This document shows positions 1-64,000 of a DNA stretch of 64,000 nucleotides, one piece after another (positions within the stretch are counted from its first letter, which is position 1; each line of letters begins with the position of its first letter). The DNA is from Variovorax dokdonensis (lineage in GTDB: Bacteria; Pseudomonadota; Gammaproteobacteria; Burkholderiales; Burkholderiaceae_C), in assembly GCF_030316895.1 (NCBI RefSeq), contig NZ_JASZYV010000001.1:310001-374000 (forward strand), read 5' to 3'. A model generated the notes under the pieces. It searched no databases. It worked only from the letters and a program-made list of their open reading frames with translations, and had not been told where the DNA came from. A program made the translations under genes and the position numbers.

Positions 1-724
1 CGCAGACGTTGGGCACGGCCAGCACATCCATCAGCGCGAGCATTTCCACATGGTCGCCCGCCTTGGAGGTCTGGCGCTCGATGCGGCCGCGCGCACCTTC
101 GATCACCGTGTTCATGAACAGGTTGAACGAGTCGTGTACGTCGTCGGGCGTCAGGCCGTACTCTCGCTGCGCCTCGGACTGGATGTCATGGCAGTTGGTG
201 TGGCGCGCAAAACCGTAGGCCGACTCATACAGGTTGGCGCTGCAGCGCGGGAACATCACGTCGTTGCAGCGGACCGTGTCCGCAAGAAGGTAGAGCATGG
301 CGCGCTCGCGCGGCGGGGCAGACCACAGGAAGTCGCCCGGCCCAGGGTTGAATCCGTGCAGGGTGCGTGTGCGGCCCACGTGCATGAACTCCTTGTAGTC
401 GTGCAGGTTGAAGACGTTCAGGTCGGCGCATTGGCCGCCTTCGACCTGCTCGATGCGGAGCACCTGACCGGCCAGTACCTCGACCGCCTTGCCGGTGCCG
501 GGTTCGATGATGTGCGAGTACAGCACCTCGCGTTCGCTGGACAGGCCCTCAAGGTTTGGAGCAGCGGACGAGGCGGGGCGCGCGGAAGGCACGCCGTCCT
601 TCCATTCGCGCAGCGCCCGGCTGGCCAGGCTTTGCAGGTCGGTCGCATCGCCGGTGGCCATGCAGCGGTCCAGCAATTCCTTTTGCTGCTGGTTCAGGCG
701 CAGTCGCACCAGGGTCTGGCTCAT
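1..724 (-). CDS. DUF1989 (urea carboxylase-associated family) protein, partial
   Basis: The frame begins at the ATG at 724 and runs off base 1, so about 241 N-terminal and central residues are present and the C-terminus is missing. The segment HVGRTRTLHGFNPGPGDF and a later Cys-Asn-Asp and His-Thr-Asn-Cys-His-Asp pattern are typical of the DUF1989/YcgI family. That family often lies beside urea carboxylase or amine and purine nitrogen genes; its reaction is not firmly established. An AAAGGAA ribosome site sits just before the ATG. The gene diverges from the GntR regulator across a 269-bp gap. The product is a cytosolic protein without signal peptide or membrane helix. The family is clear; the substrate is not. 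Confidence 0.8.
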   Translation of the reverse strand, partial: MSQTLVRLRLNQQQKELLDRCMATGDATDLQSLASRALREWKDGVPSARPASSAAPNLEGLSSEREVLYSHIIEPGTGKAVEVLAGQVLRIEQVEGGQCADLNVFNLHDYKEFMHVGRTRTLHGFNPGPGDFLWSAPPRERAMLYLLADTVRCNDVMFPRCSANLYESAYGFARHTNCHDIQSEAQREYGLTPDDVHDSFNLFMNTVIEGARGRIERQTSKAGDHVEMLALMDVLAVPNVC

Positions 725-973
725 CGCATTCCTTTCATGTGTACGTCTTTTTCCGATCACGTATGCAAGATGTCTGCCACGCCAAAGGTCCCGCGGGATG
801 GACAAGGCAAGTGCGCAATTGGTGCAAAGCAAGGCTTGCCGCCTTGCGGTGGTGCGTGATGGCTCGAATTCCAGAACGTTCGCCGTGCAATTCGGTGCGC
901 CACCGCTCAAACCGGCAAATCAAGGGCTGGCGCGCTTTTCGCATACAGGCATTAGCAATCAGGAATACCTGAG

Positions 974-983
974 CTGTGTACAG
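974..983. promoter_or_regulatory. possible regulator operator near the GntR gene start
   Basis: CTGTGTACAG, containing the perfect palindrome TGTACA, lies 10 bp before the preferred ATG at 994 and overlaps an alternative GTG at 976. FCD-type GntR proteins commonly bind short palindromes near their own gene, so autoregulation is possible. A single short palindrome could be chance. Otherwise the 725-993 gap holds no gene I can support and no clear -35/-10 pair. Confidence 0.2.
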
Positions 984-993
984 AAAAGCTGCA

Positions 994-1746
994 ATGCCCA
1001 TCCAAATACCGGAACCCAGCAAGTCCGAAGCCGCCTACCTGGCCCTCAAGCACGCGGTGATCGAGCAGGCCCTCTCGCCCGGCACCAAGCTGCCCGAAGA
1101 CGTGTTGGCCACGCATCTGAAAGTGAGCCGCACGCTGGTGCGCGAAGCCCTGGCGCGGCTGATGTCCGAAGGCTTGGTGGCATCGAGTCGCAAGCGCACT
1201 GCCACGGTGGCCCAACCTTCGCGTGCCGAAGCGCAGAGCGTGTTCGAGGCACGCGCCTGCCTCGAACAGGAGGTGGTGCGCCGAGTGATGACGCGCTGGA
1301 CGCCAGCAATGGGCGCTGAACTGACCGGCCATGTGCGCACTGAGGAAGAAGCGGCGCGCATCCAGGCACCTCCGGTGTGCGCGCGCCTCGCGGGCGAGTT
1401 CCACATCCGCTTGGCGGCCATGTCGGGCAATCCGGTGATCGAACGCTACGTGTCCGAACTCGTGTCGCGCTGTTCGCTGATCCTGGCCATCTACGGCAAT
1501 CCGCACCATTCGCAGTGCGGCATCGATGAGCACAAGGCCTTGATCGACGCGTTCCGCCGCCAGGACGAGAAAGCCGCGCTGCGCCTCATGGCCTCGCACC
1601 TCGACAACGTGCAGGAGCGAGCGCTGATGCCAGAGCGCAAGCCCGTAGACGAAGACCTGGGCGGCATCCTGTCGCGCTATGTCTCGCCAGAGGGCGCCAC
1701 CACCTCCACCGGCCGGGCGCGCAAGGGCGCACGAAGCCGCGCCTGA
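994..1746 (+). CDS. GntR-family transcriptional regulator, FCD subfamily
   Basis: 250 residues from the ATG at 994; a GTG at 976 would add six. Residues of about 10-75 form the winged helix, with the recognition-helix stretch SRTLVREALARL followed by the wing region. The rest is the all-helical FCD effector domain, including the conserved EFHIRLAAMSGNP segment and later His residues (in DEHKAL and in ASHLDN) that usually ligate a metal in this family. FCD regulators normally sense small carboxylates or related metabolites. The gene is followed after 25 bp by a BMP-type solute receptor on the same strand and diverges from the DUF1989 gene, so it probably controls both. The effector cannot be told from sequence. 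Confidence 0.9.
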   Translation: MPIQIPEPSKSEAAYLALKHAVIEQALSPGTKLPEDVLATHLKVSRTLVREALARLMSEGLVASSRKRTATVAQPSRAEAQSVFEARACLEQEVVRRVMTRWTPAMGAELTGHVRTEEEAARIQAPPVCARLAGEFHIRLAAMSGNPVIERYVSELVSRCSLILAIYGNPHHSQCGIDEHKALIDAFRRQDEKAALRLMASHLDNVQERALMPERKPVDEDLGGILSRYVSPEGATTSTGRARKGARSRA

Positions 1747-1771
1747 GTTTTTTCAACGCAAAGGAAGACCG

Positions 1772-2911
1772 ATGACCCACACCCCTTCTTGGAATCGCCG
1801 CCGCTTTCTGGGCACGACGCTCGGCTCGGCCGCCGGCACATCGCTGGCCGGCGCCGCGGGGCTGTCCACATTGCTGGGGACATCCAGCGTGCAGGCCAAG
1901 ACCGATCTGACAGTCGGCATCATCTACGTCGGCCCGCGCGACGACTACGGCTGGAACCAGGCGCATGCCGTGGCCGCGCAGGCGCTGAAGGCGGTGCCAG
2001 GCGTGAAGGTGGTCGAGGAAGAAAACGTGCCCGAGACGGTGGCCGTGCGCAAGACCATGGAAGGGATGATCCAAAGTGATGGCGCGTCGCTGGTGTTCGG
2101 GACTTCCTTCGGCTACTTCGACCCGTTCATGGTCGACATGGCCAAGAAGTATCCGAAGGTGGAGTTCCGCCATCCCACGTCGCTGTGGTCGCCCGACAAG
2201 CATCCCATGAACCTGGGCGGCTACTTCTGCTACCTGGACCAGGCGCACTACGTGAACGGCATCGCTGCCGGCCTGTCGAGCAAGAGCGGCAAGATCGGCT
2301 ATGTGGCCGCCAAGCCGATTGCCATCGTGCTGCGCAACGTCAACTCTTTCACTGCAGGTGTACGTGCCGTCAATCCCAATGCCGTGGTGCAACTGGTGAT
2401 CACCGGCGAATGGTCGATGCCGGTACGCGAGGCCGAAGCCACCAACGCGCTGATAGCTGCCGGCAACGATGTGATCGCCTGCCATGTCGACAGCCCGAAG
2501 GTCGTGATCGAGACGGCCGAGAAGGCCGGCGTGAAGTCCTGCGGACACAACGCTTCGCAAGCCAAGCTGGCGCCCAAGGGCTTCATCACCGGCGCAGAGA
2601 ACAAGTGGGAGACGGTGTACAAATCCTTTGCCGCTGACTTGGCTGCCGGCAAGAAACTGCCCAACCGATTCTTCGGCGGCTACGACAAGGACATGGTGGC
2701 CAGCACCCCCTTCGGTGCCGGCGCCACCGAGCAGGCACGCAACGCCGCAACTGCTGCCATCGCCAGCCTGAAAGCCGGCAAGCCCATCTGGACCGGCCCA
2801 GTCAAGAGCAACACCGGCAAGGTGGTGCTCGAGAAGGGCGTCGACAACTACGACCCCGTCCTGGAAAAGATGGACTGGCTGATCGAGGGCGTGAACGGCT
2901 CGCTCGGCTGA
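1772..2911 (+). CDS. BMP-family ABC transporter substrate-binding protein (Tat-exported)
   Basis: 379 residues starting at the ATG at 1772, shortly after an AAGGAAGA ribosome site. The N-terminus carries a twin-arginine motif (NRRRFLGTTLG) and a hydrophobic stretch ending near VQA, so it is a predicted Tat-exported periplasmic protein. The mature part is a Bmp/Med domain (family of nucleoside receptors such as PnrA/TmpC), beginning TVGIIYVGPRDDYGWNQAH. These receptors feed an ABC importer, often for purine nucleosides or related nitrogen compounds. No permease or ATPase gene follows: the next gene is convergent. The partner genes must be elsewhere, or the receptor works with a distant transporter. 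It is likely controlled by the GntR protein just upstream. Confidence 0.9.
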   Translation: MTHTPSWNRRRFLGTTLGSAAGTSLAGAAGLSTLLGTSSVQAKTDLTVGIIYVGPRDDYGWNQAHAVAAQALKAVPGVKVVEEENVPETVAVRKTMEGMIQSDGASLVFGTSFGYFDPFMVDMAKKYPKVEFRHPTSLWSPDKHPMNLGGYFCYLDQAHYVNGIAAGLSSKSGKIGYVAAKPIAIVLRNVNSFTAGVRAVNPNAVVQLVITGEWSMPVREAEATNALIAAGNDVIACHVDSPKVVIETAEKAGVKSCGHNASQAKLAPKGFITGAENKWETVYKSFAADLAAGKKLPNRFFGGYDKDMVASTPFGAGATEQARNAATAAIASLKAGKPIWTGPVKSNTGKVVLEKGVDNYDPVLEKMDWLIEGVNGSLG

Positions 2912-2924
2912 GGCGCGTGGTGCG

Positions 2925-4142
2925 CTAGATGCGCACCCGCTCCGGCCGCACGCCGATGCCCACCAGCCTCGCCGGCAGCCGCCGCAGCAGCGGAAAGCGC
3001 TGCAGCAGCCGCGCAACGGCGGGCGGGTGTTCCGGGGCTTCCTCCCGCGCCAGCGTGGGGGCGAGCACGGTGTTCTGGATCGCGATCTGGACCCGCTGCG
3101 TCACGCGTGCGGGCCAGCGGCGGCGCTTTTGCACCATTTCGAGGTCTTCGGGTGTCAACCGTCCTTCGCGCAGCGGCGCGGCCAGCAGATTCGCTGCCGC
3201 CACCGCATCCTGGATGGCCAGGTTGATGCCGACACCGCCTACCGGCGACATGGCGTGCGCCGCATCGCCAATGCACAGGAAGCCCGGACGCGACCACTGC
3301 GCCAGGTCGCTGATCTGCACGCTCAGCAGCTTGACGTCGTCCCAGCCCGTCAGCGTATCGAGGTCCGGTGCCAGGAATGGCGCGATGGCGGCGATGCGTC
3401 GCCGAAAGTGCACCAGCCCCTGAGCATGCACTTCGGCCAGCGAGCCCTTGGGGATGACGAAGGCGCACTGCCAGTAGTTCTGGCGGCTCAGCATGACCAG
3501 CATGGCGCCCGGGCGCAGGATGCCGCCGGTACGGTAAGGATGGCGCTCGGGATCGCGCGGCAGGCGAAACCAAAGCACGTCGATCGGCGCGCCAATGTCC
3601 TGCGACTGCAGGCCCGCGCTTTCGCGCAGCGTGGTGTGCCGGCCGTCCGCGGCCACCACCAGGTCCGCCGTGATCCGCAACGGGCTTTCGGGCCCCAATG
3701 CATCTACGCCCACAACAACGCCGTCCTGCTCGATCAGCCGCTCGGCTTTGGTCTCCATCAGCAGCTTGAAGTTGGGCAGTGCGCGCGCCTCGTCCGCGAT
3801 GAAATCCAGAAAGTCCCATTGCGGCACCAGGACCAGAAAGGGCCGCGGGGCGGGCAGGTGGCGAAAGTCCGCCACGGTGATGACTTCGCCGTAGACGTCC
3901 GCCGTGAGCTCCTCGATCTCGTCGTGCGGCAGCGCCAGGAATTTGTCCAGCAGCCCGAGGTCGTCCAGCACCGTGAGCGTGGAAGGGTGGATGGTGTCGC
4001 CGCGAAAATCGCGCAGGAAGTCGGCATGCTTTTCGAGCACCACCACATCCACACCGGCGCGCGCGAGCAGATAGCCCAGCATCAGGCCCGCCGGGCCGCC
4101 GCCGGCAATGCAGCATTGGTGATGGTGCTTGGGCCCGTTCAT
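2925..4142 (-). CDS. FAD-dependent monooxygenase (UbiH/PHBH-like)
   Basis: 405 residues from the ATG at 4142. It has the three fingerprints of the class A flavoprotein monooxygenases: the N-terminal dinucleotide motif CCIAGGGPAGLMLGYLLARAG (key residues GGGPAG), the central DG motif in ADLVVAADGRHTTLRES, and the GD motif in FLCIGDAAHAMSPVGGVG. It is expected to hydroxylate an aromatic or similar substrate using NAD(P)H and O2. The C-terminus is a short helical tail. It is convergent with the BMP gene (13-bp gap) and is the last gene on its strand after tamB. The true substrate is unknown; FAD-dependent oxidoreductase is the safe name. Confidence 0.85.
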   Translation of the reverse strand: MNGPKHHHQCCIAGGGPAGLMLGYLLARAGVDVVVLEKHADFLRDFRGDTIHPSTLTVLDDLGLLDKFLALPHDEIEELTADVYGEVITVADFRHLPAPRPFLVLVPQWDFLDFIADEARALPNFKLLMETKAERLIEQDGVVVGVDALGPESPLRITADLVVAADGRHTTLRESAGLQSQDIGAPIDVLWFRLPRDPERHPYRTGGILRPGAMLVMLSRQNYWQCAFVIPKGSLAEVHAQGLVHFRRRIAAIAPFLAPDLDTLTGWDDVKLLSVQISDLAQWSRPGFLCIGDAAHAMSPVGGVGINLAIQDAVAAANLLAAPLREGRLTPEDLEMVQKRRRWPARVTQRVQIAIQNTVLAPTLAREEAPEHPPAVARLLQRFPLLRRLPARLVGIGVRPERVRI

Positions 4143-4257
4143 CGTCGGGATGGGGCAGGTTGGGCGATGGAATGGATCATCACGCTGGGCGGCGATCGTC
4201 GGGCCTGGATCGCCGGTTGTCAAAGTCTTCGAGACTGAGCGAGTCTGGGCGCGGATG

Positions 4258-4277
4258 GCGTCGGCGCCTGCCGACGC
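4258..4277. repeat. short perfect hairpin between tamB and the FAD monooxygenase
   Basis: An 8-bp stem (GCGTCGGC / GCCGACGC) with a 4-nt loop, followed within a few bases by TGTAGGAGCG and a second small GC inverted repeat (CCGGC..GCCGG) up to about 4308. There is no T-tract for an intrinsic terminator on either strand. It could be a REP-like intergenic element or a transcript-stabilising hairpin after tamB. I see no second copy in this window. Confidence 0.4.
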
Positions 4278-4315
4278 GCTCTGTAGGAGCGCAGCCGGCA
4301 TCGCCGGTCTGTCGC

Positions 4316-7300
4316 TCAGTCGTACTTGATCGTGTAGATCAGGTCCGCGCCGTATTCCTCGCCGGCCTGGCCGCGCAGCGTCAGGCGCTGGGTGAGGTCG
4401 TAGAACAGGTACAGCGTGCCCATCGTGCCGGCGAGGCTGCGTTCGTAGGTGACGTAGAAGTCCTGGCTCAGTCGCTTGCCCAGGGTGACGGACGACTCTT
4501 GCAGGTCGCCCTCGTCGCCGGGGCCCTTGAAGCCGATCTCGTCGAGCCCGAAGCGCTGCGCGATGCTGCCTTGGCTGGGGTCGGCGCCGAGCGTACCCAG
4601 CAGGGCCAGCGCCGCCTGCTGCATCAGCACGGCTTCGCCACCGTTGGAGGCCGAGGCTCGTCCCAGCATGATCCACGACAGGGTTTCCGCGTCCGACAGC
4701 GGCGGCTCCGAATACAGGTTGACCCGTGGCGCCAGCGCGGTGCCGCTGATGCGCACACCAGCGCGCTGATCGATGTTGGGCCGGATGGCGATGATGTCCA
4801 ACTGCGGGTTGTCCACCTGGCCGTTGAAACGCGCGATGCCGGTCTCGACGTCCAGTTGCTGCCCGTAGGCGCGATAGGCGCCGTTGACCGTGCGCACTTC
4901 GCCGGTCACTCGCGGCGGCCCGCTGGTGCTGTTGGCGCGGATGTCGAGCTGGCCCTCAAGGCGCGTCGTGATGCCGTGCCCTTGCACCGCGAAGTCGCGA
5001 CCCAGGTCCAGGGTGATGAGGATGTCGGGCGGCTGCGCGGTGCGAGCCTGCTGTATGGCCGCCTTTTCTTCCTGCTTCACGGCCTCCTTGGCCTTGCGCG
5101 CCGCTTCTTCCTGCTCGGCCTTGGCGCGGGCGGCGGAATGGATCTTCACGTCGCTGCCCAGGTTGGGCGCGGTGGAGGCGGGCAGGATGATCACGCCGCG
5201 GTCGGTGGTGAGCTTGCTGCGCAGGGTGAGCTTGCCCCGTTCCAGACCAGCCTGAAGGTCGCCCGAGAGCGTGACTTGCCGGTCGGCGCGCACGAGCACA
5301 CGCAGGCGCTTGACCTCGCCACGGATGTCCATGCGGATGCCGCTGCCGCCCGTGTTGTCCTGCCCCGCGCCCTGGCCCCACGCGGCGCTGCCTGAAAGCA
5401 TGAGGCTGCCGCCGTCGGCAACGGCTTGCTCGCTCTTGGTGCTCAGGTTGCCGCTGCGGCCGGGAATGCGCACGGTGCTGCCCGGGCCGCCTTGCAGGCT
5501 GAATTCCTGCAGCACCAGGCGCTGGCCTTCCAGCGTGGCGCGCAGCTTGCCGTTGCGCAGGTCGATGCCCTCCACGGCCGCGCGCAGTGCGAGGTCGTCG
5601 GCGGACAGCGTGCCGTTCCAGCGCGGCTCGTCGCGGCGGCCGGACAGCGTCATCTGCGCGTTCAGCGTGCCGCCCACCCGCCACCCCGGCGGCGCCAGGA
5701 TGGACCAGACGCCCAGCTTGGGCATGCGTGCCTCGACCTTGCCGTCGATCGGTGCGTCGGCCGGCCAGAGCCAACCGTCGGACCCGCGCGCGAGGCGGGT
5801 GGATGCCTGCGCGCGCACGACGCCCGCGCGTTCGCTGTCCCAGACGAGGTCAGCGTTGAGGTCCGCGCCTTGCGCTTCAACGGTCAGCTGAGCCTGCTTC
5901 AGCCCGGCCGGCGTGCCGGGACTGTCCTTGCCGCTGGCCGAGGCGTCGGTCGTGATCTGCGAAGGCAGGCCGGTGCCGGTACTGCGGATCTGCCGCACCA
6001 TCGCCGCCTCGCCGGCCTGCACCTGGATGTCGCCGCTGGTGCGCCGGACCTGCAGCTTGCCGCGCAATTGATCGCCCGCATCGATGTCCCAGCTCCCCTC
6101 GAACACCACATCGCCGCTGATGCCCATCTCTTCGAGCGTGCCGGAGCCGAAGGCGCGAGCCCATCCCAACGGCAGGCCGGCAAGGCGGCCGGTCGACTGC
6201 AGCCGGACTGCGCGCCGATCGGGCGGACCGCTGCGCGAGAAGCGTGTCGCGCCCCAGGAAATCTGAACGGTACCCGGCAAGGGCCCGGTGATGCGTGCGG
6301 CCGAGCCCTGACCCTCGTACTGCAATGCATCGCCCTGCACGCGAACGGTGCCCGCCACGGGCTGCTCGAGCCGCACGAGCCAGGGGAGTGCCCGCAGCCG
6401 GACATCGGGCCGCAACTGCGCATCGAGCGATGCGAGCGCCACGCGCCATTGGTTGACGCCCTGAAGGCCGCCGCTGCCCTTGAGCGCCAGGGACGCATGG
6501 CGAGCACCCGCGGCCACGTCGCCCGACAGCGCGAACTGCGCGTTCGCCAGGCTGCCGTCGACTTCGGCGCGCAAACCGCTCACTTGCCAGGCGCTGGCCT
6601 CCGGCGGCGCGCTGCCGCGCGTGCCGAGCTTGGGTGCTTCCAGCGTGGCGCGCAGTGTGGGCTCGGGGCTTCCCGCCGGCGCGGGCTTTTGGGGTTCCGA
6701 GAGGCGCTGCTGAAGGGTTTGCCAGCCGCCCGTCCATTTCGCATCGAGCCGAGCGGTGCCTTGCATCGACTGGCCGCCGAAGGCTTCGTCCAGGCCCGGC
6801 AGCGATTCGACCCAGCGCTGCAGCGCGGCCATGTCGGCCAATTGCGCCTGCAGTTCGCCTTGCCCCTTGGTGGGCGCCATGTCCGCCTTCAGCTTGGCTT
6901 CCAGGCCAGGCAGCCGAAGCGCCACTTGACCCTGGCCCGACTGGCTGGCCGGCCGGGCCTTGCCCTGGCCGTCCAGTTGAACGCCGCCCGCGGCCTCGGC
7001 GCGCAGGCTTTGCAGGATGAGCTGCTCGTCCTGCCATTGGCCCTTCGCGACCAGGCTGCGCAGCCGCAGGCCGCCCAGCGGGTCGCCCTTTGCGGCCTTG
7101 GCGCCCACGCCGCCCTGCGCCTGCAGGTCGGCCGAGAAGTCGATGCGTCCGCCATCCTGCTGGTTGGCCTGCACCTTGCCGTCCAGTGGCGCGCCGGCCA
7201 GTCTCGTATGCAGATCGCCCAGCGACAGCTTGCGCACGATCACCTGCGCTTGCCAGGGTTCGGGCGCCGGTCGCCAATTGCCCGTGGCTTCCACGCTGCC

Positions 7301-8458
7301 GGCGCCGCGCCGGAACACCGCACGTGGAAGCTTCCATTGATGGCCGTCGTAGCTGGCCTCGCCTTGCAATTGATCGAGCGGCAGGCGGCCTTCGTCCCAA
7401 GGCCCGGCGTTGGCATTGCGCAGGTCGACGCTGCCGCGCCAGGCCTGTGGGCCGGCTGCTGCATCGGGGCCCAGGTGGACTTCGCCGGTCAGCAATGTGG
7501 CGGGCGCCTGCGGCCACAGGCGCGCCAGGTCCAGTTGGTGAAGCGTGGCATCGGCCTTGACGATCGGCTGTGGCTGCCAGGGGGCCACTTCGGCTTGAAG
7601 GTTGGCGCGCATGGGTTCGCCTTCGGCCTGCTCGGTCGGTGCGACTTCTGCCTCGACCTGCAGCCGCGCATCCGGCCCCGACAGGTTGCCCTTGGCGCTC
7701 GCCTTGGCGGAAACCTCGATGCGGCGCTGCGCGTCCAGCGGCGCGCTGACCCGGCCCAGCAGGCGCAGGTCGAGCGCCATCGGTGCGGCGCCTTGCAGAT
7801 TCAGCTCGGCGCTGTAGTGACCGTCCGCGATGTCCACGCCGTCGACCTTCAGACGGTGTTCGCCGGATCCGTAGCGGTACTCGCCGGACAGCGCGAGGGC
7901 CACCAGCTCGGGCGGTCCTGCCCAGCGCAGGGCGTCGACCTTGAACGGCAATTCGATGTCGATCGGCAGGGCCAATTGCGTGAGCGGCTCGATCGGCTTG
8001 TCGTCCTCGGGCTTGGGCCCGAGCGGTTCGATGTCGACGCGCGCGATGTGGATTTCGCCCAGCTTCAGCTTGCGGTGCAGCAGCGCCGGCAGGCTCCAGC
8101 CGAGCGTGGCGTCCTGGACCTCGACCGCCAGCGTCGGGCTCTGCCAGCGCAATCGGCCGATGTGGCCGCCCTTGCGCAACGAACCGGTCACGTCGTTCGA
8201 CTCGAGCGTCATGCCTTCGGGCATGTAGCGCGCCGCCTGCGCGAGTGCATAGGCCAGTGACTGCCCCGTGCCCGTCCAGACCCAAATGCCGCCCACCAGG
8301 CCGATCAAGAGCAGCAAGATGCCGCAGATGCCCCAGGCCGCCCGACTGGCCCAGCGCGCGCCACGCATGGCGCGGCCGGGCGCATTGCCGGCGGCGGCAG
8401 CCGGCACCGGCGGCGTCTCGGTCGCTCGGTCGTTGTCGGGCGTTTGCGGGTCGGTCAT
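4316..8458 (-). CDS. tamB: TamB-family translocation and assembly module subunit
   Basis: 1380 residues, the usual size for TamB. After a soluble head with MTDPQTPDNDRATETPPVP there is one inner-membrane anchor (about residues 38-60, ICGILLLLIGLVGGIWVW). A very long periplasmic stretch of beta-rich repeats follows, and the conserved C-terminal DUF490/TamB domain ends in LTLRGQAGEEYGADLIYTIK. TamB-type proteins span the periplasm as a hydrophobic groove, and work with TamA in outer-membrane protein assembly and in phospholipid transport. Its start lies 6 bp after the tamA stop, so the two form one operon with tamA first. A Lys/Glu/Ala-rich stretch near residues 1090-1130 looks like a coiled linker. 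Confidence 0.95.
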   Translation of the reverse strand: MTDPQTPDNDRATETPPVPAAAAGNAPGRAMRGARWASRAAWGICGILLLLIGLVGGIWVWTGTGQSLAYALAQAARYMPEGMTLESNDVTGSLRKGGHIGRLRWQSPTLAVEVQDATLGWSLPALLHRKLKLGEIHIARVDIEPLGPKPEDDKPIEPLTQLALPIDIELPFKVDALRWAGPPELVALALSGEYRYGSGEHRLKVDGVDIADGHYSAELNLQGAAPMALDLRLLGRVSAPLDAQRRIEVSAKASAKGNLSGPDARLQVEAEVAPTEQAEGEPMRANLQAEVAPWQPQPIVKADATLHQLDLARLWPQAPATLLTGEVHLGPDAAAGPQAWRGSVDLRNANAGPWDEGRLPLDQLQGEASYDGHQWKLPRAVFRRGAGSVEATGNWRPAPEPWQAQVIVRKLSLGDLHTRLAGAPLDGKVQANQQDGGRIDFSADLQAQGGVGAKAAKGDPLGGLRLRSLVAKGQWQDEQLILQSLRAEAAGGVQLDGQGKARPASQSGQGQVALRLPGLEAKLKADMAPTKGQGELQAQLADMAALQRWVESLPGLDEAFGGQSMQGTARLDAKWTGGWQTLQQRLSEPQKPAPAGSPEPTLRATLEAPKLGTRGSAPPEASAWQVSGLRAEVDGSLANAQFALSGDVAAGARHASLALKGSGGLQGVNQWRVALASLDAQLRPDVRLRALPWLVRLEQPVAGTVRVQGDALQYEGQGSAARITGPLPGTVQISWGATRFSRSGPPDRRAVRLQSTGRLAGLPLGWARAFGSGTLEEMGISGDVVFEGSWDIDAGDQLRGKLQVRRTSGDIQVQAGEAAMVRQIRSTGTGLPSQITTDASASGKDSPGTPAGLKQAQLTVEAQGADLNADLVWDSERAGVVRAQASTRLARGSDGWLWPADAPIDGKVEARMPKLGVWSILAPPGWRVGGTLNAQMTLSGRRDEPRWNGTLSADDLALRAAVEGIDLRNGKLRATLEGQRLVLQEFSLQGGPGSTVRIPGRSGNLSTKSEQAVADGGSLMLSGSAAWGQGAGQDNTGGSGIRMDIRGEVKRLRVLVRADRQVTLSGDLQAGLERGKLTLRSKLTTDRGVIILPASTAPNLGSDVKIHSAARAKAEQEEAARKAKEAVKQEEKAAIQQARTAQPPDILITLDLGRDFAVQGHGITTRLEGQLDIRANSTSGPPRVTGEVRTVNGAYRAYGQQLDVETGIARFNGQVDNPQLDIIAIRPNIDQRAGVRISGTALAPRVNLYSEPPLSDAETLSWIMLGRASASNGGEAVLMQQAALALLGTLGADPSQGSIAQRFGLDEIGFKGPGDEGDLQESSVTLGKRLSQDFYVTYERSLAGTMGTLYLFYDLTQRLTLRGQAGEEYGADLIYTIKYD

Positions 8459-8464
8459 CGGGGT

Positions 8465-10369
8465 TCAGAACGTGAAGCCGAAGCGAAGGTGCAGACGCAC
8501 GTCCTTCACGTCGAAGCCGTAGGCCAGATCGGCCTGCACCGGGCCGACGGGGCTACGCCATCGCACGCCGAAGCCGGCGCCGATCTTGGGCTGTAGGTTG
8601 CCGGGCCGGTCGGCCACGCTGCCTGCATCGACGAACAGCACGCCCTCGTAGTCGGTGAGCTTCTGGTCGTAGACGATCGGCTGTTGCCACTCGATGCTGG
8701 CCACGCCCAGGTAGCGGCCCGCGAGGATCTGGCCGTTGTCCGCGTCGACGCCGATCTGGCGATAGCTGTAGCCGCGCACCGTGGTGTCGCCGCCGGTAAG
8801 GAAGAGCTGCGTCTGCGGGATCTGGGCTTCGTCCTTGGCGCTCACGGCTCCGCCTTCGAGCCGCATCGCCAGCCGGGGCCTTCGCGCCGCGCCCGTCGGG
8901 GTGTCGACCGAGCCGATGGGCAGGATGCCGAGCCACCGCCCGTAGGCGCGGGTATAGGGCAATCGTTCCCCCAGCAGGGTGTAGCCCAAGCCCAGTTCGA
9001 CCGCCAAGCCCATGCCCTTGGTCGGCGCGGCAGAGTTGTCGAAGTAGCGCCCCGTCCAGCCCCAGTTGATGCTCAGCGAACTCGCCGACGGCGGCGGGTC
9101 GACGCCTTTGCTCATCGAGTAGTCGTATTGCGCGAACACGCTTCGGTCGATGTGGCCGTCGGCCTTGGCACGGCCGCTGCGGATGCGCGCGCTGTCGACC
9201 GTGTAGGTGCCCGCGTTGTTCTCGCGCTTGATCTCGCCCAGGTCGAACCAGTGCCAGCCCGAATCGTCGGGGAGCGCTCGCCATTCGGTATTGAGCAGTT
9301 GCGTGTTCTTGTCGTACGAGAACTTCGAGACGGCGCGCCAGCCCAGGATCGGCATCTGATTGTGGATGTGGTCCATCGACACGCGCGGTCCACTGTCCGA
9401 CGTAAAGCCCACGCCCAGCACCACCTTCTGCAGCGGGGCTTCGCGCACTTGCGCGGTGACCGGCGCAGCGTTGGGGTCGACGCCCTCGGACGTGTCCATC
9501 GTCAAGAAGACCGAGTCGTAGTAGCCGCTGCTGGCCAGGCGCAGCTGGGCATCGAGGAGCTTTTGCTCGTCATAGTCCTGGCCCACTGGCAGGCGGGCGA
9601 TGCGACGCGCTGCGTCGACGTCGTAGCGCTGCGCGCCGCTCACGGTCAGCGGGCCGAAGCGATAGGCGGGCCCGGAGTCGTAGCGCACCGCAAGACTGGC
9701 CTTGGCCGCATCGGCATCGATGTCGGCCTGGCTGTCCTTGATGCGTGCCCGCGGATAGCGCTTGGCGGCCAAGGCGCGTATGCCGGTGCTCTTGGCGCCG
9801 TCCCATCGCGACTGGGTGAAGGTCTGCCCGGCCGGCAGGCGCCAGCCCGCGCGGATGCCGCTGCGCTGCGCCGCGTCCTTGGGGTCGTCGGCGACGGCGC
9901 CGTCGAATTCGATCGCCACCTTGTCCACCTTGGTCAGCGGACCGGGTTCGACCTCGACGCGCACGCGCCGCGGGGCCTTCTTGTCCTCCGGCGTTTCCTG
10001 AAGGCTCAGTGTGAGGGTGGGGGTGAAGTAGCCCAGCGTATTGAGCAATTCACGCGCATTGCTTTCGGCGGCCACCATCAGGCGTGACACTTCGTTGGCG
10101 CCGAGGTCGTCGAGCTGGCGGTAGCGCTGCAGCTCGAGGTGCTGTTCGAGGTAATCGCTGATCTTGCTGTCGGGCGACTGCACCTCCAGCGAGAAGGCGT
10201 CGCGGCCGTCGGCCCGGCCGGCCGAGGCGATGGGCGCGGTGTCGGTGCCCGCCTCGGCCTTGTCCTTGGTCGCAAGCATGCCGCACCCCGAAAGGAGGAG
10301 CGCGCAGAGCAGCAAAAGGCAAGGGAGCACCGGCCTCAGGAACGGCGCGCCGGACGAGAACCGAAGCAT
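8465..10369 (-). CDS. tamA: TamA/BamA-family outer-membrane assembly protein with lipoprotein signal
   Basis: 634 residues. The N-terminal part carries POTRA domains (roughly residues 60-320) and the C-terminal half is an Omp85 16-strand barrel that closes with a terminal Phe (…LHLRFGFTF). It is followed directly by tamB, which supports the TamA role. It is odd that the signal peptide ends in a lipobox, LLLSGC, with the acceptor Cys at residue 29, so the mature protein would be lipidated at its N-terminus. E. coli TamA has an ordinary cleavable signal. A short linker rich in Ala/Asp/Gly follows the Cys, as is common for lipoproteins. Confidence 0.93.
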   Translation of the reverse strand: MLRFSSGAPFLRPVLPCLLLLCALLLSGCGMLATKDKAEAGTDTAPIASAGRADGRDAFSLEVQSPDSKISDYLEQHLELQRYRQLDDLGANEVSRLMVAAESNARELLNTLGYFTPTLTLSLQETPEDKKAPRRVRVEVEPGPLTKVDKVAIEFDGAVADDPKDAAQRSGIRAGWRLPAGQTFTQSRWDGAKSTGIRALAAKRYPRARIKDSQADIDADAAKASLAVRYDSGPAYRFGPLTVSGAQRYDVDAARRIARLPVGQDYDEQKLLDAQLRLASSGYYDSVFLTMDTSEGVDPNAAPVTAQVREAPLQKVVLGVGFTSDSGPRVSMDHIHNQMPILGWRAVSKFSYDKNTQLLNTEWRALPDDSGWHWFDLGEIKRENNAGTYTVDSARIRSGRAKADGHIDRSVFAQYDYSMSKGVDPPPSASSLSINWGWTGRYFDNSAAPTKGMGLAVELGLGYTLLGERLPYTRAYGRWLGILPIGSVDTPTGAARRPRLAMRLEGGAVSAKDEAQIPQTQLFLTGGDTTVRGYSYRQIGVDADNGQILAGRYLGVASIEWQQPIVYDQKLTDYEGVLFVDAGSVADRPGNLQPKIGAGFGVRWRSPVGPVQADLAYGFDVKDVRLHLRFGFTF

Positions 10370-10443
10370 TGGTCGATTCTGACACCGGGCAACGGGCCAC
10401 CCGGGCAGAACTGGTCAACCGGTTACGTTTTTTCGGCGCGTTC

Positions 10444-11631
10444 CTACTTGGTCAGAAGGCGCATCGCTTCTTCGAGCCCACGCAAGGTGAGGGGGAACAT
10501 GCGGTTGGACATCAGCTGCTGGATGACCGAGATGCTCTGGCGGTATTGCCAGACCCCTTGCGGCTCGGGGTTGATCCATGCGAACTTGGGGAAGGCGTGC
10601 GTGAGGCGCTGCAACCATTCGGCACCGGCTTCCTCGTTGTTGTATTCCACGCTGCCGCCGGGCTGGAGGATCTCGTAGGGGCTCATGGTCGCGTCACCGA
10701 CGAAGATGAGCTTGTAGTCCTTGTTGTACTTGCGCAGGATGTCCCAGGTGGCGAACTTCTCGGAAAAGCGCCTGCGGTTGTTCTTCCACATGAAGTCGTA
10801 GACACAGTTGTGGAAGTAATAGAACTCGAGGTGCTTGAACTCCGTCTTCACGGCCGAGAACAACTCCTCGACGCGATGCACGTGCTCGTCCATGGTGCCG
10901 CCCACGTCCATGAGCAGCAGCACCTTCACGTTGTTGTGCCGCTCCGGTCGCATGCGGATGTCGAGCCAGCCGGCATTGGCGGCGGTGGAGCGGATGGTGC
11001 CGTCCAGGTCGAGCTCGTCCTCGTGGCCTTCTCGCGCGAAGCGGCGCAGGCGGCGCAGGGCCACCTTGATGTTTCGCGTGCCGAGTTCCTGCGTGTCGTC
11101 GTAGTCCTTGTAGGCGCGCTGGTCCCAGACCTTGACGGCGCTCTTGTTCTTGCCCGCGCCGCCGATGCGGATGCCCTGCGGGTTGTAGCCGCCGTGTCCG
11201 AAAGGCGAGGTGCCGCCGGTGCCGATCCACTTGTTGCCGCCCTCGTGCCGTTCCTTCTGCTCTTCGAAGCGCTTCTTGAGCGTCTCCATGAGCTCGTCCC
11301 AGCCCATCTTCTCGATCTTGGCCTTTTCCTCGTCGGTGAACTCGCGCTCCAGCGTCTTGCGCAACCAGTCCAGCGGCACTTCCTTGGTGAAGTCGGTGAC
11401 CAGTTCGATGCCCTTGAAATAGGCGCCGAAGGCCCGGTCGAACTTGTCGTAGTGCTTTTCGTCCTTGACGAGTGCGGTGCGCGACAGGAAGTAGAAGTCG
11501 TCCATGCCGAACGCGTCGTCGGAGTTGGGACCCACCACATCGGACTGCAGGGCTTCCAGCAGCGTGAGGTATTCCTTGACCGAGACCGGCAGCTTGGCCG
11601 CCCGCAGGGTGTAGAAGAAGTCGATCAGCAT
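10444..11631 (-). CDS. VWA-domain protein, CoxE-like partner of a MoxR ATPase
   Basis: 395 residues. The first 230 are helical and charged with a Gly-rich hinge (about 131-165). The last part is a von Willebrand A domain. The metal-site motif reads DVGGT (residues 242-246) instead of the canonical DxSxS, so the classical MIDAS is altered, though Asp242 and Thr246 remain. MoxR-VWA pairs act as chaperone-like systems that mature or remodel partner proteins; the client is unknown. It is the last gene of an operon starting with the MoxR gene at 13395. Cytosolic: no signal or membrane helix. Confidence 0.88.
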   Translation of the reverse strand: MLIDFFYTLRAAKLPVSVKEYLTLLEALQSDVVGPNSDDAFGMDDFYFLSRTALVKDEKHYDKFDRAFGAYFKGIELVTDFTKEVPLDWLRKTLEREFTDEEKAKIEKMGWDELMETLKKRFEEQKERHEGGNKWIGTGGTSPFGHGGYNPQGIRIGGAGKNKSAVKVWDQRAYKDYDDTQELGTRNIKVALRRLRRFAREGHEDELDLDGTIRSTAANAGWLDIRMRPERHNNVKVLLLMDVGGTMDEHVHRVEELFSAVKTEFKHLEFYYFHNCVYDFMWKNNRRRFSEKFATWDILRKYNKDYKLIFVGDATMSPYEILQPGGSVEYNNEEAGAEWLQRLTHAFPKFAWINPEPQGVWQYRQSISVIQQLMSNRMFPLTLRGLEEAMRLLTK

Positions 11632-11662
11632 GGTCTTGGCTCCATGGCTTGCGCGGATGTGA

Positions 11663-12265
11663 TCAGCGCGGCTTGTCCAGCAGGTATAGCAACTGCGCCT
11701 TCACCTCCGGCCATTCGCCGGCCCGCAGGCTGTACATGACGGTGTCGCGGATGGTGCCGTCGCGGCGCAGGGCGTGGCCGCGGATGACTCCGTCCTTCTT
11801 CGCGCCAAGCCGCTCGATGGCGGCCTGCGACGCGAAGTTGAAGTTGTCGGTGCGCCAGCCCACCACATGGCAGCCCAGCGTGTCGAAGGCATGCTGCAGA
11901 AGCAGCAGCTTGCAGGTGGTGTTGACGTGCGTGCGCTGCACCCGCCTGGCATACCAGGTGTAGCCGATCTCCACGCGCTTCACGGCTGGCAGGATGTCGT
12001 GATAGCTGCTGGTGCCCAGCACCGTGCCGCTGGCTTCGTCGATCACCGCGAAGGCGAAGCGGTTGCCGGCTTCGCGCATCGAAAGCGCCTGCTCGATGTA
12101 GTCGCGGGTGTCCTTCGGCTCGGGGACCGACGTGACGCGAATGTTCCACAACTCGCCATCCTCTGCGGCTTGCCGCAGTCCGGCTTCATGGCCCAGCGAA
12201 AGCGGCTCGAGCCTCACGCCGCGGGCGGCGAGGGTAACGGGTTCGACGAAGGCAGATGTGCTCAT
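11663..12265 (-). CDS. GNAT-family N-acetyltransferase (RimJ/RimL-like)
   Basis: 200 residues from the ATG at 12265; a longer frame upstream overlaps the previous gene and lacks family similarity. The fold is that of the RimJ/RimL group: an N-terminal beta strand VRLEPLSLGHEAGL, a central motif with GTSSYHDI and VEIGYTWYARRVQRTHVNT in the acetyl-CoA binding region, and a C-terminal helix-strand with IERLGAKKDGVIRGH. These enzymes acetylate protein N-termini or small amines. It sits between the small membrane protein (19 bp upstream) and the VWA gene (31 bp downstream) in the moxR operon. A functional link to MoxR/VWA is inferred from position only. Confidence 0.85.
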   Translation of the reverse strand: MSTSAFVEPVTLAARGVRLEPLSLGHEAGLRQAAEDGELWNIRVTSVPEPKDTRDYIEQALSMREAGNRFAFAVIDEASGTVLGTSSYHDILPAVKRVEIGYTWYARRVQRTHVNTTCKLLLLQHAFDTLGCHVVGWRTDNFNFASQAAIERLGAKKDGVIRGHALRRDGTIRDTVMYSLRAGEWPEVKAQLLYLLDKPR

Positions 12266-12284
12266 GGATGGATGCGTCGGGGAC

Positions 12285-12545
12285 TCATTCGCGCGGATCG
12301 CCGTAGCGCCGCGTGTACCAGATTCGTGCGGCCTGCAGGCCGGCACCACCACCCAGGCCGATCAGCGCAATGCCGATGATCGCGGTGGACGAGTAGCCAG
12401 AGCCGGGCGCAAAGGCATCGCAGCCAAGGGCCAGCCCCAGGTAGCGCCCGAGCAGCGCGCCCACGAAGAAGCCAACGGCCTGCGACACGCCTTGCACCAG
12501 CAGGCGGCCGGTCGACGGCGCTTCGCGCTTGTCGTTTGAAGCCAC
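12285..12545 (-). CDS. small two-helix membrane protein
   Basis: 86 residues. After a polar head there is a Gly-rich hydrophobic segment (about 24-43) and a second one (about 53-72, IIGIALIGLGGGAGLQAA), then a basic tail. I do not recognise a named family beyond 'hypothetical membrane protein'. It starts 7 bp after the moxR stop and precedes the GNAT gene by 19 bp, so it is co-transcribed. A membrane anchor or target for the MoxR/VWA pair is a possibility, inferred from context only. Confidence 0.7.
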   Translation of the reverse strand: MASNDKREAPSTGRLLVQGVSQAVGFFVGALLGRYLGLALGCDAFAPGSGYSSTAIIGIALIGLGGGAGLQAARIWYTRRYGDPRE

Positions 12546-12552
12546 GGGCCGC

Positions 12553-13395
12553 TCAGCGGTTGTGCCGCTGCATGAACACGAGCTTCTCGAACAGCGTCAC
12601 GTCCTGTTCGTTCTTGAGCAGTGCGCCCACCAGCGGCGGCACGGCGACCTTGTCGTCCTTGCTCTGCAGCGCCTCGAGCGGGATGTCCTCGGCCACGAGC
12701 AGCTTGAGCCAGTCGAGCAGTTCGGACGTGGAGGGCTTCTTCTTCAGGCCGGGCAAGTTGCGCACGTCGTAGAAGGTCTTCATCGCCGCGGCGAGCAGGT
12801 CCTTCTTGAGGTCGGGGAAGTGCACGTCGACGATGCTCTTCATCGTCTCCGCGTCCGGGAACTTGATGTAGTGGAAGAAGCAGCGCCGAAGGAACGCATC
12901 CGGCAGTTCCTTCTCGTTGTTGGAGGTGATGAACACAACGGGGCGATGCTTGGCGCGGATGAGTTCGTGCGTCTCGTAGCAGTAGAACTCCATGCGGTCG
13001 AGCTCGCGCAGCAGGTCGTTCGGAAACTCGATGTCCGCCTTGTCGATCTCGTCGATCAGCAGCGCCACCGGCTGGTCTGCCGTGAAGGCTTGCCACAGCA
13101 CGCCCTTGACGATGTAGTTCTGGATGTCCCTGACCCGCTCGTCGCCCAGTTGGGAGTCGCGCAGGCGGTTGACCGCGTCATATTCATACAGGCCCTGCTG
13201 CGCCTTGGTGGTGGACTTGATGTGCCACTGCAGAAGCGGCAGGCCGAGCGCGCTGGAGACTTCCTCGGCCAGCATCGTCTTGCCGGTGCCGGGCTCACCC
13301 TTGACCAGCAGCGGCCGCTTGAGCGTGATGGCCGCATTCACGGCCAGCATCAGATCCTGTGTGGCGACGTAGTTGTCTGAACCCTTGAATTTCAT
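12553..13395 (-). CDS. MoxR-family AAA+ ATPase
   Basis: 280 residues from the ATG at 13395; an upstream in-frame ATG at 13470 would extend it across the divergent promoter and is less likely. It has Walker A GEPGTGKT (33-40), Walker B LLIDEIDKAD (about 112-121), a sensor-1 ITSNNEKELP and an arginine finger region FLRRCFFHYI. MoxR ATPases act with VWA-domain partners encoded nearby; here that partner is the last gene of the same operon. It is divergent from the diheme cytochrome c gene. Cytosolic. Confidence 0.93.
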   Translation of the reverse strand: MKFKGSDNYVATQDLMLAVNAAITLKRPLLVKGEPGTGKTMLAEEVSSALGLPLLQWHIKSTTKAQQGLYEYDAVNRLRDSQLGDERVRDIQNYIVKGVLWQAFTADQPVALLIDEIDKADIEFPNDLLRELDRMEFYCYETHELIRAKHRPVVFITSNNEKELPDAFLRRCFFHYIKFPDAETMKSIVDVHFPDLKKDLLAAAMKTFYDVRNLPGLKKKPSTSELLDWLKLLVAEDIPLEALQSKDDKVAVPPLVGALLKNEQDVTLFEKLVFMQRHNR

Positions 13396-13500
13396 GAAAG
13401 GCAAGTCCGTTGGCAGGAGTGGTGGAGCGGAAACAACAGGCGGATCAAAAAGGCGCGGAACCTGGGGCAAAGCCCGACAGGGCGCTCAAATTGCCCCCCC

Positions 13501-13506
13501 TATAAT
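13501..13506 (+). promoter_or_regulatory. probable -10 box of the cytochrome c gene
   Basis: A perfect TATAAT stands 56 bp before the ATG of the cytochrome c gene, after a run of C residues. No convincing -35 lies 17 bp upstream (around 13478), so the promoter may rely on an activator or an extended element. Confidence 0.45.
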
Positions 13507-13561
13507 CGCCCGCGGTTCGCCGGGAAACCTGTTGCTATCTCCACGGGATTGTGCTCGCAAA

Positions 13562-14248
13562 ATGAACAAGTTGTTGTCCACGATGTTTGCCCTGGCTGTC
13601 GCTTCCGTGACGGCACAGGTGGCCCATGCCCAGCAGGTCACGGGCAGTGTTGAAAACGGTGCCAAGAAGACGGCCATGTGTTTCGGGTGCCACGGCATCA
13701 TCGGTTACCAGGCCAGCTTTCCCGAGATCTACAAGGTGCCCAAGATCGCCGGCCAGAGCGCCAGCTACATCACGGCCGCGCTCACGGCCTATAAGACTGG
13801 CGATCGCAAGCACCCCAGCATGCGCGCCATTGCCGATACCCTGTCCGAGCAGGACATCGCCGACCTGTCTGCCTACTACGCGCAGCTCGGCATGAAGGAA
13901 GGCGACGCCGTTCCCGCCACCGCACAGGCTCCAGAAGCCGTGCAGGCGCTCATCTCGCGCGACAAGGACAACAGCTGCACCAAGTGCCACGGCGCCAACT
14001 TCAACACGCCCAACGACGGCACGGTACCCAAGCTGGCTGGCCAGTACGCCGACTACATCTCCGCGGCCCTGCGCTCGTACAAGAGCGACGGCGGCGCCCA
14101 CGGCTATGTGGGTCGTACCAACGCGGTGATGGGCGGCCAGGCCAAGCAGTTCAGCAATGCCGAGATCAAGCAGCTGGCCAACTACATCAGCGCACTGCCC
14201 GGTGACGTGAAGACGGTGCCCGAGTCGCGCTTCCATCGCGGCGACTGA
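13562..14248 (+). CDS. diheme cytochrome c (c4 type)
   Basis: 228 residues. A Sec signal peptide ends near VAHA/QQ (about residue 23). Two heme c sites follow: CFGCH in the first half and CTKCH in the second, each in a cytochrome-c class I domain with a distal Met region. The two domains are similar in layout, as in cytochrome c4. Such proteins shuttle electrons in the periplasm, often to a terminal oxidase; an aa3 oxidase is encoded further on at 48.5-58.3 kb. It has its own promoter (TATAAT) and terminator, so it is monocistronic. Confidence 0.93.
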   Translation: MNKLLSTMFALAVASVTAQVAHAQQVTGSVENGAKKTAMCFGCHGIIGYQASFPEIYKVPKIAGQSASYITAALTAYKTGDRKHPSMRAIADTLSEQDIADLSAYYAQLGMKEGDAVPATAQAPEAVQALISRDKDNSCTKCHGANFNTPNDGTVPKLAGQYADYISAALRSYKSDGGAHGYVGRTNAVMGGQAKQFSNAEIKQLANYISALPGDVKTVPESRFHRGD

Positions 14249-14272
14249 CGCAACCGGCTTCATCCAGTCATC

Positions 14273-14334
14273 TTCGCCCTCCGAGATCCCGCGCCCGCAA
14301 GGCGTGGCCGATCGCGGAGGGCGAAGTCTTTTTG
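14273..14334 (+). terminator. intrinsic terminator after the cytochrome c gene
   Basis: TTCGCCCTCCG (14273-14283) pairs perfectly with CGGAGGGCGAA (14315-14325). The loop is long at 31 nt, and a TCTTTTT tract follows. It lies 25 bp after the stop. Confidence 0.75.
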
Positions 14335-14400
14335 CCGCCCGGTTTACCGGGCTTCAACGAAGCGGGGAACCTGCACAGGGTCGCGCGATCGGATGTCAAC

Positions 14401-14823
14401 ATGAAGAACAACGCCATCACCACCATCGCGGCCCGCGCCCTGTTCTGGTCGTGCACGGCCCTCGGCCTACCTGCTGTTGCGCTGGCCGATGCACCGCCCG
14501 CGTGGGGTGCCATCGCAGGCACGCAAGGCGGCTACGGCTACGCTTTTTCGCAGCCTTCGCGCGCGGCGGCGGAACGGGCCGCCATCGATCAATGCGAAGG
14601 CGCACTGGCCAAGTCGCGCGCAACGAGTGCGCGCGGCAGTTGCGTGGTTCGCACCGCGTTCGATCGCAGCTGCGGCGCCATGGCCGTGGGCAACTTTGGC
14701 GAATGGGGCATCGCCATCGCGCCGACGGAGGCCGACGCGCGTCGGGACGCCGTGCAGCAATGCAATTCGCACTTGCCTACCGAGCCGTGCAAGGTGTCGG
14801 TGGGCTTCTGCTCGCTGCGCTGA
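14401..14823 (+). CDS. DUF4189 secreted protein
   Basis: 140 residues with a signal peptide (cleavage near ALA/DAPP, about residue 30). The mature part shows the DUF4189 layout: two repeats of an Ala-rich segment with Cys residues, as in AAIDQCEGA and DAVQQCNSH, plus GEWGIAIAPTEADA. Six or more Cys residues suggest disulfides in the periplasm or outside the cell. The function of the family is not known. It converges with the DUF1932 dehydrogenase gene, the two stops being 6 bp apart inside one hairpin. Confidence 0.8.
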   Translation: MKNNAITTIAARALFWSCTALGLPAVALADAPPAWGAIAGTQGGYGYAFSQPSRAAAERAAIDQCEGALAKSRATSARGSCVVRTAFDRSCGAMAVGNFGEWGIAIAPTEADARRDAVQQCNSHLPTEPCKVSVGFCSLR

Positions 14824-14844
14824 GACGGCTCAGGCGGAGCCGTC
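14824..14844. terminator. hairpin at the convergent stops of the DUF4189 and DUF1932 genes
   Basis: GACGGCTC (14824-14831) and GAGCCGTC (14837-14844) form a perfect 8-bp stem with a 5-nt loop. The stem begins right after the plus-strand stop and includes the minus-strand stop (14830-14832). There is no strong T-tract, so it is a weak or transcript-end-protecting element for both strands. Confidence 0.45.
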
Positions 14845-15750
14845 GGTCTCCTTGCGAATCTGCTCGAGCAACCGGTCCGCATAGTCCTGCCAACGGGCAT
14901 CCTTGCCGACGCCGTCGAACACCCCGGCCTGGGCCAGTTGCGACACCCACGCTTGCTTGTGCGCGGTGGCCGATGCCATCAGTGGATCGAAGCCGCCTTC
15001 TCGCACGGTCTGGGCGGCCTCGCGCATCTCTTCGGCGCGGCGCTTGCCGTGCTGCACGACGCGGCTGAAGAAATAGGCACCCTGGCGTTCCCAGTCGATC
15101 TGCGGAAAGGTTTCCGCCAGCGTTGGCAGCACATGCTCTTCGACGCCGTAGTGCCGTGCCGTTGCGTAGCTTTCGATGACCAGCGCCTCCAGGCCCTTGA
15201 TCATGATGCTGCGGCTCATCTTGATGGCTGAGGCGACGCCCAGGCGATCGCTCACCACCCGCGCATCCATGCCCCAGTCCGCAAGGGTCTGCGCCAGCTC
15301 GTTCGCCTTGAGGCCGCCCAGCAGCATCGGCACGCAAATGCCATAGGGCGGCACCGAAGTCATCACGCCGGCTTCCACATAGCTGCAGCCTGCGGCTTCC
15401 AGCACGGCGGCGGCGCGCTGCTTGGTGCCTGGCGACGCAGAGTTGAGATCGAGAAAGCGCGTGCCGGGTCGAACATGCCGCGCCGTTTCTTCGGCAACGG
15501 CCAATGTGTTCGATGCGGTGACGGCGCTGATGAGCACGTTGCACGCCTTGCACAGCTCGGCATGGCTCGCGGCCACATGGACGCCATCGACCTGCGCGCG
15601 CGAGCGCATGGCATCGCCGTCGGCAGCGGGGCCTTCCTCCAGGCGGATGTCCCAGACGTGGATGGCTTCGATGCCGGCCTTGCCCACGAGGCCGCGGCTG
15701 AAGATGCCGCCGACTTCGCCGTAGCCGATGATGCCCAGAGTGACGTTCAT
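14830..15750 (-). CDS. NAD(P)-dependent oxidoreductase, 6-phosphogluconate dehydrogenase-like with DUF1932
   Basis: 306 residues. An N-terminal Rossmann domain starts with LGIIGYGEVGGIFSRGL (GxGxxG). The C-terminal all-helical DUF1932 domain begins with the catalytic-lysine segment SAIKMSRSIMIKGLEAL. The layout is that of beta-hydroxyacid dehydrogenases that oxidise 3-hydroxy acids. The substrate is unknown. A Bug-type carboxylate receptor gene lies 21 bp upstream on the same strand, so the two probably form a small operon for uptake and oxidation of an organic acid. Confidence 0.87.
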   Translation of the reverse strand: MNVTLGIIGYGEVGGIFSRGLVGKAGIEAIHVWDIRLEEGPAADGDAMRSRAQVDGVHVAASHAELCKACNVLISAVTASNTLAVAEETARHVRPGTRFLDLNSASPGTKQRAAAVLEAAGCSYVEAGVMTSVPPYGICVPMLLGGLKANELAQTLADWGMDARVVSDRLGVASAIKMSRSIMIKGLEALVIESYATARHYGVEEHVLPTLAETFPQIDWERQGAYFFSRVVQHGKRRAEEMREAAQTVREGGFDPLMASATAHKQAWVSQLAQAGVFDGVGKDARWQDYADRLLEQIRKETDGSA

Positions 15751-15771
15751 GTTCGCACCCGAAGCCTTCGG

Positions 15772-16752
15772 CTATTGCTTGGCGATGCCTGCGCGGGCGA
15801 TCACGTCGCTCCAGCGCTTGATTTCACTGTCGAGCAATTGGGCAAGTTCGGCAGGCGTGCTGGAGCGGGCCTGCACGCTGAGTTCGGCCAGTTGCTTGCG
15901 CAGCTCATCGCTGGCAAGCACCGCGCGGGCTTCGCGGGCCAGGCGTTCGATGATCTCGCTCGGCGTGCCAGCCGGTGCGGCCAAGGCATTCCACGAGGCG
16001 ACGTTGAAATCCGCCACGCCCGCGCTTTCGGCAAGCGTAGGCACCTGCGGCAGGAAGGGCGAGCGCTGTTTGCCCAGCACGGCCAGCGCACGGACCGCGC
16101 CGGCGCGAATCTGCGGCAGCAGCGGCGCGAGGATCTCCACCGAGGCATCGATCTGTCCGCCGCGCAGGGCTGTCAGCACGGCCGGCGATCCGTTGAAGGG
16201 CACGACCTGGAAGTCCGCCTTCGTCGCCATGCGGATGAGTTCGGCCGACAGATGCTGCGTGCTTCCCACGTTGATGCTGCCGATGTTGAGCGTGCCGGGC
16301 TTGGCCTTTGCCTCGGCCAGAAGCTCCTGCACGGTCCTGAAGCGCGAGTTCTGGGGCACCACCAGGGCCAGATCGAATTCACCGAGCAGCGAAATGGGGG
16401 CGAAGTCCTTGCGTGCGTCGAAGGGCAGCTTCTTGAACAGGCCCTCGCTCACTGCCGTGCCGTTGCTCATGAGCAGCAGGGTGTAGCCATCGGGCGCGGC
16501 CTTCGCGACCAGGTCGCCTGCCACCACGCCGCCGGCGCCGGGGCGGTTGTCGACCACGATGCTCTGCCCCAGCTTTGGGGCAAGCGCCTGGCCCACCGCC
16601 CTTGCGGTGAGGTCGGCCACGCCGCCCGCACCGAATGGCACGACCAGTCGGATGGGCTTGTCAGGGTAGCCTGCCGCCAGGGCTGGCAAGGGCCAGGTGG
16701 CTGCGGCGATGGCGCTGCCGGCACCGGCGGCGATCAGGGCGCGTCGTTTCAT
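15772..16752 (-). CDS. Bug-family tripartite tricarboxylate transporter receptor
   Basis: 326 residues. A signal peptide (basic MKRRALIAAG start, cleavage near ALA/AGYP) is followed by the hallmark YPDKPIRLVVPFGAGGVAD and later NRPGAGGVVAGD. This is typical of the very large BctC/Bug receptor family of Burkholderiales. It is a periplasmic binding protein for a carboxylate or related compound. No TctA/TctB membrane genes are present nearby, which is usual for Bug proteins. The next gene downstream, 21 bp away, is a hydroxyacid-type dehydrogenase. Confidence 0.92.
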   Translation of the reverse strand: MKRRALIAAGAGSAIAAATWPLPALAAGYPDKPIRLVVPFGAGGVADLTARAVGQALAPKLGQSIVVDNRPGAGGVVAGDLVAKAAPDGYTLLLMSNGTAVSEGLFKKLPFDARKDFAPISLLGEFDLALVVPQNSRFRTVQELLAEAKAKPGTLNIGSINVGSTQHLSAELIRMATKADFQVVPFNGSPAVLTALRGGQIDASVEILAPLLPQIRAGAVRALAVLGKQRSPFLPQVPTLAESAGVADFNVASWNALAAPAGTPSEIIERLAREARAVLASDELRKQLAELSVQARSSTPAELAQLLDSEIKRWSDVIARAGIAKQ

Positions 16753-16779
16753 TCTTCAAGGTCTCCAGGTATTCATGCG

Positions 16780-17397
16780 TCACGGGCCGCGACGCGCGTC
16801 GGCGAGTTCCTGTTCGGAAAGCACACGCGCATCGCGGAGGGGTCGGCCGTCCTCGCGGCGAAAGAAGGGGCTGGTTTTCCAGCCGCCGTCGATCCGCGCT
16901 GCCGCCACCGAAGCGATGATCCGGGCCATGTGGCCCAGCGTTGCGAGGCGGCGCGACGGCACCGGAGCGCGAGCGCGCCCCGTATAGACCGCCAGGCCGG
17001 CGGCAGGGCCGAAGCCTGCGTCGAGGTCGCTGCGCCTGTCTGCGAACGCGGTGTGCAGCAGCCCGACATACGACAGGCGCTGGTCCTTCGTGATGTTGGC
17101 GATCCCGGTCGAGCAGCAGCGTGCATACCAGCGCAGCAGACCGCCGGGGCGCAGCCGGAGGCAGGCCAACTGTTCCGATCCTTGCGTGAAGCGCAGGTGC
17201 TGCTGCAGGGTCGACACGACCTCGGTCCCGCCTTGGGCATCGAGCACCGTGTCGGCCTGGCCGATGGCACGCGCATAGGCCTGGCAGTCGCTGCAGTAGC
17301 AGGTGACGCGGGCGACGGGGGCGCCGCGCGCCAGTACGCCGCGCAGCTGGCCACAGCGGCACTGCACGGGTTGGTCTGCGTCCAGGCGGGTCTTCAT
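16780..17397 (-). CDS. DUF6151/GFA-like zinc-binding protein
   Basis: 205 residues from the ATG at 17397; longer frames run into the next gene. The N-terminal CRCGQLRG and VTCYCSDCQAYA segments resemble the zinc-binding Cys sites of the glutathione-dependent formaldehyde-activating (GFA/CENP-V) fold. A further pair, ARCCSTGIAN, supports this. The family function is unknown and no active-site assignment is possible. It lies 19 bp downstream of the DUF1841 gene on the same strand. Confidence 0.72.
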   Translation of the reverse strand: MKTRLDADQPVQCRCGQLRGVLARGAPVARVTCYCSDCQAYARAIGQADTVLDAQGGTEVVSTLQQHLRFTQGSEQLACLRLRPGGLLRWYARCCSTGIANITKDQRLSYVGLLHTAFADRRSDLDAGFGPAAGLAVYTGRARAPVPSRRLATLGHMARIIASVAAARIDGGWKTSPFFRREDGRPLRDARVLSEQELADARRGP

Positions 17398-17416
17398 GCC
17401 TCGATGCAAGGGCCTT

Positions 17417-17851
17417 TCAGTCCCGGGTGGCGCGCCGCTGAACGCAGGCCACGTAGCCTTCGCCATCGGGTGGACGCCCTGCGCGCTGGGATTCCCACAT
17501 CATCTGGCCCAGGCATTCCATCGCCTCGTGGTGCGCGTCGAGCAGCGAGTCGCGCCGGGCTGCCAGCAACTCGACCGCTTGCCGGATGCCTCGCGGCTGG
17601 TCGATCGAGCACTGCTCGCTGATCGACAGGTGCATCGACAGGTGCAGGAACGGGTTCTCACGGCCATCCTTGCCGTCGTAGACCCGAGCGACGGCGGCGT
17701 CGGCGTCCTGCAGGTCCGCGTGATATTCGGGATGCTGGTCGATCCAGCCGGCGGCCAGGCTTTCCAGCGCCTCCATGGGTTCGCCTTTGCGGCTCTTGGC
17801 ATACACGTCGCAGAAAAAGCGACGCACCTCTTCGGGGGACGGGTTGAACAT
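17417..17851 (-). CDS. DUF1841 protein
   Basis: 144 residues. The sequence with FNPSPEEVRRFFCDVY at the start and NPFLHLSMHLSISEQ in the middle matches the DUF1841 family of short soluble beta/gamma-proteobacterial proteins, whose function is unknown. Conserved His and Glu residues in LHLSMHL and DAHHEAMEC suggest a metal site, but this is inference. It is divergent from the PAP2 gene. Confidence 0.8.
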   Translation of the reverse strand: MFNPSPEEVRRFFCDVYAKSRKGEPMEALESLAAGWIDQHPEYHADLQDADAAVARVYDGKDGRENPFLHLSMHLSISEQCSIDQPRGIRQAVELLAARRDSLLDAHHEAMECLGQMMWESQRAGRPPDGEGYVACVQRRATRD

Positions 17852-17976
17852 GGGACTGCAGCGAGTAGGGGTCCGAGCGTAGCACCGTGCATCGACCGAC
17901 GGCCACGGGCGGGCTTTTTGCGCATTGCCGACATCGAAGTCGGGCAAGATGCGGGGTTTCAACGCTGCAATCCTCC

Positions 17977-18684
17977 ATGCATGTCAATCCGCCAGTGCCC
18001 TGGACCACCGACATCGGCGAGCGCTTTCGCGATCGCCAGTGGCTGAAGATCCTGGGGACAACGGTGTGGATCTGGGTGTTCTTCATCGGGTACTTTCACC
18101 TGCTGCGCAATCCCATGGGCCCGGTGTTCGAGATGCCCTGGACCTTCGTGGACGACTGGGTGCCGTTCCAGCCCGCGTGGCTCATTCCGTACCTGTCGCT
18201 GTGGGTCTACGTGGGCATCGCTCCGGGCCTGCAGCGCGGCTTTCTGCCGCTCGTGGCTTACGGCTTGTGGGCCGGTGCCCTGTGCGTGGCCGGACTGCTG
18301 TGCTTCATGTTCCTTCCCACGCGGGTGCCGCCTGTGAGCATCGATCCCGGCGGTTTTCCGGGCTTTGCCATGCTCCAGGGCATCGACGCAGCCGGCAACG
18401 CCTGTCCGTCGATGCACGTGGCCATTGCGCTGTTCACCTGCGTCTGGCTCGAGCACATCCTGCGCCAGGCCGGCGCGCCGCGATGGCTGCGCCTGATCAA
18501 CCTCGCATGGTTCCTGGCCATCGCCTACTCGACCATGGCCACGCGCCAGCACGTTTTCCTGGATGCGTTGGCCGGCGGGGTGCTGGGAGGGCTGTTTGCG
18601 TGTGCATCTTTGCGCTGGCGGCCGGCGGATGTGCCTCGCGCGGCGCATGAACCCGCGACGGTGGCTATCATGGACCGTCGTTAG
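17977..18684 (+). CDS. PAP2-superfamily membrane protein (Aur1/Ipt1-like)
   Basis: 235 residues from the ATG at 17977. Five to six membrane helices surround the two phosphatase-type motifs CPSMHVAIALF and ATRQHVFLDALAGG. The SMH His and the later His-Asp correspond to the catalytic residues of the lipid phosphatase/phosphotransferase branch that includes inositolphosphoryl transferases. It probably cleaves or transfers a phospho-head group on a lipid in the membrane. It is followed 75 bp later by an acyl carrier protein and a ketosynthase, which suggests a lipid-modifying gene set. Confidence 0.85.
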   Translation: MHVNPPVPWTTDIGERFRDRQWLKILGTTVWIWVFFIGYFHLLRNPMGPVFEMPWTFVDDWVPFQPAWLIPYLSLWVYVGIAPGLQRGFLPLVAYGLWAGALCVAGLLCFMFLPTRVPPVSIDPGGFPGFAMLQGIDAAGNACPSMHVAIALFTCVWLEHILRQAGAPRWLRLINLAWFLAIAYSTMATRQHVFLDALAGGVLGGLFACASLRWRPADVPRAAHEPATVAIMDRR

Positions 18685-18759
18685 CCCGGTCTGCATGGGG
18701 AAGGATGTTGGCCGGGGCATCTTCAAATGTAAACAAAACTCCAAGATGAGCCCGAGCCC

Positions 18760-19041
18760 ATGAATTCGCTGAAAGAACTGCAGGACCTGATCCATCAGAA
18801 ATACGGCATGTCCCCGGAGGACATCGACCCCCACGCGTCCATGCGCGACAAGGGATTCGACTCGCTGGCGCTGGCCGAATTCCTCTTCGAGATCGAGGAT
18901 CAACTGGGCATCTCGCTGCCCGATCCAGATCCGGAAATGGACACGCTCGCCCAACTTGCCGAACTGGTCGACCGCGCCCGCGCCGAGCCCGCCGCTGCCA
19001 AGACAGCCGCCACGGCAGATGCCACCGAAGTGGCAGGCTGA
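18760..19041 (+). CDS. acyl carrier protein, non-housekeeping
   Basis: 93 residues. The four-helix ACP fold is clear, with the phosphopantetheine site Ser35 in GFDSLALAE. It has an Ala-rich C-terminal tail of about 20 residues that is not in the fatty-acid synthase AcpP. The next gene, 26 bp on, is a ketosynthase, and no acpP neighbours (fabD, fabG) are present, so this is a specialised ACP. It would carry acyl chains for the linked ketosynthase and possibly the PAP2-like enzyme. Confidence 0.9.
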   Translation: MNSLKELQDLIHQKYGMSPEDIDPHASMRDKGFDSLALAEFLFEIEDQLGISLPDPDPEMDTLAQLAELVDRARAEPAAAKTAATADATEVAG

Positions 19042-19067
19042 ACCTGCGACTGCAACGCCGCCAGAGG

Positions 19068-20303
19068 ATGACAAAGAGGATGACGACAGGCGTCGGCGTG
19101 ACCGGGATGGGGCTGGTCTCGCCGCACGGTACCGAGCCGCTTGACGTCTTCGATGCGCTGGTGCGCGGGCAATCCGCGCTGCGAGCGGTGTTTCCCGAAT
19201 TGGCCAGGCCCGCCGTCGCGGCCACGGTGGATTTCGACCCGTCACCCTGGTTCAACAAGCTTCAGCTTGCCGGCGTCGACCGCGTGAGCCAGATGGCCGT
19301 GGCCGCGGCCACCAAGGCGCTCGAGGACGGCGGCTCGCCATTGGCGGATGCCGGCCTCGCACGTGACAGGGTGGGCGTCTACGTCGGTTGCGGCATGGGC
19401 GGCGCCACCGCCCTCGAGACGGCCTACGGCATGGGTGCCAGCAGCGGCAGGGTGCCGCCGCTCACCATTCCGGCCTTCATGCCCAATGCGCCAGCCGCTC
19501 ACATCGCCATGCGCCATGGCATCACCGGACCGGTGCTGAGCTACGCGGTGGCGTGCGCCTCGTCAGCGGTGGCCATCGCCGAGGCTGCGAAGGCGGTCGC
19601 CTGTGGCGACGTGGACGTGGCGATCGCGGGTGGCACCGAGGCCTTGATCGTTCCCGGCGTGGTACAGGCCTGGCAGGCCATGCAGACCCTGGCCAGCGCA
19701 CCACCTGAAGAGGCCGCTGGCGCGGTGCGCCCCTTTGGCGCAGAGCGTTCCGGCTTCGCGCTGGGCGAGGGCGCTGCATTTCTCGTCCTCGAAGCAGAGC
19801 ATCACGCGCAGGCCCGCGGCGCCCGCATCCACGCGCGGCTGGCGGGCTGGGGCATGAGTTGCGACGCCACGCACCTGACCAAGCCGAATGCCCAGGGCCA
19901 GGCTCGTGCTTTGAACAGCGCGCTGCGCATGGCCGACATGTCGCCGCGCGACGTCGGCTACTGCAATGCGCACGGCACTGCTACGCGCGTCGGCGATCCT
20001 GTGGAATGCGAGGCGCTTGCGGCGGTCTGGGGCGACGACCTGCAGGACCTGAAGGTCAGCTCCACCAAGGCGCTTCATGGCCACCTGCTGGGTGCGGCTG
20101 GGGCGCTGGAAGCGCTGATCAGCATCATGGCGTTGCGGGAGCGCCGCTTGCCGCCCAACTTTCATGGTGCCGCTCAAGATCCGGCCTGTGCCGTTGCGCT
20201 GGTGACGCGCGAGCAGACCGAGGCCGCGAACCTCCAGGCCGCGATCAGCAGTTCTTTCGCCTTCGGTGGCACCAACGCGGCCTTGCTGTTCGCAAGCATT
20301 TGA
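19068..20303 (+). CDS. beta-ketoacyl-ACP synthase (FabF-like)
   Basis: 411 residues from the ATG at 19068 (a second ATG at 19080 is possible). The condensing-enzyme triad is intact: Cys163 in VACASSAV, His302 in NAHGTATRVGD and His337 in TKALHGHLLGAAG. The closing FAFGGTNAALLF is also typical. It catalyses decarboxylative Claisen condensation of acyl and malonyl chains on an ACP, presumably the one encoded just upstream. No reductase, dehydratase or malonyltransferase is nearby, so it would rely on the housekeeping set or act only once per chain. Confidence 0.93.
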   Translation: MTKRMTTGVGVTGMGLVSPHGTEPLDVFDALVRGQSALRAVFPELARPAVAATVDFDPSPWFNKLQLAGVDRVSQMAVAAATKALEDGGSPLADAGLARDRVGVYVGCGMGGATALETAYGMGASSGRVPPLTIPAFMPNAPAAHIAMRHGITGPVLSYAVACASSAVAIAEAAKAVACGDVDVAIAGGTEALIVPGVVQAWQAMQTLASAPPEEAAGAVRPFGAERSGFALGEGAAFLVLEAEHHAQARGARIHARLAGWGMSCDATHLTKPNAQGQARALNSALRMADMSPRDVGYCNAHGTATRVGDPVECEALAAVWGDDLQDLKVSSTKALHGHLLGAAGALEALISIMALRERRLPPNFHGAAQDPACAVALVTREQTEAANLQAAISSSFAFGGTNAALLFASI

Positions 20304-20456
20304 GTGCTGGCGCTTTCGCGCCCAGCCCACCAAGGACGTGTACGGCGCGGCTCACGCGAGTCGTCGGACTTCTCCCGCAGACGCCAGGCCCGATGCGAGC
20401 GCAACATGCCAGCGTGCCCCGGCGTCCGCCGGAAGTCTAGAAGGAGCAGCCGCGCC

Positions 20457-21176
20457 ATGAAAGCCCAGGCCTCACCCGACCGCCCACTTGAATCCGCTTT
20501 GGACCTGGCCGCCCGCACGGGCCGTCGGTTTCCCGGCGAGAGTCCGGCCTATCGCGATGCGCGCCTGGCACTGTTGGCTGAAGAGATCGAACTGCGGCGG
20601 CACATCGAACGCGTGGCCGAGCAGCGCCGACGCTTGCCGCCGGGCGGCGAGGTCCCGCAGGACTATGTGTTCATGGGGGCTCAGGGCGCGGTGATGCTGT
20701 CGGAGCTGTTTGGCATACACGACTCGCTGGTCGTGTATCACTGGATGTATGGGCCTCGGGCCGAACGTCCATGCCCGATGTGCACTTCGCTGCTCTCGGC
20801 GCTGGACGGCGAGGTGCCCGACCTGCTTCAGCGCACCGCCTTCGTCGTGGTGGCTCGCTCTCCCTATGCGCGTCTGGCGAGCTTCGCCATCGAGCGCGGC
20901 TGGCGCCATCTGCCGCTGCTTTCCACCTTCGGCAACTCCTTCAATCAGGACTACATCGACGAAGACCCTGAAGGCCCGGATGTCGCAGGCTTGAACGTTT
21001 TCAAGCGCGAAAGCGGGGTCATACGCCACTTCTGGGGCGACGAGATGAACGAGCAGACGGCCGACTTCGGCCAGGATCCACGCGGCGCGCCCGATCTCAT
21101 GCCGCTTTGGACCTTGCTCGACAAGACCCCGCAAGGGCGCGGCCGGGACTGGCGCCCTTCATTGGGCTACGAGTGA
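20457..21176 (+). CDS. DUF899 (thioredoxin-like) protein
   Basis: 239 residues with a good ribosome site (GAAGGAG) before the ATG at 20457. The DUF899 signature is present: early LRRHIERVAEQRRRLPPGG, then GDR-like features replaced by YVFMGAQGAVMLSELFG, and the CPMCTSLLSAL motif with a thioredoxin-type CxxC. The family function is not known; some members are annotated as dithiol or redox proteins. It lies 153 bp after the ketosynthase on the same strand. That 153-bp gap holds nothing I can support. Confidence 0.82.
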   Translation: MKAQASPDRPLESALDLAARTGRRFPGESPAYRDARLALLAEEIELRRHIERVAEQRRRLPPGGEVPQDYVFMGAQGAVMLSELFGIHDSLVVYHWMYGPRAERPCPMCTSLLSALDGEVPDLLQRTAFVVVARSPYARLASFAIERGWRHLPLLSTFGNSFNQDYIDEDPEGPDVAGLNVFKRESGVIRHFWGDEMNEQTADFGQDPRGAPDLMPLWTLLDKTPQGRGRDWRPSLGYE

Positions 21177-21180
21177 CTGC

Positions 21181-21705
21181 TTAGAAGGGATCGTCCCACT
21201 TGGGGCGCTTGGGCAGCGAATAGCCATCTTCATCATCTGGCTCGGCGTTGCCCCGCGTATCGCGCACACCTGCTGCTTCGCTGCGCAGTGCCTCGAGCCG
21301 CTGATGATGTGACCGTTCCAGGTCACGTTGCGCCATGGCGGCCTTGATGGCATTGTGCCGACGCTTTGCGATCACCCATGCAATGAGACAGATCACGAAG
21401 CAGGCTGACAGGTAGGCCACGAAAGCCAATGCACCGGCCATCCATTGCGGGCCGGCGCCCGAATAGTAGATCCACCAAAGTCCGGCGAAGAAGAACGAAA
21501 CGCACAGGATGATGGCCGCACTCAGGTAGCGGGTCTGAGCACGGACGACGCCGGTTCGGACCATCATGGCAAGCCCGACGATGCTCCCCATGAGAAACCC
21601 GAGCGCACGCAATTGGGTCATCTGATTGCCGGCATGCCGCGCCAGGTCGCCGAACTCCAAGGCGGAAGCAAAGCCAAGAATGAACCAACCCAATAACCAA
21701 CCCAT
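21181..21705 (-). CDS. four-helix membrane protein of unknown function
   Basis: 174 residues. Hydrophobic segments lie at about 3-17, 31-48, 60-80 and 87-112; a charged cytoplasmic tail follows that is rich in Arg and Glu and ends in PKRPKWDDPF. I do not recognise the family. It converges with the DUF899 gene, its stop being 4 bp from the other. The gap upstream (21706-21856) separates it from the broken hydratase gene. Confidence 0.65.
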   Translation of the reverse strand: MGWLLGWFILGFASALEFGDLARHAGNQMTQLRALGFLMGSIVGLAMMVRTGVVRAQTRYLSAAIILCVSFFFAGLWWIYYSGAGPQWMAGALAFVAYLSACFVICLIAWVIAKRRHNAIKAAMAQRDLERSHHQRLEALRSEAAGVRDTRGNAEPDDEDGYSLPKRPKWDDPF

Positions 21706-21856
21706 CTGCGACTGCCCTCATCAAATTTGCTGAGATGTGCGTGATCAACCGTGCGTGCGAGCGGTTATGACACATCGTGTGTACCCGGCGTGTCGCTGTC
21801 AACGGCACTGCCCCGGGGGTGTGTGGCGCCTGCCGATTCGGCAAGCGAAGGTCACA

Positions 21857-22685
21857 TCATCGCAAAGTCAGCCGCAACCCCTGCAATGGCGCATCGAAAT
21901 CCGAACGCCATTGCTCGCCGGATTTGACCGGCCAGGCATCCGTCCATGTGCCTGTGGTGACGATGTCGCCGGGCTTCAATTCGGGCGCATCCGGCAGTTC
22001 CTGCATCTCCTGCACGAAATGGAGCAGGGCGTGCAGGGGGCCATCGAGCACGTTGCGGCCCACGCCCTCGTCGACCTGCCGGTCGCCGCAGCGCAAGCGC
22101 ACGCCGAGGCCGGCCAGCAATTCGTCGAGCGCTTCGCCGGTGGGGACGAGATCGCGCACGGGCGTCGGCGGGCCCACCAAGAGACGGCCGTGCAATCCGC
22201 TGTCGGCCACGGTTTCGGCCGCGCTGAACTTCCAGTCCTTGCAATGCGACTGCACGATCTCGAAGCCGGCCGCCAGCCAGTCAACGCAATCGAACAACTG
22301 CTCGAGCGTGGGACTGCGCGGTGGGGTGGCGCGCATGCCGAAGACGACTTCGGGTTCCAGCCTCGGCTGAGCGAGCGAACCCACTTCGAGCGAACCGCTG
22401 CCATTCGCGTCGGCGTGATCGACGGTGGTGTCCCACACCGTGCCCCAGATCGGCGCAAAGACGGCGTAGCGTTCCCAGATCGTTCGATTGGTAAAGCCGA
22501 TCTTGTAGCCCACGGGCTTTTCGCCTCGGTCGATGCGCAACCGCCAGCGCCGCCTGGTAGGCAGTGGGCAAGTCGGGCCAGGCCGCGCTGTCGCGCTCGG
22601 CCGGCCATAGCTCGCCGGAGTCAAGGTGGCGCAGCAGTTCGCTGGGCGCCAGGTCGGGAGAAGGGGTGGACGCTGTACTCGACAT
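21857..22685 (-). pseudogene. 2-keto-4-pentenoate hydratase family gene with a frameshift
   Basis: The start at 22685 opens a frame that reads SPDLAPSELLRHLDSGELWP and on to YQAALAV. At about 22532-22541 the reading must shift to continue RGEKPVGYKIGFTNR and the rest of a complete FAH-superfamily hydratase, through to a stop at 21857. The span of 829 bp is one base over a whole number of codons, as expected for one inserted or two lost bases. In its present form the first frame ends at 22281 without the catalytic part. The intact gene would encode a hydratase such as MhpD acting on 2-oxo-4-pentenoates. A real mutation or a sequencing error fit equally. The gene ends 151 bp before the membrane protein gene at 21705. 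Confidence 0.7.
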
Positions 22686-22720
22686 GGCGCCAGTCTAGGA
22701 CCGACGCGCTCTTGCGCCTG

Positions 22721-23989
22721 TCAGACGGCGGCGCGTGTCGGCGTGCCCGACGCCGGCTTGGCGGCCCCTTGCACCAGCAGGCGTCGGCCTGCTCCCCAAC
22801 CGCAAGCGGCCATCGCCAACGAAAGGATCACCAGCAAGGCGGCGGACGATTCGAAGCTGCCCGTCCAGCCGCGCAGCAGGCCGGCCAGCAGCGGGCCGCC
22901 CGATGCGAGGATGTAGCCGCCGCCCTGCGCCATGGCCGACAGTTGCGCCGTGGTGCCGGGGTCGGGCGAGCGCAGGACGATCAGCGTGAGCGCCAGCGCG
23001 AAGGCGCCGCCCTGTCCGCAGCCAAGCAGCACCGCCCACACCCAGCGGCCAGAAAGCGGCCCGAAGATCAAGGCGAGCATGGCCACGCAGACCACCACCG
23101 CAAGCGTGACGCCGAAAGCGCGCTGGTCGCGACAGCGCGCCGCGATCGACGGCGTGACCAGGCACGTCATGAGTTGGACAAGGATGGACACCGCGACGAC
23201 ATAGCCGGCCTGTGCACCGTCGAGACCGCGCTCGCGCAGCAGCGGCGCCAGCCAACCGAGCACGATGTACGCCAGTGCCGACTGCAGGCCCATGAAGCCC
23301 ATCACCTGCCATGCCAGCGGGTCGCGCCACAAGCTGCCGCTGCGCTGCTGTGCGTGGGCGGGAATGGGCTTCGCGGCGAATGCCTGCGGCGCCCAGAGCA
23401 TGAGAACCAGCGCCGCCGGCAAGGCCCACGAGGCGAGCGTCAAGGCCCACTCGCCGTGAAAGAAATGACGCTCCAGCGGAACGGTGAACGCGGTGGAACT
23501 GGAGGCGCCGGCGCACACCGACAAGGTGTACAGCCCCGTCATCATCGATGCCCGCGTCGGGAAGTCGCGCTTGACCAACCCCGGCAGCAGTACGTTGCCG
23601 ACCGCAATGCCCGCGCCCGCCATGGCTGTGGAGGCGAACAGCACCGGAAGGTGTCCGGTGCCGCGCAGGAGGGTGCCCACGCAGATCAGCAACAGCGCAC
23701 CCAGCAGTACGCGCTCTGGGCCGAAGCGGCGCGCGAGCGCCGGGGCCGGGATGGCGAAGACGCCCAGGCAAAGCAGCGGCAGCGTGGTCAGCAGGCTGGC
23801 TGCCGAGGGCCCCATCCCCGTGTCGCGCATGACCTCGGGCAGCAGCACCGAGATGCTGCCGAACACCGGTCGCAGGTTGAAGGCGATGAGGATGAGGCTG
23901 ACGCCGAGCAGCCATTGACGGGCAAGACTTGGCGCGGCGAATGGGGCGCCGGGGCGCTCGTTCGCAGGCGATGAGGGCAGAGAAGACAT
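22721..23989 (-). CDS. MFS transporter, CynX/NimT subfamily
   Basis: 422 residues with twelve predicted membrane helices. The start with LIAFNLRPVFGSISVLLPEV and the LRPVxxxxxPxL-type motif belong to the CynX/NimT group of the major facilitator superfamily, which includes cyanate and 2-nitroimidazole exporters. A substrate cannot be assigned. It is on the minus strand, starting 84 bp after the end of the APC permease, and may be co-transcribed with the broken hydratase gene 35 bp downstream. Confidence 0.88.
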   Translation of the reverse strand: MSSLPSSPANERPGAPFAAPSLARQWLLGVSLILIAFNLRPVFGSISVLLPEVMRDTGMGPSAASLLTTLPLLCLGVFAIPAPALARRFGPERVLLGALLLICVGTLLRGTGHLPVLFASTAMAGAGIAVGNVLLPGLVKRDFPTRASMMTGLYTLSVCAGASSSTAFTVPLERHFFHGEWALTLASWALPAALVLMLWAPQAFAAKPIPAHAQQRSGSLWRDPLAWQVMGFMGLQSALAYIVLGWLAPLLRERGLDGAQAGYVVAVSILVQLMTCLVTPSIAARCRDQRAFGVTLAVVVCVAMLALIFGPLSGRWVWAVLLGCGQGGAFALALTLIVLRSPDPGTTAQLSAMAQGGGYILASGGPLLAGLLRGWTGSFESSAALLVILSLAMAACGWGAGRRLLVQGAAKPASGTPTRAAV

Positions 23990-24030
23990 GGGGGCGTCGA
24001 CTCTAGCTCAACGCCGAGTCAGCGTCCGGC

Positions 24031-24050
24031 GCGGGGGCATCCTCCCCCGC
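24031..24050. terminator. GC hairpin after the APC permease gene
   Basis: A 7-bp stem (GCGGGGG / CCCCCGC) with a 6-nt loop lies 24 bp after the permease stop at 24074 (minus strand). No T-tract follows, so it is at best a pause or end-protecting hairpin. Confidence 0.3.
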
Positions 24051-24073
24051 CCGCAAGCGCGCCCCCCGAGTGC

Positions 24074-25543
24074 TTACTTCGTCTTGCCCGCAGCGCGCAT
24101 GCGCTTGCCCAGCGTCGAGTGGTGGCGTCCGTAGCCGAAGTAGATCACCAGGCCGATGGCGAGCCAGACGAACAGGCGAATCCAGGTGTCCATTGGCAGG
24201 CCGGCCATCAGCAGCAGGCAAAGCGCAATACCGACGACCGGAATGATGGGCACGCCAGGCACGCGGAAGGGCCGGAACACTTCGGACTCGGCGCGGCGCA
24301 GGTACAGCACCGCTCCGCAGACCAGGATGAAGGCGAAGAGGGTGCCGATGCTGACCATCTCGCCCAGCAGGTGGATGGGCATCAGGCCCGCAGCCAGCGA
24401 CACGAGAATGCCCACGATGATGAGGCTCAGGTGCGGCGTGCCCGTGGACTTGTGGACGCGGCTGAACACGGGCGGCAAGAGGCCGTCACGCGCGATGGTG
24501 AAGAAGATGCGGCTCTGGCCGTAGAGCAGCACCAGGATCACCGTGGTCAAGCCCGCCAACGCGCCGAACTTGATGAGCAGCGACAGCCAGGGCTTGCCGA
24601 TGGCTTCCACGCCCACGGCGATCGGATCCGGCACGCCCAGCTTCTGGTAGGGCACCAGGCCGGTCAGGACGGCTGCCACTGCCACATACAGCAGCGTGCA
24701 CACCAGCAGCGAGCCCAGGATGCCCAGCGGCATGTCGCGCTGCGGATTGCGCGCCTCCTGCGCGGCGGTGGAGACAGCGTCGAAGCCGATGAAGGCGAAG
24801 AACACGACGGACGACGCGCGCAGCACGCCCGACACGCCGAACTCTCCGAACGTGCCGGTGTTCTCCGGCACGAACGGCACCCAGTTGTCCAGGTTGACCA
24901 TGCCGATGCCGAACCCGATGAAGGCCAGCACCACGACGAGCTTGATGACCACCATCAGGTTGTTGAGCCGCGCCGACTCCTTCGTGCCCAACACCAGCAT
25001 CATGGTGATGAGCAGCACGATGGCTGCCGCGGGCACGTTGAACAGCGCCTGGACGGTGCTGCCGTCGGCCAGCGTGACCAGGCCTGGCGCATTCACCAGC
25101 TCGGGCGGAAGGTGAACGCCGAACTGCCCGAGAAGGCTGACCAGATAACCCGACCATCCGACCGCGACCGTGGCCGAGCCCATGGCGTATTCGAGCACGA
25201 GGTCCCAGCCGATGATCCAGGCGGTGAGTTCGCCCAGCGTGGCATAGGAATAGGTGTAGCTGCTGCCGCTCACCGGAATGAGGGCGGACAGCTCGGCGTA
25301 GCAAAGTCCCACGAATGCGCAGGCGAGGCCGGCCAGCACAAAGGACAACATGACACCCGGCCCCGCATAGCGGGCGGCTGCCGATCCGGTCAGCACGAAA
25401 ATTCCGGCGCCGATGATGGCCCCGACTCCCAGTGCGGTGATGCTGAATGCGCCGAGTGATTTGGTGAGCTTGTGTTCGCCCGCCTCGCCACTGGCCACGA
25501 TGTCGGCGACGCTTTTGCGCGCCGTGTATTGGCTCCCTGACAT
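24074..25543 (-). CDS. APC-superfamily amino acid permease (CAT/YfnA type)
   Basis: 489 residues from the ATG at 25543; an upstream ATG in the same frame adds an Arg-rich stretch with no family similarity. About twelve to fourteen membrane helices. The first helix contains GVGAIIGAGIFVLTGSAA, the APC signature, and the SGSSYTYSYATLGE segment follows. The length and C-terminus fit the cationic amino acid transporter branch. It is expected to import an amino acid by proton symport or exchange. It has its own 176-bp upstream gap (25544-25719), in which I see no clear promoter. Confidence 0.9.
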   Translation of the reverse strand: MSGSQYTARKSVADIVASGEAGEHKLTKSLGAFSITALGVGAIIGAGIFVLTGSAAARYAGPGVMLSFVLAGLACAFVGLCYAELSALIPVSGSSYTYSYATLGELTAWIIGWDLVLEYAMGSATVAVGWSGYLVSLLGQFGVHLPPELVNAPGLVTLADGSTVQALFNVPAAAIVLLITMMLVLGTKESARLNNLMVVIKLVVVLAFIGFGIGMVNLDNWVPFVPENTGTFGEFGVSGVLRASSVVFFAFIGFDAVSTAAQEARNPQRDMPLGILGSLLVCTLLYVAVAAVLTGLVPYQKLGVPDPIAVGVEAIGKPWLSLLIKFGALAGLTTVILVLLYGQSRIFFTIARDGLLPPVFSRVHKSTGTPHLSLIIVGILVSLAAGLMPIHLLGEMVSIGTLFAFILVCGAVLYLRRAESEVFRPFRVPGVPIIPVVGIALCLLLMAGLPMDTWIRLFVWLAIGLVIYFGYGRHHSTLGKRMRAAGKTK

Positions 25544-25719
25544 GTCTCTCTTGCTCCGTTTTAGTGTGGTTCTTGCGGCACGTCGACAAGGTCGAGCGTG
25601 ACCGGCGAGCACACTAGCATGCAGGTATGCGAACAAGAGGCAGCAAAGGTGTCGCGCGAACAATTCCTTGCAACAAGGGCGCGTTCGCGCTGTAGGGCGG
25701 AAGATTTACCTGCCCTTGC

Positions 25720-26664
25720 TCATGAGCCTTGTCGCGAACGCCACACCAGCGTAGCGGCGGTGAGGTCTTCGAGGGCATTGCCGACGGCCTTGAACACGGT
25801 GCGTTCATCGGCTTGCTGGCGACCCTCCCGTTCGCCGCGGCACAGTTGCGTCAGCGTGGCTTGCACGCGATCGGCCGTGAGCGTGCCAGCAGCCAGGGCA
25901 TCGAGCAGGTCGCCGGACTTCTGCAGCGCTTCTTCGGTGTCGACGAACACGCGCGTGGGCGGCGCCATGCAGTCCACGGATGCCTCGCGCATCGCAGGAG
26001 TGAAGCTGCCGATCAGGTCGAGGTGGCTGCCGGGGGAAAGCCATTCGCCCTGCACCAGAGGCTCGGTCGCCAAGGTGGCGCAGCTGACGATGTCGGCCGC
26101 GCGAACCGCCGATGCCAGGTCGGGCTGGGCGCGCGCATCGATGCCCTGTGCGCGCCAATGGGCGGCCAGCGCCACAGCACCTTCGGGCCGGTGGTTCCAC
26201 ACCGACACTTCGTCGATCTGTCGCACGCAACCAAAGGCCGCGGGCAGCAGCCGTGCGATCCGTCCCGTGCCCAGCACGAGCAGGCGACGCGCATCCTTGC
26301 GGGCCAGGAACGACGCACCCAGCGCGGCCGCAGCAGCGGTGCGGCGCGCCGTGATCTCGTTGCCGTCCATGGTCGCAAGCGGCACGCCGGTGGCGGCGTC
26401 GTAGAGCATGTACGTGGCATGCAGCCCGGGAAGGCCGACCGCGCCGTTGCCCGGAAAGATGTTGATGGTCTTGATGCCCAGGAGGCCCTCGTCGCTCCAT
26501 GCCGGCATGATCAGCACCGTACCCATCGTCTGGCCGGCCTGTTCGATGCGGTGCACATGACGTGGGGGCACGGTGCAGGGCGCCGCGAACGCATCGCGCA
26601 AGGCGTCGATCAGCCGGTCGAAGGGCAGGGCGGCAGCGGTGGCCTCGGCATCCAGGTGCAGCAT
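25720..26664 (-). CDS. ornithine cyclodeaminase / mu-crystallin family protein
   Basis: 314 residues from the ATG at 26664. The family core includes GLLGIKTINIFPGNG with the conserved Lys, the DGNEITARRTAAAAALGA segment, and the NAD-binding LLVLGTGRIARLLPAAF. Members are ornithine cyclodeaminase, Delta1-pyrroline-2-carboxylate reductase and other imino-acid reductases, so the exact reaction is open. The start is 5 bp after the stop of the hypothetical gene upstream, implying co-transcription. Confidence 0.88.
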   Translation of the reverse strand: MLHLDAEATAAALPFDRLIDALRDAFAAPCTVPPRHVHRIEQAGQTMGTVLIMPAWSDEGLLGIKTINIFPGNGAVGLPGLHATYMLYDAATGVPLATMDGNEITARRTAAAAALGASFLARKDARRLLVLGTGRIARLLPAAFGCVRQIDEVSVWNHRPEGAVALAAHWRAQGIDARAQPDLASAVRAADIVSCATLATEPLVQGEWLSPGSHLDLIGSFTPAMREASVDCMAPPTRVFVDTEEALQKSGDLLDALAAGTLTADRVQATLTQLCRGEREGRQQADERTVFKAVGNALEDLTAATLVWRSRQGS

Positions 26665-26669
26665 GCGAC

Positions 26670-27281
26670 TCAGCGCCTTGCGATCAGGGCGAGGTAGTCG
26701 CGGCGCGTCTGCGCAGACACCGATGCCACCACTTGTGCATGCGGCGTCTGGTGGCGTGCCAGCAGCCGCGCCGTGGCCACGGCCTTGCCCCGGCAGAACC
26801 AATGGCAGGTGTGCTGCATGAGCAGGAGTTCGGCGCTGAGCATGTAGGCACGTGCCTTGGGCGCACGGCCTTCCTCGTTGCGCACCACGGCATCGATGCC
26901 CCGCGCATGGATCGCGAATGCCTGCCGCACGTCGAACAGCAGTCGACCGGGCAGCAGGGGCTGCGCAAACGGAATCCACAAGGGCAGCTTGCTCACTTGC
27001 GCCAGCGGCGCCGGCATGGCCTTCGCGTCCGTGGCGAAGCGCTCGAACTGCTCGGCCAGTGCCGTTTCCACCGTGCCGAGCGTGCCGTAGATCTGGTCGC
27101 GGCGGATCGGGTCGTCTTCGCCTAGCCAGCGCAGATAGCCGTCGAGCAGCCGCTCCATCTGCTGCTCGATCTGATAGGGCGAAAGGAAGCGGCCAAGCAG
27201 TTGCACCCGCTGCTGCTGTTCGCGTCGCTTGAAGAATTGGAGGCCGACCACGATGGCCAGCACGAAAAGGAAGAAGTCCAT
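26670..27281 (-). CDS. N-terminally anchored hypothetical protein
   Basis: 203 residues from the ATG at 27281. One N-terminal membrane helix (FFLFVLAIVVGLQFF) is followed by a helical cytosolic domain rich in Gln/Arg (RREQQQRVQLLGRFL) with no family I recognise. It is divergent from the TSUP gene and sits 5 bp upstream of the cyclodeaminase gene on the same strand. Function unknown. Confidence 0.65.
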   Translation of the reverse strand: MDFFLFVLAIVVGLQFFKRREQQQRVQLLGRFLSPYQIEQQMERLLDGYLRWLGEDDPIRRDQIYGTLGTVETALAEQFERFATDAKAMPAPLAQVSKLPLWIPFAQPLLPGRLLFDVRQAFAIHARGIDAVVRNEEGRAPKARAYMLSAELLLMQHTCHWFCRGKAVATARLLARHQTPHAQVVASVSAQTRRDYLALIARR

Positions 27282-27406
27282 GAGAGATGTGTCGGGCGCC
27301 ACGCAGCGCCGGGCCCTCAAGTGTAGAGACCGCCAGAAGCCGGCGTTCAGCACGGTGTGCCGGCTCGCGCCACAATGGCCGGCTTTGCATTTCCGACTGC
27401 CCCATC

Positions 27407-28174
27407 TTGCTGTCCGGCCTGCCCATTCATACCGACCCCCTGTTCTATGCCGTTGCCATTCCGGCTGTCCTGTTGCTGGGGATCAGCAAGAGTGGTTTCG
27501 GCGCCGGCTTCGGGTCGCTGGCGGTGCCGCTGATGGCCCTGGCGCTGCCGGTGCCCGAGGCGGCAGCCATCCTGATGCCGCTCTTGCTGGTCATGGACGT
27601 GCTGGGCATCGCGGCCTTCCGGCGCGACGTGAACCTGCAACTGCTCAAGTTCCTCGTCCCGTTCGGATTGCTGGGCACCGTGGTCGGTACGCTGATGTTC
27701 CGCGTGCTTTCGCCGCACATGGTCGCGGGCATCGTGGGCGTGTTCACGCTGCTGTTTCTGGCGCAGCGCTTGCTGTTTCCGCCCCGGCCGGACGATCCGC
27801 TGCCGCGGCGCGGCGTCGGCGCGGTGTTGACAGTGGCATCGGGCTTCACCAGCTTCATCTCGCATGCGGGCGGGCCGCCGCTCAATGCCTACCTGATCCC
27901 GCTGCGGCTCGCGCCCATCGCCTTCACGGCGACGACGGCCTACTTCTTCTTCGTGGTCAACCTCAGCAAGTGGATTCCCTACGCCTGGCTTGGACTGATC
28001 GATCTTCGCAACATGGCAACCTCGCTGGTCCTGCTGCCGCTTGCGCCGATCGGCGTGTGGATCGGGGTCCGGATCGCGCGGCGCATCGACGCCAAGCTGT
28101 TCTATCGATTTATCTACGTGGGCATGTTTCTGGCTGGCGCCAAGCTGGTGTGGGACGGCTTCTTCCAGGCCTGA
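27407..28174 (+). CDS. TSUP-family (TauE/SafE) transporter
   Basis: About 255 residues if translation begins at the TTG at 27407. The only in-frame ATG (27287) would add forty Arg/Ser-rich residues unlike the family and would leave only 5 bp between divergent start codons, so I prefer the TTG. The start remains uncertain. Eight hydrophobic helices are present, with LLLGISKSGFGAGFGSLAVPL and the second-half repeat SGFTSFISHAGGPPLNAYL, both classic TSUP motifs. The family exports sulfite, sulfoacetate and similar organosulfur anions. The substrate here is unknown. An SDR gene follows 43 bp on. Confidence 0.85.
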   Translation: MLSGLPIHTDPLFYAVAIPAVLLLGISKSGFGAGFGSLAVPLMALALPVPEAAAILMPLLLVMDVLGIAAFRRDVNLQLLKFLVPFGLLGTVVGTLMFRVLSPHMVAGIVGVFTLLFLAQRLLFPPRPDDPLPRRGVGAVLTVASGFTSFISHAGGPPLNAYLIPLRLAPIAFTATTAYFFFVVNLSKWIPYAWLGLIDLRNMATSLVLLPLAPIGVWIGVRIARRIDAKLFYRFIYVGMFLAGAKLVWDGFFQA

Positions 28175-28217
28175 TCGCTGACGCAACCCCTTCGACTTTC
28201 ATCACCACCTCATCGAC

Positions 28218-28991
28218 ATGACAACTACCCAATCCACCCATCTGGTCGTCCTGACGGGCGCTTCGCGCGGCATGGGCCTGGCCATGGCAGAGCAATTGCT
28301 GGCGCGCCCGGCGCACACGTTGCTGTGCATCTCGCGCAATTCGAATGGCGCCCTCGAAAGCGCGCCGCGCGGCGACGGCAGCACCTTGATTCAATGGCAG
28401 GAAGACCTGTCGGATGCCACGGCGGCGGCGCAGCGGCTCGCGGACTGGCTGGGCCGGGCCAATGCCCATCGTTTCGCCACCGCCACGCTGATCAACAACG
28501 CCGGCGTGATTGCGCGTCCCGCGCCGCTGGACGAAGCCTCGGCGGCCGATGTGGTCAACGCCCTGCGCGTGGGCGTGGAAGCACCGATGCTGCTGGCCAG
28601 CGCATTCCTTCGCGCGACGCGCGAGTGGACGGGCGCACGCCGTGTGCTCAGCATTTCTTCGGGCCTGGGTCGCAATGCCATGGCCAGCCAGGCGCCCTAT
28701 TGCGCGGCCAAGGCTGGCATGGACCATTTCTCGCGAGCTCTGGCACTGGAAGAGGCCGGACGTGCCAATGGTGCGAAGGTGTGTTCGCTGGCGCCCGGCG
28801 TGATCGACACCGACATGCAGGCCCAGCTGCGTGGTGGCGATCCGGCGCTGTTCCCCGATCGGGAGCGCTTTGCGCAGCTGCATGCCAAGGGCCAGCTCAC
28901 CTCGCCGGCCGACGCCGCGGCGCGCGTGCTGGCCTATCTCGATCGCAAGGATTTCGGCCAGAACCCGGTGGCCGACGTGCGCGACGCCTGA
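28218..28991 (+). CDS. short-chain dehydrogenase/reductase
   Basis: 257 residues. The Rossmann motif TGASRGMG (about 14-21), the NNAG motif, the catalytic Ser in SISSGLG and YCAAKAG with the Tyr and Lys are all present, so it should be active. The segment LALEEAGRANGAKVCSLAPGVIDTDM resembles sepiapterin reductase and benzil reductase types. NADP use is likely because of the SRN after the second strand. It converges with the SRAP-like gene, 16 bp apart. Confidence 0.9.
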   Translation: MTTTQSTHLVVLTGASRGMGLAMAEQLLARPAHTLLCISRNSNGALESAPRGDGSTLIQWQEDLSDATAAAQRLADWLGRANAHRFATATLINNAGVIARPAPLDEASAADVVNALRVGVEAPMLLASAFLRATREWTGARRVLSISSGLGRNAMASQAPYCAAKAGMDHFSRALALEEAGRANGAKVCSLAPGVIDTDMQAQLRGGDPALFPDRERFAQLHAKGQLTSPADAAARVLAYLDRKDFGQNPVADVRDA

Positions 28992-29007
28992 GCGTCACGA
29001 AGCGCGT

Positions 29008-29625
29008 TCAACCGCGCGGAATTTCCTGCGACACCAGCCCGCCGACTTGCGCGCAGGGCCGCAGATAGGCGGAGGTTTCCTCGACTGGGCAGCTGAGCCA
29101 GTCTTCCAGCCAGGCGTCGTGCAGCAGCGCCGGCTGGCGGACGTCGCTGCCCGCCGGGGCCACGGTCAGCAACGCGAAGCTTTCCACGCATTCGTCCTGC
29201 GGCGAACGCCAGCCGTTCCACAGACTGGCCATGGCCAGCGGACGGCCGTCGGCCCGGCTGACGCGCAGCAGATGGTCGGGCGCTCCATGGTCCTGGACCA
29301 CGGCATCGGCCAGGACCACGCAACGATGGCCGCGCTTCCACGGCTGATGGAAGTTGCGCTCGGCCGCCGCGGCCTCGGCACGCGCCTCGAACAGCGGATC
29401 GCTGCCGGTCTGAGAAAAGAGAGGAATCAGGCCCCAGCGCCCGGAGACGGCCTCGAACGCGGCGATCGGCCGCGTGCTGCCAGGATGGTCGGCGCGGGGT
29501 CGACGGATGAAGATGCCACGCTCGCCTGGGCGCACCACCGACGATGCAAGGGTCGGCTGGAACGAAACGCCAAAGTTCTGCAGATACGCGGCGGGATCGC
29601 CAGTACTTTGGTAGTGGTGAATCAT
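29008..29625 (-). CDS. degenerate SRAP-family (YedK/HMCES-like) protein
   Basis: 205 residues from the ATG at 29625. The SRAP fold is recognisable from GRWGLIPLF (62-70), the FEARAEA segment, AMASLWNGW (131-139) and FALLTVAP (150-157). The catalytic residues of YedK are all changed: residue 2 is Ile instead of the Cys that forms the thiazolidine crosslink to abasic DNA, and the Asn, Glu and His active-site positions read Glu, Gln/Asp and Gln. No upstream start restores an MC start. It is therefore likely a non-catalytic paralogue, perhaps still binding DNA. It lies 79 bp after the marR stop on the same strand. Confidence 0.75.
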   Translation of the reverse strand: MIHHYQSTGDPAAYLQNFGVSFQPTLASSVVRPGERGIFIRRPRADHPGSTRPIAAFEAVSGRWGLIPLFSQTGSDPLFEARAEAAAAERNFHQPWKRGHRCVVLADAVVQDHGAPDHLLRVSRADGRPLAMASLWNGWRSPQDECVESFALLTVAPAGSDVRQPALLHDAWLEDWLSCPVEETSAYLRPCAQVGGLVSQEIPRG

Positions 29626-29704
29626 GGGCACAACTGTAGAAATGTGTGTCCTCACGGTCAATGAACCCGGGGGAAAGCACATTGGAGCCGTGCGCACTAC
29701 GCCA

Positions 29705-30226
29705 CTAAAGGTACAGTTTTTGAAGCAGGTGGATCAGCGATTCGCGCTCGCGGGTGCTCAGCTTGGCGCTGGCATCGAGTTCGGCCTGGGTCACGGCCCG
29801 CTCAGCGTCGGCGGTGAGGCGCTCGCCTTCGGGCGTGAGGTGAAGGCCGACGGCGCGTCCATCGTGCGGGTGGGGCCGGCGCTCGATCAGACCGCGGCTG
29901 TCCAGCGTCGAGATGAGGTTGACCAGGTTGGGCGGCAGGATGTCCAGCGTGGCGCAAAGCTGCCGCGACGTGGCGCCGGGGTTGTGCGCCAGCAGCGACA
30001 ACACCGAGAAATCGACCTGCTTGAGCCCGTAGGGCGCCATCCGCTCGGCGAAAACCGTGCTGATCTGCGACCACGCGCGTCGCGCGTTGTAGCCCACCAG
30101 CGTTTGCAGGAAGCGGCTGTTGAGCCGGTCATTGCGCGAGCTCGCCTTTGCGGGGGCGGGCGTGGTTCCGTTGGGGTCGGCAGCGGTTGTCTTGATGCTG
30201 CTGCGCGAAGTTCGCTTCATCGTCAT
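29705..30226 (-). CDS. MarR-family regulator, probable hydroxycinnamate regulator
   Basis: 173 residues from the ATG at 30226. The winged-helix core runs from VDFSVLSLLAHNPGATSRQL through LVNLISTLDSRGLIERRP and the wing DGRAVGLHLTPEGE. The N-terminus has an extra 30 residues rich in Ser/Thr/Lys. It is the last gene of the minus-strand operon that begins with the crotonase gene. Related MarR proteins (CouR, FerR) repress hydroxycinnamate genes and release DNA on binding the hydroxycinnamoyl-CoA. A fitting inverted-repeat operator is at 40422-40458. Placing the repressor at the end of its own operon gives autoregulation. Confidence 0.88.
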   Translation of the reverse strand: MTMKRTSRSSIKTTAADPNGTTPAPAKASSRNDRLNSRFLQTLVGYNARRAWSQISTVFAERMAPYGLKQVDFSVLSLLAHNPGATSRQLCATLDILPPNLVNLISTLDSRGLIERRPHPHDGRAVGLHLTPEGERLTADAERAVTQAELDASAKLSTRERESLIHLLQKLYL

Positions 30227-30255
30227 GGCCAAAGCCTAGCGCTTTCCCGCGCGTG

Positions 30256-32013
30256 TCAGCCGCGCGCCAGGGAGGGCGCGGCGCCGGCGGCGGCCTGCTG
30301 CACCTGCTCGCAGGCCCGCTTGATCATGCCCAGGCGCAGATCGAACTCGGGCAGGACCCAGCGGCGGAAGGCTTGCGCGGGCGCGGCCCAGCGCGCGTCG
30401 TCCGGCCCGGCCGTGCGCTCGATGCGCGCCCACGACCAGGTCAGCAGCGTGATCATGACGAGGCGAAGGTAGTCGTCGGCCACTTCGTAGGGCAACTGCG
30501 GATCGGCCTGCGCGGCCATCGCGACGGCGGTGCCGATGTAGCGCAGTTGGGCCATGCGTCGCTGTGCATCGGCCTCGTTGTCGCGCGAGGCATCGAGCTC
30601 GTCCCGCAACTCGAGCAGGCATGCGGCAAAGGCAGCGCCCGCGTCCGGCAGCACCTTGCGCACCAGCAGGTCGATCGCCTGGATCTCGTTGGTGCCCTCG
30701 TAGATCATGGTGATGCGCGCATCGCGCAGCACTTGTTCGATGCCCCATTCGCGGATGTAGCCGTGGCCGCCGAAAACCTGCAGGCACTCGCTGCTGCCGT
30801 CGAAGGCCTGGCGCGAGCAGGCTGCCTTGAGCACCGGCGTGATGAAGCTGCACCAGCGCTGCGCACGTTCGCGTGCCTTGGGGTCTGCGGCATGCTTGGC
30901 CGCATCCAGCTGTTGCGCGGTCCGATAGGCCAACAGCCGGGCGCCGTCGATCCAGGCGCGCTGCGTGTCGAGGATGCGGCGCATGGCCGGGTGTTCGATG
31001 AGGAGGTCGGCACTGTCCTGCGGCCCGCGTGAGGCTGGTCGCAGGGGCGCGCGCATCTGCCGGCGCTCGCGGGCGTAGGCGTCTGCCTTCTGCCATGCGG
31101 CGTCGAGCAGGCCGATGCCCTGAAGCGCCACATGCAGGCGCGCCGCATTCATCATGACGAACATCGCGCCCAGCCCCTGGCCCGGCTCGCCCACCAGCCA
31201 GCCCGTGGCGTCGTCGAAGCGCATGGCGCAAGTGGGGCTGCCGTGCAGGCCCATCTTTTCCTCGATGCGCGTGCAGTGCGCAGCGTTGCGCGTGCCGTCC
31301 GGCAGCAGCTTGGGAACCAATGCCAGCGACAACCCCTTGGGTCCGGCGGGGGCGTCCGGCAGTCTCACCAGCACGAGGTGGACGATGTTGTCGGTCAGAT
31401 CGTGTTCGCCGCCGGAGATGAAGATCTTCTCGCCGCTGATGCGAAGGCTGCCGTCGGCCTGAGGCACGGCGCGGGTGCGCGCCAGTCCGAGGTCGGAACC
31501 CGCCTGCGATTCGGTCAGGCACATGGTCGCCAGCGTGCGGCCGCTGGCGATCTCCGCCAGATAGCGTGCGCGCAGGACGTCGTCGCCATGCTTCTTCAGG
31601 CACTCGTAGGCGCCGTGCAGCAGGCCCGGGGCCATGGTGAAGCCGTGATTGGCGGCTGACAGCCATTCGTAGAGCGATGCTTCCAGCACCGCCGGCAGGC
31701 CCTGGCCGCCATCGTCGACGGCCGCAGCCAGGGCGGGCCATCCGCCATCGACGAGCGCGCGATAGGCATCGGCAAAGCCGGGTGGTGTGTGAACGGCGCC
31801 AGTCTGGACGTCGAAGCGGCAGCCGATTTCGTCACCGTCGCGGTTCAGGGGCGCGACGACTTCGCCGACAAAGCGCCCCGCCTCCTGAAGCACCTGGCTC
31901 ATCAGGTCGGCATCGACTTCGGCGAAGGGAGGCAGCGCGGCGAGCGCTTCGGGAAGTTGCAGCACCGAGTGCTGCAGGAACATCAGGTCTTCCGGGCGGG
32001 GTTGGTAGTGCAT
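30256..32013 (-). CDS. acyl-CoA dehydrogenase (DmdC-like)
   Basis: 585 residues, longer than ordinary acyl-CoA dehydrogenases. An extra N-terminal segment (about 1-75) and a C-terminal helical extension match the 3-methylmercaptopropionyl-CoA dehydrogenase (DmdC)/AidB-like branch. Flavin-contact motif MCLTESQAGSDLGL and the catalytic Glu in MIYEGTNEIQAID are present. Its place in the hydroxycinnamate operon suggests it desaturates dihydro-hydroxycinnamoyl-CoA esters to feed the same pathway. It lies 33 bp after the ABC ATPase gene and 29 bp before marR. Confidence 0.9.
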   Translation of the reverse strand: MHYQPRPEDLMFLQHSVLQLPEALAALPPFAEVDADLMSQVLQEAGRFVGEVVAPLNRDGDEIGCRFDVQTGAVHTPPGFADAYRALVDGGWPALAAAVDDGGQGLPAVLEASLYEWLSAANHGFTMAPGLLHGAYECLKKHGDDVLRARYLAEIASGRTLATMCLTESQAGSDLGLARTRAVPQADGSLRISGEKIFISGGEHDLTDNIVHLVLVRLPDAPAGPKGLSLALVPKLLPDGTRNAAHCTRIEEKMGLHGSPTCAMRFDDATGWLVGEPGQGLGAMFVMMNAARLHVALQGIGLLDAAWQKADAYARERRQMRAPLRPASRGPQDSADLLIEHPAMRRILDTQRAWIDGARLLAYRTAQQLDAAKHAADPKARERAQRWCSFITPVLKAACSRQAFDGSSECLQVFGGHGYIREWGIEQVLRDARITMIYEGTNEIQAIDLLVRKVLPDAGAAFAACLLELRDELDASRDNEADAQRRMAQLRYIGTAVAMAAQADPQLPYEVADDYLRLVMITLLTWSWARIERTAGPDDARWAAPAQAFRRWVLPEFDLRLGMIKRACEQVQQAAAGAAPSLARG

Positions 32014-32046
32014 GGCCTTGAGTCGGTGGCGGCGCCCGCCGCCTTT

Positions 32047-32796
32047 TTAGCGGGCGGCGCCCAGATAGGTGTCGATGACGCGCGCGTCGCCGGCCAGTTC
32101 GCGCGCCGGCCCTTGGAGGCTGACGCTGCCCATTTCCAGCACGTAGCCGTGGTCGGCCACTTCCAAAGCCGCGCGGGCGTTCTGCTCGACCAGCAAGATG
32201 GTCGCGCCGGTGGCGCGCAGCTTGTCGACGGTGCGGAAGATCTCCTGTACGACCAGCGGCGCGAGGCCCAGACTGGGCTCGTCAAGCATCAACAGGCGCG
32301 GCCTCGACATGAGCGCGCGGCCCACCGCCAGCATCTGGCGCTCGCCGCCCGACAGGGTGCCGGCCAGTTGCATGCGGCGTTCGGCCATGCGCGGGAACAA
32401 GTCGTAGACCGACTGCAGCTGCGCACGCCAATCCCGGTTGCGCAGGCGAACCTGACGGAATGCGCCGAGCACCAGGTTGTCTTCGACCGTCATGGTGCCG
32501 AACAGCTCGCGCTTCTCGGGCACCAGGGCGATGCCCAGCATCACGCGTTCCTCGAGGGTCATGCCGTCGATCGGCCGGCCGTCGAACTCGATGCTGCCGC
32601 GCGCGGGCAGCACGCCCATCAGCGAGTTCAGCAGGGTGGACTTGCCAGCGCCGTTGGGCCCGATGACGGTGATGACGCTGCCCTCGGGCGCTTCGAGCGA
32701 AATGCCGTGCAGCACTTCGGCGCGGCCGTATCCGGCGTGCAGGTCCCGGATGCGCAGCAGGGGTGCGGCAGGTGCCGCTTGTGCAATCGCGTTCAT
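32047..32796 (-). CDS. ABC transporter ATPase, LivF type
   Basis: 249 residues. Walker [10 protein letters not shown], signature LSGGERQML, Walker B LLMLDEPSLGL and the H-loop region LLVEQN are all present, and the short C-terminal part is typical of LivF. It is the second ATPase of a branched-chain-type (HAAT) importer; the first is fused to the permease in the next gene upstream. The gap is 5 bp. The importer as a whole probably takes up aromatic acids rather than amino acids, judged from the operon. Confidence 0.92.
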   Translation of the reverse strand: MNAIAQAAPAAPLLRIRDLHAGYGRAEVLHGISLEAPEGSVITVIGPNGAGKSTLLNSLMGVLPARGSIEFDGRPIDGMTLEERVMLGIALVPEKRELFGTMTVEDNLVLGAFRQVRLRNRDWRAQLQSVYDLFPRMAERRMQLAGTLSGGERQMLAVGRALMSRPRLLMLDEPSLGLAPLVVQEIFRTVDKLRATGATILLVEQNARAALEVADHGYVLEMGSVSLQGPARELAGDARVIDTYLGAAR

Positions 32797-32801
32797 GTGG
32801 T

Positions 32802-34625
32802 TCAGTGTTCGGTTCCGAGGTAGGCGGCGCGCACCTTCTCGCTGCGTTGCACTTCGGCCGGCGTGCCCTCCATCAGGTGCGTGCCGAACTCCATCACGAC
32901 GATGTGGTCGCAGACATCCATGACCAGGCTCATGTCGTGCTCGACCAGCAGGATGCCCATCCCTTCGGCGCGCAGGCCGCGAAGCACTTCGGCCAGCGCC
33001 TGCTTTTCCTTGTGGCGCAGGCCGGCGGCGGGCTCGTCGAGCAGCAGCAATGCCGGATCGGCGGCCAGGGCGCGGGCGATTTCGAGCAGGCGCTGCTGGC
33101 CCATGGCGAGGTTGCCGGCCTGCTCGTGCATCAGCTCGCCCAGGCCCACGCGCTGCAGTTGGCGCTCTGCCTCGCGCAGCAGTTCGCGCTCCTGCGTGCG
33201 GTCGGTGCGCAGCATGGCGGCCAGGGGGCCCTTGCGGCCGCGCAGGTGCGCGCCCAGCGCGGCGTTTTCGAGCACCGTCATCTCGGGCACCAGCTTGACG
33301 TGCTGGAAGGTGCGCGACATGCCCAGACGAGCGATGCGGCGCGAAGGCAGGCCGTCGATGCGCTGGCCGCGGAAGTTCACCGCGCCGCCGCTGGCGCGCA
33401 GCACGCCGGTGACCAGGTTGAAAGTGGTGGATTTGCCGGCGCCGTTCGGGCCAATCAGGCCGACGATCTGGCCCGCACGCGTCTGGAAGCTGATGTCGTT
33501 CACCGCCACCAGGCCGCCGAAAGTCTTGCGCACCGCCTGCACGTCCAGAAGCACCTCGCCGGCCGCGGGCATGGCGCGCTTGGGCAGCGCGGCGGCGTCG
33601 TGCCAATCCACCTTGCGCGGCGCCCGTGCGAACTTGCGGTCGACGAAGGACCAGAGCCCGTCCGGCAGGTACTTGAGCACCAGCACCAGCAGGATGCCGA
33701 AGACGATCACCTCGTAGCTGCCGGACGTGCCGATCAGCATCGGCAAGAGCACCTGCAATTGGTCTTCCAGCACCTTGACGACGCCGGCGCCCGCGATGGC
33801 GCCCCACACGTGAGCCGCACCGCCCATCACCGCCATGAAGAGGTATTCGATGCCCATCTTCAAGCCGAAGGGCGACGGATTGACCGTCCGCTGGAAGTGC
33901 GCGAACAGCCAGCCGGAGATCGAGGCCAGCATGGCCGCCAGCACGAAGATGCCGACCTTGTGGCGCAAGGTGTCGATGCCCATGGCTTCCGCCATCTGGG
34001 AGCCGCGCGCCAGCGCGCGCACGGCGCGGCCGGAGCGCGAATCGAGCAGGCGCACCAGCGCGAAGGATGCCGCCAGGACGAACAGCCACACGAGCCCGTA
34101 GAACAGCCGGCGCTGTCCGATCTCGTAGCCGAAGATCGTCAGGCCCTCGATGCCCAGGATGCCGTCGTACTTGCCCAGCGCATCGACATTGCCCATCAGG
34201 TAGTAGAGCGACAGCGCCCACGCGATGGTGGCCAGCGGCAGGTAGTGGCCCGACATGCGCAGCGTGATGGCGCCGATCACCAGCGCGCTGACGCCTGTGA
34301 TGCCCAAGCCGATCAGCAAAGTGAGCCAGGGCGACACGCCCAGGTTCACCGTCAGCCACGCCGTCGTGTAGGCGCCGATGCCCACGAACGCGGCCTGCCC
34401 GAACGAGGTAAGCCCAGCCACGCCGGTGAGCAGCACCAGGCCCAGCACCGGCAGGGCGTACAGGCCGATGTAGTTGAGCTGGATGATCCAGAACTCGGGC
34501 AGCGGAAGAAGCGGCAGCAGCACGATCACCGCGACCAGGGCCCAAGGCCCGTAGCGCCGAAGCGCACTGCCCTTGGCGTTGAGCGCGTCTTGCGCGGCAG
34601 GTTGAGAAGAGACGGCGGTGTTCAT
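32802..34625 (-). CDS. ABC transporter permease-ATPase fusion (LivM-LivG)
   Basis: 607 residues from the ATG at 34625; an ATG at 34640 would overlap the livH-type stop and has a weaker ribosome site. Residues about 30-330 are a LivM permease with eight to ten helices and the [18 protein letters not shown] motif. A short hinge follows. From about 355 to the end is a LivG ATPase with Walker [10 protein letters not shown], signature [13 protein letters not shown] and [10 protein letters not shown]. This covers two subunits of a high-affinity importer in one chain. The fusion fixes one permease to one ATPase in the assembled complex. Confidence 0.92.
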
Positions 34626-34626
34626 G

Positions 34627-35667
34627 TCAATGCTCTTCATCGGAATGGCCGGAAGCCAACGAGCGCCACAGCAGCACCGGCAGGATGATGGTGAACACGA
34701 TCACTTCCTTGAAGGCGCTGGCCCAGAACGAACCGAAAGCCTCGATCACGCCGACCGACAGCGCGCCGATCAGCGCGCCGGGATAGCTGGCAAGCCCGGC
34801 GATCACCGCGGCGACGAAGCCCTTGAGGCCAATCAGGAATCCCGAGTCGTAGAACACGGTGGTGGTCGGCCCGATCAGCAGGCCCGACAGCGCGCCGATG
34901 GCCGCTGCGAGCGCGAAAGTGAGCCGGCCCGCGCCTTCGGTGGAGATGCCCATCAGGCGCGCACCCAGTCGATTGACCGCGGTCGCGCGCAGCGCCTTGC
35001 CATAGAGAGATCGTTCGAAGAACAGCCACAGCGCCACGATCAGCAGTGCCGACATGCCGAAGATCACCAGCGCCTGCCCGCTGACGTTGAGCGGGCCCAG
35101 CGGCATGCGCATGTCCCAGAACGACGGATTGCGAAAGCCCTCGGCGCCGAAGAACAGCAGCCCCAGGCCGGTCATGGCGAAGTGCACGCCCACAGATACG
35201 ATCAGCAGCACCAGCGTGCTGGCGCCCGCCAGCGATTGGTACGCCACGCGGTAGACCAGCGGCCCGAAGGCGGTGACGATGCACACCGTGAGCACCGCCT
35301 GCACCAGCATCGGAAAGCCCTTCGGAGCGGCCCAGGCGGAGACGCCGGCCACCAGTGCGGCGGGCACGAAGGTGCGAAGCGCGGCGACCAGCGCCGGGCC
35401 CGGCCGACCACGATGCCGCCACACGCTGGCCAGGTCCATCAGCGCGGCCACGGCCGCCATGATCAGCAGCAGCCAGACCGTGCCCGGCACCTTGCCGGTC
35501 TGGAAGATGGCCAGCGTCAATGCCCCGTAGGCGACGAACTCGCCTTGCGGGATGAAGATGATTCGGGTCACGGTGAACACGAGCACGATGCACATGCCTA
35601 GCAAGGCATAGATCGCGCCGTTCGTGAGCCCATCCAGCATCAGGATGCTGGCAATCGAAAAGTCCAT
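34627..35667 (-). CDS. ABC transporter permease, LivH type
   Basis: 346 residues, somewhat longer than E. coli LivH because of an extra cytosolic segment (about 75-105) with an Arg-rich stretch. Eight or more helices; the [20 protein letters not shown] start and [11 protein letters not shown] coupling-helix region are typical. It is the first membrane gene of the transporter cluster and is separated from the fusion gene by 1-2 bp. It pairs with the fused LivM-LivG subunit. Confidence 0.92.
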
Positions 35668-35728
35668 GTCGACAACTTCAAAACAGTAATACGCCCACTA
35701 ACACTGCGCACCGCCCAACGCGCCACGC

Positions 35729-35800
35729 CGCAGGGTGCGCCCCCTCCCCGCAGGAGGAGGGGGAGGCGGAGCGCGAAGCGCACAGCCTGGGGGGGGATGC
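35729..35800. repeat. GC-rich structured element between the livK- and livH-type genes
   Basis: The 133-bp gap between the binding-protein stop and the livH-type start contains CCCCCTCC pairing with GGAGGGGG around a short loop. The small hairpin GCGCGAAGCGC and a run of seven or more G follow. It could attenuate transcription so that the binding-protein gene is expressed more than the membrane genes, a usual arrangement. No second copy is visible here. Confidence 0.35.
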
Positions 35801-36937
35801 CTACTGCACCACCTTGAACTTCCCATCCACCACTTGCATCATGACGCCGGTCTCGTTGGTGTAGCCCCAGTGGTCCTGCGGCGTCCAGTTGAGCACGCCG
35901 TGCGAGATCACCGTGCGGCCCATCGTCTCGAAGGCGTCGCGCAGCGCAGCGCGGAATTCCGGCGTACCCGGTTGCGCCTTCTTCAATGCGATCGGCACGG
36001 CCTTTTCGAGGATCGTGTAGGCGTCGGTGCCGTGACCGGCGAACTGGTTGGCCGAAGCGGCGCCATAGGCCTTGGTATAGCCATCCAGGAATTCCAGCGC
36101 GGCCTTCTTGGAAGGGTTGCTGTCGGGCAGTTGCGCACCCAGCATCGCCGGGCCGGACACGACGAAGGTGCCGTCCGCATCCTTGCCGGCCACGCGCATC
36201 AGGTCAGGCGTGGCGGCGGCGTGGGTCTGATAGACCTTGCCCTTGTAGCCACGCTCCATGATCGCCTTTTGCGGCATGCCGGCGCCGCTGCCCGAAGCCA
36301 CGATCAGGATGGCGTCCGGATTGGCCGAGGTCAGCTTCAGGGCCTGCGCCGTCACGCTGGTGTCGGCGCGAGCGAAGCGCTCGGTGCCGACGATCTTCAT
36401 GCCGTTCTTGCCGGCCTCTTCGGTCAGGGCCTTGAGCCACAGTTCGCCATAGGCATCGGTGTAGCCGAGGAAGCCGATGGTCTTGATGCCCTGCTTCTTC
36501 ATGTGCTCGACCATGGCGTAGGCCATGACGTTGTTCGACTGCGGCAGGCGGAAGAACCACTTGTCCTTGCCCGGCGGAAGGCCGGCGGGCGATGTGGCCA
36601 GTTGCGGCGTCTGCGCTTCGGCAGTCACGTCGGCCATCGGAATGGCGACCGGCGTGGCGGAGGAGCCGATGATCACGTCCACCTTGTCTTCGGTGACCAG
36701 GCGTTGCGCGGCCTTGACGCCGGCCGTCGGATCGCTGGCATCGTCGAGCACCACCAGCTTGATGTTCTGGCCGGCCACGGTCTTGGGCCAGATCATGATG
36801 GCGTTCTTCACCGGAATGCCCAGGCCGGATGCGGGGCCGGTGAGCGGCTGCACCACGCCCACCGTCAGGTCGGCATGGGCAACGCCCGCCAGGGTCAGGG
36901 CCAGCAGGCTGGCAAGCAGGGTCTTCTTGGTCTTCAT
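35801..36937 (-). CDS. ABC transporter substrate-binding protein, LivK type (aromatic acid)
   Basis: 378 residues with a Sec signal (MKTKKTLLASLLALTLAGVAHA, cleavage after AHA, residue 22). The mature Peripla_BP_6 domain starts DLTVGVVQPLTGPASGLG and includes VVLDDASDPTAGVKAAQRL. The family includes receptors for branched-chain amino acids and for aromatic acids such as CouP, the R. palustris p-coumarate/ferulate receptor. The operon context favours the aromatic ligand; no residue-level ligand test was possible by reading. It lies between the SDR gene and the permease genes. Confidence 0.9.
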   Translation of the reverse strand: MKTKKTLLASLLALTLAGVAHADLTVGVVQPLTGPASGLGIPVKNAIMIWPKTVAGQNIKLVVLDDASDPTAGVKAAQRLVTEDKVDVIIGSSATPVAIPMADVTAEAQTPQLATSPAGLPPGKDKWFFRLPQSNNVMAYAMVEHMKKQGIKTIGFLGYTDAYGELWLKALTEEAGKNGMKIVGTERFARADTSVTAQALKLTSANPDAILIVASGSGAGMPQKAIMERGYKGKVYQTHAAATPDLMRVAGKDADGTFVVSGPAMLGAQLPDSNPSKKAALEFLDGYTKAYGAASANQFAGHGTDAYTILEKAVPIALKKAQPGTPEFRAALRDAFETMGRTVISHGVLNWTPQDHWGYTNETGVMMQVVDGKFKVVQ

Positions 36938-36970
36938 GGGAGCTGTCTCCTCGGTGGGTGGAAAAACTTC

Positions 36971-37735
36971 TTAGCGCGGCGCCATGCGCAGGGCGCCATC
37001 GAGCCGGATCACCTCGCCATTGAGGTGGCCGTTGGTGACGAAGTGGCAGGCCAACTCGGCAAATTCGGAAGGCTGTCCCAGGCGCGGCGGGAAGGGAATG
37101 GAAGCCGCCAGCGATTGCTGGACCGCCTCCGGCAACTCCATGAGCAGCGGCGTGGCGAAAAGCCCTGGCGCGATGGTGCACACGCGGATGCCATGCTGCG
37201 CGAGGTCCCGCGCCATCGGCAGGGTCATGCCCACCAGGCCCCCTTTGGATGCGCTGTAGGCCTGCTGGCCCACCTGGCCGTCGAAGGCGGCCACCGATGC
37301 GGTGAACAGGATCACGCCGCGCTCGCCACCGTCGAGCGCGGGCAGCTTGGCGCAGGCGGCGGCGAACAGGCGGCTCACGTTGTAGGCGCCCACCAGGTTG
37401 ACGTTGACCACGCGCTGGAAGTCTTCCAGCGGGGCCGGGTTGCCGTCCTTGCCGACGATGCGCTTGGCCGTGCCAATGCCTGCGATGTTCATCAGCAGCC
37501 GCGCAGGACCATGCGCCTTCTCGGCGGCCTGCAGGGCGGCGGTGACACTGGCGGTGTCGGTGATGTCGCATTCGCAGGCGATGCCGCCGATCTCGTCGGC
37601 CACCTTGCGCGCCAGTTCGAGGTTGCGATCGAGGATGGCGACCTTGGCGCCCTTGGCGGCCAATGCGCGGGCCGTGGCTTCGCCCAGGCCCGAAGCGCCG
37701 CCGGTGACCAAGGCGGCTTGGGAATCGATGTTCAT
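36971..37735 (-). CDS. SDR 3-hydroxyacyl-CoA dehydrogenase-like
   Basis: 254 residues. Motifs: TGGASGLG (11-18), Asp at the end of the second strand (ILDRN), which favours NAD, NIAG, a catalytic Ser in LFTASVAAF and YSASKGG with Tyr and Lys. The sequence is close in layout to the human HSD10/type II 3-hydroxyacyl-CoA dehydrogenases. In the pathway suggested it would oxidise the beta-hydroxy-aryl-propionyl-CoA made by the crotonase to the beta-keto thioester. It lies 33 bp before livK-type and 34 bp after the ligase gene. Confidence 0.9.
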
Positions 37736-37769
37736 CTGGTTCGTCTCCTTGAAGAGCGTCTTGCTTGTT

Positions 37770-39635
37770 TCAGGCCTTGGGCAGCAGGGTGAAGGGCAGC
37801 GTGCCTCCGTGCAGCGCCTCGACCAATGCGGCCCGGTGCTTGAGCACGGCGCGCTGGTTGATGGAGCCCTTGTCCGTCACCTCGCCCTTGTCGATCGAAG
37901 GCGGGTCGGCCATCAGGTGCATGCGTGCCACGCGGCTGGCGCTGCCGGTGGCGCTGGCCGCCAGCGTGTCGAGCACGGTCTGGAAGTGCGCCTGCACCGG
38001 CGCGCTTTCCAGCACCTGCTTCATCGGGGTATCGACCGGCAATCCCGCAAGCTGGCGCACGGCCTGCGTCGGGAAGATGAGCGCGCCGACCTCCTTCATG
38101 TTCAGGCCGGTCAGCACCGCATCCTGGACATAGGGTGCGCCGGCCGCAATGATCTTCGCGCGCATCGGCCCCACGCTGACGAAGGTGCCCGTCGTGAGCT
38201 TGAAGTCCTCGGCGATGCGGCCATCGAAGCGCAGGCCGCGATGGATGTCGTTGGGGTCGATCCAGGTCACGGCATCGCCCGTGCAGAAGTAGCCTTCCTC
38301 GTCGAAGGCCTCGGCGGTCGCCTGTGCATCGCGCCAGTAGCCGGGCGTGACGTTGGGGCCGCGATAGCGCACCTCGGTCTTGCCGTCCACGTCCACCAGC
38401 TTGAGCGACAGGCCCGGCGTGGGCAGGCCCAGGTCGCCCGAAGTGACTTCCGGGCCGGAGATGTACAGCGCAAACGGACCGGATTCGGTCATTCCCAGGC
38501 CGGTTCCCATCACGATGCGCTCGCCGATCTCTTCTTCCTGCGTGCGGTGCAGGCTGTCCCACACGGCTTGCGGCAGCGCAGCGCCGGCGTAGAAGAACAT
38601 GCGAACGCGCGACAGCAGCGTCTTGCGCAGATGCGCATCGTCGCGCATGGCCTGGGCGATGGCCTCGAAGCCCGTGGGGACGTTGAAGTAGATGGTGGGC
38701 GAGATCTCGCGCAGGTTGCGCAGCGTCTCGGCCATGCCGGCGGCGGTGGGGCGGCCATCGTCGATGTACAGCGTGCCGCCGTTGTTCAGCACGATGCCCA
38801 CGTTGTGGTTGCCACCGAAGGTGTGGTTCCAGGGCAGCCAATCGATCAGTACCGGCGGCTCCTCGGTCAGCGCGGGGATCGACTGCCGCAGCTGCTGCTG
38901 GTTTGCGCACCACATGCGGTGCGTGTTGATCACCGCCTTGGGCATCTTGGTCGAACCCGAGGTGAAGAGGAACTTGGTGATCGTGTCGGGCCCCGTCGCC
39001 TGCATGGCGGCATCGATGGCCGGCGTGGGTTCGGTGGCCAGCAGCGAGGCGAACGGCGTCACGTCGCGGCCGGGCAGGTCGCCTTCGGCCAGCACCACTT
39101 CGACATCGGGTCCGACCGTGGCGGCGATGGCGCGGCCGAAGCGCTTGGCGTCGTGGGCAAACACCAGGCCCGGCGTGAGCGTGGCCAGCACGTGGCGCAG
39201 CTTGTCGAAGTCCTGGCTGACCACGGAATAGGGCGGCGACACGGAACAATGCGGCACGCCGGCGTAGAGGCAGCCCAGCTTGAGCAACGCGTGCTCGATG
39301 CCGTTCTCCGACAGGATGGCGACGGGGCGCTCTTGCGACAGACCGCGGTCGATCAGCGCCTGGCCGATGCGGCGCGCGGCGTCCAGTGCCTGCGCGTAGG
39401 TGACGTGGATCCAGTCGCCCGTGCTGCCGTCGGGCAGCCGCTCGCGGCGCGCGATCATGGTGCGCTGCGGCGCGACCTCGGCCCAATGGCGCAGGCGGTC
39501 GGTGATGCGCTCGCAGTAGGGCGCCAGGGGCACTTCGGCCTCGAGGTAGCGCACGCCGGGCGCGCCCTCGCGCAGCACGCCGCGGGTGACGCCGAACTCC
39601 AGCCGGCGGTAGCGAGCGGCGGTCGAAGTGCTCAT
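37770..39635 (-). CDS. fcs: feruloyl-CoA synthase (hydroxycinnamate-CoA ligase)
   Basis: 621 residues from the ATG at 39635, which overlaps the crotonase stop by 4 bp (ATGA). It is an ANL-superfamily ligase: P-loop FTSGSTKMPKAVIN (224-237), TGLGMTESGPFAL as the A5 region, and the C-terminal DKGEVTDKGSINQRAVL found in feruloyl-CoA synthases. It would adenylate ferulate, p-coumarate or caffeate and form the CoA thioester with ATP, Mg2+ and CoA in the cytosol. The chain is longer than the plant 4CL-like type. The Fcs group assignment is firm; preferred substrate is not. Confidence 0.9.
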   Translation of the reverse strand: MSTSTAARYRRLEFGVTRGVLREGAPGVRYLEAEVPLAPYCERITDRLRHWAEVAPQRTMIARRERLPDGSTGDWIHVTYAQALDAARRIGQALIDRGLSQERPVAILSENGIEHALLKLGCLYAGVPHCSVSPPYSVVSQDFDKLRHVLATLTPGLVFAHDAKRFGRAIAATVGPDVEVVLAEGDLPGRDVTPFASLLATEPTPAIDAAMQATGPDTITKFLFTSGSTKMPKAVINTHRMWCANQQQLRQSIPALTEEPPVLIDWLPWNHTFGGNHNVGIVLNNGGTLYIDDGRPTAAGMAETLRNLREISPTIYFNVPTGFEAIAQAMRDDAHLRKTLLSRVRMFFYAGAALPQAVWDSLHRTQEEEIGERIVMGTGLGMTESGPFALYISGPEVTSGDLGLPTPGLSLKLVDVDGKTEVRYRGPNVTPGYWRDAQATAEAFDEEGYFCTGDAVTWIDPNDIHRGLRFDGRIAEDFKLTTGTFVSVGPMRAKIIAAGAPYVQDAVLTGLNMKEVGALIFPTQAVRQLAGLPVDTPMKQVLESAPVQAHFQTVLDTLAASATGSASRVARMHLMADPPSIDKGEVTDKGSINQRAVLKHRAALVEALHGGTLPFTLLPKA

Positions 39636-40405
39636 CCCTTGGTCACCTTGGCCGCGCGGCCTTCGAGGAAGTCGCTCAGGCGCCGCTTGGCCTCGGGGGC
39701 GGACTGCGCAATGGCGCAGATCAGCGATTCGGTGAAGAAGCCGTGGTCGGCGTTCTGGTCGGCGATGCGCGGCAAAGCGTGCATCAATGCGTAGTTGGTC
39801 AACGGCGCGTTTTCCGCGATGCGGCGCGCCAGCTCCATGGCCTTGTCGAAGGCGGTGCCTTCGGGCACCAGGTATTGGGCAAAGCCGGCACGCTCGCCGG
39901 CCTCGGCGTCGTAGACGCGGCCGGTGAGCATCATGTCCGTCATGCGGGCCACGCCGATCAGGCGCGGAATGCGCACCGATCCGCCGCCACCGACGAAGAT
40001 GCCACGCGAGCCTTCGGGCAAGGCATAGAAGGTGGTGCTGTCGGCCACGCGGATGTGGCAGGCGCTGGCCAGTTCCAGACCGCCGCCGACCACGGCGCCG
40101 TGCAGGGCTGCCACCACCGGCACCGGGCCGTGCTGGATGCGCTCTAGCGCCGCATGCCACATGCGCGAGTGGTGCATGCCTTGGGCCGCATCGCGCTCCT
40201 TCAGCTCGGAAAGGTCGAGGCCCGCGCAGAAATGCGGCCCTTCGCCATCGATGACCGCGGCACGCACGGTGTCGGGCAGTTGTTCGAATGTGTCGCGCAG
40301 GGCCAGAATGAGGCCGTCGTTCAGCGCGTTGCGCTTGGTGGCGCGCGTCAGGCGGATCACGGCGATCTCGCCTTGCAGTTCAAGTTTCAAATCAGCGTTC
40401 GACAT
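39632..40405 (-). CDS. enoyl-CoA hydratase/isomerase (crotonase)
   Basis: 257 residues from the ATG at 40405; an upstream ATG would run through the promoter. The crotonase oxyanion motifs are present: HFCAGLDLSEL and ALHGAVVGGGLELASA. The first catalytic Glu is in YALPEGSRGIF and the second position holds Asp (ARMTDMMLTG). The gene order beside a feruloyl-CoA synthase invites the name Ech, but the sequence does not show the typical hydroxycinnamoyl-CoA hydratase-lyase pattern and no vanillin dehydrogenase follows. Hydration only, to the beta-hydroxy ester, is therefore the preferred role. First gene of the operon. Confidence 0.88.
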   Translation of the reverse strand: MSNADLKLELQGEIAVIRLTRATKRNALNDGLILALRDTFEQLPDTVRAAVIDGEGPHFCAGLDLSELKERDAAQGMHHSRMWHAALERIQHGPVPVVAALHGAVVGGGLELASACHIRVADSTTFYALPEGSRGIFVGGGGSVRIPRLIGVARMTDMMLTGRVYDAEAGERAGFAQYLVPEGTAFDKAMELARRIAENAPLTNYALMHALPRIADQNADHGFFTESLICAIAQSAPEAKRRLSDFLEGRAAKVTKG

Positions 40406-40421
40406 ATTTGCATCCCAGGGG

Positions 40422-40458
40422 TTGAATCGATTATGGTTATGACAAATAATCAATTCAA
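40422..40458. promoter_or_regulatory. inverted-repeat operator with two overlapping opposed promoters
   Basis: The arms TTGAATCGATTAT (40422-40434) and ATAATCAATTCAA (40446-40458) are inverted repeats with one mismatch around an 11-bp spacer. Plus strand: -35 TTGAAT 40422-40427, 17-bp spacer, -10 AATAAT 40445-40450, towards the amidohydrolase. Minus strand: -35 TTGAAT 40458-40453, 17-bp spacer, -10 CATAAT 40435-40430, towards the crotonase operon. A MarR dimer on this palindrome would cover both promoters. The A+T content is well above that of the surrounding DNA. It lies in the 106-bp divergent gap, ends 17 bp from the crotonase ATG and 53 bp from the amidohydrolase ATG. Confidence 0.65.
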
Positions 40459-40511
40459 GCTCGAAATCAGGTCCAACCCTAAGGACTTACCCGCATCCCG
40501 GAGACACTCGA

Positions 40512-41375
40512 ATGGACATTGAAAACCTTATTGCCATCGACACGCACACGCACGCCGAAGTCAGTTGCTGGAACCCATTCGACAACTACGGCGAGGAATA
40601 CGATCGCGCCGCCGACAAGTACTTCCGGTCGAGCCGGCGTCCGACCATTCAGGAAAGCATCGACTACTACCGCGAGCGCAAGATCGGCTTCGTCATGTTC
40701 GGTGTCGACGCCGAGTCCAACATGGGCCGCCGCCGGATTCCCAACGAAGAGATTGCCGAGGCAGCGCAAAAGAACCCCGACGTGATGATCGCGTTCGGCA
40801 GCGTCGATCCTCATAAGGGCAAGATGGGTGCGCGCGAGGCGCGGCGGTTGATCGAGGAGCACGGCGTTCGCGGCTTCAAGTTCCATCCCACCGTTCAGGG
40901 CTATCACCCGTACGACCGCATGGCCTGGCCCATCTATGAGGTGATCGCCGAGCACAAGCTGCCGGCGGTCTTCCATACCGGGCACAGCGGCATCGGTTCT
41001 GGCATGCGCTGTGGCGGCGGGCTGCGGCTGGAATACAGCAACCCCATGCACCTGGACGACGTGGCCATTGACTTCCCGGACATGCAGATCATCATGGCCC
41101 ACCCCAGCTTCCCTTGGCAGGACGAGGCGCTGTCGGTGGCCACGCACAAGCCGAACGTCTGGATCGACCTGTCCGGCTGGAGCCCCAAGTACTTTCCCAA
41201 GCAACTGGTGCAGTACGCCAACACGCTGCTGAAGGACCGCATCCTGTTCGGAAGCGACTATCCGCTCATCACCCCCGACCGGTGGATGAAGGACTTCGAG
41301 GATGCGGGCTTCAAGCCCGAAGTGATGCCCGGAATCCTGAAGGGCAATGCGGCCAGGCTCCTGGGCTTGAGCTGA
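40512..41375 (+). CDS. amidohydrolase-family (CouO-like) hydrolase
   Basis: 287 residues with GGAGA ahead of the ATG at 40512. Metal-site residues of amidohydrolase-2 proteins are present: His12 and His14 (DTHTH), His125 (FKFHP), His155 (VFHTG), His197 (MAHP) and Asp249 (FGSDYP). Known CouO of Rhodococcus jostii, a Zn-type deacetylase relative with an essential Asp257, removes the two-carbon unit from beta-keto phenylpropionates. The position here, divergent from the ligase/hydratase/SDR operon across a shared operator, supports the same job. The chemistry is inferred. A decarboxylase role (ACMSD-like) is an alternative. Confidence 0.85.
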   Translation: MDIENLIAIDTHTHAEVSCWNPFDNYGEEYDRAADKYFRSSRRPTIQESIDYYRERKIGFVMFGVDAESNMGRRRIPNEEIAEAAQKNPDVMIAFGSVDPHKGKMGAREARRLIEEHGVRGFKFHPTVQGYHPYDRMAWPIYEVIAEHKLPAVFHTGHSGIGSGMRCGGGLRLEYSNPMHLDDVAIDFPDMQIIMAHPSFPWQDEALSVATHKPNVWIDLSGWSPKYFPKQLVQYANTLLKDRILFGSDYPLITPDRWMKDFEDAGFKPEVMPGILKGNAARLLGLS

Positions 41376-41385
41376 GTCGGCGAGC

Positions 41386-41401
41386 GGCCGCCAGCGCGGC
41401 C
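41386..41401. terminator. short hairpin between convergent amidohydrolase and kefC genes
   Basis: GGCCGC (41386-41391) and GCGGCC (41396-41401) form a 6-bp stem with a 4-nt loop in the 27-bp gap between two convergent stops. There is no T-tract, so any terminator function is weak. Confidence 0.3.
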
Positions 41402-41402
41402 A

Positions 41403-43280
41403 TCACTGTTTTGTCGCAACCGGCAGCGATTCGTCCTGGCGCGACGGGTCTTCCTCTTCGGTCCACCCGGTCACCGCCCGCTTGCGGCGCACTTCGCGCT
41501 CCTTGGCCATCTGTTCTTCCATCTGCTGACGGCCCGCCTTGGCCGCGCTGATGAGTTGGGCTCGGTCCTTGTAGAGGGGATGCGACTCTTCCGCGAAGCG
41601 GATGTTGAGCTGGCGAAAGCGCATGGTGCTTTCGCGCGCCTCGTGTGCTGGCCAGCCCAGCACTTCCAGCACTTGCCTTGCGCTTCGCAGCGACGATTCG
41701 AACAGCTCGCGTTCGGCCAGGTGCACGTCACGATCGCGCAACTGGTACCAGTGATTGAGGTTGCGTGCCCGCGCCACGATGCGGGTGTCTGGAAAGTGTT
41801 CGCGCGCCAGATCGACGATCTCCAGCGATTGCTCCACGTCGTCGACGGCCACCACCAGCACCTTGGCCGTGGCGGCGCCGGCGGTGCGCAGCAAATCAAG
41901 GCGCGTTGCGTCGCCGTAAAACACCCGAAAGCCGAACTGGCGCAGGCCTTCGACCGTGTCGGGGTCGTGATCGAGCACGGTCACCTTCAGGCCTTGCGCG
42001 CTCATCACGCGGCCGATGATCTGGCCGTAGCGGCCAAAACCGCAGATCACGACCTTGGCTTCCTGCGGCTCCGAGATTTCTTCCATCGTCCGCTGGCCAT
42101 GGCTGCGCCAGTGCGGCGCCACCCAGCGATCGATGGCCACCAGCAGCAGCGGCGACAACAGCATCGACAAAGCCACCGCTCCGATCAGGAACGACGACAC
42201 CTCGTGCGGCAGAACGTCCGGGCCGGCGGCCTGGAACACGACGAAGGCGAATTCGCCGCCCTGGGCCAGCAGCAGCGTGAACACGGGGCGTTCGGGCACG
42301 GGCAGCTTCATCACCTTGGCCAGTCCGTAGATCGCCACCATCTTGACGAGCATGAAGCCGAACACCACCAGGGCCATCCAGCCCGGATGCGCCATCAGCA
42401 CGCCGAAGTCGATGCTCATGCCCACGGCGATGAAGAACAGCCCCAGCAGCAGGCCCTTGAAGGGTTCGATGTCGGTTTCGAGCTCGCGCCGGTATTCGCT
42501 TTCGGCCAGCAGCACGCCCGCGAGAAAGGCGCCCAGGGCCATCGACAGGCCCATCAACTGCATCAGCGCCGCGATGGCCACCACAAGCAGCAACGATGCC
42601 GCCGTAAAGATCTCGGGTGTGCGGCTGGCGGCAATCCAGCGCAAGGCCGGGCGCAGGAGCAGCCGGCCGCCGAGCACGATGCCGGCCACTACGGCGACGA
42701 TCTTGGCGCCTTCGATCGCCCTTTGCGTGCCGCTCATGGCCAGCGTCGGGTCGGGGTTCACGGCAAGAAGCGGCAGCAGCGCGAGGATCGGGATGGCAGC
42801 CACGTCCTGGAAGAGCAGGATCGAGAACGAGGCCTGGCCGCTCTCGGTGCGCAGCAGGTTGCGTTCGCCCATCACTTGCAGCGCGATGGCGGTGGACGAC
42901 AGGGCCAGTCCGAGTGCGGCCACTGTGGCGATGTGCCAATCAATGCCGGCAGCCACGGCCACCCCGAAAATCAGCGCCGCGCACAGCAACACCTGTGCGG
43001 AGCCCGCGCCGAAGATCGGCCGGCGCAGGTTCCAAAGCCGCTTGGGCTCCAGCTCCAGGCCGACCAGGAAGAGCATGAGCACCACACCGAACTCGGCGAA
43101 GTGCAGCACGTCTTCGGTGTTGCCCACGAGCTTGAAGCCCCACGGCCCGATGACGATGCCGGCCGCCAGGTAGCCGATGATGGAGCCCAGGCCCAACGCC
43201 TTCGACAGCGGCACCACCGCCACGGCGGCGCCAAGGTAGATGAGCGAGTTGACCAGCCAGGCCGGCGATGCGTGCTCCAT
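41403..43280 (-). CDS. kefC: KefC-type glutathione-regulated potassium/proton antiporter
   Basis: 625 residues. The membrane domain (about 1-390, twelve or so helices) has the CPA2 features LFLVGLELEPKRLWNLRRP and LLFQDVAAIPILALLPLLA. The cytosolic TrkA-N/RCK domain starts VVICGFGRYGQIIGRVMSAQG and binds nucleotide or glutathione. A charged coiled tail follows. KefC releases K+ and acidifies the cytoplasm on electrophile attack. The ancillary subunit gene kefF ends 2 bp upstream. The pair may protect against reactive aldehydes or quinones from the aromatic pathway next door (inference). Confidence 0.93.
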   Translation of the reverse strand: MEHASPAWLVNSLIYLGAAVAVVPLSKALGLGSIIGYLAAGIVIGPWGFKLVGNTEDVLHFAEFGVVLMLFLVGLELEPKRLWNLRRPIFGAGSAQVLLCAALIFGVAVAAGIDWHIATVAALGLALSSTAIALQVMGERNLLRTESGQASFSILLFQDVAAIPILALLPLLAVNPDPTLAMSGTQRAIEGAKIVAVVAGIVLGGRLLLRPALRWIAASRTPEIFTAASLLLVVAIAALMQLMGLSMALGAFLAGVLLAESEYRRELETDIEPFKGLLLGLFFIAVGMSIDFGVLMAHPGWMALVVFGFMLVKMVAIYGLAKVMKLPVPERPVFTLLLAQGGEFAFVVFQAAGPDVLPHEVSSFLIGAVALSMLLSPLLLVAIDRWVAPHWRSHGQRTMEEISEPQEAKVVICGFGRYGQIIGRVMSAQGLKVTVLDHDPDTVEGLRQFGFRVFYGDATRLDLLRTAGAATAKVLVVAVDDVEQSLEIVDLAREHFPDTRIVARARNLNHWYQLRDRDVHLAERELFESSLRSARQVLEVLGWPAHEARESTMRFRQLNIRFAEESHPLYKDRAQLISAAKAGRQQMEEQMAKEREVRRKRAVTGWTEEEDPSRQDESLPVATKQ

Positions 43281-43282
43281 GC

Positions 43283-43981
43283 TCAGGCCTCCTGGATCAG
43301 TGGGCGCGGGGCGTCGTTGGCGGCAATGCCGTCATCGGTGCTGCTGTCGGCCTGAGGGCGGTCTGTCTGAGGCACGACGCAGCGCGGGCAGGGGGCGATC
43401 TCGTCCATCTCCGGCCAGTCGGGGTAGGTGCGCAGGCGATGTTCGAACACCTGCGCATGCGCCTCGATCTCTGAGGGGCCGGCACTGCGCGCTCCGTGTA
43501 ACACCAGCGGCGGCAGAAAGCGCATGCCGCACAGCGCTGCCGTCTGCTCGTAGGGCGGCAGGAAGGCGTCGAAGAAATAGCGGTTGTAGCCGCTGGGGTG
43601 GTAGCTCGATTCGGGTCCGCCGGTGCTGGCGGCCAGCCAGAAGTCCTTGCCCTGAAGCGCGTAGCGTCCGGTGCCGTACGCCCAGCCATAGGTCAGCACT
43701 TCATCGAGCCACAGCTTTTGCAGCGGCGGCATCGAATACCACTGGATGGGATGCATCAGCACCAGGAGGTCGGCCTTCAGCAAGCGCTGCTGCTCGGCCT
43801 CGACGTCGATCACGTAGTCCGGATAGCTGGCGTAAAGGTCGTTCACATCGACGTCGGCCACCGCGCGCGCGGCTTGCAGCAGGCGACGATTGACATGGGA
43901 TTCGCGCCAATGCGGATGCGCGGCGATCAGGTAGATGCGGGGGGAGGCTGAGGCCGCCGGCTCGGGTGCGATCTGTGACAT
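43283..43981 (-). CDS. kefF: KefF-type NAD(P)H quinone oxidoreductase, Kef ancillary subunit
   Basis: 232 residues from the ATG at 43981. Flavodoxin-like fold of the NQO1/KefF family: IYLIAAHPHWRESHVNRRL at the FMN site, HPIQWYSMPPLQKLWLDEV and AASTGGPESSYHP. A C-terminal extension of about 45 residues with a CPRC pair is unusual. KefF activates the Kef channel and reduces quinones. It overlaps nothing and precedes kefC by 2 bp, so they are co-expressed. Divergent from the ParA gene. Confidence 0.9.
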   Translation of the reverse strand: MSQIAPEPAASASPRIYLIAAHPHWRESHVNRRLLQAARAVADVDVNDLYASYPDYVIDVEAEQQRLLKADLLVLMHPIQWYSMPPLQKLWLDEVLTYGWAYGTGRYALQGKDFWLAASTGGPESSYHPSGYNRYFFDAFLPPYEQTAALCGMRFLPPLVLHGARSAGPSEIEAHAQVFEHRLRTYPDWPEMDEIAPCPRCVVPQTDRPQADSSTDDGIAANDAPRPLIQEA

Positions 43982-44099
43982 GGCGCGAACATAGCGCACA
44001 CCGCGCCGACGCGTGCAGCCGGCCATCATCGTGGCCGTCATCCTCAAAGGTTACGGGCCTGATACATTGCTTTGCTTCGGACGAACTGGAGGAGCGCTC

Positions 44100-44720
44100 A
44101 TGCCGGTGGTTCTGGTGGCCAACCCAAAGGGTGGCGTCGGTAAGTCAACCCTTGCGACCCAGGTCGCTGGCTACTTTGCCAGCCGCGGCCGCGCAGTGAT
44201 GCTGGGCGATGTCGACCGTCAGCAGTCTTCCCGGCTCTGGTTGAGCCTCAGGCCGCCAGCGGCCGCGCCCATCGCAACCTGGGAAGCGACCGACAACGAA
44301 GGGGTGGTTCGCCCGCCCAAGGGCACCACCCATGCGGTGCTGGATTCGCCCGCTGGCCTGCACGGCAAGCGCTTGCGCCAGGTTCTGGCGCTGGCGGATC
44401 GGGTGATCGTGCCGCTTCAGCCCAGCATCTTCGACATCTACGCCACGCGCGACTTTCTCGACCAACTCAATGCAGAGCGCAATGCTGCCAAGACGCGGGT
44501 CGGCTTGATCGCCATGCGCGTGGACGGTCGCACCCTCGCGGCAGAACGCCTGCGCGAGTTCACTGCGGGCCTGGGCCTGCCGGTAGTCGGCGAGCTGCGC
44601 GACACGCAGAACTACGTGCAGCTGGCTGCCCGCGGGCTGAGCGTTTTCGACGTGGCGCCCGGGCGGGTGCAGCGCGATCTGGAGCAGTGGCAGCCGATCT
44701 GCGACTGGCTGGAGCACTGA
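44100..44720 (+). CDS. orphan ParA-family ATPase
   Basis: 206 residues from the ATG at 44100, with a strong GGAGGA ribosome site. Deviant Walker A KGGVGKST (about 11-18), then GDVDRQQSSRLW in place of the usual DxDPQ, and the PLQPSIFDIYATRDF region. This is a small ParA/MinD-like protein of the type that positions cellular cargo. No ParB, Min or flagellar gene is adjacent. It is transcribed together with the MaoC-like gene 65 bp on. Role unknown. Confidence 0.85.
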   Translation: MPVVLVANPKGGVGKSTLATQVAGYFASRGRAVMLGDVDRQQSSRLWLSLRPPAAAPIATWEATDNEGVVRPPKGTTHAVLDSPAGLHGKRLRQVLALADRVIVPLQPSIFDIYATRDFLDQLNAERNAAKTRVGLIAMRVDGRTLAAERLREFTAGLGLPVVGELRDTQNYVQLAARGLSVFDVAPGRVQRDLEQWQPICDWLEH

Positions 44721-44785
44721 GACGAGCCGCGTTTGTCACCTGCCCGACAAGCGCCATCACCCCGGCACGGATAGAGTGCGCTGCC

Positions 44786-45247
44786 ATGACCAAGAAGACT
44801 TTCAAGACGCTCCAGGACCTGGCTGCCTGCGTTGGCCAGCACGTCGCGACCAGTGACTGGATCACCGTCACCCAGCAGCAGGTGAACCAGTTCGCCGAGG
44901 CCACGGGCGACCATCAATGGATCCACGTCGACATCGAGAAGGCCAAGGCCGGCCCGTTCGGCGCGCCGATCGCCCACGGCTTTCTGACGCTGTCACTGCT
45001 GCCCTTGTTCTTCCAGGATGCGATCGAGGTTGAGCAGGCACGCATGGGCGTGAACTACGGCCTCAACCGCGTGCGCTTCATGTCGCCGGTGCCCGTGGGC
45101 AGCCGGCTGCGCGCTCAGATGAAGCTGCTGAGCTGCGAGCCGATCGACAACGCGGGCGTCCAGATGGTGTGGGAGACCACCATCGAACTGGAGGGCGCCG
45201 CCAAGCCGGCCTGCGTGGCCGAATCGGTCGTGCGCCGTTACGCATGA
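44786..45247 (+). CDS. MaoC-like hydratase
   Basis: 153 residues starting at the ATG at 44786. Single hot-dog domain with FAEATGDHQWIHVD carrying the hydratase dyad Asp-His and GPFGAPIAHGFLTLSLL. Such proteins hydrate (R)-specific enoyl-CoAs or act as dehydratases in lipid metabolism; the acyl substrate is not known. The stop (TGA 45245-45247) is directly against the stop of the convergent DUF4148-like gene. Confidence 0.9.
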   Translation: MTKKTFKTLQDLAACVGQHVATSDWITVTQQQVNQFAEATGDHQWIHVDIEKAKAGPFGAPIAHGFLTLSLLPLFFQDAIEVEQARMGVNYGLNRVRFMSPVPVGSRLRAQMKLLSCEPIDNAGVQMVWETTIELEGAAKPACVAESVVRRYA

Positions 45248-45550
45248 TCAGTTGGTGGTGGGGCCCATTTCGCCATACCAGGCGGATCCGTCCCGGGTGG
45301 ACATGACAGCCTGACGGCGTACCTGCTCGCGCGTGGTGTCGCTTTGCACCGTCATCACGCCGGTGCTGCCTTCGTTAACCGGCAGGGGGTTGAGCGCTTC
45401 GGCACGGACTTCGGCGCGCGTGCGGGTGGATTCGAAGGCGGGCGGAGCCATTGGATATTCCTCCCCCTGGAAGGCCAGGGCGCTCCCGGCAAAGGTGCAA
45501 GCGGCGCTGCCCAGCGCGACGATAAGCGTGAGGCGATTGCGAACTGTCAT
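45248..45550 (-). CDS. DUF4148-like small exported protein
   Basis: 100 residues with a signal peptide (cleavage after ALA, about residue 26). The mature part has the STRTRAEVRAEALNPLP signature of the DUF4148 family of Burkholderiales, with a second TREQVRRQAV repeat. Periplasmic, function unknown. It lies 82 bp downstream of trmL on the same strand. Confidence 0.8.
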   Translation of the reverse strand: MTVRNRLTLIVALGSAACTFAGSALAFQGEEYPMAPPAFESTRTRAEVRAEALNPLPVNEGSTGVMTVQSDTTREQVRRQAVMSTRDGSAWYGEMGPTTN

Positions 45551-45632
45551 GACGATGCTCCAAGAAGAGTTGCGATGAACTCTCTACGCAGCCGTGGCGC
45601 GCTCGGATCTTCTTGCGCATGTCAGACGAAGG

Positions 45633-46094
45633 CTAATGAAACCCGTTCTGGCGCCAGGCCTCGAACACCGTCACCGCCACGGCGTTCGACAGGTTGAGGC
45701 TACGCTGGCCTTCGCGCATGGGCAGTCGCAGGCGCTGCTGCGGGGCAAATCCATCGCGCAGCTCAGGGGCGAGGCCGCGCGTCTCGCAGCCGAACACCAG
45801 CCAGTCGCCGGGCTGGAAACTCACTTCATGCACAGGCCGGCTGCCCCGCGTAGTCATGGCGAACATGCGCTCGACGGGCGGGCGCTCGGCCTCGATCAAG
45901 GCTTGCCAGCTGGCGTGACGCCGCACCGGCGCGTATTCGTGATAGTCCAGTCCGGCGCGCCGCAGCAGGCGGTCGTCCATCGAAAAGCCCAAAGGCTCCA
46001 CCAGGTGCAATGCGCAGCCGGTGTTGGCTGCCAGGCGAATCACGTTGCCGGTGTTAGGGGGGATTTCCGGCTCGACCAGGACGATGTTGAACAT
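45633..46094 (-). CDS. trmL: tRNA (cytidine/uridine-34-2'-O)-methyltransferase TrmL
   Basis: 153 residues, exactly the family length. A SPOUT-fold methyltransferase: NIVLVEPEIPPNTGNVIRL at the start, FGCETRGLAPEL and LNLSNAVAVTVFEAW, which form the knotted SAM site. TrmL methylates the wobble nucleotide of tRNA-Leu isoacceptors in the cytosol. The start codon lies 21 bp from the comF stop, on the same strand. Essentially certain. Confidence 0.95.
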   Translation of the reverse strand: MFNIVLVEPEIPPNTGNVIRLAANTGCALHLVEPLGFSMDDRLLRRAGLDYHEYAPVRRHASWQALIEAERPPVERMFAMTTRGSRPVHEVSFQPGDWLVFGCETRGLAPELRDGFAPQQRLRLPMREGQRSLNLSNAVAVTVFEAWRQNGFH

Positions 46095-46115
46095 GCGCCG
46101 ATTGTCGCCGCGGCC

Positions 46116-46877
46116 TCAGCCTGCTTCGGCCGGCAACTCCGTGCGCGCGAAGACCAGCGCGCTGACGCTTTCGGCACCGGCCGCACGCAGCGTCAGCGCG
46201 GCGGCATGGAGCGACGCGCCGCTCGTCATCACGTCGTCGACCAGCAGGACCTGCGCACCTTTCAGCCGATTCGCGTGTTTCGGGGCGACGGCAAATGCGC
46301 CCTGTAGGTTGGCCAGGCGCGCCTTTCGGTCAAGTTGACTTTGCGCAGGCGTCTCGCGAACGCGCACGAGCAGGTGCGCATCGAGCCTGGACGGCGGCGC
46401 CAGGCGGCGAGCCAGTTCCAGCGCCTGATTGAAGCCGCGCTCGCGCAGCCGGCCCGGCGCCAGCGGCATGGGCAAGACGACCTGGGCCGATTCCAGCAGC
46501 GCTTCCGCCCAGGGTGTGCTTCGCATCAGGCTCGCGATGGACGTGGCCAGGCCGGGCTCGCCCTGAAACTTGAAGCGGCCGATGTGCTCCGGCCACGGCC
46601 AGGTGTAGTCGCAGCAGGCGACCACGCGGTCCAGCGGGGGAGGCTGGCGCAGACACTGGTCGCAGCACGCGTCGCCCGACGTCGCGGTGCCGGCCGGGGC
46701 GGCCAAGGGGAGGGCGCAACGCCGGCAACGCGGGACCGGGCTGGCAAAGCGGGCGGCGCAGTCGTCGCACACGGTCCGCGTCGGCCAGGCCCGGCAGATC
46801 GCGCAGCGTCCGGGTAGGCGCTCATGCCAGGCCCGGCGCCAAGGCCATGCGGATGGGGCGACGGTGACGTTGCGCAT
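46116..46877 (-). CDS. comF: ComF-family phosphoribosyltransferase-like protein
   Basis: 253 residues. An N-terminal zinc-ribbon (CAICRAW, CDDC, CRRC and CCDQC pairs within about residues 25-75) precedes a type I phosphoribosyltransferase fold with the PRPP loop VLLVDDVMTSGASL. The PLAPGRLRERGFNQALELA segment is the family hallmark. ComF homologues act in DNA uptake and transformation. Its start codon is 22 bp from that of the divergent BioC-like gene. Confidence 0.93.
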   Translation of the reverse strand: MRNVTVAPSAWPWRRAWHERLPGRCAICRAWPTRTVCDDCAARFASPVPRCRRCALPLAAPAGTATSGDACCDQCLRQPPPLDRVVACCDYTWPWPEHIGRFKFQGEPGLATSIASLMRSTPWAEALLESAQVVLPMPLAPGRLRERGFNQALELARRLAPPSRLDAHLLVRVRETPAQSQLDRKARLANLQGAFAVAPKHANRLKGAQVLLVDDVMTSGASLHAAALTLRAAGAESVSALVFARTELPAEAG

Positions 46878-46899
46878 GGCTCAATATACTTGCCGCCCC

Positions 46900-47826
46900 A
46901 TGTCCGAGCCCCAAGCCACGCGGCGTCCGCCGACCATCGATGCCGTTGCCGCCGCGCGCTGGGCACGCCAACCCGCCATCCCCGCCTCGCCCTGGCTGCA
47001 CGAGGAGATTGGGCGCCGCATGCAGGAGCGGCTGCAGTGGATCAAGGCGACTCCCGCATCCTGGCTGGACTGGGCGCCATTGCGCGGCGGGCTGGAAGCG
47101 CACGCGCTGGTGGCGCAGCGCTATCCGCAGGCGCAGTCCTTCGTTCTTGAGCCCGAGGCGACCCTGATGGCCGCCACGCAGGCCGCGCTGGCGGCGCCGT
47201 GGTGGAGCGCCAAGCGCTGGCGGGGCGCGCAGCCACGCTTCGGGGCGCAGTCGGTGCCGGAGGAAGGCGTCGATCTGCTGTGGGCAAACATGGCGCTGCA
47301 CGCGGCGTCCGATCCGCAATCCCTGATCGCCACGTGGCACCAAAGGGTGGCGGTCAACGGCTTCCTGATGTTCTCTTGCCTGGGCCCCGACACCCTGCGG
47401 GAACTGCGCTCGCTCTACCAGGAAGCGGGCTGGCCGCCGGCCGGGCACGAGTTCACCGACATGCATGACTGGGGCGACATGCTGGTCGGCGCCGGTTTTG
47501 CCGAGCCGGTCATGGACATGGAGCACATCCAGTTGAGCTGGAGTTCGCCCCAGGCTTGCCTGGCCGAACTTCGAACGATTGGACGCAACTTGCACCCCGC
47601 GCGCTTCCCGGCGTTGCGCGGACGCCAATGGCTGGCCCGGCTGCACGAAAAATTGAGCGAGCGAGCGTCGCGTTCGAGCGACGGGCGGCTGTCGATGACC
47701 GTCGAAATCGTCTACGGGCATGCTTTCAAGCCCGCTCCCCGGGTGGCCCTGTCGCCCCAGAGCGCGGTGTCTCTTCGGGACATGCGAACCATGCTCCAGC
47801 AGGGCCGCTCCGGCGGAGGTGGATAG
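46900..47826 (+). CDS. BioC-like methyltransferase homologue without a SAM motif
   Basis: 308 residues from the ATG at 46900 (an ATG at 46876 would overlap the divergent comF start). The C-terminal half is BioC-like: GHEFTDMHDWGDMLVGAGF and LGPDTLRELRSLYQEA. In the N-terminal half, the place where the GxGxG SAM-binding motif should stand reads WLDWAPLRGGLEAHA and no Gly-rich loop is found. It is thus probably not a working methyltransferase, or binds differently. Function unknown. The DUF2244 gene follows 156 bp on. Confidence 0.8.
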   Translation: MSEPQATRRPPTIDAVAAARWARQPAIPASPWLHEEIGRRMQERLQWIKATPASWLDWAPLRGGLEAHALVAQRYPQAQSFVLEPEATLMAATQAALAAPWWSAKRWRGAQPRFGAQSVPEEGVDLLWANMALHAASDPQSLIATWHQRVAVNGFLMFSCLGPDTLRELRSLYQEAGWPPAGHEFTDMHDWGDMLVGAGFAEPVMDMEHIQLSWSSPQACLAELRTIGRNLHPARFPALRGRQWLARLHEKLSERASRSSDGRLSMTVEIVYGHAFKPAPRVALSPQSAVSLRDMRTMLQQGRSGGGG

Positions 47827-47886
47827 CGCGCAACAACGACTCCTAAGTCCGCGTCAACCCTGGAGAACCCCAGGAAAATTCACCCG

Positions 47887-47892
47887 TACAAT
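47887..47892 (+). promoter_or_regulatory. possible -10 box for the DUF2244/cytochrome oxidase operon
   Basis: TACAAT is the best -10 in the 156-bp gap before the DUF2244 start. No convincing -35 is seen 17 bp upstream, only AGAACC. It could drive the DUF2244 gene and the cytochrome oxidase genes behind it. Confidence 0.3.
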
Positions 47893-47982
47893 GCCTCGTT
47901 GCGCGAACATACGTCCTCGCTTTCCTGGCCCGAGCAACGACAGTTCTGAGGGCCGATCTGCCTCGAAAAACTGAACTCGCAC

Positions 47983-48513
47983 GTGCCGAATTCCGTGTTC
48001 CGTTTTGCCACCGTCTCCGGCCAGGGAATCCGCTGGCTGTTGAGGCGCAACTGCTCGGTTACCCCGAGCCAGTTGGGTTGGCTTTACGCATCGCTGTGTT
48101 TGGTTTCGCTGTTGATCGGGGCGGGTTTCTGGTGGCATGGCGCCCCGTTGGTGATGCCCTTTGCATGGGTCGAGCTGGCGGCGGTGGGTGTTGCATTCCT
48201 GGTCTATGCCAGGCACGCCGCGGACGGCGAGACGATCGAGCTGCAGGAGGGGCGGCTGGTCGTCGAGCTGGAAAACGGAGGGCGTTGGGAGCGCACGGAA
48301 TTCTTGCCGCACCAGGTGCGGGTCGAGCCTGAAGTCAGCGATCGGTCGCTGATCACGGTCTCGGGTCAGGGTCGTTCAGTCAAGGTGGGCCGGTTCGTGC
48401 GGCCCGAACTTCGGGCGGCGCTGGCGCGGGAGATCCGCATGGCACTGCGCGCCATGCCCGAGCAAGGGCATCGCGCGGTGTACTCCAAGCCGATGGTCTG
48501 GCCGATGGGTTAA
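47983..48513 (+). CDS. DUF2244 membrane protein
   Basis: 176 residues from a GTG at 47983 (a second GTG lies at 47995). Two hydrophobic helices (about 33-50 and 56-76) and a cytosolic domain with EFLPHQVRVEPE and VGRFVRPELRAALAREIR match the DUF2244 family. Often encoded beside cytochrome oxidase subunit II in Comamonadaceae, as here: ctaC starts 15 bp later. An assembly role is inferred from position only. Confidence 0.85.
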   Translation: MPNSVFRFATVSGQGIRWLLRRNCSVTPSQLGWLYASLCLVSLLIGAGFWWHGAPLVMPFAWVELAAVGVAFLVYARHAADGETIELQEGRLVVELENGGRWERTEFLPHQVRVEPEVSDRSLITVSGQGRSVKVGRFVRPELRAALAREIRMALRAMPEQGHRAVYSKPMVWPMG

Positions 48514-48528
48514 CTGGAAAACAAAGAA

Positions 48529-49713
48529 GTGAACACGATGAAGAGCAAGTGGTACAAGCCGGCGAATCTGTTCCTGGCGGCTGGCGCGGCATTCAGCGGG
48601 GCGGCCTGGGCCGTCAACGACCTGCCCGGAGGGCCGTCCGTTCGCCAGTTGAATCTGCCCGTTGGCGTCACCAAGATCGCTGAGGAACAGCACAGCCTGC
48701 ACAACTGGATGCTGATCCTGTGCACGGTGATCTTCATCGCCGTCTTCGCTGTCATGTTCTATTCGATCTGGAAGCACCGCAAGTCGGTGGGCCACAAGGC
48801 GGCCAACTTCCATGAGTCGGTGGTGGTCGAGGTCATCTGGACGGTCGTGCCGTTCATCATCGTGATCCTGATGGCGCTGCCGGCCACCAAGATCCTGGTC
48901 GCCCAGAAGGACACCACCAACGCCGACCTGACCATCAAGGTCACCGGCTACCAGTGGAAGTGGGGCTACGACTACATCAAGGGCGAAGGCGAGGGCCTGG
49001 GCTTCATCTCCACCCTGCTGCCCGAGCACCGCGCGTTTTCCAATGCGGGCGCCAAGGGCAACGTGCCCGACAACTACCTGTTCGAGGTGGACAACCCGCT
49101 GGTGGTGCCGGTCGATCGCAAGATCCGCATCATCACCACCGCGTCCGACGTGATCCACGCCTTCGCCGTGCCGCAGTTCGGCATCAAGCAAGACGCCATT
49201 CCCGGCTTTGTGCGCGACACCTGGTTCCGTGCCGAGAAGGTGGGCGACTACTACGGGCAGTGCCAGGAGCTTTGCGGCAAGGAGCACGCCTACATGCCGA
49301 TCCACGTGAAGGTGGTGTCCGCCGCCGAATACGCCACCTGGGTCGACACGAAGCGCAAGGAAGCTGCTGCCAAGCAGGACGATCCGAACAAGGTCTGGAC
49401 CCTGCCGGACATCCTGGCGCGCGGCGAAAAAGTCTATGCCGCCAATTGCGCGGCCTGCCACCAGGCCAACGGAAAGGGCGCCGGCCCGATCAAGGCGCTC
49501 GACGCCTCTGCGATCGTGCTCGATGCCGACCATGCCAAGCAGATCGACGTGATCCTCCAGGGTCGCAACAACGGCGCCATGCCCTCGTGGAAGCACCTGA
49601 GCGATACCGACATCGCGGCGGTGGCGAGCTTCACGAAGAACGCCTGGTCGAACAAGACCGGCCAGCTTGTCCAGCCTGCAGAAGTGCTGGCCGAGCGCAA
49701 GAAGCTGCAATAA
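48529..49713 (+). CDS. ctaC: cytochrome c oxidase subunit II with fused cytochrome c domain
   Basis: 394 residues from the GTG at 48529 (an ATG at 48538 is an equal choice). Signal peptide, two membrane helices, then the CuA domain with CQELCGKEHAYMP. A C-terminal class I cytochrome c with the heme site CAACH (GEKVYAANCAACHQ) makes this a caa3-like subunit II that takes electrons from its own heme. Located at the start of the oxidase operon. Confidence 0.96.
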   Translation: MNTMKSKWYKPANLFLAAGAAFSGAAWAVNDLPGGPSVRQLNLPVGVTKIAEEQHSLHNWMLILCTVIFIAVFAVMFYSIWKHRKSVGHKAANFHESVVVEVIWTVVPFIIVILMALPATKILVAQKDTTNADLTIKVTGYQWKWGYDYIKGEGEGLGFISTLLPEHRAFSNAGAKGNVPDNYLFEVDNPLVVPVDRKIRIITTASDVIHAFAVPQFGIKQDAIPGFVRDTWFRAEKVGDYYGQCQELCGKEHAYMPIHVKVVSAAEYATWVDTKRKEAAAKQDDPNKVWTLPDILARGEKVYAANCAACHQANGKGAGPIKALDASAIVLDADHAKQIDVILQGRNNGAMPSWKHLSDTDIAAVASFTKNAWSNKTGQLVQPAEVLAERKKLQ

Positions 49714-49752
49714 GCGCCACGACGACGAAGCGATAAGCCAAGGAAGACCGAA

Positions 49753-51387
49753 ATGAGTGCAGTCCTCGATCCCCACGGACACGCCGGCGACCACGCGCAC
49801 GACGACCATCACGACCACCACGCGCCCACGGGTTGGCGTCGCTGGGTGTTTGCCACCAACCACAAGGACATCGGGACGCTCTACCTGCTGTTCTCGTTCG
49901 CGATGCTGATCGTGGGCGGGATCCTGGCGCTGGGCATCCGCGCCGAGCTGTTCCAGCCCGGCCTGCAACTGGTGAACCCCGAGCTGTTCAACCAGCTCAC
50001 CACCATGCACGGCCTGATCATGGTGTTCGGCGCCATCATGCCGGCCTTCGTGGGCTTCGCGAACTGGATGATCCCGCTGCAGATCGGCTGCTCGGACATG
50101 GCTTTCGCCCGCATGAACAACCTCAGCTTCTGGCTGCTGATCCCGGCGGCGTTGATGCTGGTGGGCTCGTTCTTCATGCCCGGTGGCGCTCCGGCAGCCG
50201 GCTGGACGCTCTACGCACCGCTCACGCTGCAGATGGGCCCCTCGATGGATGCCGGCATCTTTGCCATGCACATCATGGGTGCCAGCTCGATCATGGGCTC
50301 GATCAACATCATCGTGACCATCCTGAACATGCGCGCACCGGGCATGACGCTCATGAAGATGCCGCTGTTCTGCTGGACCTGGCTGATCACCGCATATCTG
50401 CTGATCGCAGTGATGCCCGTGCTGGCCGGCGCCATCACGATGACGCTGACGGATCGCCATTTCGGCACCAGCTTCTTCAACCCCGCCGGCGGCGGCGACC
50501 CGGTGATGTATCAACACATCTTCTGGTTCTTCGGCCACCCCGAGGTCTACATCATGATCTTGCCGGCCTTCGGCATCATCAGCCAGATCGTGCCGGCCTT
50601 TGCCCGCAAGAAGCTGTTCGGCTACGCGTCGATGGTCTACGCCACCAGTTCGATCGCAATCCTCTCGTTCATCGTGTGGGCGCACCACATGTTCACCACC
50701 GGCATGCCGGTGACGGGCCAGTTGTTCTTCATGTACGCGACCATGCTGATCGCCGTACCGACCGCAGTGAAGATCTTCAACTGGATCGCAACCATGTGGC
50801 AGGGCTCGATGACCTTCGAGACGCCCATGCTGTTCGCCGTCGGCTTCATCTTCGTGTTCACGATGGGTGGGTTCACCGGCCTGATCCTGGCCATGGCGCC
50901 CATCGACATCCAGCTGCAGGACACCTACTACGTGGTGGCGCACTTCCACTACGTGCTGGTGGCGGGGTCGCTCTACGCCATGTTCGCGGGCTACTACTAC
51001 TGGGCGCCCAAGTGGACGGGCGTCATGTATGACGAGATGCGCGGCAAGATCCACTTCTGGTGGTCGCTGATCTCGTTCAACGTCACCTTCTTCCCGATGC
51101 ACTTCCTGGGCCTGGCAGGCATGCCGCGCCGCTATGCCGACTACCCGATGCAGTTTGCAGACTTCAATGCGGTGGCCTCGGTCGGTGCTTTTGCCTTCGG
51201 CCTGGCGCAGGTGTATTTCTTCTTCTTCATCGTGCTGCCGACCATGCGCGGCAAGGGCGAGCCGGCACCCCAGAAGCCTTGGGAGGGTGCCGAGGGCCTC
51301 GAGTGGGAAGTGCCGTCGCCCGCGCCTTTCCACACCTTCGAGACTCCGCCGAAGCTCGATGCCACCGCCACGCGAGTGGTCGGCTGA
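49753..51387 (+). CDS. ctaD: cytochrome c oxidase subunit I
   Basis: 544 residues, twelve membrane helices. Heme and CuB ligands are seen in [20 protein letters not shown] and [12 protein letters not shown]; the EVY cross-link site [13 protein letters not shown] is intact. Proton-pump K-channel residues are in the usual places. It carries an unusual His-rich N-terminus with eight His in residues 8-23, which could bind copper. It follows ctaC after a short gap. Confidence 0.97.
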
Positions 51388-51410
51388 ACGGCACCTGACC
51401 GCCTCCAAGC

Positions 51411-51518
51411 ATGACACCCGATCAGAAGAAGAACAACCGGCGTCTGGGCCTCATCCTGGCCTCGATCGCTGTCGTGTTCTTCATCGGTTTCATGGCGCGG
51501 ATGATCTTCGTCCGCTAG
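51411..51518 (+). CDS. cytochrome oxidase small assembly protein (35 residues)
   Basis: A 35-residue peptide: a basic head (MTPDQKKNNRR) and a single membrane helix (LGLILASIAVVFFIGFMA) with a basic end. It matches the short peptide annotated as a cytochrome oxidase small assembly protein in Burkholderiales. It lies 23 bp after ctaD and 19 bp before ctaG, on the same strand. Possibly helps subunit I or copper insertion. Confidence 0.75.
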   Translation: MTPDQKKNNRRLGLILASIAVVFFIGFMARMIFVR

Positions 51519-51537
51519 AAGCAGGCCGCGCGGCGCC

Positions 51538-52218
51538 ATGTCCCAAGCTCAACGCAAGGCGGAACGCACCCGGCGCGGCAACCTGCGCATGGTGGGCAAG
51601 CTCGCGGTGGTCACGGCCGGCATGTTCGCCTTCGGCTACGCGCTGGTGCCGATGTACCGCGCCATCTGCGAAGTCACGGGGATCAACATCCTGGCGCTGT
51701 CCGAACTGCAGGTGCCTGGCGGCGCCTCGGGCGGCAAGGACGTGAAGCTGGGCAATTCGCAGGTCGACAGGTCCCGCACCATCACCGTCGAGTTCGACGC
51801 CAATGCCCGCGGCCTGTGGGAATTCCACCCTGAAGTGCGTTCGATGCAGGTGCATCCGGGCGAACTGAACACGGTGATGTACGAGTTCCAGAACACGCAG
51901 AACCGCCGTATGGCCGCGCAGGCCATTCCGAGCTACGCGCCACAGCAGGCGGCGCCGTATTTCAACAAGCTCGAGTGCTTCTGCTTCAACCAGTACACCT
52001 TGCAGCCCGGCGAAAGCAAGAACTGGCCAGTGGCCTTCGTGATCGATCCGAAGATATCCAAAGACGTCAAGACGATCACGCTGTCCTATACGTTCTTCGA
52101 AGTGGGTTCATCGGTGCCCGCGGCGCCTGCCGCTTCGAATCCGGCGCCGGCAGTCGCGTCGAAGCCCGTTCCGGCAGCGACTGCAGCCGCCTCGGTCGCG
52201 ACCGAGCCTCGCTCTTGA
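51538..52218 (+). CDS. ctaG: cytochrome c oxidase assembly protein CtaG/Cox11
   Basis: 226 residues. One membrane anchor (VVTAGMFAFGYALVPMYRAICEV, key residues 24-46) and a periplasmic Cox11 domain with the copper-binding CFCF (Cys147, Cys149). The role is insertion of CuB into subunit I. It has an added Ala/Pro/Ser-rich tail of about 35 residues (191-226) not found in most homologues. Its stop is followed by the DUF2970 gene. Confidence 0.95.
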   Translation: MSQAQRKAERTRRGNLRMVGKLAVVTAGMFAFGYALVPMYRAICEVTGINILALSELQVPGGASGGKDVKLGNSQVDRSRTITVEFDANARGLWEFHPEVRSMQVHPGELNTVMYEFQNTQNRRMAAQAIPSYAPQQAAPYFNKLECFCFNQYTLQPGESKNWPVAFVIDPKISKDVKTITLSYTFFEVGSSVPAAPAASNPAPAVASKPVPAATAAASVATEPRS

Positions 52219-52224
52219 GTGCGC

Positions 52225-52461
52225 ATGACGAAACCCGCCGCACCACCGCAAGACCAGGCTGGCGCCGAGCCTGCGCGGCCTTCGCTCGCGCGGACGATCA
52301 AGGCGGTCGCCTGGGGCTTTTTCGGCGTGCGCAAGAACAGCGCCTACGAAGAAGACATTCGGCGCCTGACGCCTCTGCACGTCGTGGGCGTGGGCCTGGT
52401 GGCCGTGGTGCTGCTGGTGCTGGGCCTGGTGGCCCTGGTGAAATTCGTGGTCGCGCCATAG
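52225..52461 (+). CDS. DUF2970 membrane protein
   Basis: 78 residues from the ATG at 52225; a GTG at 52219 is possible. After a Pro/Ala-rich head, the RTIKAVAWGFFGVRKNSAYEED stretch (key residues WGFFGVRK) and one membrane helix (VGVGLVAVVLLVLGLVALV) match DUF2970. Commonly lies between ctaG and ctaE in betaproteobacteria. Function unknown, presumably oxidase assembly. Confidence 0.85.
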   Translation: MTKPAAPPQDQAGAEPARPSLARTIKAVAWGFFGVRKNSAYEEDIRRLTPLHVVGVGLVAVVLLVLGLVALVKFVVAP

Positions 52462-52515
52462 GCACGGACACAGGAACATAGAAAACTGAGAAACACGAGA
52501 AAGCAGGAGCGATTC

Positions 52516-53397
52516 ATGAGTTCGACCACCCACGGTAGCGCCCCCTATTACTTTGTGCCCGGCCCATCGGCGTATCCGGTGCTGAGCGCCATCGGCCTGC
52601 TGTTCGTGATCTTCGGGGCCGCCCAGTGGATCAACGGGCACGGCTGGGGCGCCTGGGCGCTCTTGCTGGGCATGGCGATCTGGCTGTCGACGCTGTTCCG
52701 CTGGTTCCGCACGGCCGCGCACGAAAGCGAAGGCGGTCAGTACGGCCACAAGGTCGACCTGTCCTACCGCTGGAGCATGAGCTGGTTCATCTTCTCGGAG
52801 GTGATGTTCTTCGGCGCCTTCTTCACGGCGCTGTGGTGGGCGCGCTCCCACGCGCTGCCGACGCTGGGAAGCCTGGACAACGCCCTGCTGTGGCCCGATT
52901 TCAAGGCGGTGTGGCCCACCATGGCGGCCGGTGCGACTGCGTCACCGGCCAACATCGTCGAGCCGTTCCAGACTGTCGGCCCCTTCTGGCTGCCCACCAT
53001 CAATACCGCGCTGCTGCTCAGCTCGGGCGTGACGATCACGCTGGCGCACCATGCATTGCGTGCCGGTCACCGTGCGCAGACCATCCGCTTCATGTGGGCC
53101 ACAGTGCTGCTTGGCTTCATCTTCCTGTGCGTGCAAGGCTACGAGTACTACCATCTGTATACCGAGCTGAACCTCAAGCTCAGCTCCGGCACCTACGGCT
53201 CCACCTTCTTCATGCTGACCGGCTTCCACGGCCTGCACGTGTTCATCGGCATGCTGATGCTGTTCTTCATCACGCTGCGCCTGCGTGCTGGCCATTTCAC
53301 GGCCGAGCGCCACTTCGGTTTCGAAGGAGCCGCCTGGTACTGGCACTTCGTGGACGTGGTGTGGCTGGGCTTGTATTTCCTGGTCTACTGGCTCTGA
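52516..53397 (+). CDS. ctaE: cytochrome c oxidase subunit III
   Basis: 293 residues, seven membrane helices. HFGFEGAAWYWHFVDVVWLG at the end and FSEVMFFGAFFTALWWARSHA in the middle are the subunit III hallmarks, with the lipid-binding Glu in FSEV. Last plus-strand gene before a bidirectional terminator at 53423-53448. Confidence 0.96.
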   Translation: MSSTTHGSAPYYFVPGPSAYPVLSAIGLLFVIFGAAQWINGHGWGAWALLLGMAIWLSTLFRWFRTAAHESEGGQYGHKVDLSYRWSMSWFIFSEVMFFGAFFTALWWARSHALPTLGSLDNALLWPDFKAVWPTMAAGATASPANIVEPFQTVGPFWLPTINTALLLSSGVTITLAHHALRAGHRAQTIRFMWATVLLGFIFLCVQGYEYYHLYTELNLKLSSGTYGSTFFMLTGFHGLHVFIGMLMLFFITLRLRAGHFTAERHFGFEGAAWYWHFVDVVWLGLYFLVYWL

Positions 53398-53422
53398 TGA
53401 ACGGACCTTCGGACAAGGCACG

Positions 53423-53448
53423 AAAAAAGCGCCGCAAGGCGCTTTTTT
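53423..53448. terminator. bidirectional intrinsic terminator after ctaE
   Basis: An 11-bp stem AAAAAAGCGCC / GGCGCTTTTTT with a GCAA tetraloop. A T-run follows on each strand, so it ends both the ctaE transcript (plus) and the small minus-strand gene at 53475. Confidence 0.88.
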
Positions 53449-53474
53449 CTTGGGGCAGCGACAATCAGGCGGAT

Positions 53475-53696
53475 CTATTTGCCGACCGGAAGGCCCCCTG
53501 GCTGGATGAGCCCGAATTTCCAGGCGAGCAGCACACAAAGGAACAAAACCACCGACAGGGCGATCCGAAGGGTCAACGCCCGAGCCATTCCTCCGGATTT
53601 GGCGCGTCCATCCCGTCCTCCCTTCAGCATGAAGAACAGGGCGGCTCCCAGACAAGCCACGATGCCCAGCAGGGCCACGGCGATCACGTATTTCAT
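53475..53696 (-). CDS. twin-transmembrane DUF2909 protein
   Basis: 73 residues. Two hydrophobic helices (about 3-24 and 41-60) separated by a basic loop (GGRDGRAKSGG), a 'twin transmembrane' protein (DUF2909) of betaproteobacteria. It lies on the opposite strand inside the cytochrome oxidase cluster, 19 bp from the divergent SURF1 gene and ending before the bidirectional terminator. Function unknown. Confidence 0.82.
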   Translation of the reverse strand: MKYVIAVALLGIVACLGAALFFMLKGGRDGRAKSGGMARALTLRIALSVVLFLCVLLAWKFGLIQPGGLPVGK

Positions 53697-53747
53697 GTCA
53701 CGGATTATCGACCTGTGAGTTACGGTCATTCGGCGCGAGCGCATGGC

Positions 53748-54872
53748 ATGGCTCCGCTCTCCCCATCTCCCCGCCGCTCGTGGCGCTGGCTCATTCTTCT
53801 TCTGGCACTGGCATTGGTGGCTACGGGCATCCTGCTGGGTCGCTGGCAACTGAACCGCGCCTCGCAAAAAGAAGCCATCCAGGCCCAGATCGCTGCGCAA
53901 GGCAAGCTCGAGCCGCTCACGCAAGCGCAATTCCTGGCCATGGACGACCCGCTTGCTTCGGTGCATCGTCGCGTCAAGCTCAGGGGACTGTGGCTGGTGC
54001 CGCAAACCGTATACCTGGACAACCGCCAGATGAATGGCGTTCCCGGCTTCTTCGTGCTGACCCCGTTCGCGCTCGAAGGCACCGAGCAGACGGTGATGAT
54101 CCAGCGTGGCTGGATCCAGCGTAACTTCGAAGACAGAATCAGTTTGCAGCCCGTCCAGACACCTCCTGGCCTGGTCGAGGTGGAGGCGGTGATCGCCACG
54201 CCCCCGGCGCATCTGTTGGAACTGGGGTCGCCCGCTTCCAGCGAGCCCGGCAGTTCGAGTGCGATACCGGCGCCTGCGGCGACGCAAGCTGCGCCATCGA
54301 CGTCGCCTGCACAGACTGCGCCGTCTGCAACCTCCGCGCCCAAGACGACGACGGACGTGCAGATCGACCCGCCTACCGACAAGAGCGTGACCGACATCCC
54401 CATCGCACCCAGGCTCGTGCCCACTCCCGCCGACCCCGAGCCCGCTTCCCAGCCGCCGGCCAGCAGCGTGGCGACCACGCCTTTGCCTTCCAAGGCGCTG
54501 CAGGCACAGGCATCCCGTGACAAGGCCGCGCCCGACAAACCCCTTCAGGGCGACGAAGCGCGCAACGCGGTCAGTGTCCGCAATGGCACTGCCGGTCCGA
54601 GCCCTTCCGCCATCCGGCAAAATCTCGACCTGGATGCTTACCGGCGCGAAACCGGATTGCCACTGCGGACAGGATTCAGCCTGCAACAGGTGGGCCCTGC
54701 GTCGGAAGGCCTGAAGCGTGACTGGCCGGCGCCCGCTCTGGGCATCGATCGGCACTACGGTTATGCATTCCAGTGGTTCTGCCTGTCGGCGGTCGTCGCC
54801 ATCCTGTATGTCTGGTTCCAACTCATTGCCCCCTTCCGCCGCACCCGTCGCGCGAGGCGGCTCCATGGCTGA
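53748..54872 (+). CDS. SURF1-family cytochrome oxidase assembly protein with a large insert
   Basis: 374 residues from the ATG at 53748 (a GTG at 53715 is possible). Normal SURF1 segments are at both ends: ILLGRWQLNRASQKEA, VYLDNRQMNGVPGFFVLTPF, and the C-terminal HYGYAFQWFCLSAVV helix. Between about residues 160 and 285 lies a Pro/Ala/Ser/Thr-rich low-complexity insertion that makes the protein about 110-125 residues longer than usual. SURF1 assists heme a delivery to subunit I. Two membrane helices, with the loop in the periplasm. Confidence 0.9.
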   Translation: MAPLSPSPRRSWRWLILLLALALVATGILLGRWQLNRASQKEAIQAQIAAQGKLEPLTQAQFLAMDDPLASVHRRVKLRGLWLVPQTVYLDNRQMNGVPGFFVLTPFALEGTEQTVMIQRGWIQRNFEDRISLQPVQTPPGLVEVEAVIATPPAHLLELGSPASSEPGSSSAIPAPAATQAAPSTSPAQTAPSATSAPKTTTDVQIDPPTDKSVTDIPIAPRLVPTPADPEPASQPPASSVATTPLPSKALQAQASRDKAAPDKPLQGDEARNAVSVRNGTAGPSPSAIRQNLDLDAYRRETGLPLRTGFSLQQVGPASEGLKRDWPAPALGIDRHYGYAFQWFCLSAVVAILYVWFQLIAPFRRTRRARRLHG

Positions 54873-55542
54873 CGAGCCGTTGGGGCTGACCGTGCATTCG
54901 ATGCCGTCGCCACAGCAGACGCTGGCCGCGGCCGAGGACGGCAAGCGCACACGCCTGGGACGCATGAAGATGCTGCTGGTGATGCTGGTGTGCGCCGCAC
55001 CGGTGATCGCCTCGTACTTCACGTACTACGTGGTTCGTCCTGAAGGCCGCAGTGCCTATGGCGAACTCATCGACCCCCAGCGTCCCTTGCCCGATGTCGC
55101 GGCCGCAGCGCCCGATGGCAGCGTCGTGAAGCTGCCGACGCTCAGGGGTCAGTGGCTGCTCGTCGTCACCAGTGGTGGCGAATGCGACAGCGCCTGCGAA
55201 CAGGCGCTTTACCTGCAACGCCAGTTGCGCGAAGGCCTGGGCCGCGAGAAGGACCGGCTCGACCGTGTCTGGCTCATCAGCGACGGCCGGTCCATGCCCG
55301 AGCGGTTGCGCGCCGCCATGCAGGGTGCCACCGTGCTGCAGGTGCCGCAGGCGCAACTCGCGCAATGGCTGCAGGCCGCGCCGGGCCACGCGCTGGCCGA
55401 CCACATGTACCTGGTCGACCCCATGGGTAATTGGATGATGCGCTTCCCGCCGAACATGGACGCCGCGGGCGCCTCGCGCGCGAAGCGGGACATCGAGCGC
55501 GTGCTTCGCGCTTCGTCGTCCTGGGACGAGGCCGGCCGATAA
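54865..55542 (+). CDS. Sco-like thioredoxin-fold membrane protein
   Basis: 225 residues. The start overlaps the SURF1 stop by 8 bp. One membrane helix (about 34-55) precedes a periplasmic thioredoxin-like domain with a CxxxC pair (Cys107 and Cys111, GECDSACEQ), as in Sco copper chaperones, though the usual context of the Sco His is not obvious. It probably assists CuA or redox handling in oxidase assembly. Conserved at this place in betaproteobacterial cox clusters. Confidence 0.78.
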   Translation: MADEPLGLTVHSMPSPQQTLAAAEDGKRTRLGRMKMLLVMLVCAAPVIASYFTYYVVRPEGRSAYGELIDPQRPLPDVAAAAPDGSVVKLPTLRGQWLLVVTSGGECDSACEQALYLQRQLREGLGREKDRLDRVWLISDGRSMPERLRAAMQGATVLQVPQAQLAQWLQAAPGHALADHMYLVDPMGNWMMRFPPNMDAAGASRAKRDIERVLRASSSWDEAGR

Positions 55543-55555
55543 AGGCCTGGATGCG

Positions 55556-56794
55556 ATGAACGACGTTCCCCTTTACGACCTTGCACCGGTCGCCTGGCTC
55601 CTGGGCATCGGCGTGCTGATCGCGATGGTGCCGCTGCTTTACGTCTGGCGGCGCCATGGCGGCCATGGTCCGGGTCGCAGGCTGCAGGCGCTGACGGTGC
55701 TCACGTTGTTCCTGACCTTCGACCTCACGTTGTTCGGCGCCTTCACGCGCCTGAGCGATTCCGGCCTGGGCTGCCCGGACTGGCCCGGCTGCTACGGCAA
55801 TGCGAGCCCGATGGGTGCGCGCCATGAGATTGCCATGGCGCAGTCGGCACAGCCGACCGGGCCGGTCACGCATTCCAAGGCCTGGGTCGAGATGGTCCAC
55901 CGCTACCTGGCGACGGCTGTCGGCTTCCTAATCCTCGTGCTCGCGGTCGCGACCTGGGTGGCGCGGCGTCGTGAGCGACGTTCACCGCAAACAGCCGCGC
56001 GCGGCCTCGGTTCTCTCAGCGCATGGTGGCCAGCGGCCACGTTGGTGTGGGTGTGCCTGCAGGGGGCGTTCGGCGCACTGACGGTGACATGGCGCCTCTA
56101 TCCCGCCATCGTCACCCTGCATCTGCTCGGGGCGGTCGTGCTGCTCGCGCTCCTGTGCATCCAGGCGGTGCGGTACAGCCAGGCGGCCAACCTGCGCTCG
56201 CCCATCCCGTTGGAAGCTGGGCTGCGAACGCTGTTGCTTTGGACCGGCGGCGTCCTCCTGCTGCAGATTGCCCTTGGTGGTTGGGTCAGTACCAACTATG
56301 CGGTACTGGCCTGCACGCAGTTTCCGACGTGCCAGGGGAGTTGGTGGCCGCCGATGAATTTCTCGCAGGCTTTCGAGATCTGGCGCGAATTGGGAACCGA
56401 TTCGAGCGGCGTTCCCATTGAATTCGCGGCACTGACGGCCATCCACTATGTGCACCGCCTGATGGCCTATGTGGTGTTCGCCTCGATCGCGGTACTGGCG
56501 TGGCGCCTGCTTCGCCGCGGAGTGCTTCGTGCGCAGGCGCAGTGGCTGGCGGGCCTTGCACTGTTGCAACTGGCGACCGGTCTCGGCAACGTGCTGCTCG
56601 GCTGGCCGCTGGTGGCGGCACTGCTGCACACCGGCGGGGCCGCCGCCCTGGCAGTCGCCTTGACCTGGGCCTTGTGCGAAAGCCGCCGTGCCACGGCCAC
56701 GGACCGCGTCGCCGCGAACGCGAACACTCGAGCAGCGTCCGCCTCACGACTGGCCACTGCGGGCGCCGGCGCATCCAGGGGATCCAAGCCATGA
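55556..56794 (+). CDS. ctaA: heme A synthase
   Basis: 412 residues, eight membrane helices, with the ligand His in [15 protein letters not shown] and [14 protein letters not shown] and the paired periplasmic Cys in [10 protein letters not shown]. It is the Cox15/CtaA type that oxidises heme O to heme A. A hydrophilic C-terminal tail rich in Ala/Thr/Arg ends with a stop overlapping the ctaB start by 4 bp (ATGA). Confidence 0.95.
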
Positions 56795-57699
56795 GCACGC
56801 CCATCTCCGCCCAAGGCCAGCCCGGCATCAGCCTGATGCGCCAGTACTACGTGCTGACCAAGCCGCGCGTCGTGCAGCTCATCGTGTTCTGCGCCTTCAT
56901 CGGCATGGTGCTGGCCGTACCGGGCGTGCCCGAGTGGTCGGACGTCGTGCTCGCTGCCATCGCAAGCGCAGGCATCTGGCTGGTGGCTGGTGCTGCAGCG
57001 GCCTTCAACTGCCTGGTCGAAAAGCGCATCGATGCCAAGATGAAGCGCACTTCCTGGCGGCCCACGGCGCGCGGCGAACTGGGGGACCGGCAGGCGCTGC
57101 TTTTTTCCGCAGCCTTGTGCGCGGGCGGCTCGGCGCTGCTGTGGTTCGCGGTCAATCCGCTGACCATGTGGCTCACATTCGCTACCTTCGTGGGCTACGC
57201 CGTCATCTACACAGTAGTGCTCAAGCCGCTCACGCCGCAGAACATCGTCATCGGCGGTGCCTCCGGCGCGATGCCGCCGGTGCTCGGCTGGGCCGCGATG
57301 CGTGGCGACGTGGGGCCGGAAGCGCTTATCCTCTTTCTCATCATCTTCCTGTGGACCCCGCCGCACTTCTGGGCGCTGGCGCTTTACCGCGTGGAGGACT
57401 ATCGCAAGGCCGGCCTGCCGATGCTGCCGGTCACGCACGGCAACGAGTTCACCCGCCTGCAGGTGCTGCTCTACACCTTCATCCTGTTCGCGGCTTGCCT
57501 GATGCCCTTCGCGTACGGCATGAGCGGTTGGCTCTACCTTCTAGTGGCCGTCGCGGTGAGCCTGGGCTTCACCGGTTATGCCTTTGCCTTGTGGCGCCAC
57601 TATTCCGATGCGTTGGCGCGCAAGACCTTCCGCTTTTCGCTGATCCATCTGAGCGTGCTCTTTGCCGCTCTGCTGGTGGATCACTACATCCCTTACTAG
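56791..57699 (+). CDS. ctaB: protoheme IX farnesyltransferase (heme O synthase)
   Basis: 302 residues, nine membrane helices. The prenyltransferase Asp-rich motifs are seen in [15 protein letters not shown] and in [19 protein letters not shown]. It adds the farnesyl group to heme B, giving heme O, the substrate of CtaA. Translationally coupled to ctaA. Confidence 0.96.
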
Positions 57700-57713
57700 A
57701 AATTCAGCCAGCC

Positions 57714-58343
57714 ATGTCCGTTCCCGTCACATCCGAACGCAAGCGCACCCTGTTCAAGTGGATGGCCGCCGCCGCGGCCGCGCCGATGTTGGGCACCCTT
57801 GCCGGCTGCATGGACGGCGGCGACAAGAAGAGCTTCAAGGCGGTCGACATCACCGGTGCCGAATATGCGCGCGACTTCTCGCTCAAGGATGCCGACGGTA
57901 AGACGCGGACACTCGCCGACTTCAAGGGCAAGGTGGTCGTGCTGTTCTTCGGCTATGCCCAGTGCCCGGATGTGTGCCCCACCACGATGACCGAGATGAC
58001 CGAGGTCAAGAAGGCACTGGGCGCCGACGGCGACAAGTTGCAGGTGGTTTTCGTGACCGTCGACCCGGAGCGCGATACGGCCGAGGTCATGAAGGCTTAC
58101 ATGGGTGCCTTCGACCCGACCTTCATTGCCCTCATTCCGACGCCTCAGGAACTCGTCGCGGTGGCGAAAGACTTCAAGGTCTACTACAAGAAGGTCGACG
58201 GCAAGACGCCCACCAGTTACTCGATGGACCATTCGGCCGCTCAGTACATGTACGACCCACAAGGTCGCCTGCGTCTCTACGTGCGCTACGGCAGCCCGGT
58301 GGCCGACATCGCCGCGGATATCAAGACGCTGCTGGCCGCTTGA
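57714..58343 (+). CDS. SCO1/SenC copper chaperone
   Basis: 209 residues. The N-terminus is a Tat/Sec-like signal with a lipobox (GTLAGC), so the protein is likely a lipoprotein anchored at the outer face of the inner membrane. The thioredoxin fold has CPDVCPTTM with both copper-binding Cys and the later His in YSMDHSAAQ. It delivers copper to the CuA site of subunit II. The last cox gene, 14 bp after ctaB. Confidence 0.94.
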   Translation: MSVPVTSERKRTLFKWMAAAAAAPMLGTLAGCMDGGDKKSFKAVDITGAEYARDFSLKDADGKTRTLADFKGKVVVLFFGYAQCPDVCPTTMTEMTEVKKALGADGDKLQVVFVTVDPERDTAEVMKAYMGAFDPTFIALIPTPQELVAVAKDFKVYYKKVDGKTPTSYSMDHSAAQYMYDPQGRLRLYVRYGSPVADIAADIKTLLAA

Positions 58344-58356
58344 TCGTCCGCGCGGC

Positions 58357-59205
58357 ATGGCTTCGCGCGCTGTCGAACATCTGCTGGCGCGCAAGGGCGC
58401 TTTCCGGATTGCGCTCATTCCAGCCGAGGTGCTGGACGCACTCAATGACGGGTTGATCGAAACCGTCAACCTCAACGAATTCCTGGCGATCGACCTGAGC
58501 CGGCTTGCGCCCGGGGTCGCGCGCGACGTCGGGCTGGACCCGAGCGACGAACGCCTGGGCGACGCGCTGGCAATGCTCGATGCCTTCAAGCCGATGCAGC
58601 GGCACGGCCACGTGGCCCGTGCGCTTTACGAGATGGTGCGTACCCAGGCCGATGCGGCTTCGCGCGATGCCATCGCGCACCGACTGGCCACGCATCGCAG
58701 CGATGTGGCACGTGCATGGGCAACCCAGTGGATCGCATTTTCCGGCTTGCTATTGGCGGCGAGGTTGTCGGCCGTGAGGCGCTTTGCCGCCGATCCTCAT
58801 TTCGGGGTGCGGGAGTTTGCATGGATGGCACTGCGCGATGCGGTGATCGCGGCTCCGGACGCGGCGATCGACGCGCTGCTGCCCTTGGCGTGCGATGGCG
58901 ACCCCAATATCCGCCGCTTCGCCTGCGAGTTGACGCGTCCCAGGGGCGTCTGGTGCGCGCCCATTGCAGACTTCAGGAATGAGCCTTGGCGCGCGCAGGA
59001 TCTGCTGGAACTGCTGCGCAGCGATCCAAGCCGCTATGTCCAGGATTCGGTGGCCAACTGGCTCAACGACGCCAGCAAGTCTCAGGCAGCCTGGGTCGTA
59101 CAACTGTGCGAGCGCTGGGGCATCGAAAGCGCATCACCCGCGACGGCCTACATCGTTCGGCGCGCGATGCGCACGCTGAACAAATCAGCGGGCCCCGGGG
59201 TATGA
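58357..59205 (+). CDS. HEAT-repeat (DNA-alkylation-repair-like) protein
   Basis: 282 residues from the ATG at 58357. A series of helical pairs such as RRFAADPHFGVREFAWMALR and DGDPNIRRFACELTRPRG matches the HEAT-repeat fold of the AlkD group. The tryptophans and Asp expected to contact alkylated bases cannot be confirmed by reading. It lies 13 bp after the sco1 gene and ends with a strong terminator shared with mdoH. Likely cytosolic. Confidence 0.75.
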   Translation: MASRAVEHLLARKGAFRIALIPAEVLDALNDGLIETVNLNEFLAIDLSRLAPGVARDVGLDPSDERLGDALAMLDAFKPMQRHGHVARALYEMVRTQADAASRDAIAHRLATHRSDVARAWATQWIAFSGLLLAARLSAVRRFAADPHFGVREFAWMALRDAVIAAPDAAIDALLPLACDGDPNIRRFACELTRPRGVWCAPIADFRNEPWRAQDLLELLRSDPSRYVQDSVANWLNDASKSQAAWVVQLCERWGIESASPATAYIVRRAMRTLNKSAGPGV

Positions 59206-59207
59206 AA

Positions 59208-59229
59208 AAGGCCCGCATCAGCGGGCCTT
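59208..59229. terminator. bidirectional terminator between the HEAT gene and mdoH
   Basis: AAGGCCCGC and GCGGGCCTT pair around the loop ATCA. The run of five A before the stem is a T-tract for the minus strand (mdoH end); the plus strand has only TTC. It ends mdoH well and the HEAT gene moderately. Confidence 0.8.
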
Positions 59230-59253
59230 CTCAGTCAGCAACGGCGGGATGAA

Positions 59254-61260
59254 TCAAGCCGTGGCCAGTGCTGGCTTGGCCAGGCGAATGGCGTGACGCC
59301 AAGCACGACGCAGCACAGCGGGCGAACGAGATTCCTCGGGAATCAGCAGGAAGCCAGCATCCCGCATGCGGGCACCAAGTTCCAGTTGGCTGCTCATCAC
59401 CGTCAGCGGAATCGCCATCAGCAAGGGCAGGGCCACGGGCATCAGCCAGATCAGCGCAGAAGCGTCCACCAGAGCGACACCGATGGCAGCGATGGCCACG
59501 GCGCTGCTCATGGGGGCCAGCGAAGCGGTGGCATCGCGCCAGCCCACAGCAGCGGCTTCCCGGGGGGGCGACTTCCATTCGAGCTTGATACCGGTCACGG
59601 CAACCAGCACGAACAGGGAGTGAGCCAACATCCGGACCGGTGCCTGAACAATCGCCAGGACGGCTTCGAGCACCGAGCTCTTGAGCAGCCCGAAGACGCC
59701 GCCGTATTGGCGCTGCTCGCCGCGCATCAGCACTGCGACGACGCCCAGGACGCGCGGCAGGAATAGCAGGCAAAGCGTCCAGGCCCACAGACCGGCCAGT
59801 TCCATCGGCATGGCAGCGCTCCACAGCGAGAACAGGCTCGAGCCGCTCAGCCAGAGGGCGGTGCCCAGCGTCATGAACGCGAGCCACAGGGGAGCAGACA
59901 CATAGGCCATCGTGCCGGTGACGAACATGGCGCGGTGAACGGCATGGATGCCGGGCTCGGCCATCAGGCGCGCGTTCTGCAGGTTGCCCTGGCACCAGCG
60001 ACGGTCACGCTGCAACTCGGCCAGCAGGTCCGGCGGTTGTTGCTCGTAGCTGCCCACCAGGTCGGCCACCAGCCAGACGTGGTAGCCGGCGCGGCGCATC
60101 AGCGCTGCCTCGACAAAGTCGTGCGACATGATGCCGCCGGACATGCCGCCCTTGCCCTTGATGGGCGCCAGGGCGCAATGCTTCATGAAAGGCTCGACGC
60201 GGATGATCGCGTTGTGGCCCCAGTAGTGGGATTCACCCAGCTGCCAGAACTGCATGCCCAGCGTGAACAGGCGACCCGTGACGCGCGAAGCGAATTGTTG
60301 GGCGCGTGCATGGAGCGTCACATGGCCGATGGCCTGAGTGGCCGTCTGGATGATGCCGGCCGTCGGGTTGGCTTCCATCAGCTTGACCATGGACGTGAGG
60401 CAGTCGCCGCTCATGACGCTGTCGGCGTCCAGCACGACCATGTAGCGGTAATCCTTGCCCCAGCGGCGGCAGAAATCCGCCACGTTGCCGGCCTTGCGAT
60501 GGGTGCGACGGGTGCGCAGGCGGTAGTAGACCTCGACGTCGTGGCCATGCTCGGCCAGCGTGGCGCGAAGGTCTTCCCACGCGGCACGCTCGGCAGCGAC
60601 GACCTCGGGCTTGTTGGTGTCCGACAGCACGAACACATCGAACTGGCGCGCATGGCCCGTGCCCGCGACCGATTCGCAAGTGGCGCGCAGGCCGGCGAAC
60701 ACGGTAGCCACATCCTCATTGCAGATCGGCATGATGATCGCCGTGCGTGCCTCGGGGTTCATCGGCAGATGAGCCACCTGCTTGGCAGACAGCGCGTGCT
60801 TGTCGCCGCGCACCGAGACGTAGAAACCCATCAGTGCGGTCACGAAGCCGGAAACCACCCAGCCCGAAAGAACGGCGTACAGGGCGATCTGGCCATATTC
60901 GAGCAGGGCGCTGTCGTAGTCGGGCTGGATGCCGGCGAAAAGCCAGGCCGCCAGCACGGTGCTGAGCAGCGTCAGCATCGTGAACACCATGCGTCGCTGA
61001 GTGGCGGCGCGCTGCCACGGCTGCTTGGCGACAGCGGGTGACGCCTTCGCTTCTGCGCGGCCGGCACCCAGGCGCACCAGCAGACCGGTGCCGACGCTGT
61101 TCCAGAAGCCGCGCCAAGGGCGGGGCGTCATGGAGCCACGATGCACCGGCGGGGCGGTGACGGAATTCGGATGGCGCTCTTCACGCACGACCGGTCGGGT
61201 GGAGACCACAAGGTCTTCCGTGCCCAGCACACGCAGCTGGGAAAAGTCGTTCGGCTTCAT
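59254..61260 (-). CDS. mdoH: osmoregulated periplasmic glucan glucosyltransferase
   Basis: 668 residues. The GT2 domain has the expected residues: Asp in VVLDADSVMSG, the aspartate and ED-type positions in MSHDFVEAALMRRAGY and QRDRRWCQG. About seven or eight membrane helices flank it. MdoH makes the beta-1,2 backbone of osmoregulated periplasmic glucans from UDP-glucose. In E. coli its gene follows mdoG in one operon; here a 67-residue frame and a structured region occupy the upstream place, and no mdoG is in the window. A long N-terminal cytosolic part precedes the first helix. Confidence 0.95.
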   Translation of the reverse strand: MKPNDFSQLRVLGTEDLVVSTRPVVREERHPNSVTAPPVHRGSMTPRPWRGFWNSVGTGLLVRLGAGRAEAKASPAVAKQPWQRAATQRRMVFTMLTLLSTVLAAWLFAGIQPDYDSALLEYGQIALYAVLSGWVVSGFVTALMGFYVSVRGDKHALSAKQVAHLPMNPEARTAIIMPICNEDVATVFAGLRATCESVAGTGHARQFDVFVLSDTNKPEVVAAERAAWEDLRATLAEHGHDVEVYYRLRTRRTHRKAGNVADFCRRWGKDYRYMVVLDADSVMSGDCLTSMVKLMEANPTAGIIQTATQAIGHVTLHARAQQFASRVTGRLFTLGMQFWQLGESHYWGHNAIIRVEPFMKHCALAPIKGKGGMSGGIMSHDFVEAALMRRAGYHVWLVADLVGSYEQQPPDLLAELQRDRRWCQGNLQNARLMAEPGIHAVHRAMFVTGTMAYVSAPLWLAFMTLGTALWLSGSSLFSLWSAAMPMELAGLWAWTLCLLFLPRVLGVVAVLMRGEQRQYGGVFGLLKSSVLEAVLAIVQAPVRMLAHSLFVLVAVTGIKLEWKSPPREAAAVGWRDATASLAPMSSAVAIAAIGVALVDASALIWLMPVALPLLMAIPLTVMSSQLELGARMRDAGFLLIPEESRSPAVLRRAWRHAIRLAKPALATA

Positions 61261-61276
61261 GATTCGTGGAGCCCTT

Positions 61277-61480
61277 TTAGAAAGCTTGTTTGTCGCGCAC
61301 CGGCGTGTCGCCGATCGCAGGAAGACGTTTGAAGACGCTGTCGGCAGTCATCCCATGGCTGGCCAGGGCAGCGGCGCCCGAAGGCCCGGCCACACGGGGG
61401 CGCAAGAAGGAAGTGGGTTTGTGACGCAAGCCCTGCAGGGGGGAACGCAGTGCTGCGGAGGAGCCGGAAATGGTCATCAT
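61277..61480 (-). CDS. putative small protein upstream of mdoH
   Basis: 67 residues starting with two Met codons at 61480 and 61477, ending 16 bp before the mdoH start. Ser/Pro/Arg-rich with no membrane helix and no family I recognise. A weak AGAGAG-like ribosome site precedes it. It may be a leader peptide that couples translation to mdoH or may be a chance frame. The rest of the gap (61481-61661) holds three inverted repeats. Confidence 0.35.
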   Translation of the reverse strand: MMTISGSSAALRSPLQGLRHKPTSFLRPRVAGPSGAAALASHGMTADSVFKRLPAIGDTPVRDKQAF

Positions 61481-61539
61481 GGCTCTCTAGGGGCAAACCC
61501 CGTGCCAGCCCAGAAAACCTTAGACACATCAACAAGTTA

Positions 61540-61619
61540 CGACCAAATCAGGTCGATTTTTCGGGCCGGTTGCGGCGCTTGGCCCGAAAACCCCCGGTTT
61601 TTGTCGCCGGACGGCGACA
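61540..61619. promoter_or_regulatory. cluster of three hairpins between glrR and mdoH
   Basis: Hairpin 1: CGACC-AAATCA-GGTCG (61540-61555), followed on the plus strand by a short T-run. Hairpin 2: TTTTCGGGCC paired with GGCCCGAAAA (61557-61590). Hairpin 3: TGTCGCCG-GA-CGGCGACA (61602-61619). They lie between the glrR stop (61662) and the small mdoH leader frame. They could be a 5' regulatory region of mdoH or a read-through control after glrR. None is a strong minus-strand intrinsic terminator. Confidence 0.45.
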
Positions 61620-61661
61620 CAGCAGCCTGGGGTGGCTAGCTTTGCTTTTTAAATCAACAAC

Positions 61662-63089
61662 TTAGCCCTGTCGCTCATCGGCGACGGGGTCGCCGGAGCC
61701 CTGCGCGCCGTCCGCTTTGAACGAGCCGGGCGTCAGTTCGTGCTTCTGCAGAAGTCGATAGAACTCGGTGCGATTGCGATCGGCGAGCCGCGCGGCGTCG
61801 GCCACGTTTCCGTCGGTCAGCTTGAGCAGGCCAACCAGGTAGTCACGCTCGAAGCGCTGCTTGGCCTGAGCGTAGGTCTGCACCTCGACGGTCGGCACGC
61901 GCAGCGCTCGCTGGACCAGGGCCAGCGGCACCAGCGGCGAGGTGGACAGGGCGCACACCTGTTCGACCACGTTGAACAGTTGGCGCACGTTACCCGGCCA
62001 GGGCGCGGTGGCCAGCGCCTTCAGCGCCTCGGGCGCAAAGCCGGACAGGCGCTTGCCATATTTGCCTGCCAGCCGCTGCAGGAAGTGGTTGGCCAGTAGC
62101 GGGATGTCCTCGCGGCGGTCTGCCAGCGACGGCAGGTTCAATGTCACCACGTTGAGACGGTAGTAGAGGTCCTCGCGAAACTGGCCCGCCGCCATGGCGG
62201 CGTCCAGGTCGCGATGGGTGGCGGAAATGATCCGCACGTCCACTTCGATCGACTGGCTGCCGCCCAGCGGGCGCACCGCGCGCTCCTGCAGCACCCGCAG
62301 CAGCTTGACCTGCAGGGCAGGCGGCATGTCACCGATCTCGTCGAGCAGCAGCGTGCCGCCGTCGGCCTGCTGGAACAGGCCCTTGTGGTTGGCGTGGGCG
62401 TCGGTAAAGGCGCCCTTCATGTGGCCGAACAGCTCCGATTCGAGCAGCGCCTCAGGAATGGCCCCGCAGTTGACGGCCACGAACGGCTTGGCGGCCCGCG
62501 CGCTTGCTTTGTGGATGGCGCGGGCCAGAAGCTCCTTGCCGGCGCCGCTGTCACCGCGAAGCAGCACGCTGGCATCGGACTTGGCCACCATGCGCGCTTC
62601 GGCGAGCAGTTCGGCCATCCGGTTGCTTCTGCTGACGATCTCGGAACGCCAGCGCTCGTCGGTGCCCTTGGCTGGTGACGCCGAGGGCGCGCTCAACGCC
62701 AGTGCCTGGGCGATCTTCTCGAGCAGTTCGCGCGCGTCGTAGGGTTTGGTCAGGTAGGTGAACACCCCTCGTGACGTCGCTTCGACCGCGTCGGGGATGG
62801 TGCCGTGCGCCGTCAGAAGGATGACGGGCAGGGTCGGGTGGTTCTTGCGGATCTCGTCGAAAAGCTGAAGGCCGTCGCGGCCGGGCAGGCGCACGTCGCT
62901 GAGCACGAGTTGCGGGTGCTCGATCTCCAACTGCGTGAGCGCGGCTTCCGCCGACGTCGCGGGCGTGACCTGGTAGCCGGCGCCGGTCAGGCGAAGCGAC
63001 AGCAGTCGCAGCATGTCCGGATCGTCGTCGACCACCAGCAGCCGCGCTCGCTGGTGCGTGGCCTCGGTGTTGTCGTCCGCGGCGGTCAT
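61662..63089 (-). CDS. glrR: sigma-54-dependent response regulator, GlrR/QseF type
   Basis: 475 residues. Receiver domain with Asp21-Asp22 and the phospho-Asp65 (LVLSDVRLPG), then an AAA+ domain (Walker A GDSGAGKE 179-186, Walker B LLLDEIGDMP), and a C-terminal Fis-type helix-turn-helix (VADAARLADRNRTEFYRLL). The sigma-54 contact loop reads GAFTDA instead of the usual GAFTGA. It is the third gene of the glrK-qseG-glrR set; its start overlaps the qseG stop by 4 bp. In enterobacteria this system controls cell-envelope genes. Confidence 0.92.
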   Translation of the reverse strand: MTAADDNTEATHQRARLLVVDDDPDMLRLLSLRLTGAGYQVTPATSAEAALTQLEIEHPQLVLSDVRLPGRDGLQLFDEIRKNHPTLPVILLTAHGTIPDAVEATSRGVFTYLTKPYDARELLEKIAQALALSAPSASPAKGTDERWRSEIVSRSNRMAELLAEARMVAKSDASVLLRGDSGAGKELLARAIHKASARAAKPFVAVNCGAIPEALLESELFGHMKGAFTDAHANHKGLFQQADGGTLLLDEIGDMPPALQVKLLRVLQERAVRPLGGSQSIEVDVRIISATHRDLDAAMAAGQFREDLYYRLNVVTLNLPSLADRREDIPLLANHFLQRLAGKYGKRLSGFAPEALKALATAPWPGNVRQLFNVVEQVCALSTSPLVPLALVQRALRVPTVEVQTYAQAKQRFERDYLVGLLKLTDGNVADAARLADRNRTEFYRLLQKHELTPGSFKADGAQGSGDPVADERQG

Positions 63090-63766
63090 GGCTTGGCGCC
63101 TCCGTTGGCAGGGGCGGCGGGGGGAGGCGCCACATGGCTCGGGCGGCTGAAACTGCGTTCGATGGCGCGCAATGCTTCCAGGCGTTCGGTGAGCTGGTCG
63201 ATGCGGCGCTGGCTGTCGCGCAACTGCTGGGCCTGCTTGTCGCGGTCGTCTTCCACCCGGCGCTGTTCGCCGTAGCGGGCGGCGAGCAGGCGCGCCAGGG
63301 GGGCCAGATCCTGGGCTTCCGGGGTCGTGTTGGTGGCGACACGCTGCATGAGGCCCTGGGCTCGAGCCAGTTCAGGCGTGTTGCGCGTCTGCGCCAGCGC
63401 CAGTCCCAGCTGGACTTGCGCCAGGGGCACGTCGCCCGGGTCGCCCAGGCGGTTGATCTCGGCGGCGAGCTGGCCGCTCGACATCGTGCGCACCTTGTCG
63501 GCATAGGCCAATGCGGCGGCGGTCTGGCCGTAGGTGGCAGCGATGAAATTGATGGCCGGCTGCGTGGCTGGCGCATTCGGCTCGGCTTCGACCGGGATGA
63601 CCGGCACGGGGGCGATCGCGGGTGCCGGGCTCTGAGTCTGCGGCGCGGGTTGCTTGGCCGGAACGGCGCAGCCGGCGAGCAGGGCGCCGGCGGCCAGGGC
63701 CAGAAGCGCACAGGTCGCACGAAGTGCGCCTTGGGGCGCGGCACGGCGAACGGACAGGAACGTCAT
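63086..63766 (-). CDS. qseG: QseG-like outer-membrane lipoprotein
   Basis: 226 residues from the ATG at 63766. Signal peptide ending in LLAGC, so it is a lipoprotein. A Pro/Ala-rich linker leads to a helical domain with TPELARAQGLMQRVA and a C-terminal coiled coil (QQLRDSQRRIDQLTERLEAL). Placed between the sensor kinase and GlrR genes, it fits QseG, which links the outer membrane to the kinase GlrK. Sequence similarity to E. coli QseG is weak and the assignment rests mainly on order. Confidence 0.75.
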   Translation of the reverse strand: MTFLSVRRAAPQGALRATCALLALAAGALLAGCAVPAKQPAPQTQSPAPAIAPVPVIPVEAEPNAPATQPAINFIAATYGQTAAALAYADKVRTMSSGQLAAEINRLGDPGDVPLAQVQLGLALAQTRNTPELARAQGLMQRVATNTTPEAQDLAPLARLLAARYGEQRRVEDDRDKQAQQLRDSQRRIDQLTERLEALRAIERSFSRPSHVAPPPAAPANGGAKP

Positions 63767-63806
63767 GAATGGAAGATAGGGAGGCAGAAAGGGTGGCGAA
63801 TGGGTG

Positions 63807-64000
63807 TCATGCGGAGCGCGGCAGCTCGATGCGAAAGTGCGCACCGGCGCCATCGTCCAGCAAGGTGACGCGGCCACCATGGGCAGCAATGTACTCTTGC
63901 ACGATCGAAAGGCCGATACCCGAGCCTTTGACGGCGTATTCCGGCTGGCGCTCGCCCCGGAAGAAGGGTTCGAAAACCCGCTCGCGGTCGCCGTCGGCGA
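63807..64000 (-). CDS. sensor histidine kinase, C-terminal end (GlrK/QseE-like)
   Basis: Only the last 64 residues are in the window; the gene continues to the right. The ATPase-domain motifs FEPFFRGERQPEYAVKGSG and GIGLSIVQEYIAAHGG are clear (F-box and G2 box). It stops at 63807, 41 bp before the qseG-like start. From position it is the cognate kinase of the GlrR-like regulator. Confidence 0.88.
   Translation of the reverse strand, partial: ADGDRERVFEPFFRGERQPEYAVKGSGIGLSIVQEYIAAHGGRVTLLDDGAGAHFRIELPRSA

Follow-up and report, generated by a model that had tools for sequence, protein, structure and literature searches.

Opposed, overlapping promoters under one operator, the arrangement considered here, are found in the bioABFCD control region of E. 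coli, which differs in that its repressor, BirA, is a biosynthetic one and its operator is longer. Other described systems involve regulators of the MarR type. In Rhodococcus jostii RHA1, CouR is a MarR repressor of hydroxycinnamate catabolism. The CouR box, located between couN and couR, is a single inverted repeat (arms ATTGA/TCAAT, 5-bp gap) which covers two divergent promoters and overlaps both -35 boxes, and the authors suggest that this single operator regulates both (PMC4737184). HcaR (Atu1422) of Agrobacterium fabrum is also a MarR repressor, acting on genes for a feruloyl-CoA synthase, an enoyl-CoA hydratase, a dehydrogenase and one more enzyme as well as on the unit containing hcaR itself; the ring-chain-cleaving enzyme of this organism, Atu1421, is called a beta-keto-thiolase (PMC7797058). 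The MarR-like Saro_0803 of Novosphingobium aromaticivorans is associated at nov1 with an inverted repeat, GCAATA-N6-TATTGC, overlapping the -10 of the single promoter of this stilbene-degrading gene (PMC10046596).

We analysed a 64,000-nucleotide stretch of Variovorax dokdonensis DNA (the window), in which an operon headed by an enoyl-CoA hydratase gene, ech, faces away from an amidohydrolase gene. As in RHA1, a MarR repressor is predicted to govern hydroxycinnamate catabolism, and a single inverted repeat, its arms likewise 5 bp apart, probably lies over two divergent promoters. The arms are different (GTTAT/ATAAC). Instead of overlapping two -35 boxes, the repeat sits inside one promoter's spacer and over the other's -10, and the regulator gene, which in RHA1 is itself divergent, is found some 10 kb off, at the operon end. 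The present case may be viewed as the CouR principle with different arms and a different position of the site, in an operon that ends with the regulator gene. The putative HcaR-like gene set occurs in an order different from that of A. fabrum, and the overlap with a -10 is shared with Saro_0803. As far as can be judged from sequence and its conservation in relatives, the shared switch seems genuine though unremarkable, with its proposed operator corrected to a 19-bp site.

Gene organization

The intergenic region has a G+C content of 45%, against 66% across the window. It separates the amidohydrolase gene from a leftward run of which ech is the first gene:

40512..41375, plus strand: divergent amidohydrolase (Pfam Amidohydro_2, 185.8 bits; nearest solved structure 3irs, E 4.4e-25)
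39632..40405, minus strand: ech, crotonase-fold enoyl-CoA hydratase (NF006013, 426.8 bits, cut-off 232; Pfam ECH_1)
37768..39635, minus strand: fcs, acyl/feruloyl-CoA synthetase-like, overlapping the 3' end of ech (NF009232, 710 bits, under the cut-off of 777; Pfam AMP-binding)
36971..37735, minus strand: SDR dehydrogenase (Pfam adh_short)
32047..36937, minus strand: whole block of ABC uptake genes (from family searches, except the last ATPase)
35801-36937, minus strand: ABC substrate-binding protein
34627-35667, minus strand: ABC permease
32802-34640, minus strand: ABC permease-ATPase fusion
ending at 32047, minus strand: second ABC ATPase (assigned by ORF reading)
30256..32013, minus strand: acyl-CoA dehydrogenase (Pfam Acyl-CoA_dh)
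29705..30226, minus strand: MarR-family regulator, final gene of the run (Pfam MarR_2)

The initial annotation had one MarR dimer shut both promoters, and the same-strand run does close with a MarR-type gene. The enzyme set would fit a CoA-dependent hydroxycinnamate pathway such as that of A. fabrum (PMC7797058), and the two divergent genes probably act in the degradation of plant phenolic acids. In the transporter block, the permease and ATP-binding domains are carried by a single reading frame (32802-34640). A KefC-type potassium efflux gene (41403-43280; NF002924, 927.7 bits) is convergent with the amidohydrolase gene. A search for a close plasmid copy of the locus gave no match.

Loci compared and scoring

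An ech match was obtained in 127 of 200 family genomes; the best-scoring 70 places were used and lower-scoring ech matches omitted. A divergent amidohydrolase was present within the fetched stretch at 33 of the 70. The aligned family set contains 44 of these loci, 28 with the divergent amidohydrolase and 16 without, the 26 which scored <18 being dropped; the 44 were picked by similarity to a pattern containing the operator, so that conservation among them is partly built in. The genus set and the count of the operator core over all 70 places are independent of this pattern. The genus search, which used the amidohydrolase, gave a match in 56 of 61 genomes (the 5 others were left out), and two of the 56, namely the window and G122, were assigned to the family set for counting, leaving 54 genus loci. 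With the window included, the aligned relatives number 98 loci (28 + 16 + 54), and counts given below as triplets follow this order. All p-values ignore kinship and are too small, since the genomes are related. Promoter bit scores use weights, and a sigma-70 consensus, which we take to be the standard ones. Gene names at the flanks of sites elsewhere (thiolase, TRAP and ABC binding proteins, hydratase/lyase, aldehyde dehydrogenase, BoxB, fcs, DUF3237) were assigned by eye.

A smaller palindrome within the 37-bp repeat

According to the initial annotation, a single 37-bp palindrome holds two fully overlapping, opposed promoters. The repeat is there, and so are the two promoter-like sites, each with 9 of 12 consensus bases:

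40422..40458, no strand: 37-bp inverted repeat, 13-nt arms, 12/13 complementary, 11 nt apart
40453..40458, minus strand: -35 TTGAAT of the ech operon promoter (TTG in 28/28, 15/16 and 52/54 loci)
40430..40435, minus strand: -10 CATAAT of the ech operon promoter (predicted start near 40423)
40422..40427, plus strand: -35 TTGAAT of the rightward promoter P1, as first annotated
40445..40450, plus strand: -10 AATAAT of P1, over the right half of the operator proposed below
40434..40452, no strand: proposed MarR operator TGGTTAT-GACAA-ATAATCA, 19 bp, 7-nt arms, 6/7

The arms of the repeat are TTGAATCGATTAT (40422-40434) and ATAATCAATTCAA (40446-40458). Inverted repeats having 13-nt arms, 12 or more matches and a loop of 3-30 were counted 16 times in the window, several of these being shifted counts of one repeat; simulated sequence gave 4.53 on average and 12 at most. 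Promoter-like sites as such are not enriched (5 in the window and a simulated mean of 5.2), but opposed promoters overlapping by at least 20 bp occur once, against a mean of 0.02 and a largest value of 1 in 60 simulations under an order-1 Markov model. The inverted repeat alone is less telling against chance than the opposed, overlapping promoter pair.

The leftward promoter, TTGAAT-17-CATAAT (40458-40430), is strongly conserved: it is the top minus-strand promoter, at the identical place and with the same 17-bp spacer, in 28/28, 14/16 and 52/54 loci. The 37-bp repeat is not retained. Arms matching at 12/13 or better occur in 1/28 (the window itself), 0/16 and 0/54 loci, and the palindrome is mostly peculiar to the genome of the window. 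It was rejected as a MarR binding unit, and is unlikely to be a MarR site because it is not conserved and because 24 bp separate the centres of its arms, a large distance for a single dimer when MarR sites usually measure 16-20 bp (PMC10458429). We regard it as quite improbable that one MarR dimer recognizes the full palindrome with both promoters inside it, even though the repeat and its two 9/12 promoters exist, such an opposed pair is rare by chance and P1 is the top rightward promoter of this genome; besides its presence in 1/98 loci, the rightward -35 TTGAAT is itself found in 2/98 aligned loci and 3/111 matches in named genomes.

A shorter palindrome, centred 3 bp to the right of the centre of the 37-bp repeat, is located in the spacer of the ech promoter. 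Its arms, TGGTTAT-N5-ATAAYCA, are retained with at least 6/7 matches in 24/28, 12/16 and 54/54 loci. The core GTTAT-N5-ATAAC occurs at 9/10 or better in 63 of the 70 family regions upstream of ech, a level reached by 26 of 3500 shuffled upstream regions, and in 21 of the 26 family loci whose flanks do not align. This retention of the core in a changed promoter context is as expected of a protein site. In its own genome the operator of the window is the sole exact match to TGRTTATN5ATAAYYA, two further places having 2 mismatches each where the control gave 2 to 3. The strict pattern TRGTTATN5ATAACYA, which misses the operator of the window since this is not of the strictest form, yields 30 sites in 29 of the 200 family genomes (the reversed control occurs in 8 genomes), and by coordinates 27 of the 30 are immediately upstream of ech. 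TGGTTAT-N5-ATAATCA is the best candidate for the MarR operator. We found no description of it for Comamonadaceae in the openly licensed literature, which is weak evidence of absence.

The MarR regulator

The MarR protein of the window has a winged-helix domain (Pfam MarR_2, 51.2 bits, cut-off 27). CouR is the best of its 45 matches among solved structures (6c28, E 1.6e-16; next, E 3.8e-9), which places it nearest to CouR, as for repressors of the CouR/HcaR type. Its best NCBIfam match, the Saro_0803 model, scores 70.6 bits where the cut-off is 200, and it is not assigned to that family. At sequence level, an inverted repeat lies over the promoter of the hydratase and CoA-ligase genes, in the ech spacer, with fcs next. 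The recognition-helix region is largely invariant across 30 orthologs.

The regulator gene and the site tend to occur together. The gene is present in 65 of the 70 family genomes, and the operator core accompanies ech in 61 of these 65 compared to 2 of the 5 others (Fisher p=0.006, kinship ignored); the core at 9/10 is thus absent from 4 MarR-bearing genomes, and one of the two which have it without the gene is 65% complete. Genomes carrying the strict operator include the MarR gene in 28 of 29 cases against 82 of 200 overall, the exception being a genome 65% complete. No operator at 11/14 or better was found beside the MarR gene itself in the 30 MarR surroundings examined, of 67 MarR places, and this counts against the link between MarR and the site. 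In one locus without the MarR gene (L066), another palindrome, AGTTCT-N5-AGAACT, takes the place of the operator about 48 bases upstream of ech, possibly reflecting a change of regulator.

Recurrence of the proposed operator at other genes

A longer pattern gave 111 matches in named genomes: 96 are directly upstream of ech, 6 are too close to the end of the locus to judge and 9 were placed elsewhere by the script. Three of these 9 (L241, L243 and L303) do have an adjoining ech start, and L291 carries the contig of L031, where ech is present. The others, together with the three strict sites located away from ech (L192, L193 and L194) and one second site, are as follows, all but L203 read by eye:

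L211 and L276: operator before fcs
L296: operator before an ABC binding protein
L300: operator between an amidohydrolase and another hydratase
L203: operator before an unassigned protein
L192: strict site between hydratase/lyase-like and aldehyde dehydrogenase-like genes
L193: strict site before an amidohydrolase 25 kb from ech
L194: strict site before a TRAP binding protein adjoining an amidohydrolase
L195: second site, before a thiolase-like gene

The operator recurs in other Comamonadaceae at ligase, transporter, hydratase/lyase, amidohydrolase and thiolase-like genes, which may constitute a small regulon. The L193 amidohydrolase has a promoter, TTGATG-18-TATAAT, with the operator in its spacer. 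Since amidohydrolases located elsewhere (L193 and L300) keep an operator of their own, joint control by one site at the locus studied here is plausible.

Two registers for the rightward promoter

The operator and the leftward promoter are conserved, and the rightward promoter differs in register among loci. In addition to P1 (TTGAAT-17-AATAAT) an alternative, P2, can be recognized:

40408..40413, plus strand: -35 TTGCAT of P2 (TTG in 38/54 genus loci)
40432..40437, plus strand: -10 TATGGT of P2, overlapping the ech -10

P1, the rightward promoter of the initial annotation, is indeed the best-scoring in the window (13.2 bits, compared to 8.3 for P2). Its -35 is poorly retained among relatives: an exact TTGAAT is found in 2/98 aligned loci and 3/111 named-genome matches, one of the latter sharing a contig with one of the former, and matches to the -35 consensus average 2.39 of 6 with the amidohydrolase and 2.56 without it (p=0.53). 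In each of the three sets, the one devoid of the amidohydrolase among them, the bases in this register resemble a -35 more than shuffled flanks do (the fractions of 200 shuffles reaching the observed value were 0.025, 0.010 and 0). The P1 -10 hexamer is nearer to consensus where the divergent amidohydrolase is present (mean 4.75 against 4.25, p=0.006).

These observations bear on whether the site might serve the leftward operon only, the amidohydrolase being transcribed from elsewhere or constitutively. We think this unlikely. It would account for the occurrence of the site in the 16 of 44 aligned family loci that lack a divergent amidohydrolase and for a P1 -35 which is no better when the amidohydrolase is there; it fits poorly with the improved rightward -10 and with amidohydrolases elsewhere, such as that of L193, which possess an operator.

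A more serious contender, although still short of probable, retains the same operator and has the amidohydrolase transcribed from P2 (TTGCAT-18-TATGGT, 40408-40437), whose -10 lies over that of ech, P1 being accidental or secondary. The P2 -35 TTG occurs in 18/28 loci with the amidohydrolase and 3/16 without (p=0.005, kinship ignored), and P2 is the top rightward promoter in 11/28 and 28/54 loci while the P1 register (k=14) is so in 9/28 and 17/54. Against this, P2 is the weaker of the two in the window and has an 18-bp spacer, its -35 bases adjoin the start codon of ech, where translation may be the reason for their retention, and its -10 provides no independent support, since both the ech -10 and the operator constrain the same bases.

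Conservation of the rightward promoter is weak in both registers, and the amidohydrolase would be transcribed from P1 or P2. Both overlap the ech promoter and the operator, so mutual exclusion of the two polymerases, judged from geometry, and joint repression remain likely, as does the predicted joint control of both directions. The earlier proposal of one MarR site over both promoters may hold for the conserved palindrome that overlaps them and is not supported for the 37-bp repeat kept in 1/98 loci.

A model for shared control

The reading we favour, and consider probable, is that of a shared control region in which one MarR operator in the spacer of the ech promoter also shuts the overlapping amidohydrolase promoter. 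RNA polymerase would initiate the long leftward operon at TTGAAT-17-CATAAT, unless a dimer of the MarR protein encoded by the operon itself occupied TGGTTAT-N5-ATAATCA and blocked this promoter. Hydroxycinnamoyl-CoA would release the repressor. The amidohydrolase would be transcribed from an overlapping promoter, either the P1 of this genome or P2, which more relatives retain, and would be shut by the same dimer, and two polymerases could not load together. The model is based on sequence, conservation, co-occurrence and regulon context, from which we infer MarR binding, the inducer, both starts and the exclusion.

It is doubtful, in our view, that the operator supplies parts of both promoters and that in this lineage a few substitutions (gain of the left TTGAAT and of AATAAT in the right half-site) made a one-way operator-promoter into an almost symmetric promoter that runs both ways over fully overlapping DNA. 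If this were true, polymerase competition would set the ratio of operon to hydrolase and one MarR dimer the total, and the spread of registers among relatives would represent snapshots of that evolution.

Mechanistically the shared control proposed here is a variant geometry of a known principle. It provides, for Variovorax and further Comamonadaceae, an exact predicted operator of a regulon of the hydroxycinnamate type, which may be of use in studies of plant-associated bacteria and in biosensors for lignin phenolics, and it illustrates how a palindrome drawn by eye can conceal a smaller, conserved one.

A second conserved box upstream of ech

One further element is located about 65 bp before the ech start:

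40479..40493, no strand: second box, CTAAGGACTTACCCG

Searches of genomes for the CTAGGG..ACCC box performed no better than the control (19 against 24; 30 against 30), and a literature search for its identity yielded nothing usable. In relatives it reads CTAGGGAYTTACCCG or GTGTTTACCCTAG. The TWSCC motif is found at a fixed offset (k 56-58) in 23/28, 16/16 and 52/54 loci (91/98), whether the amidohydrolase is present or absent, and the box is possibly an activator site.
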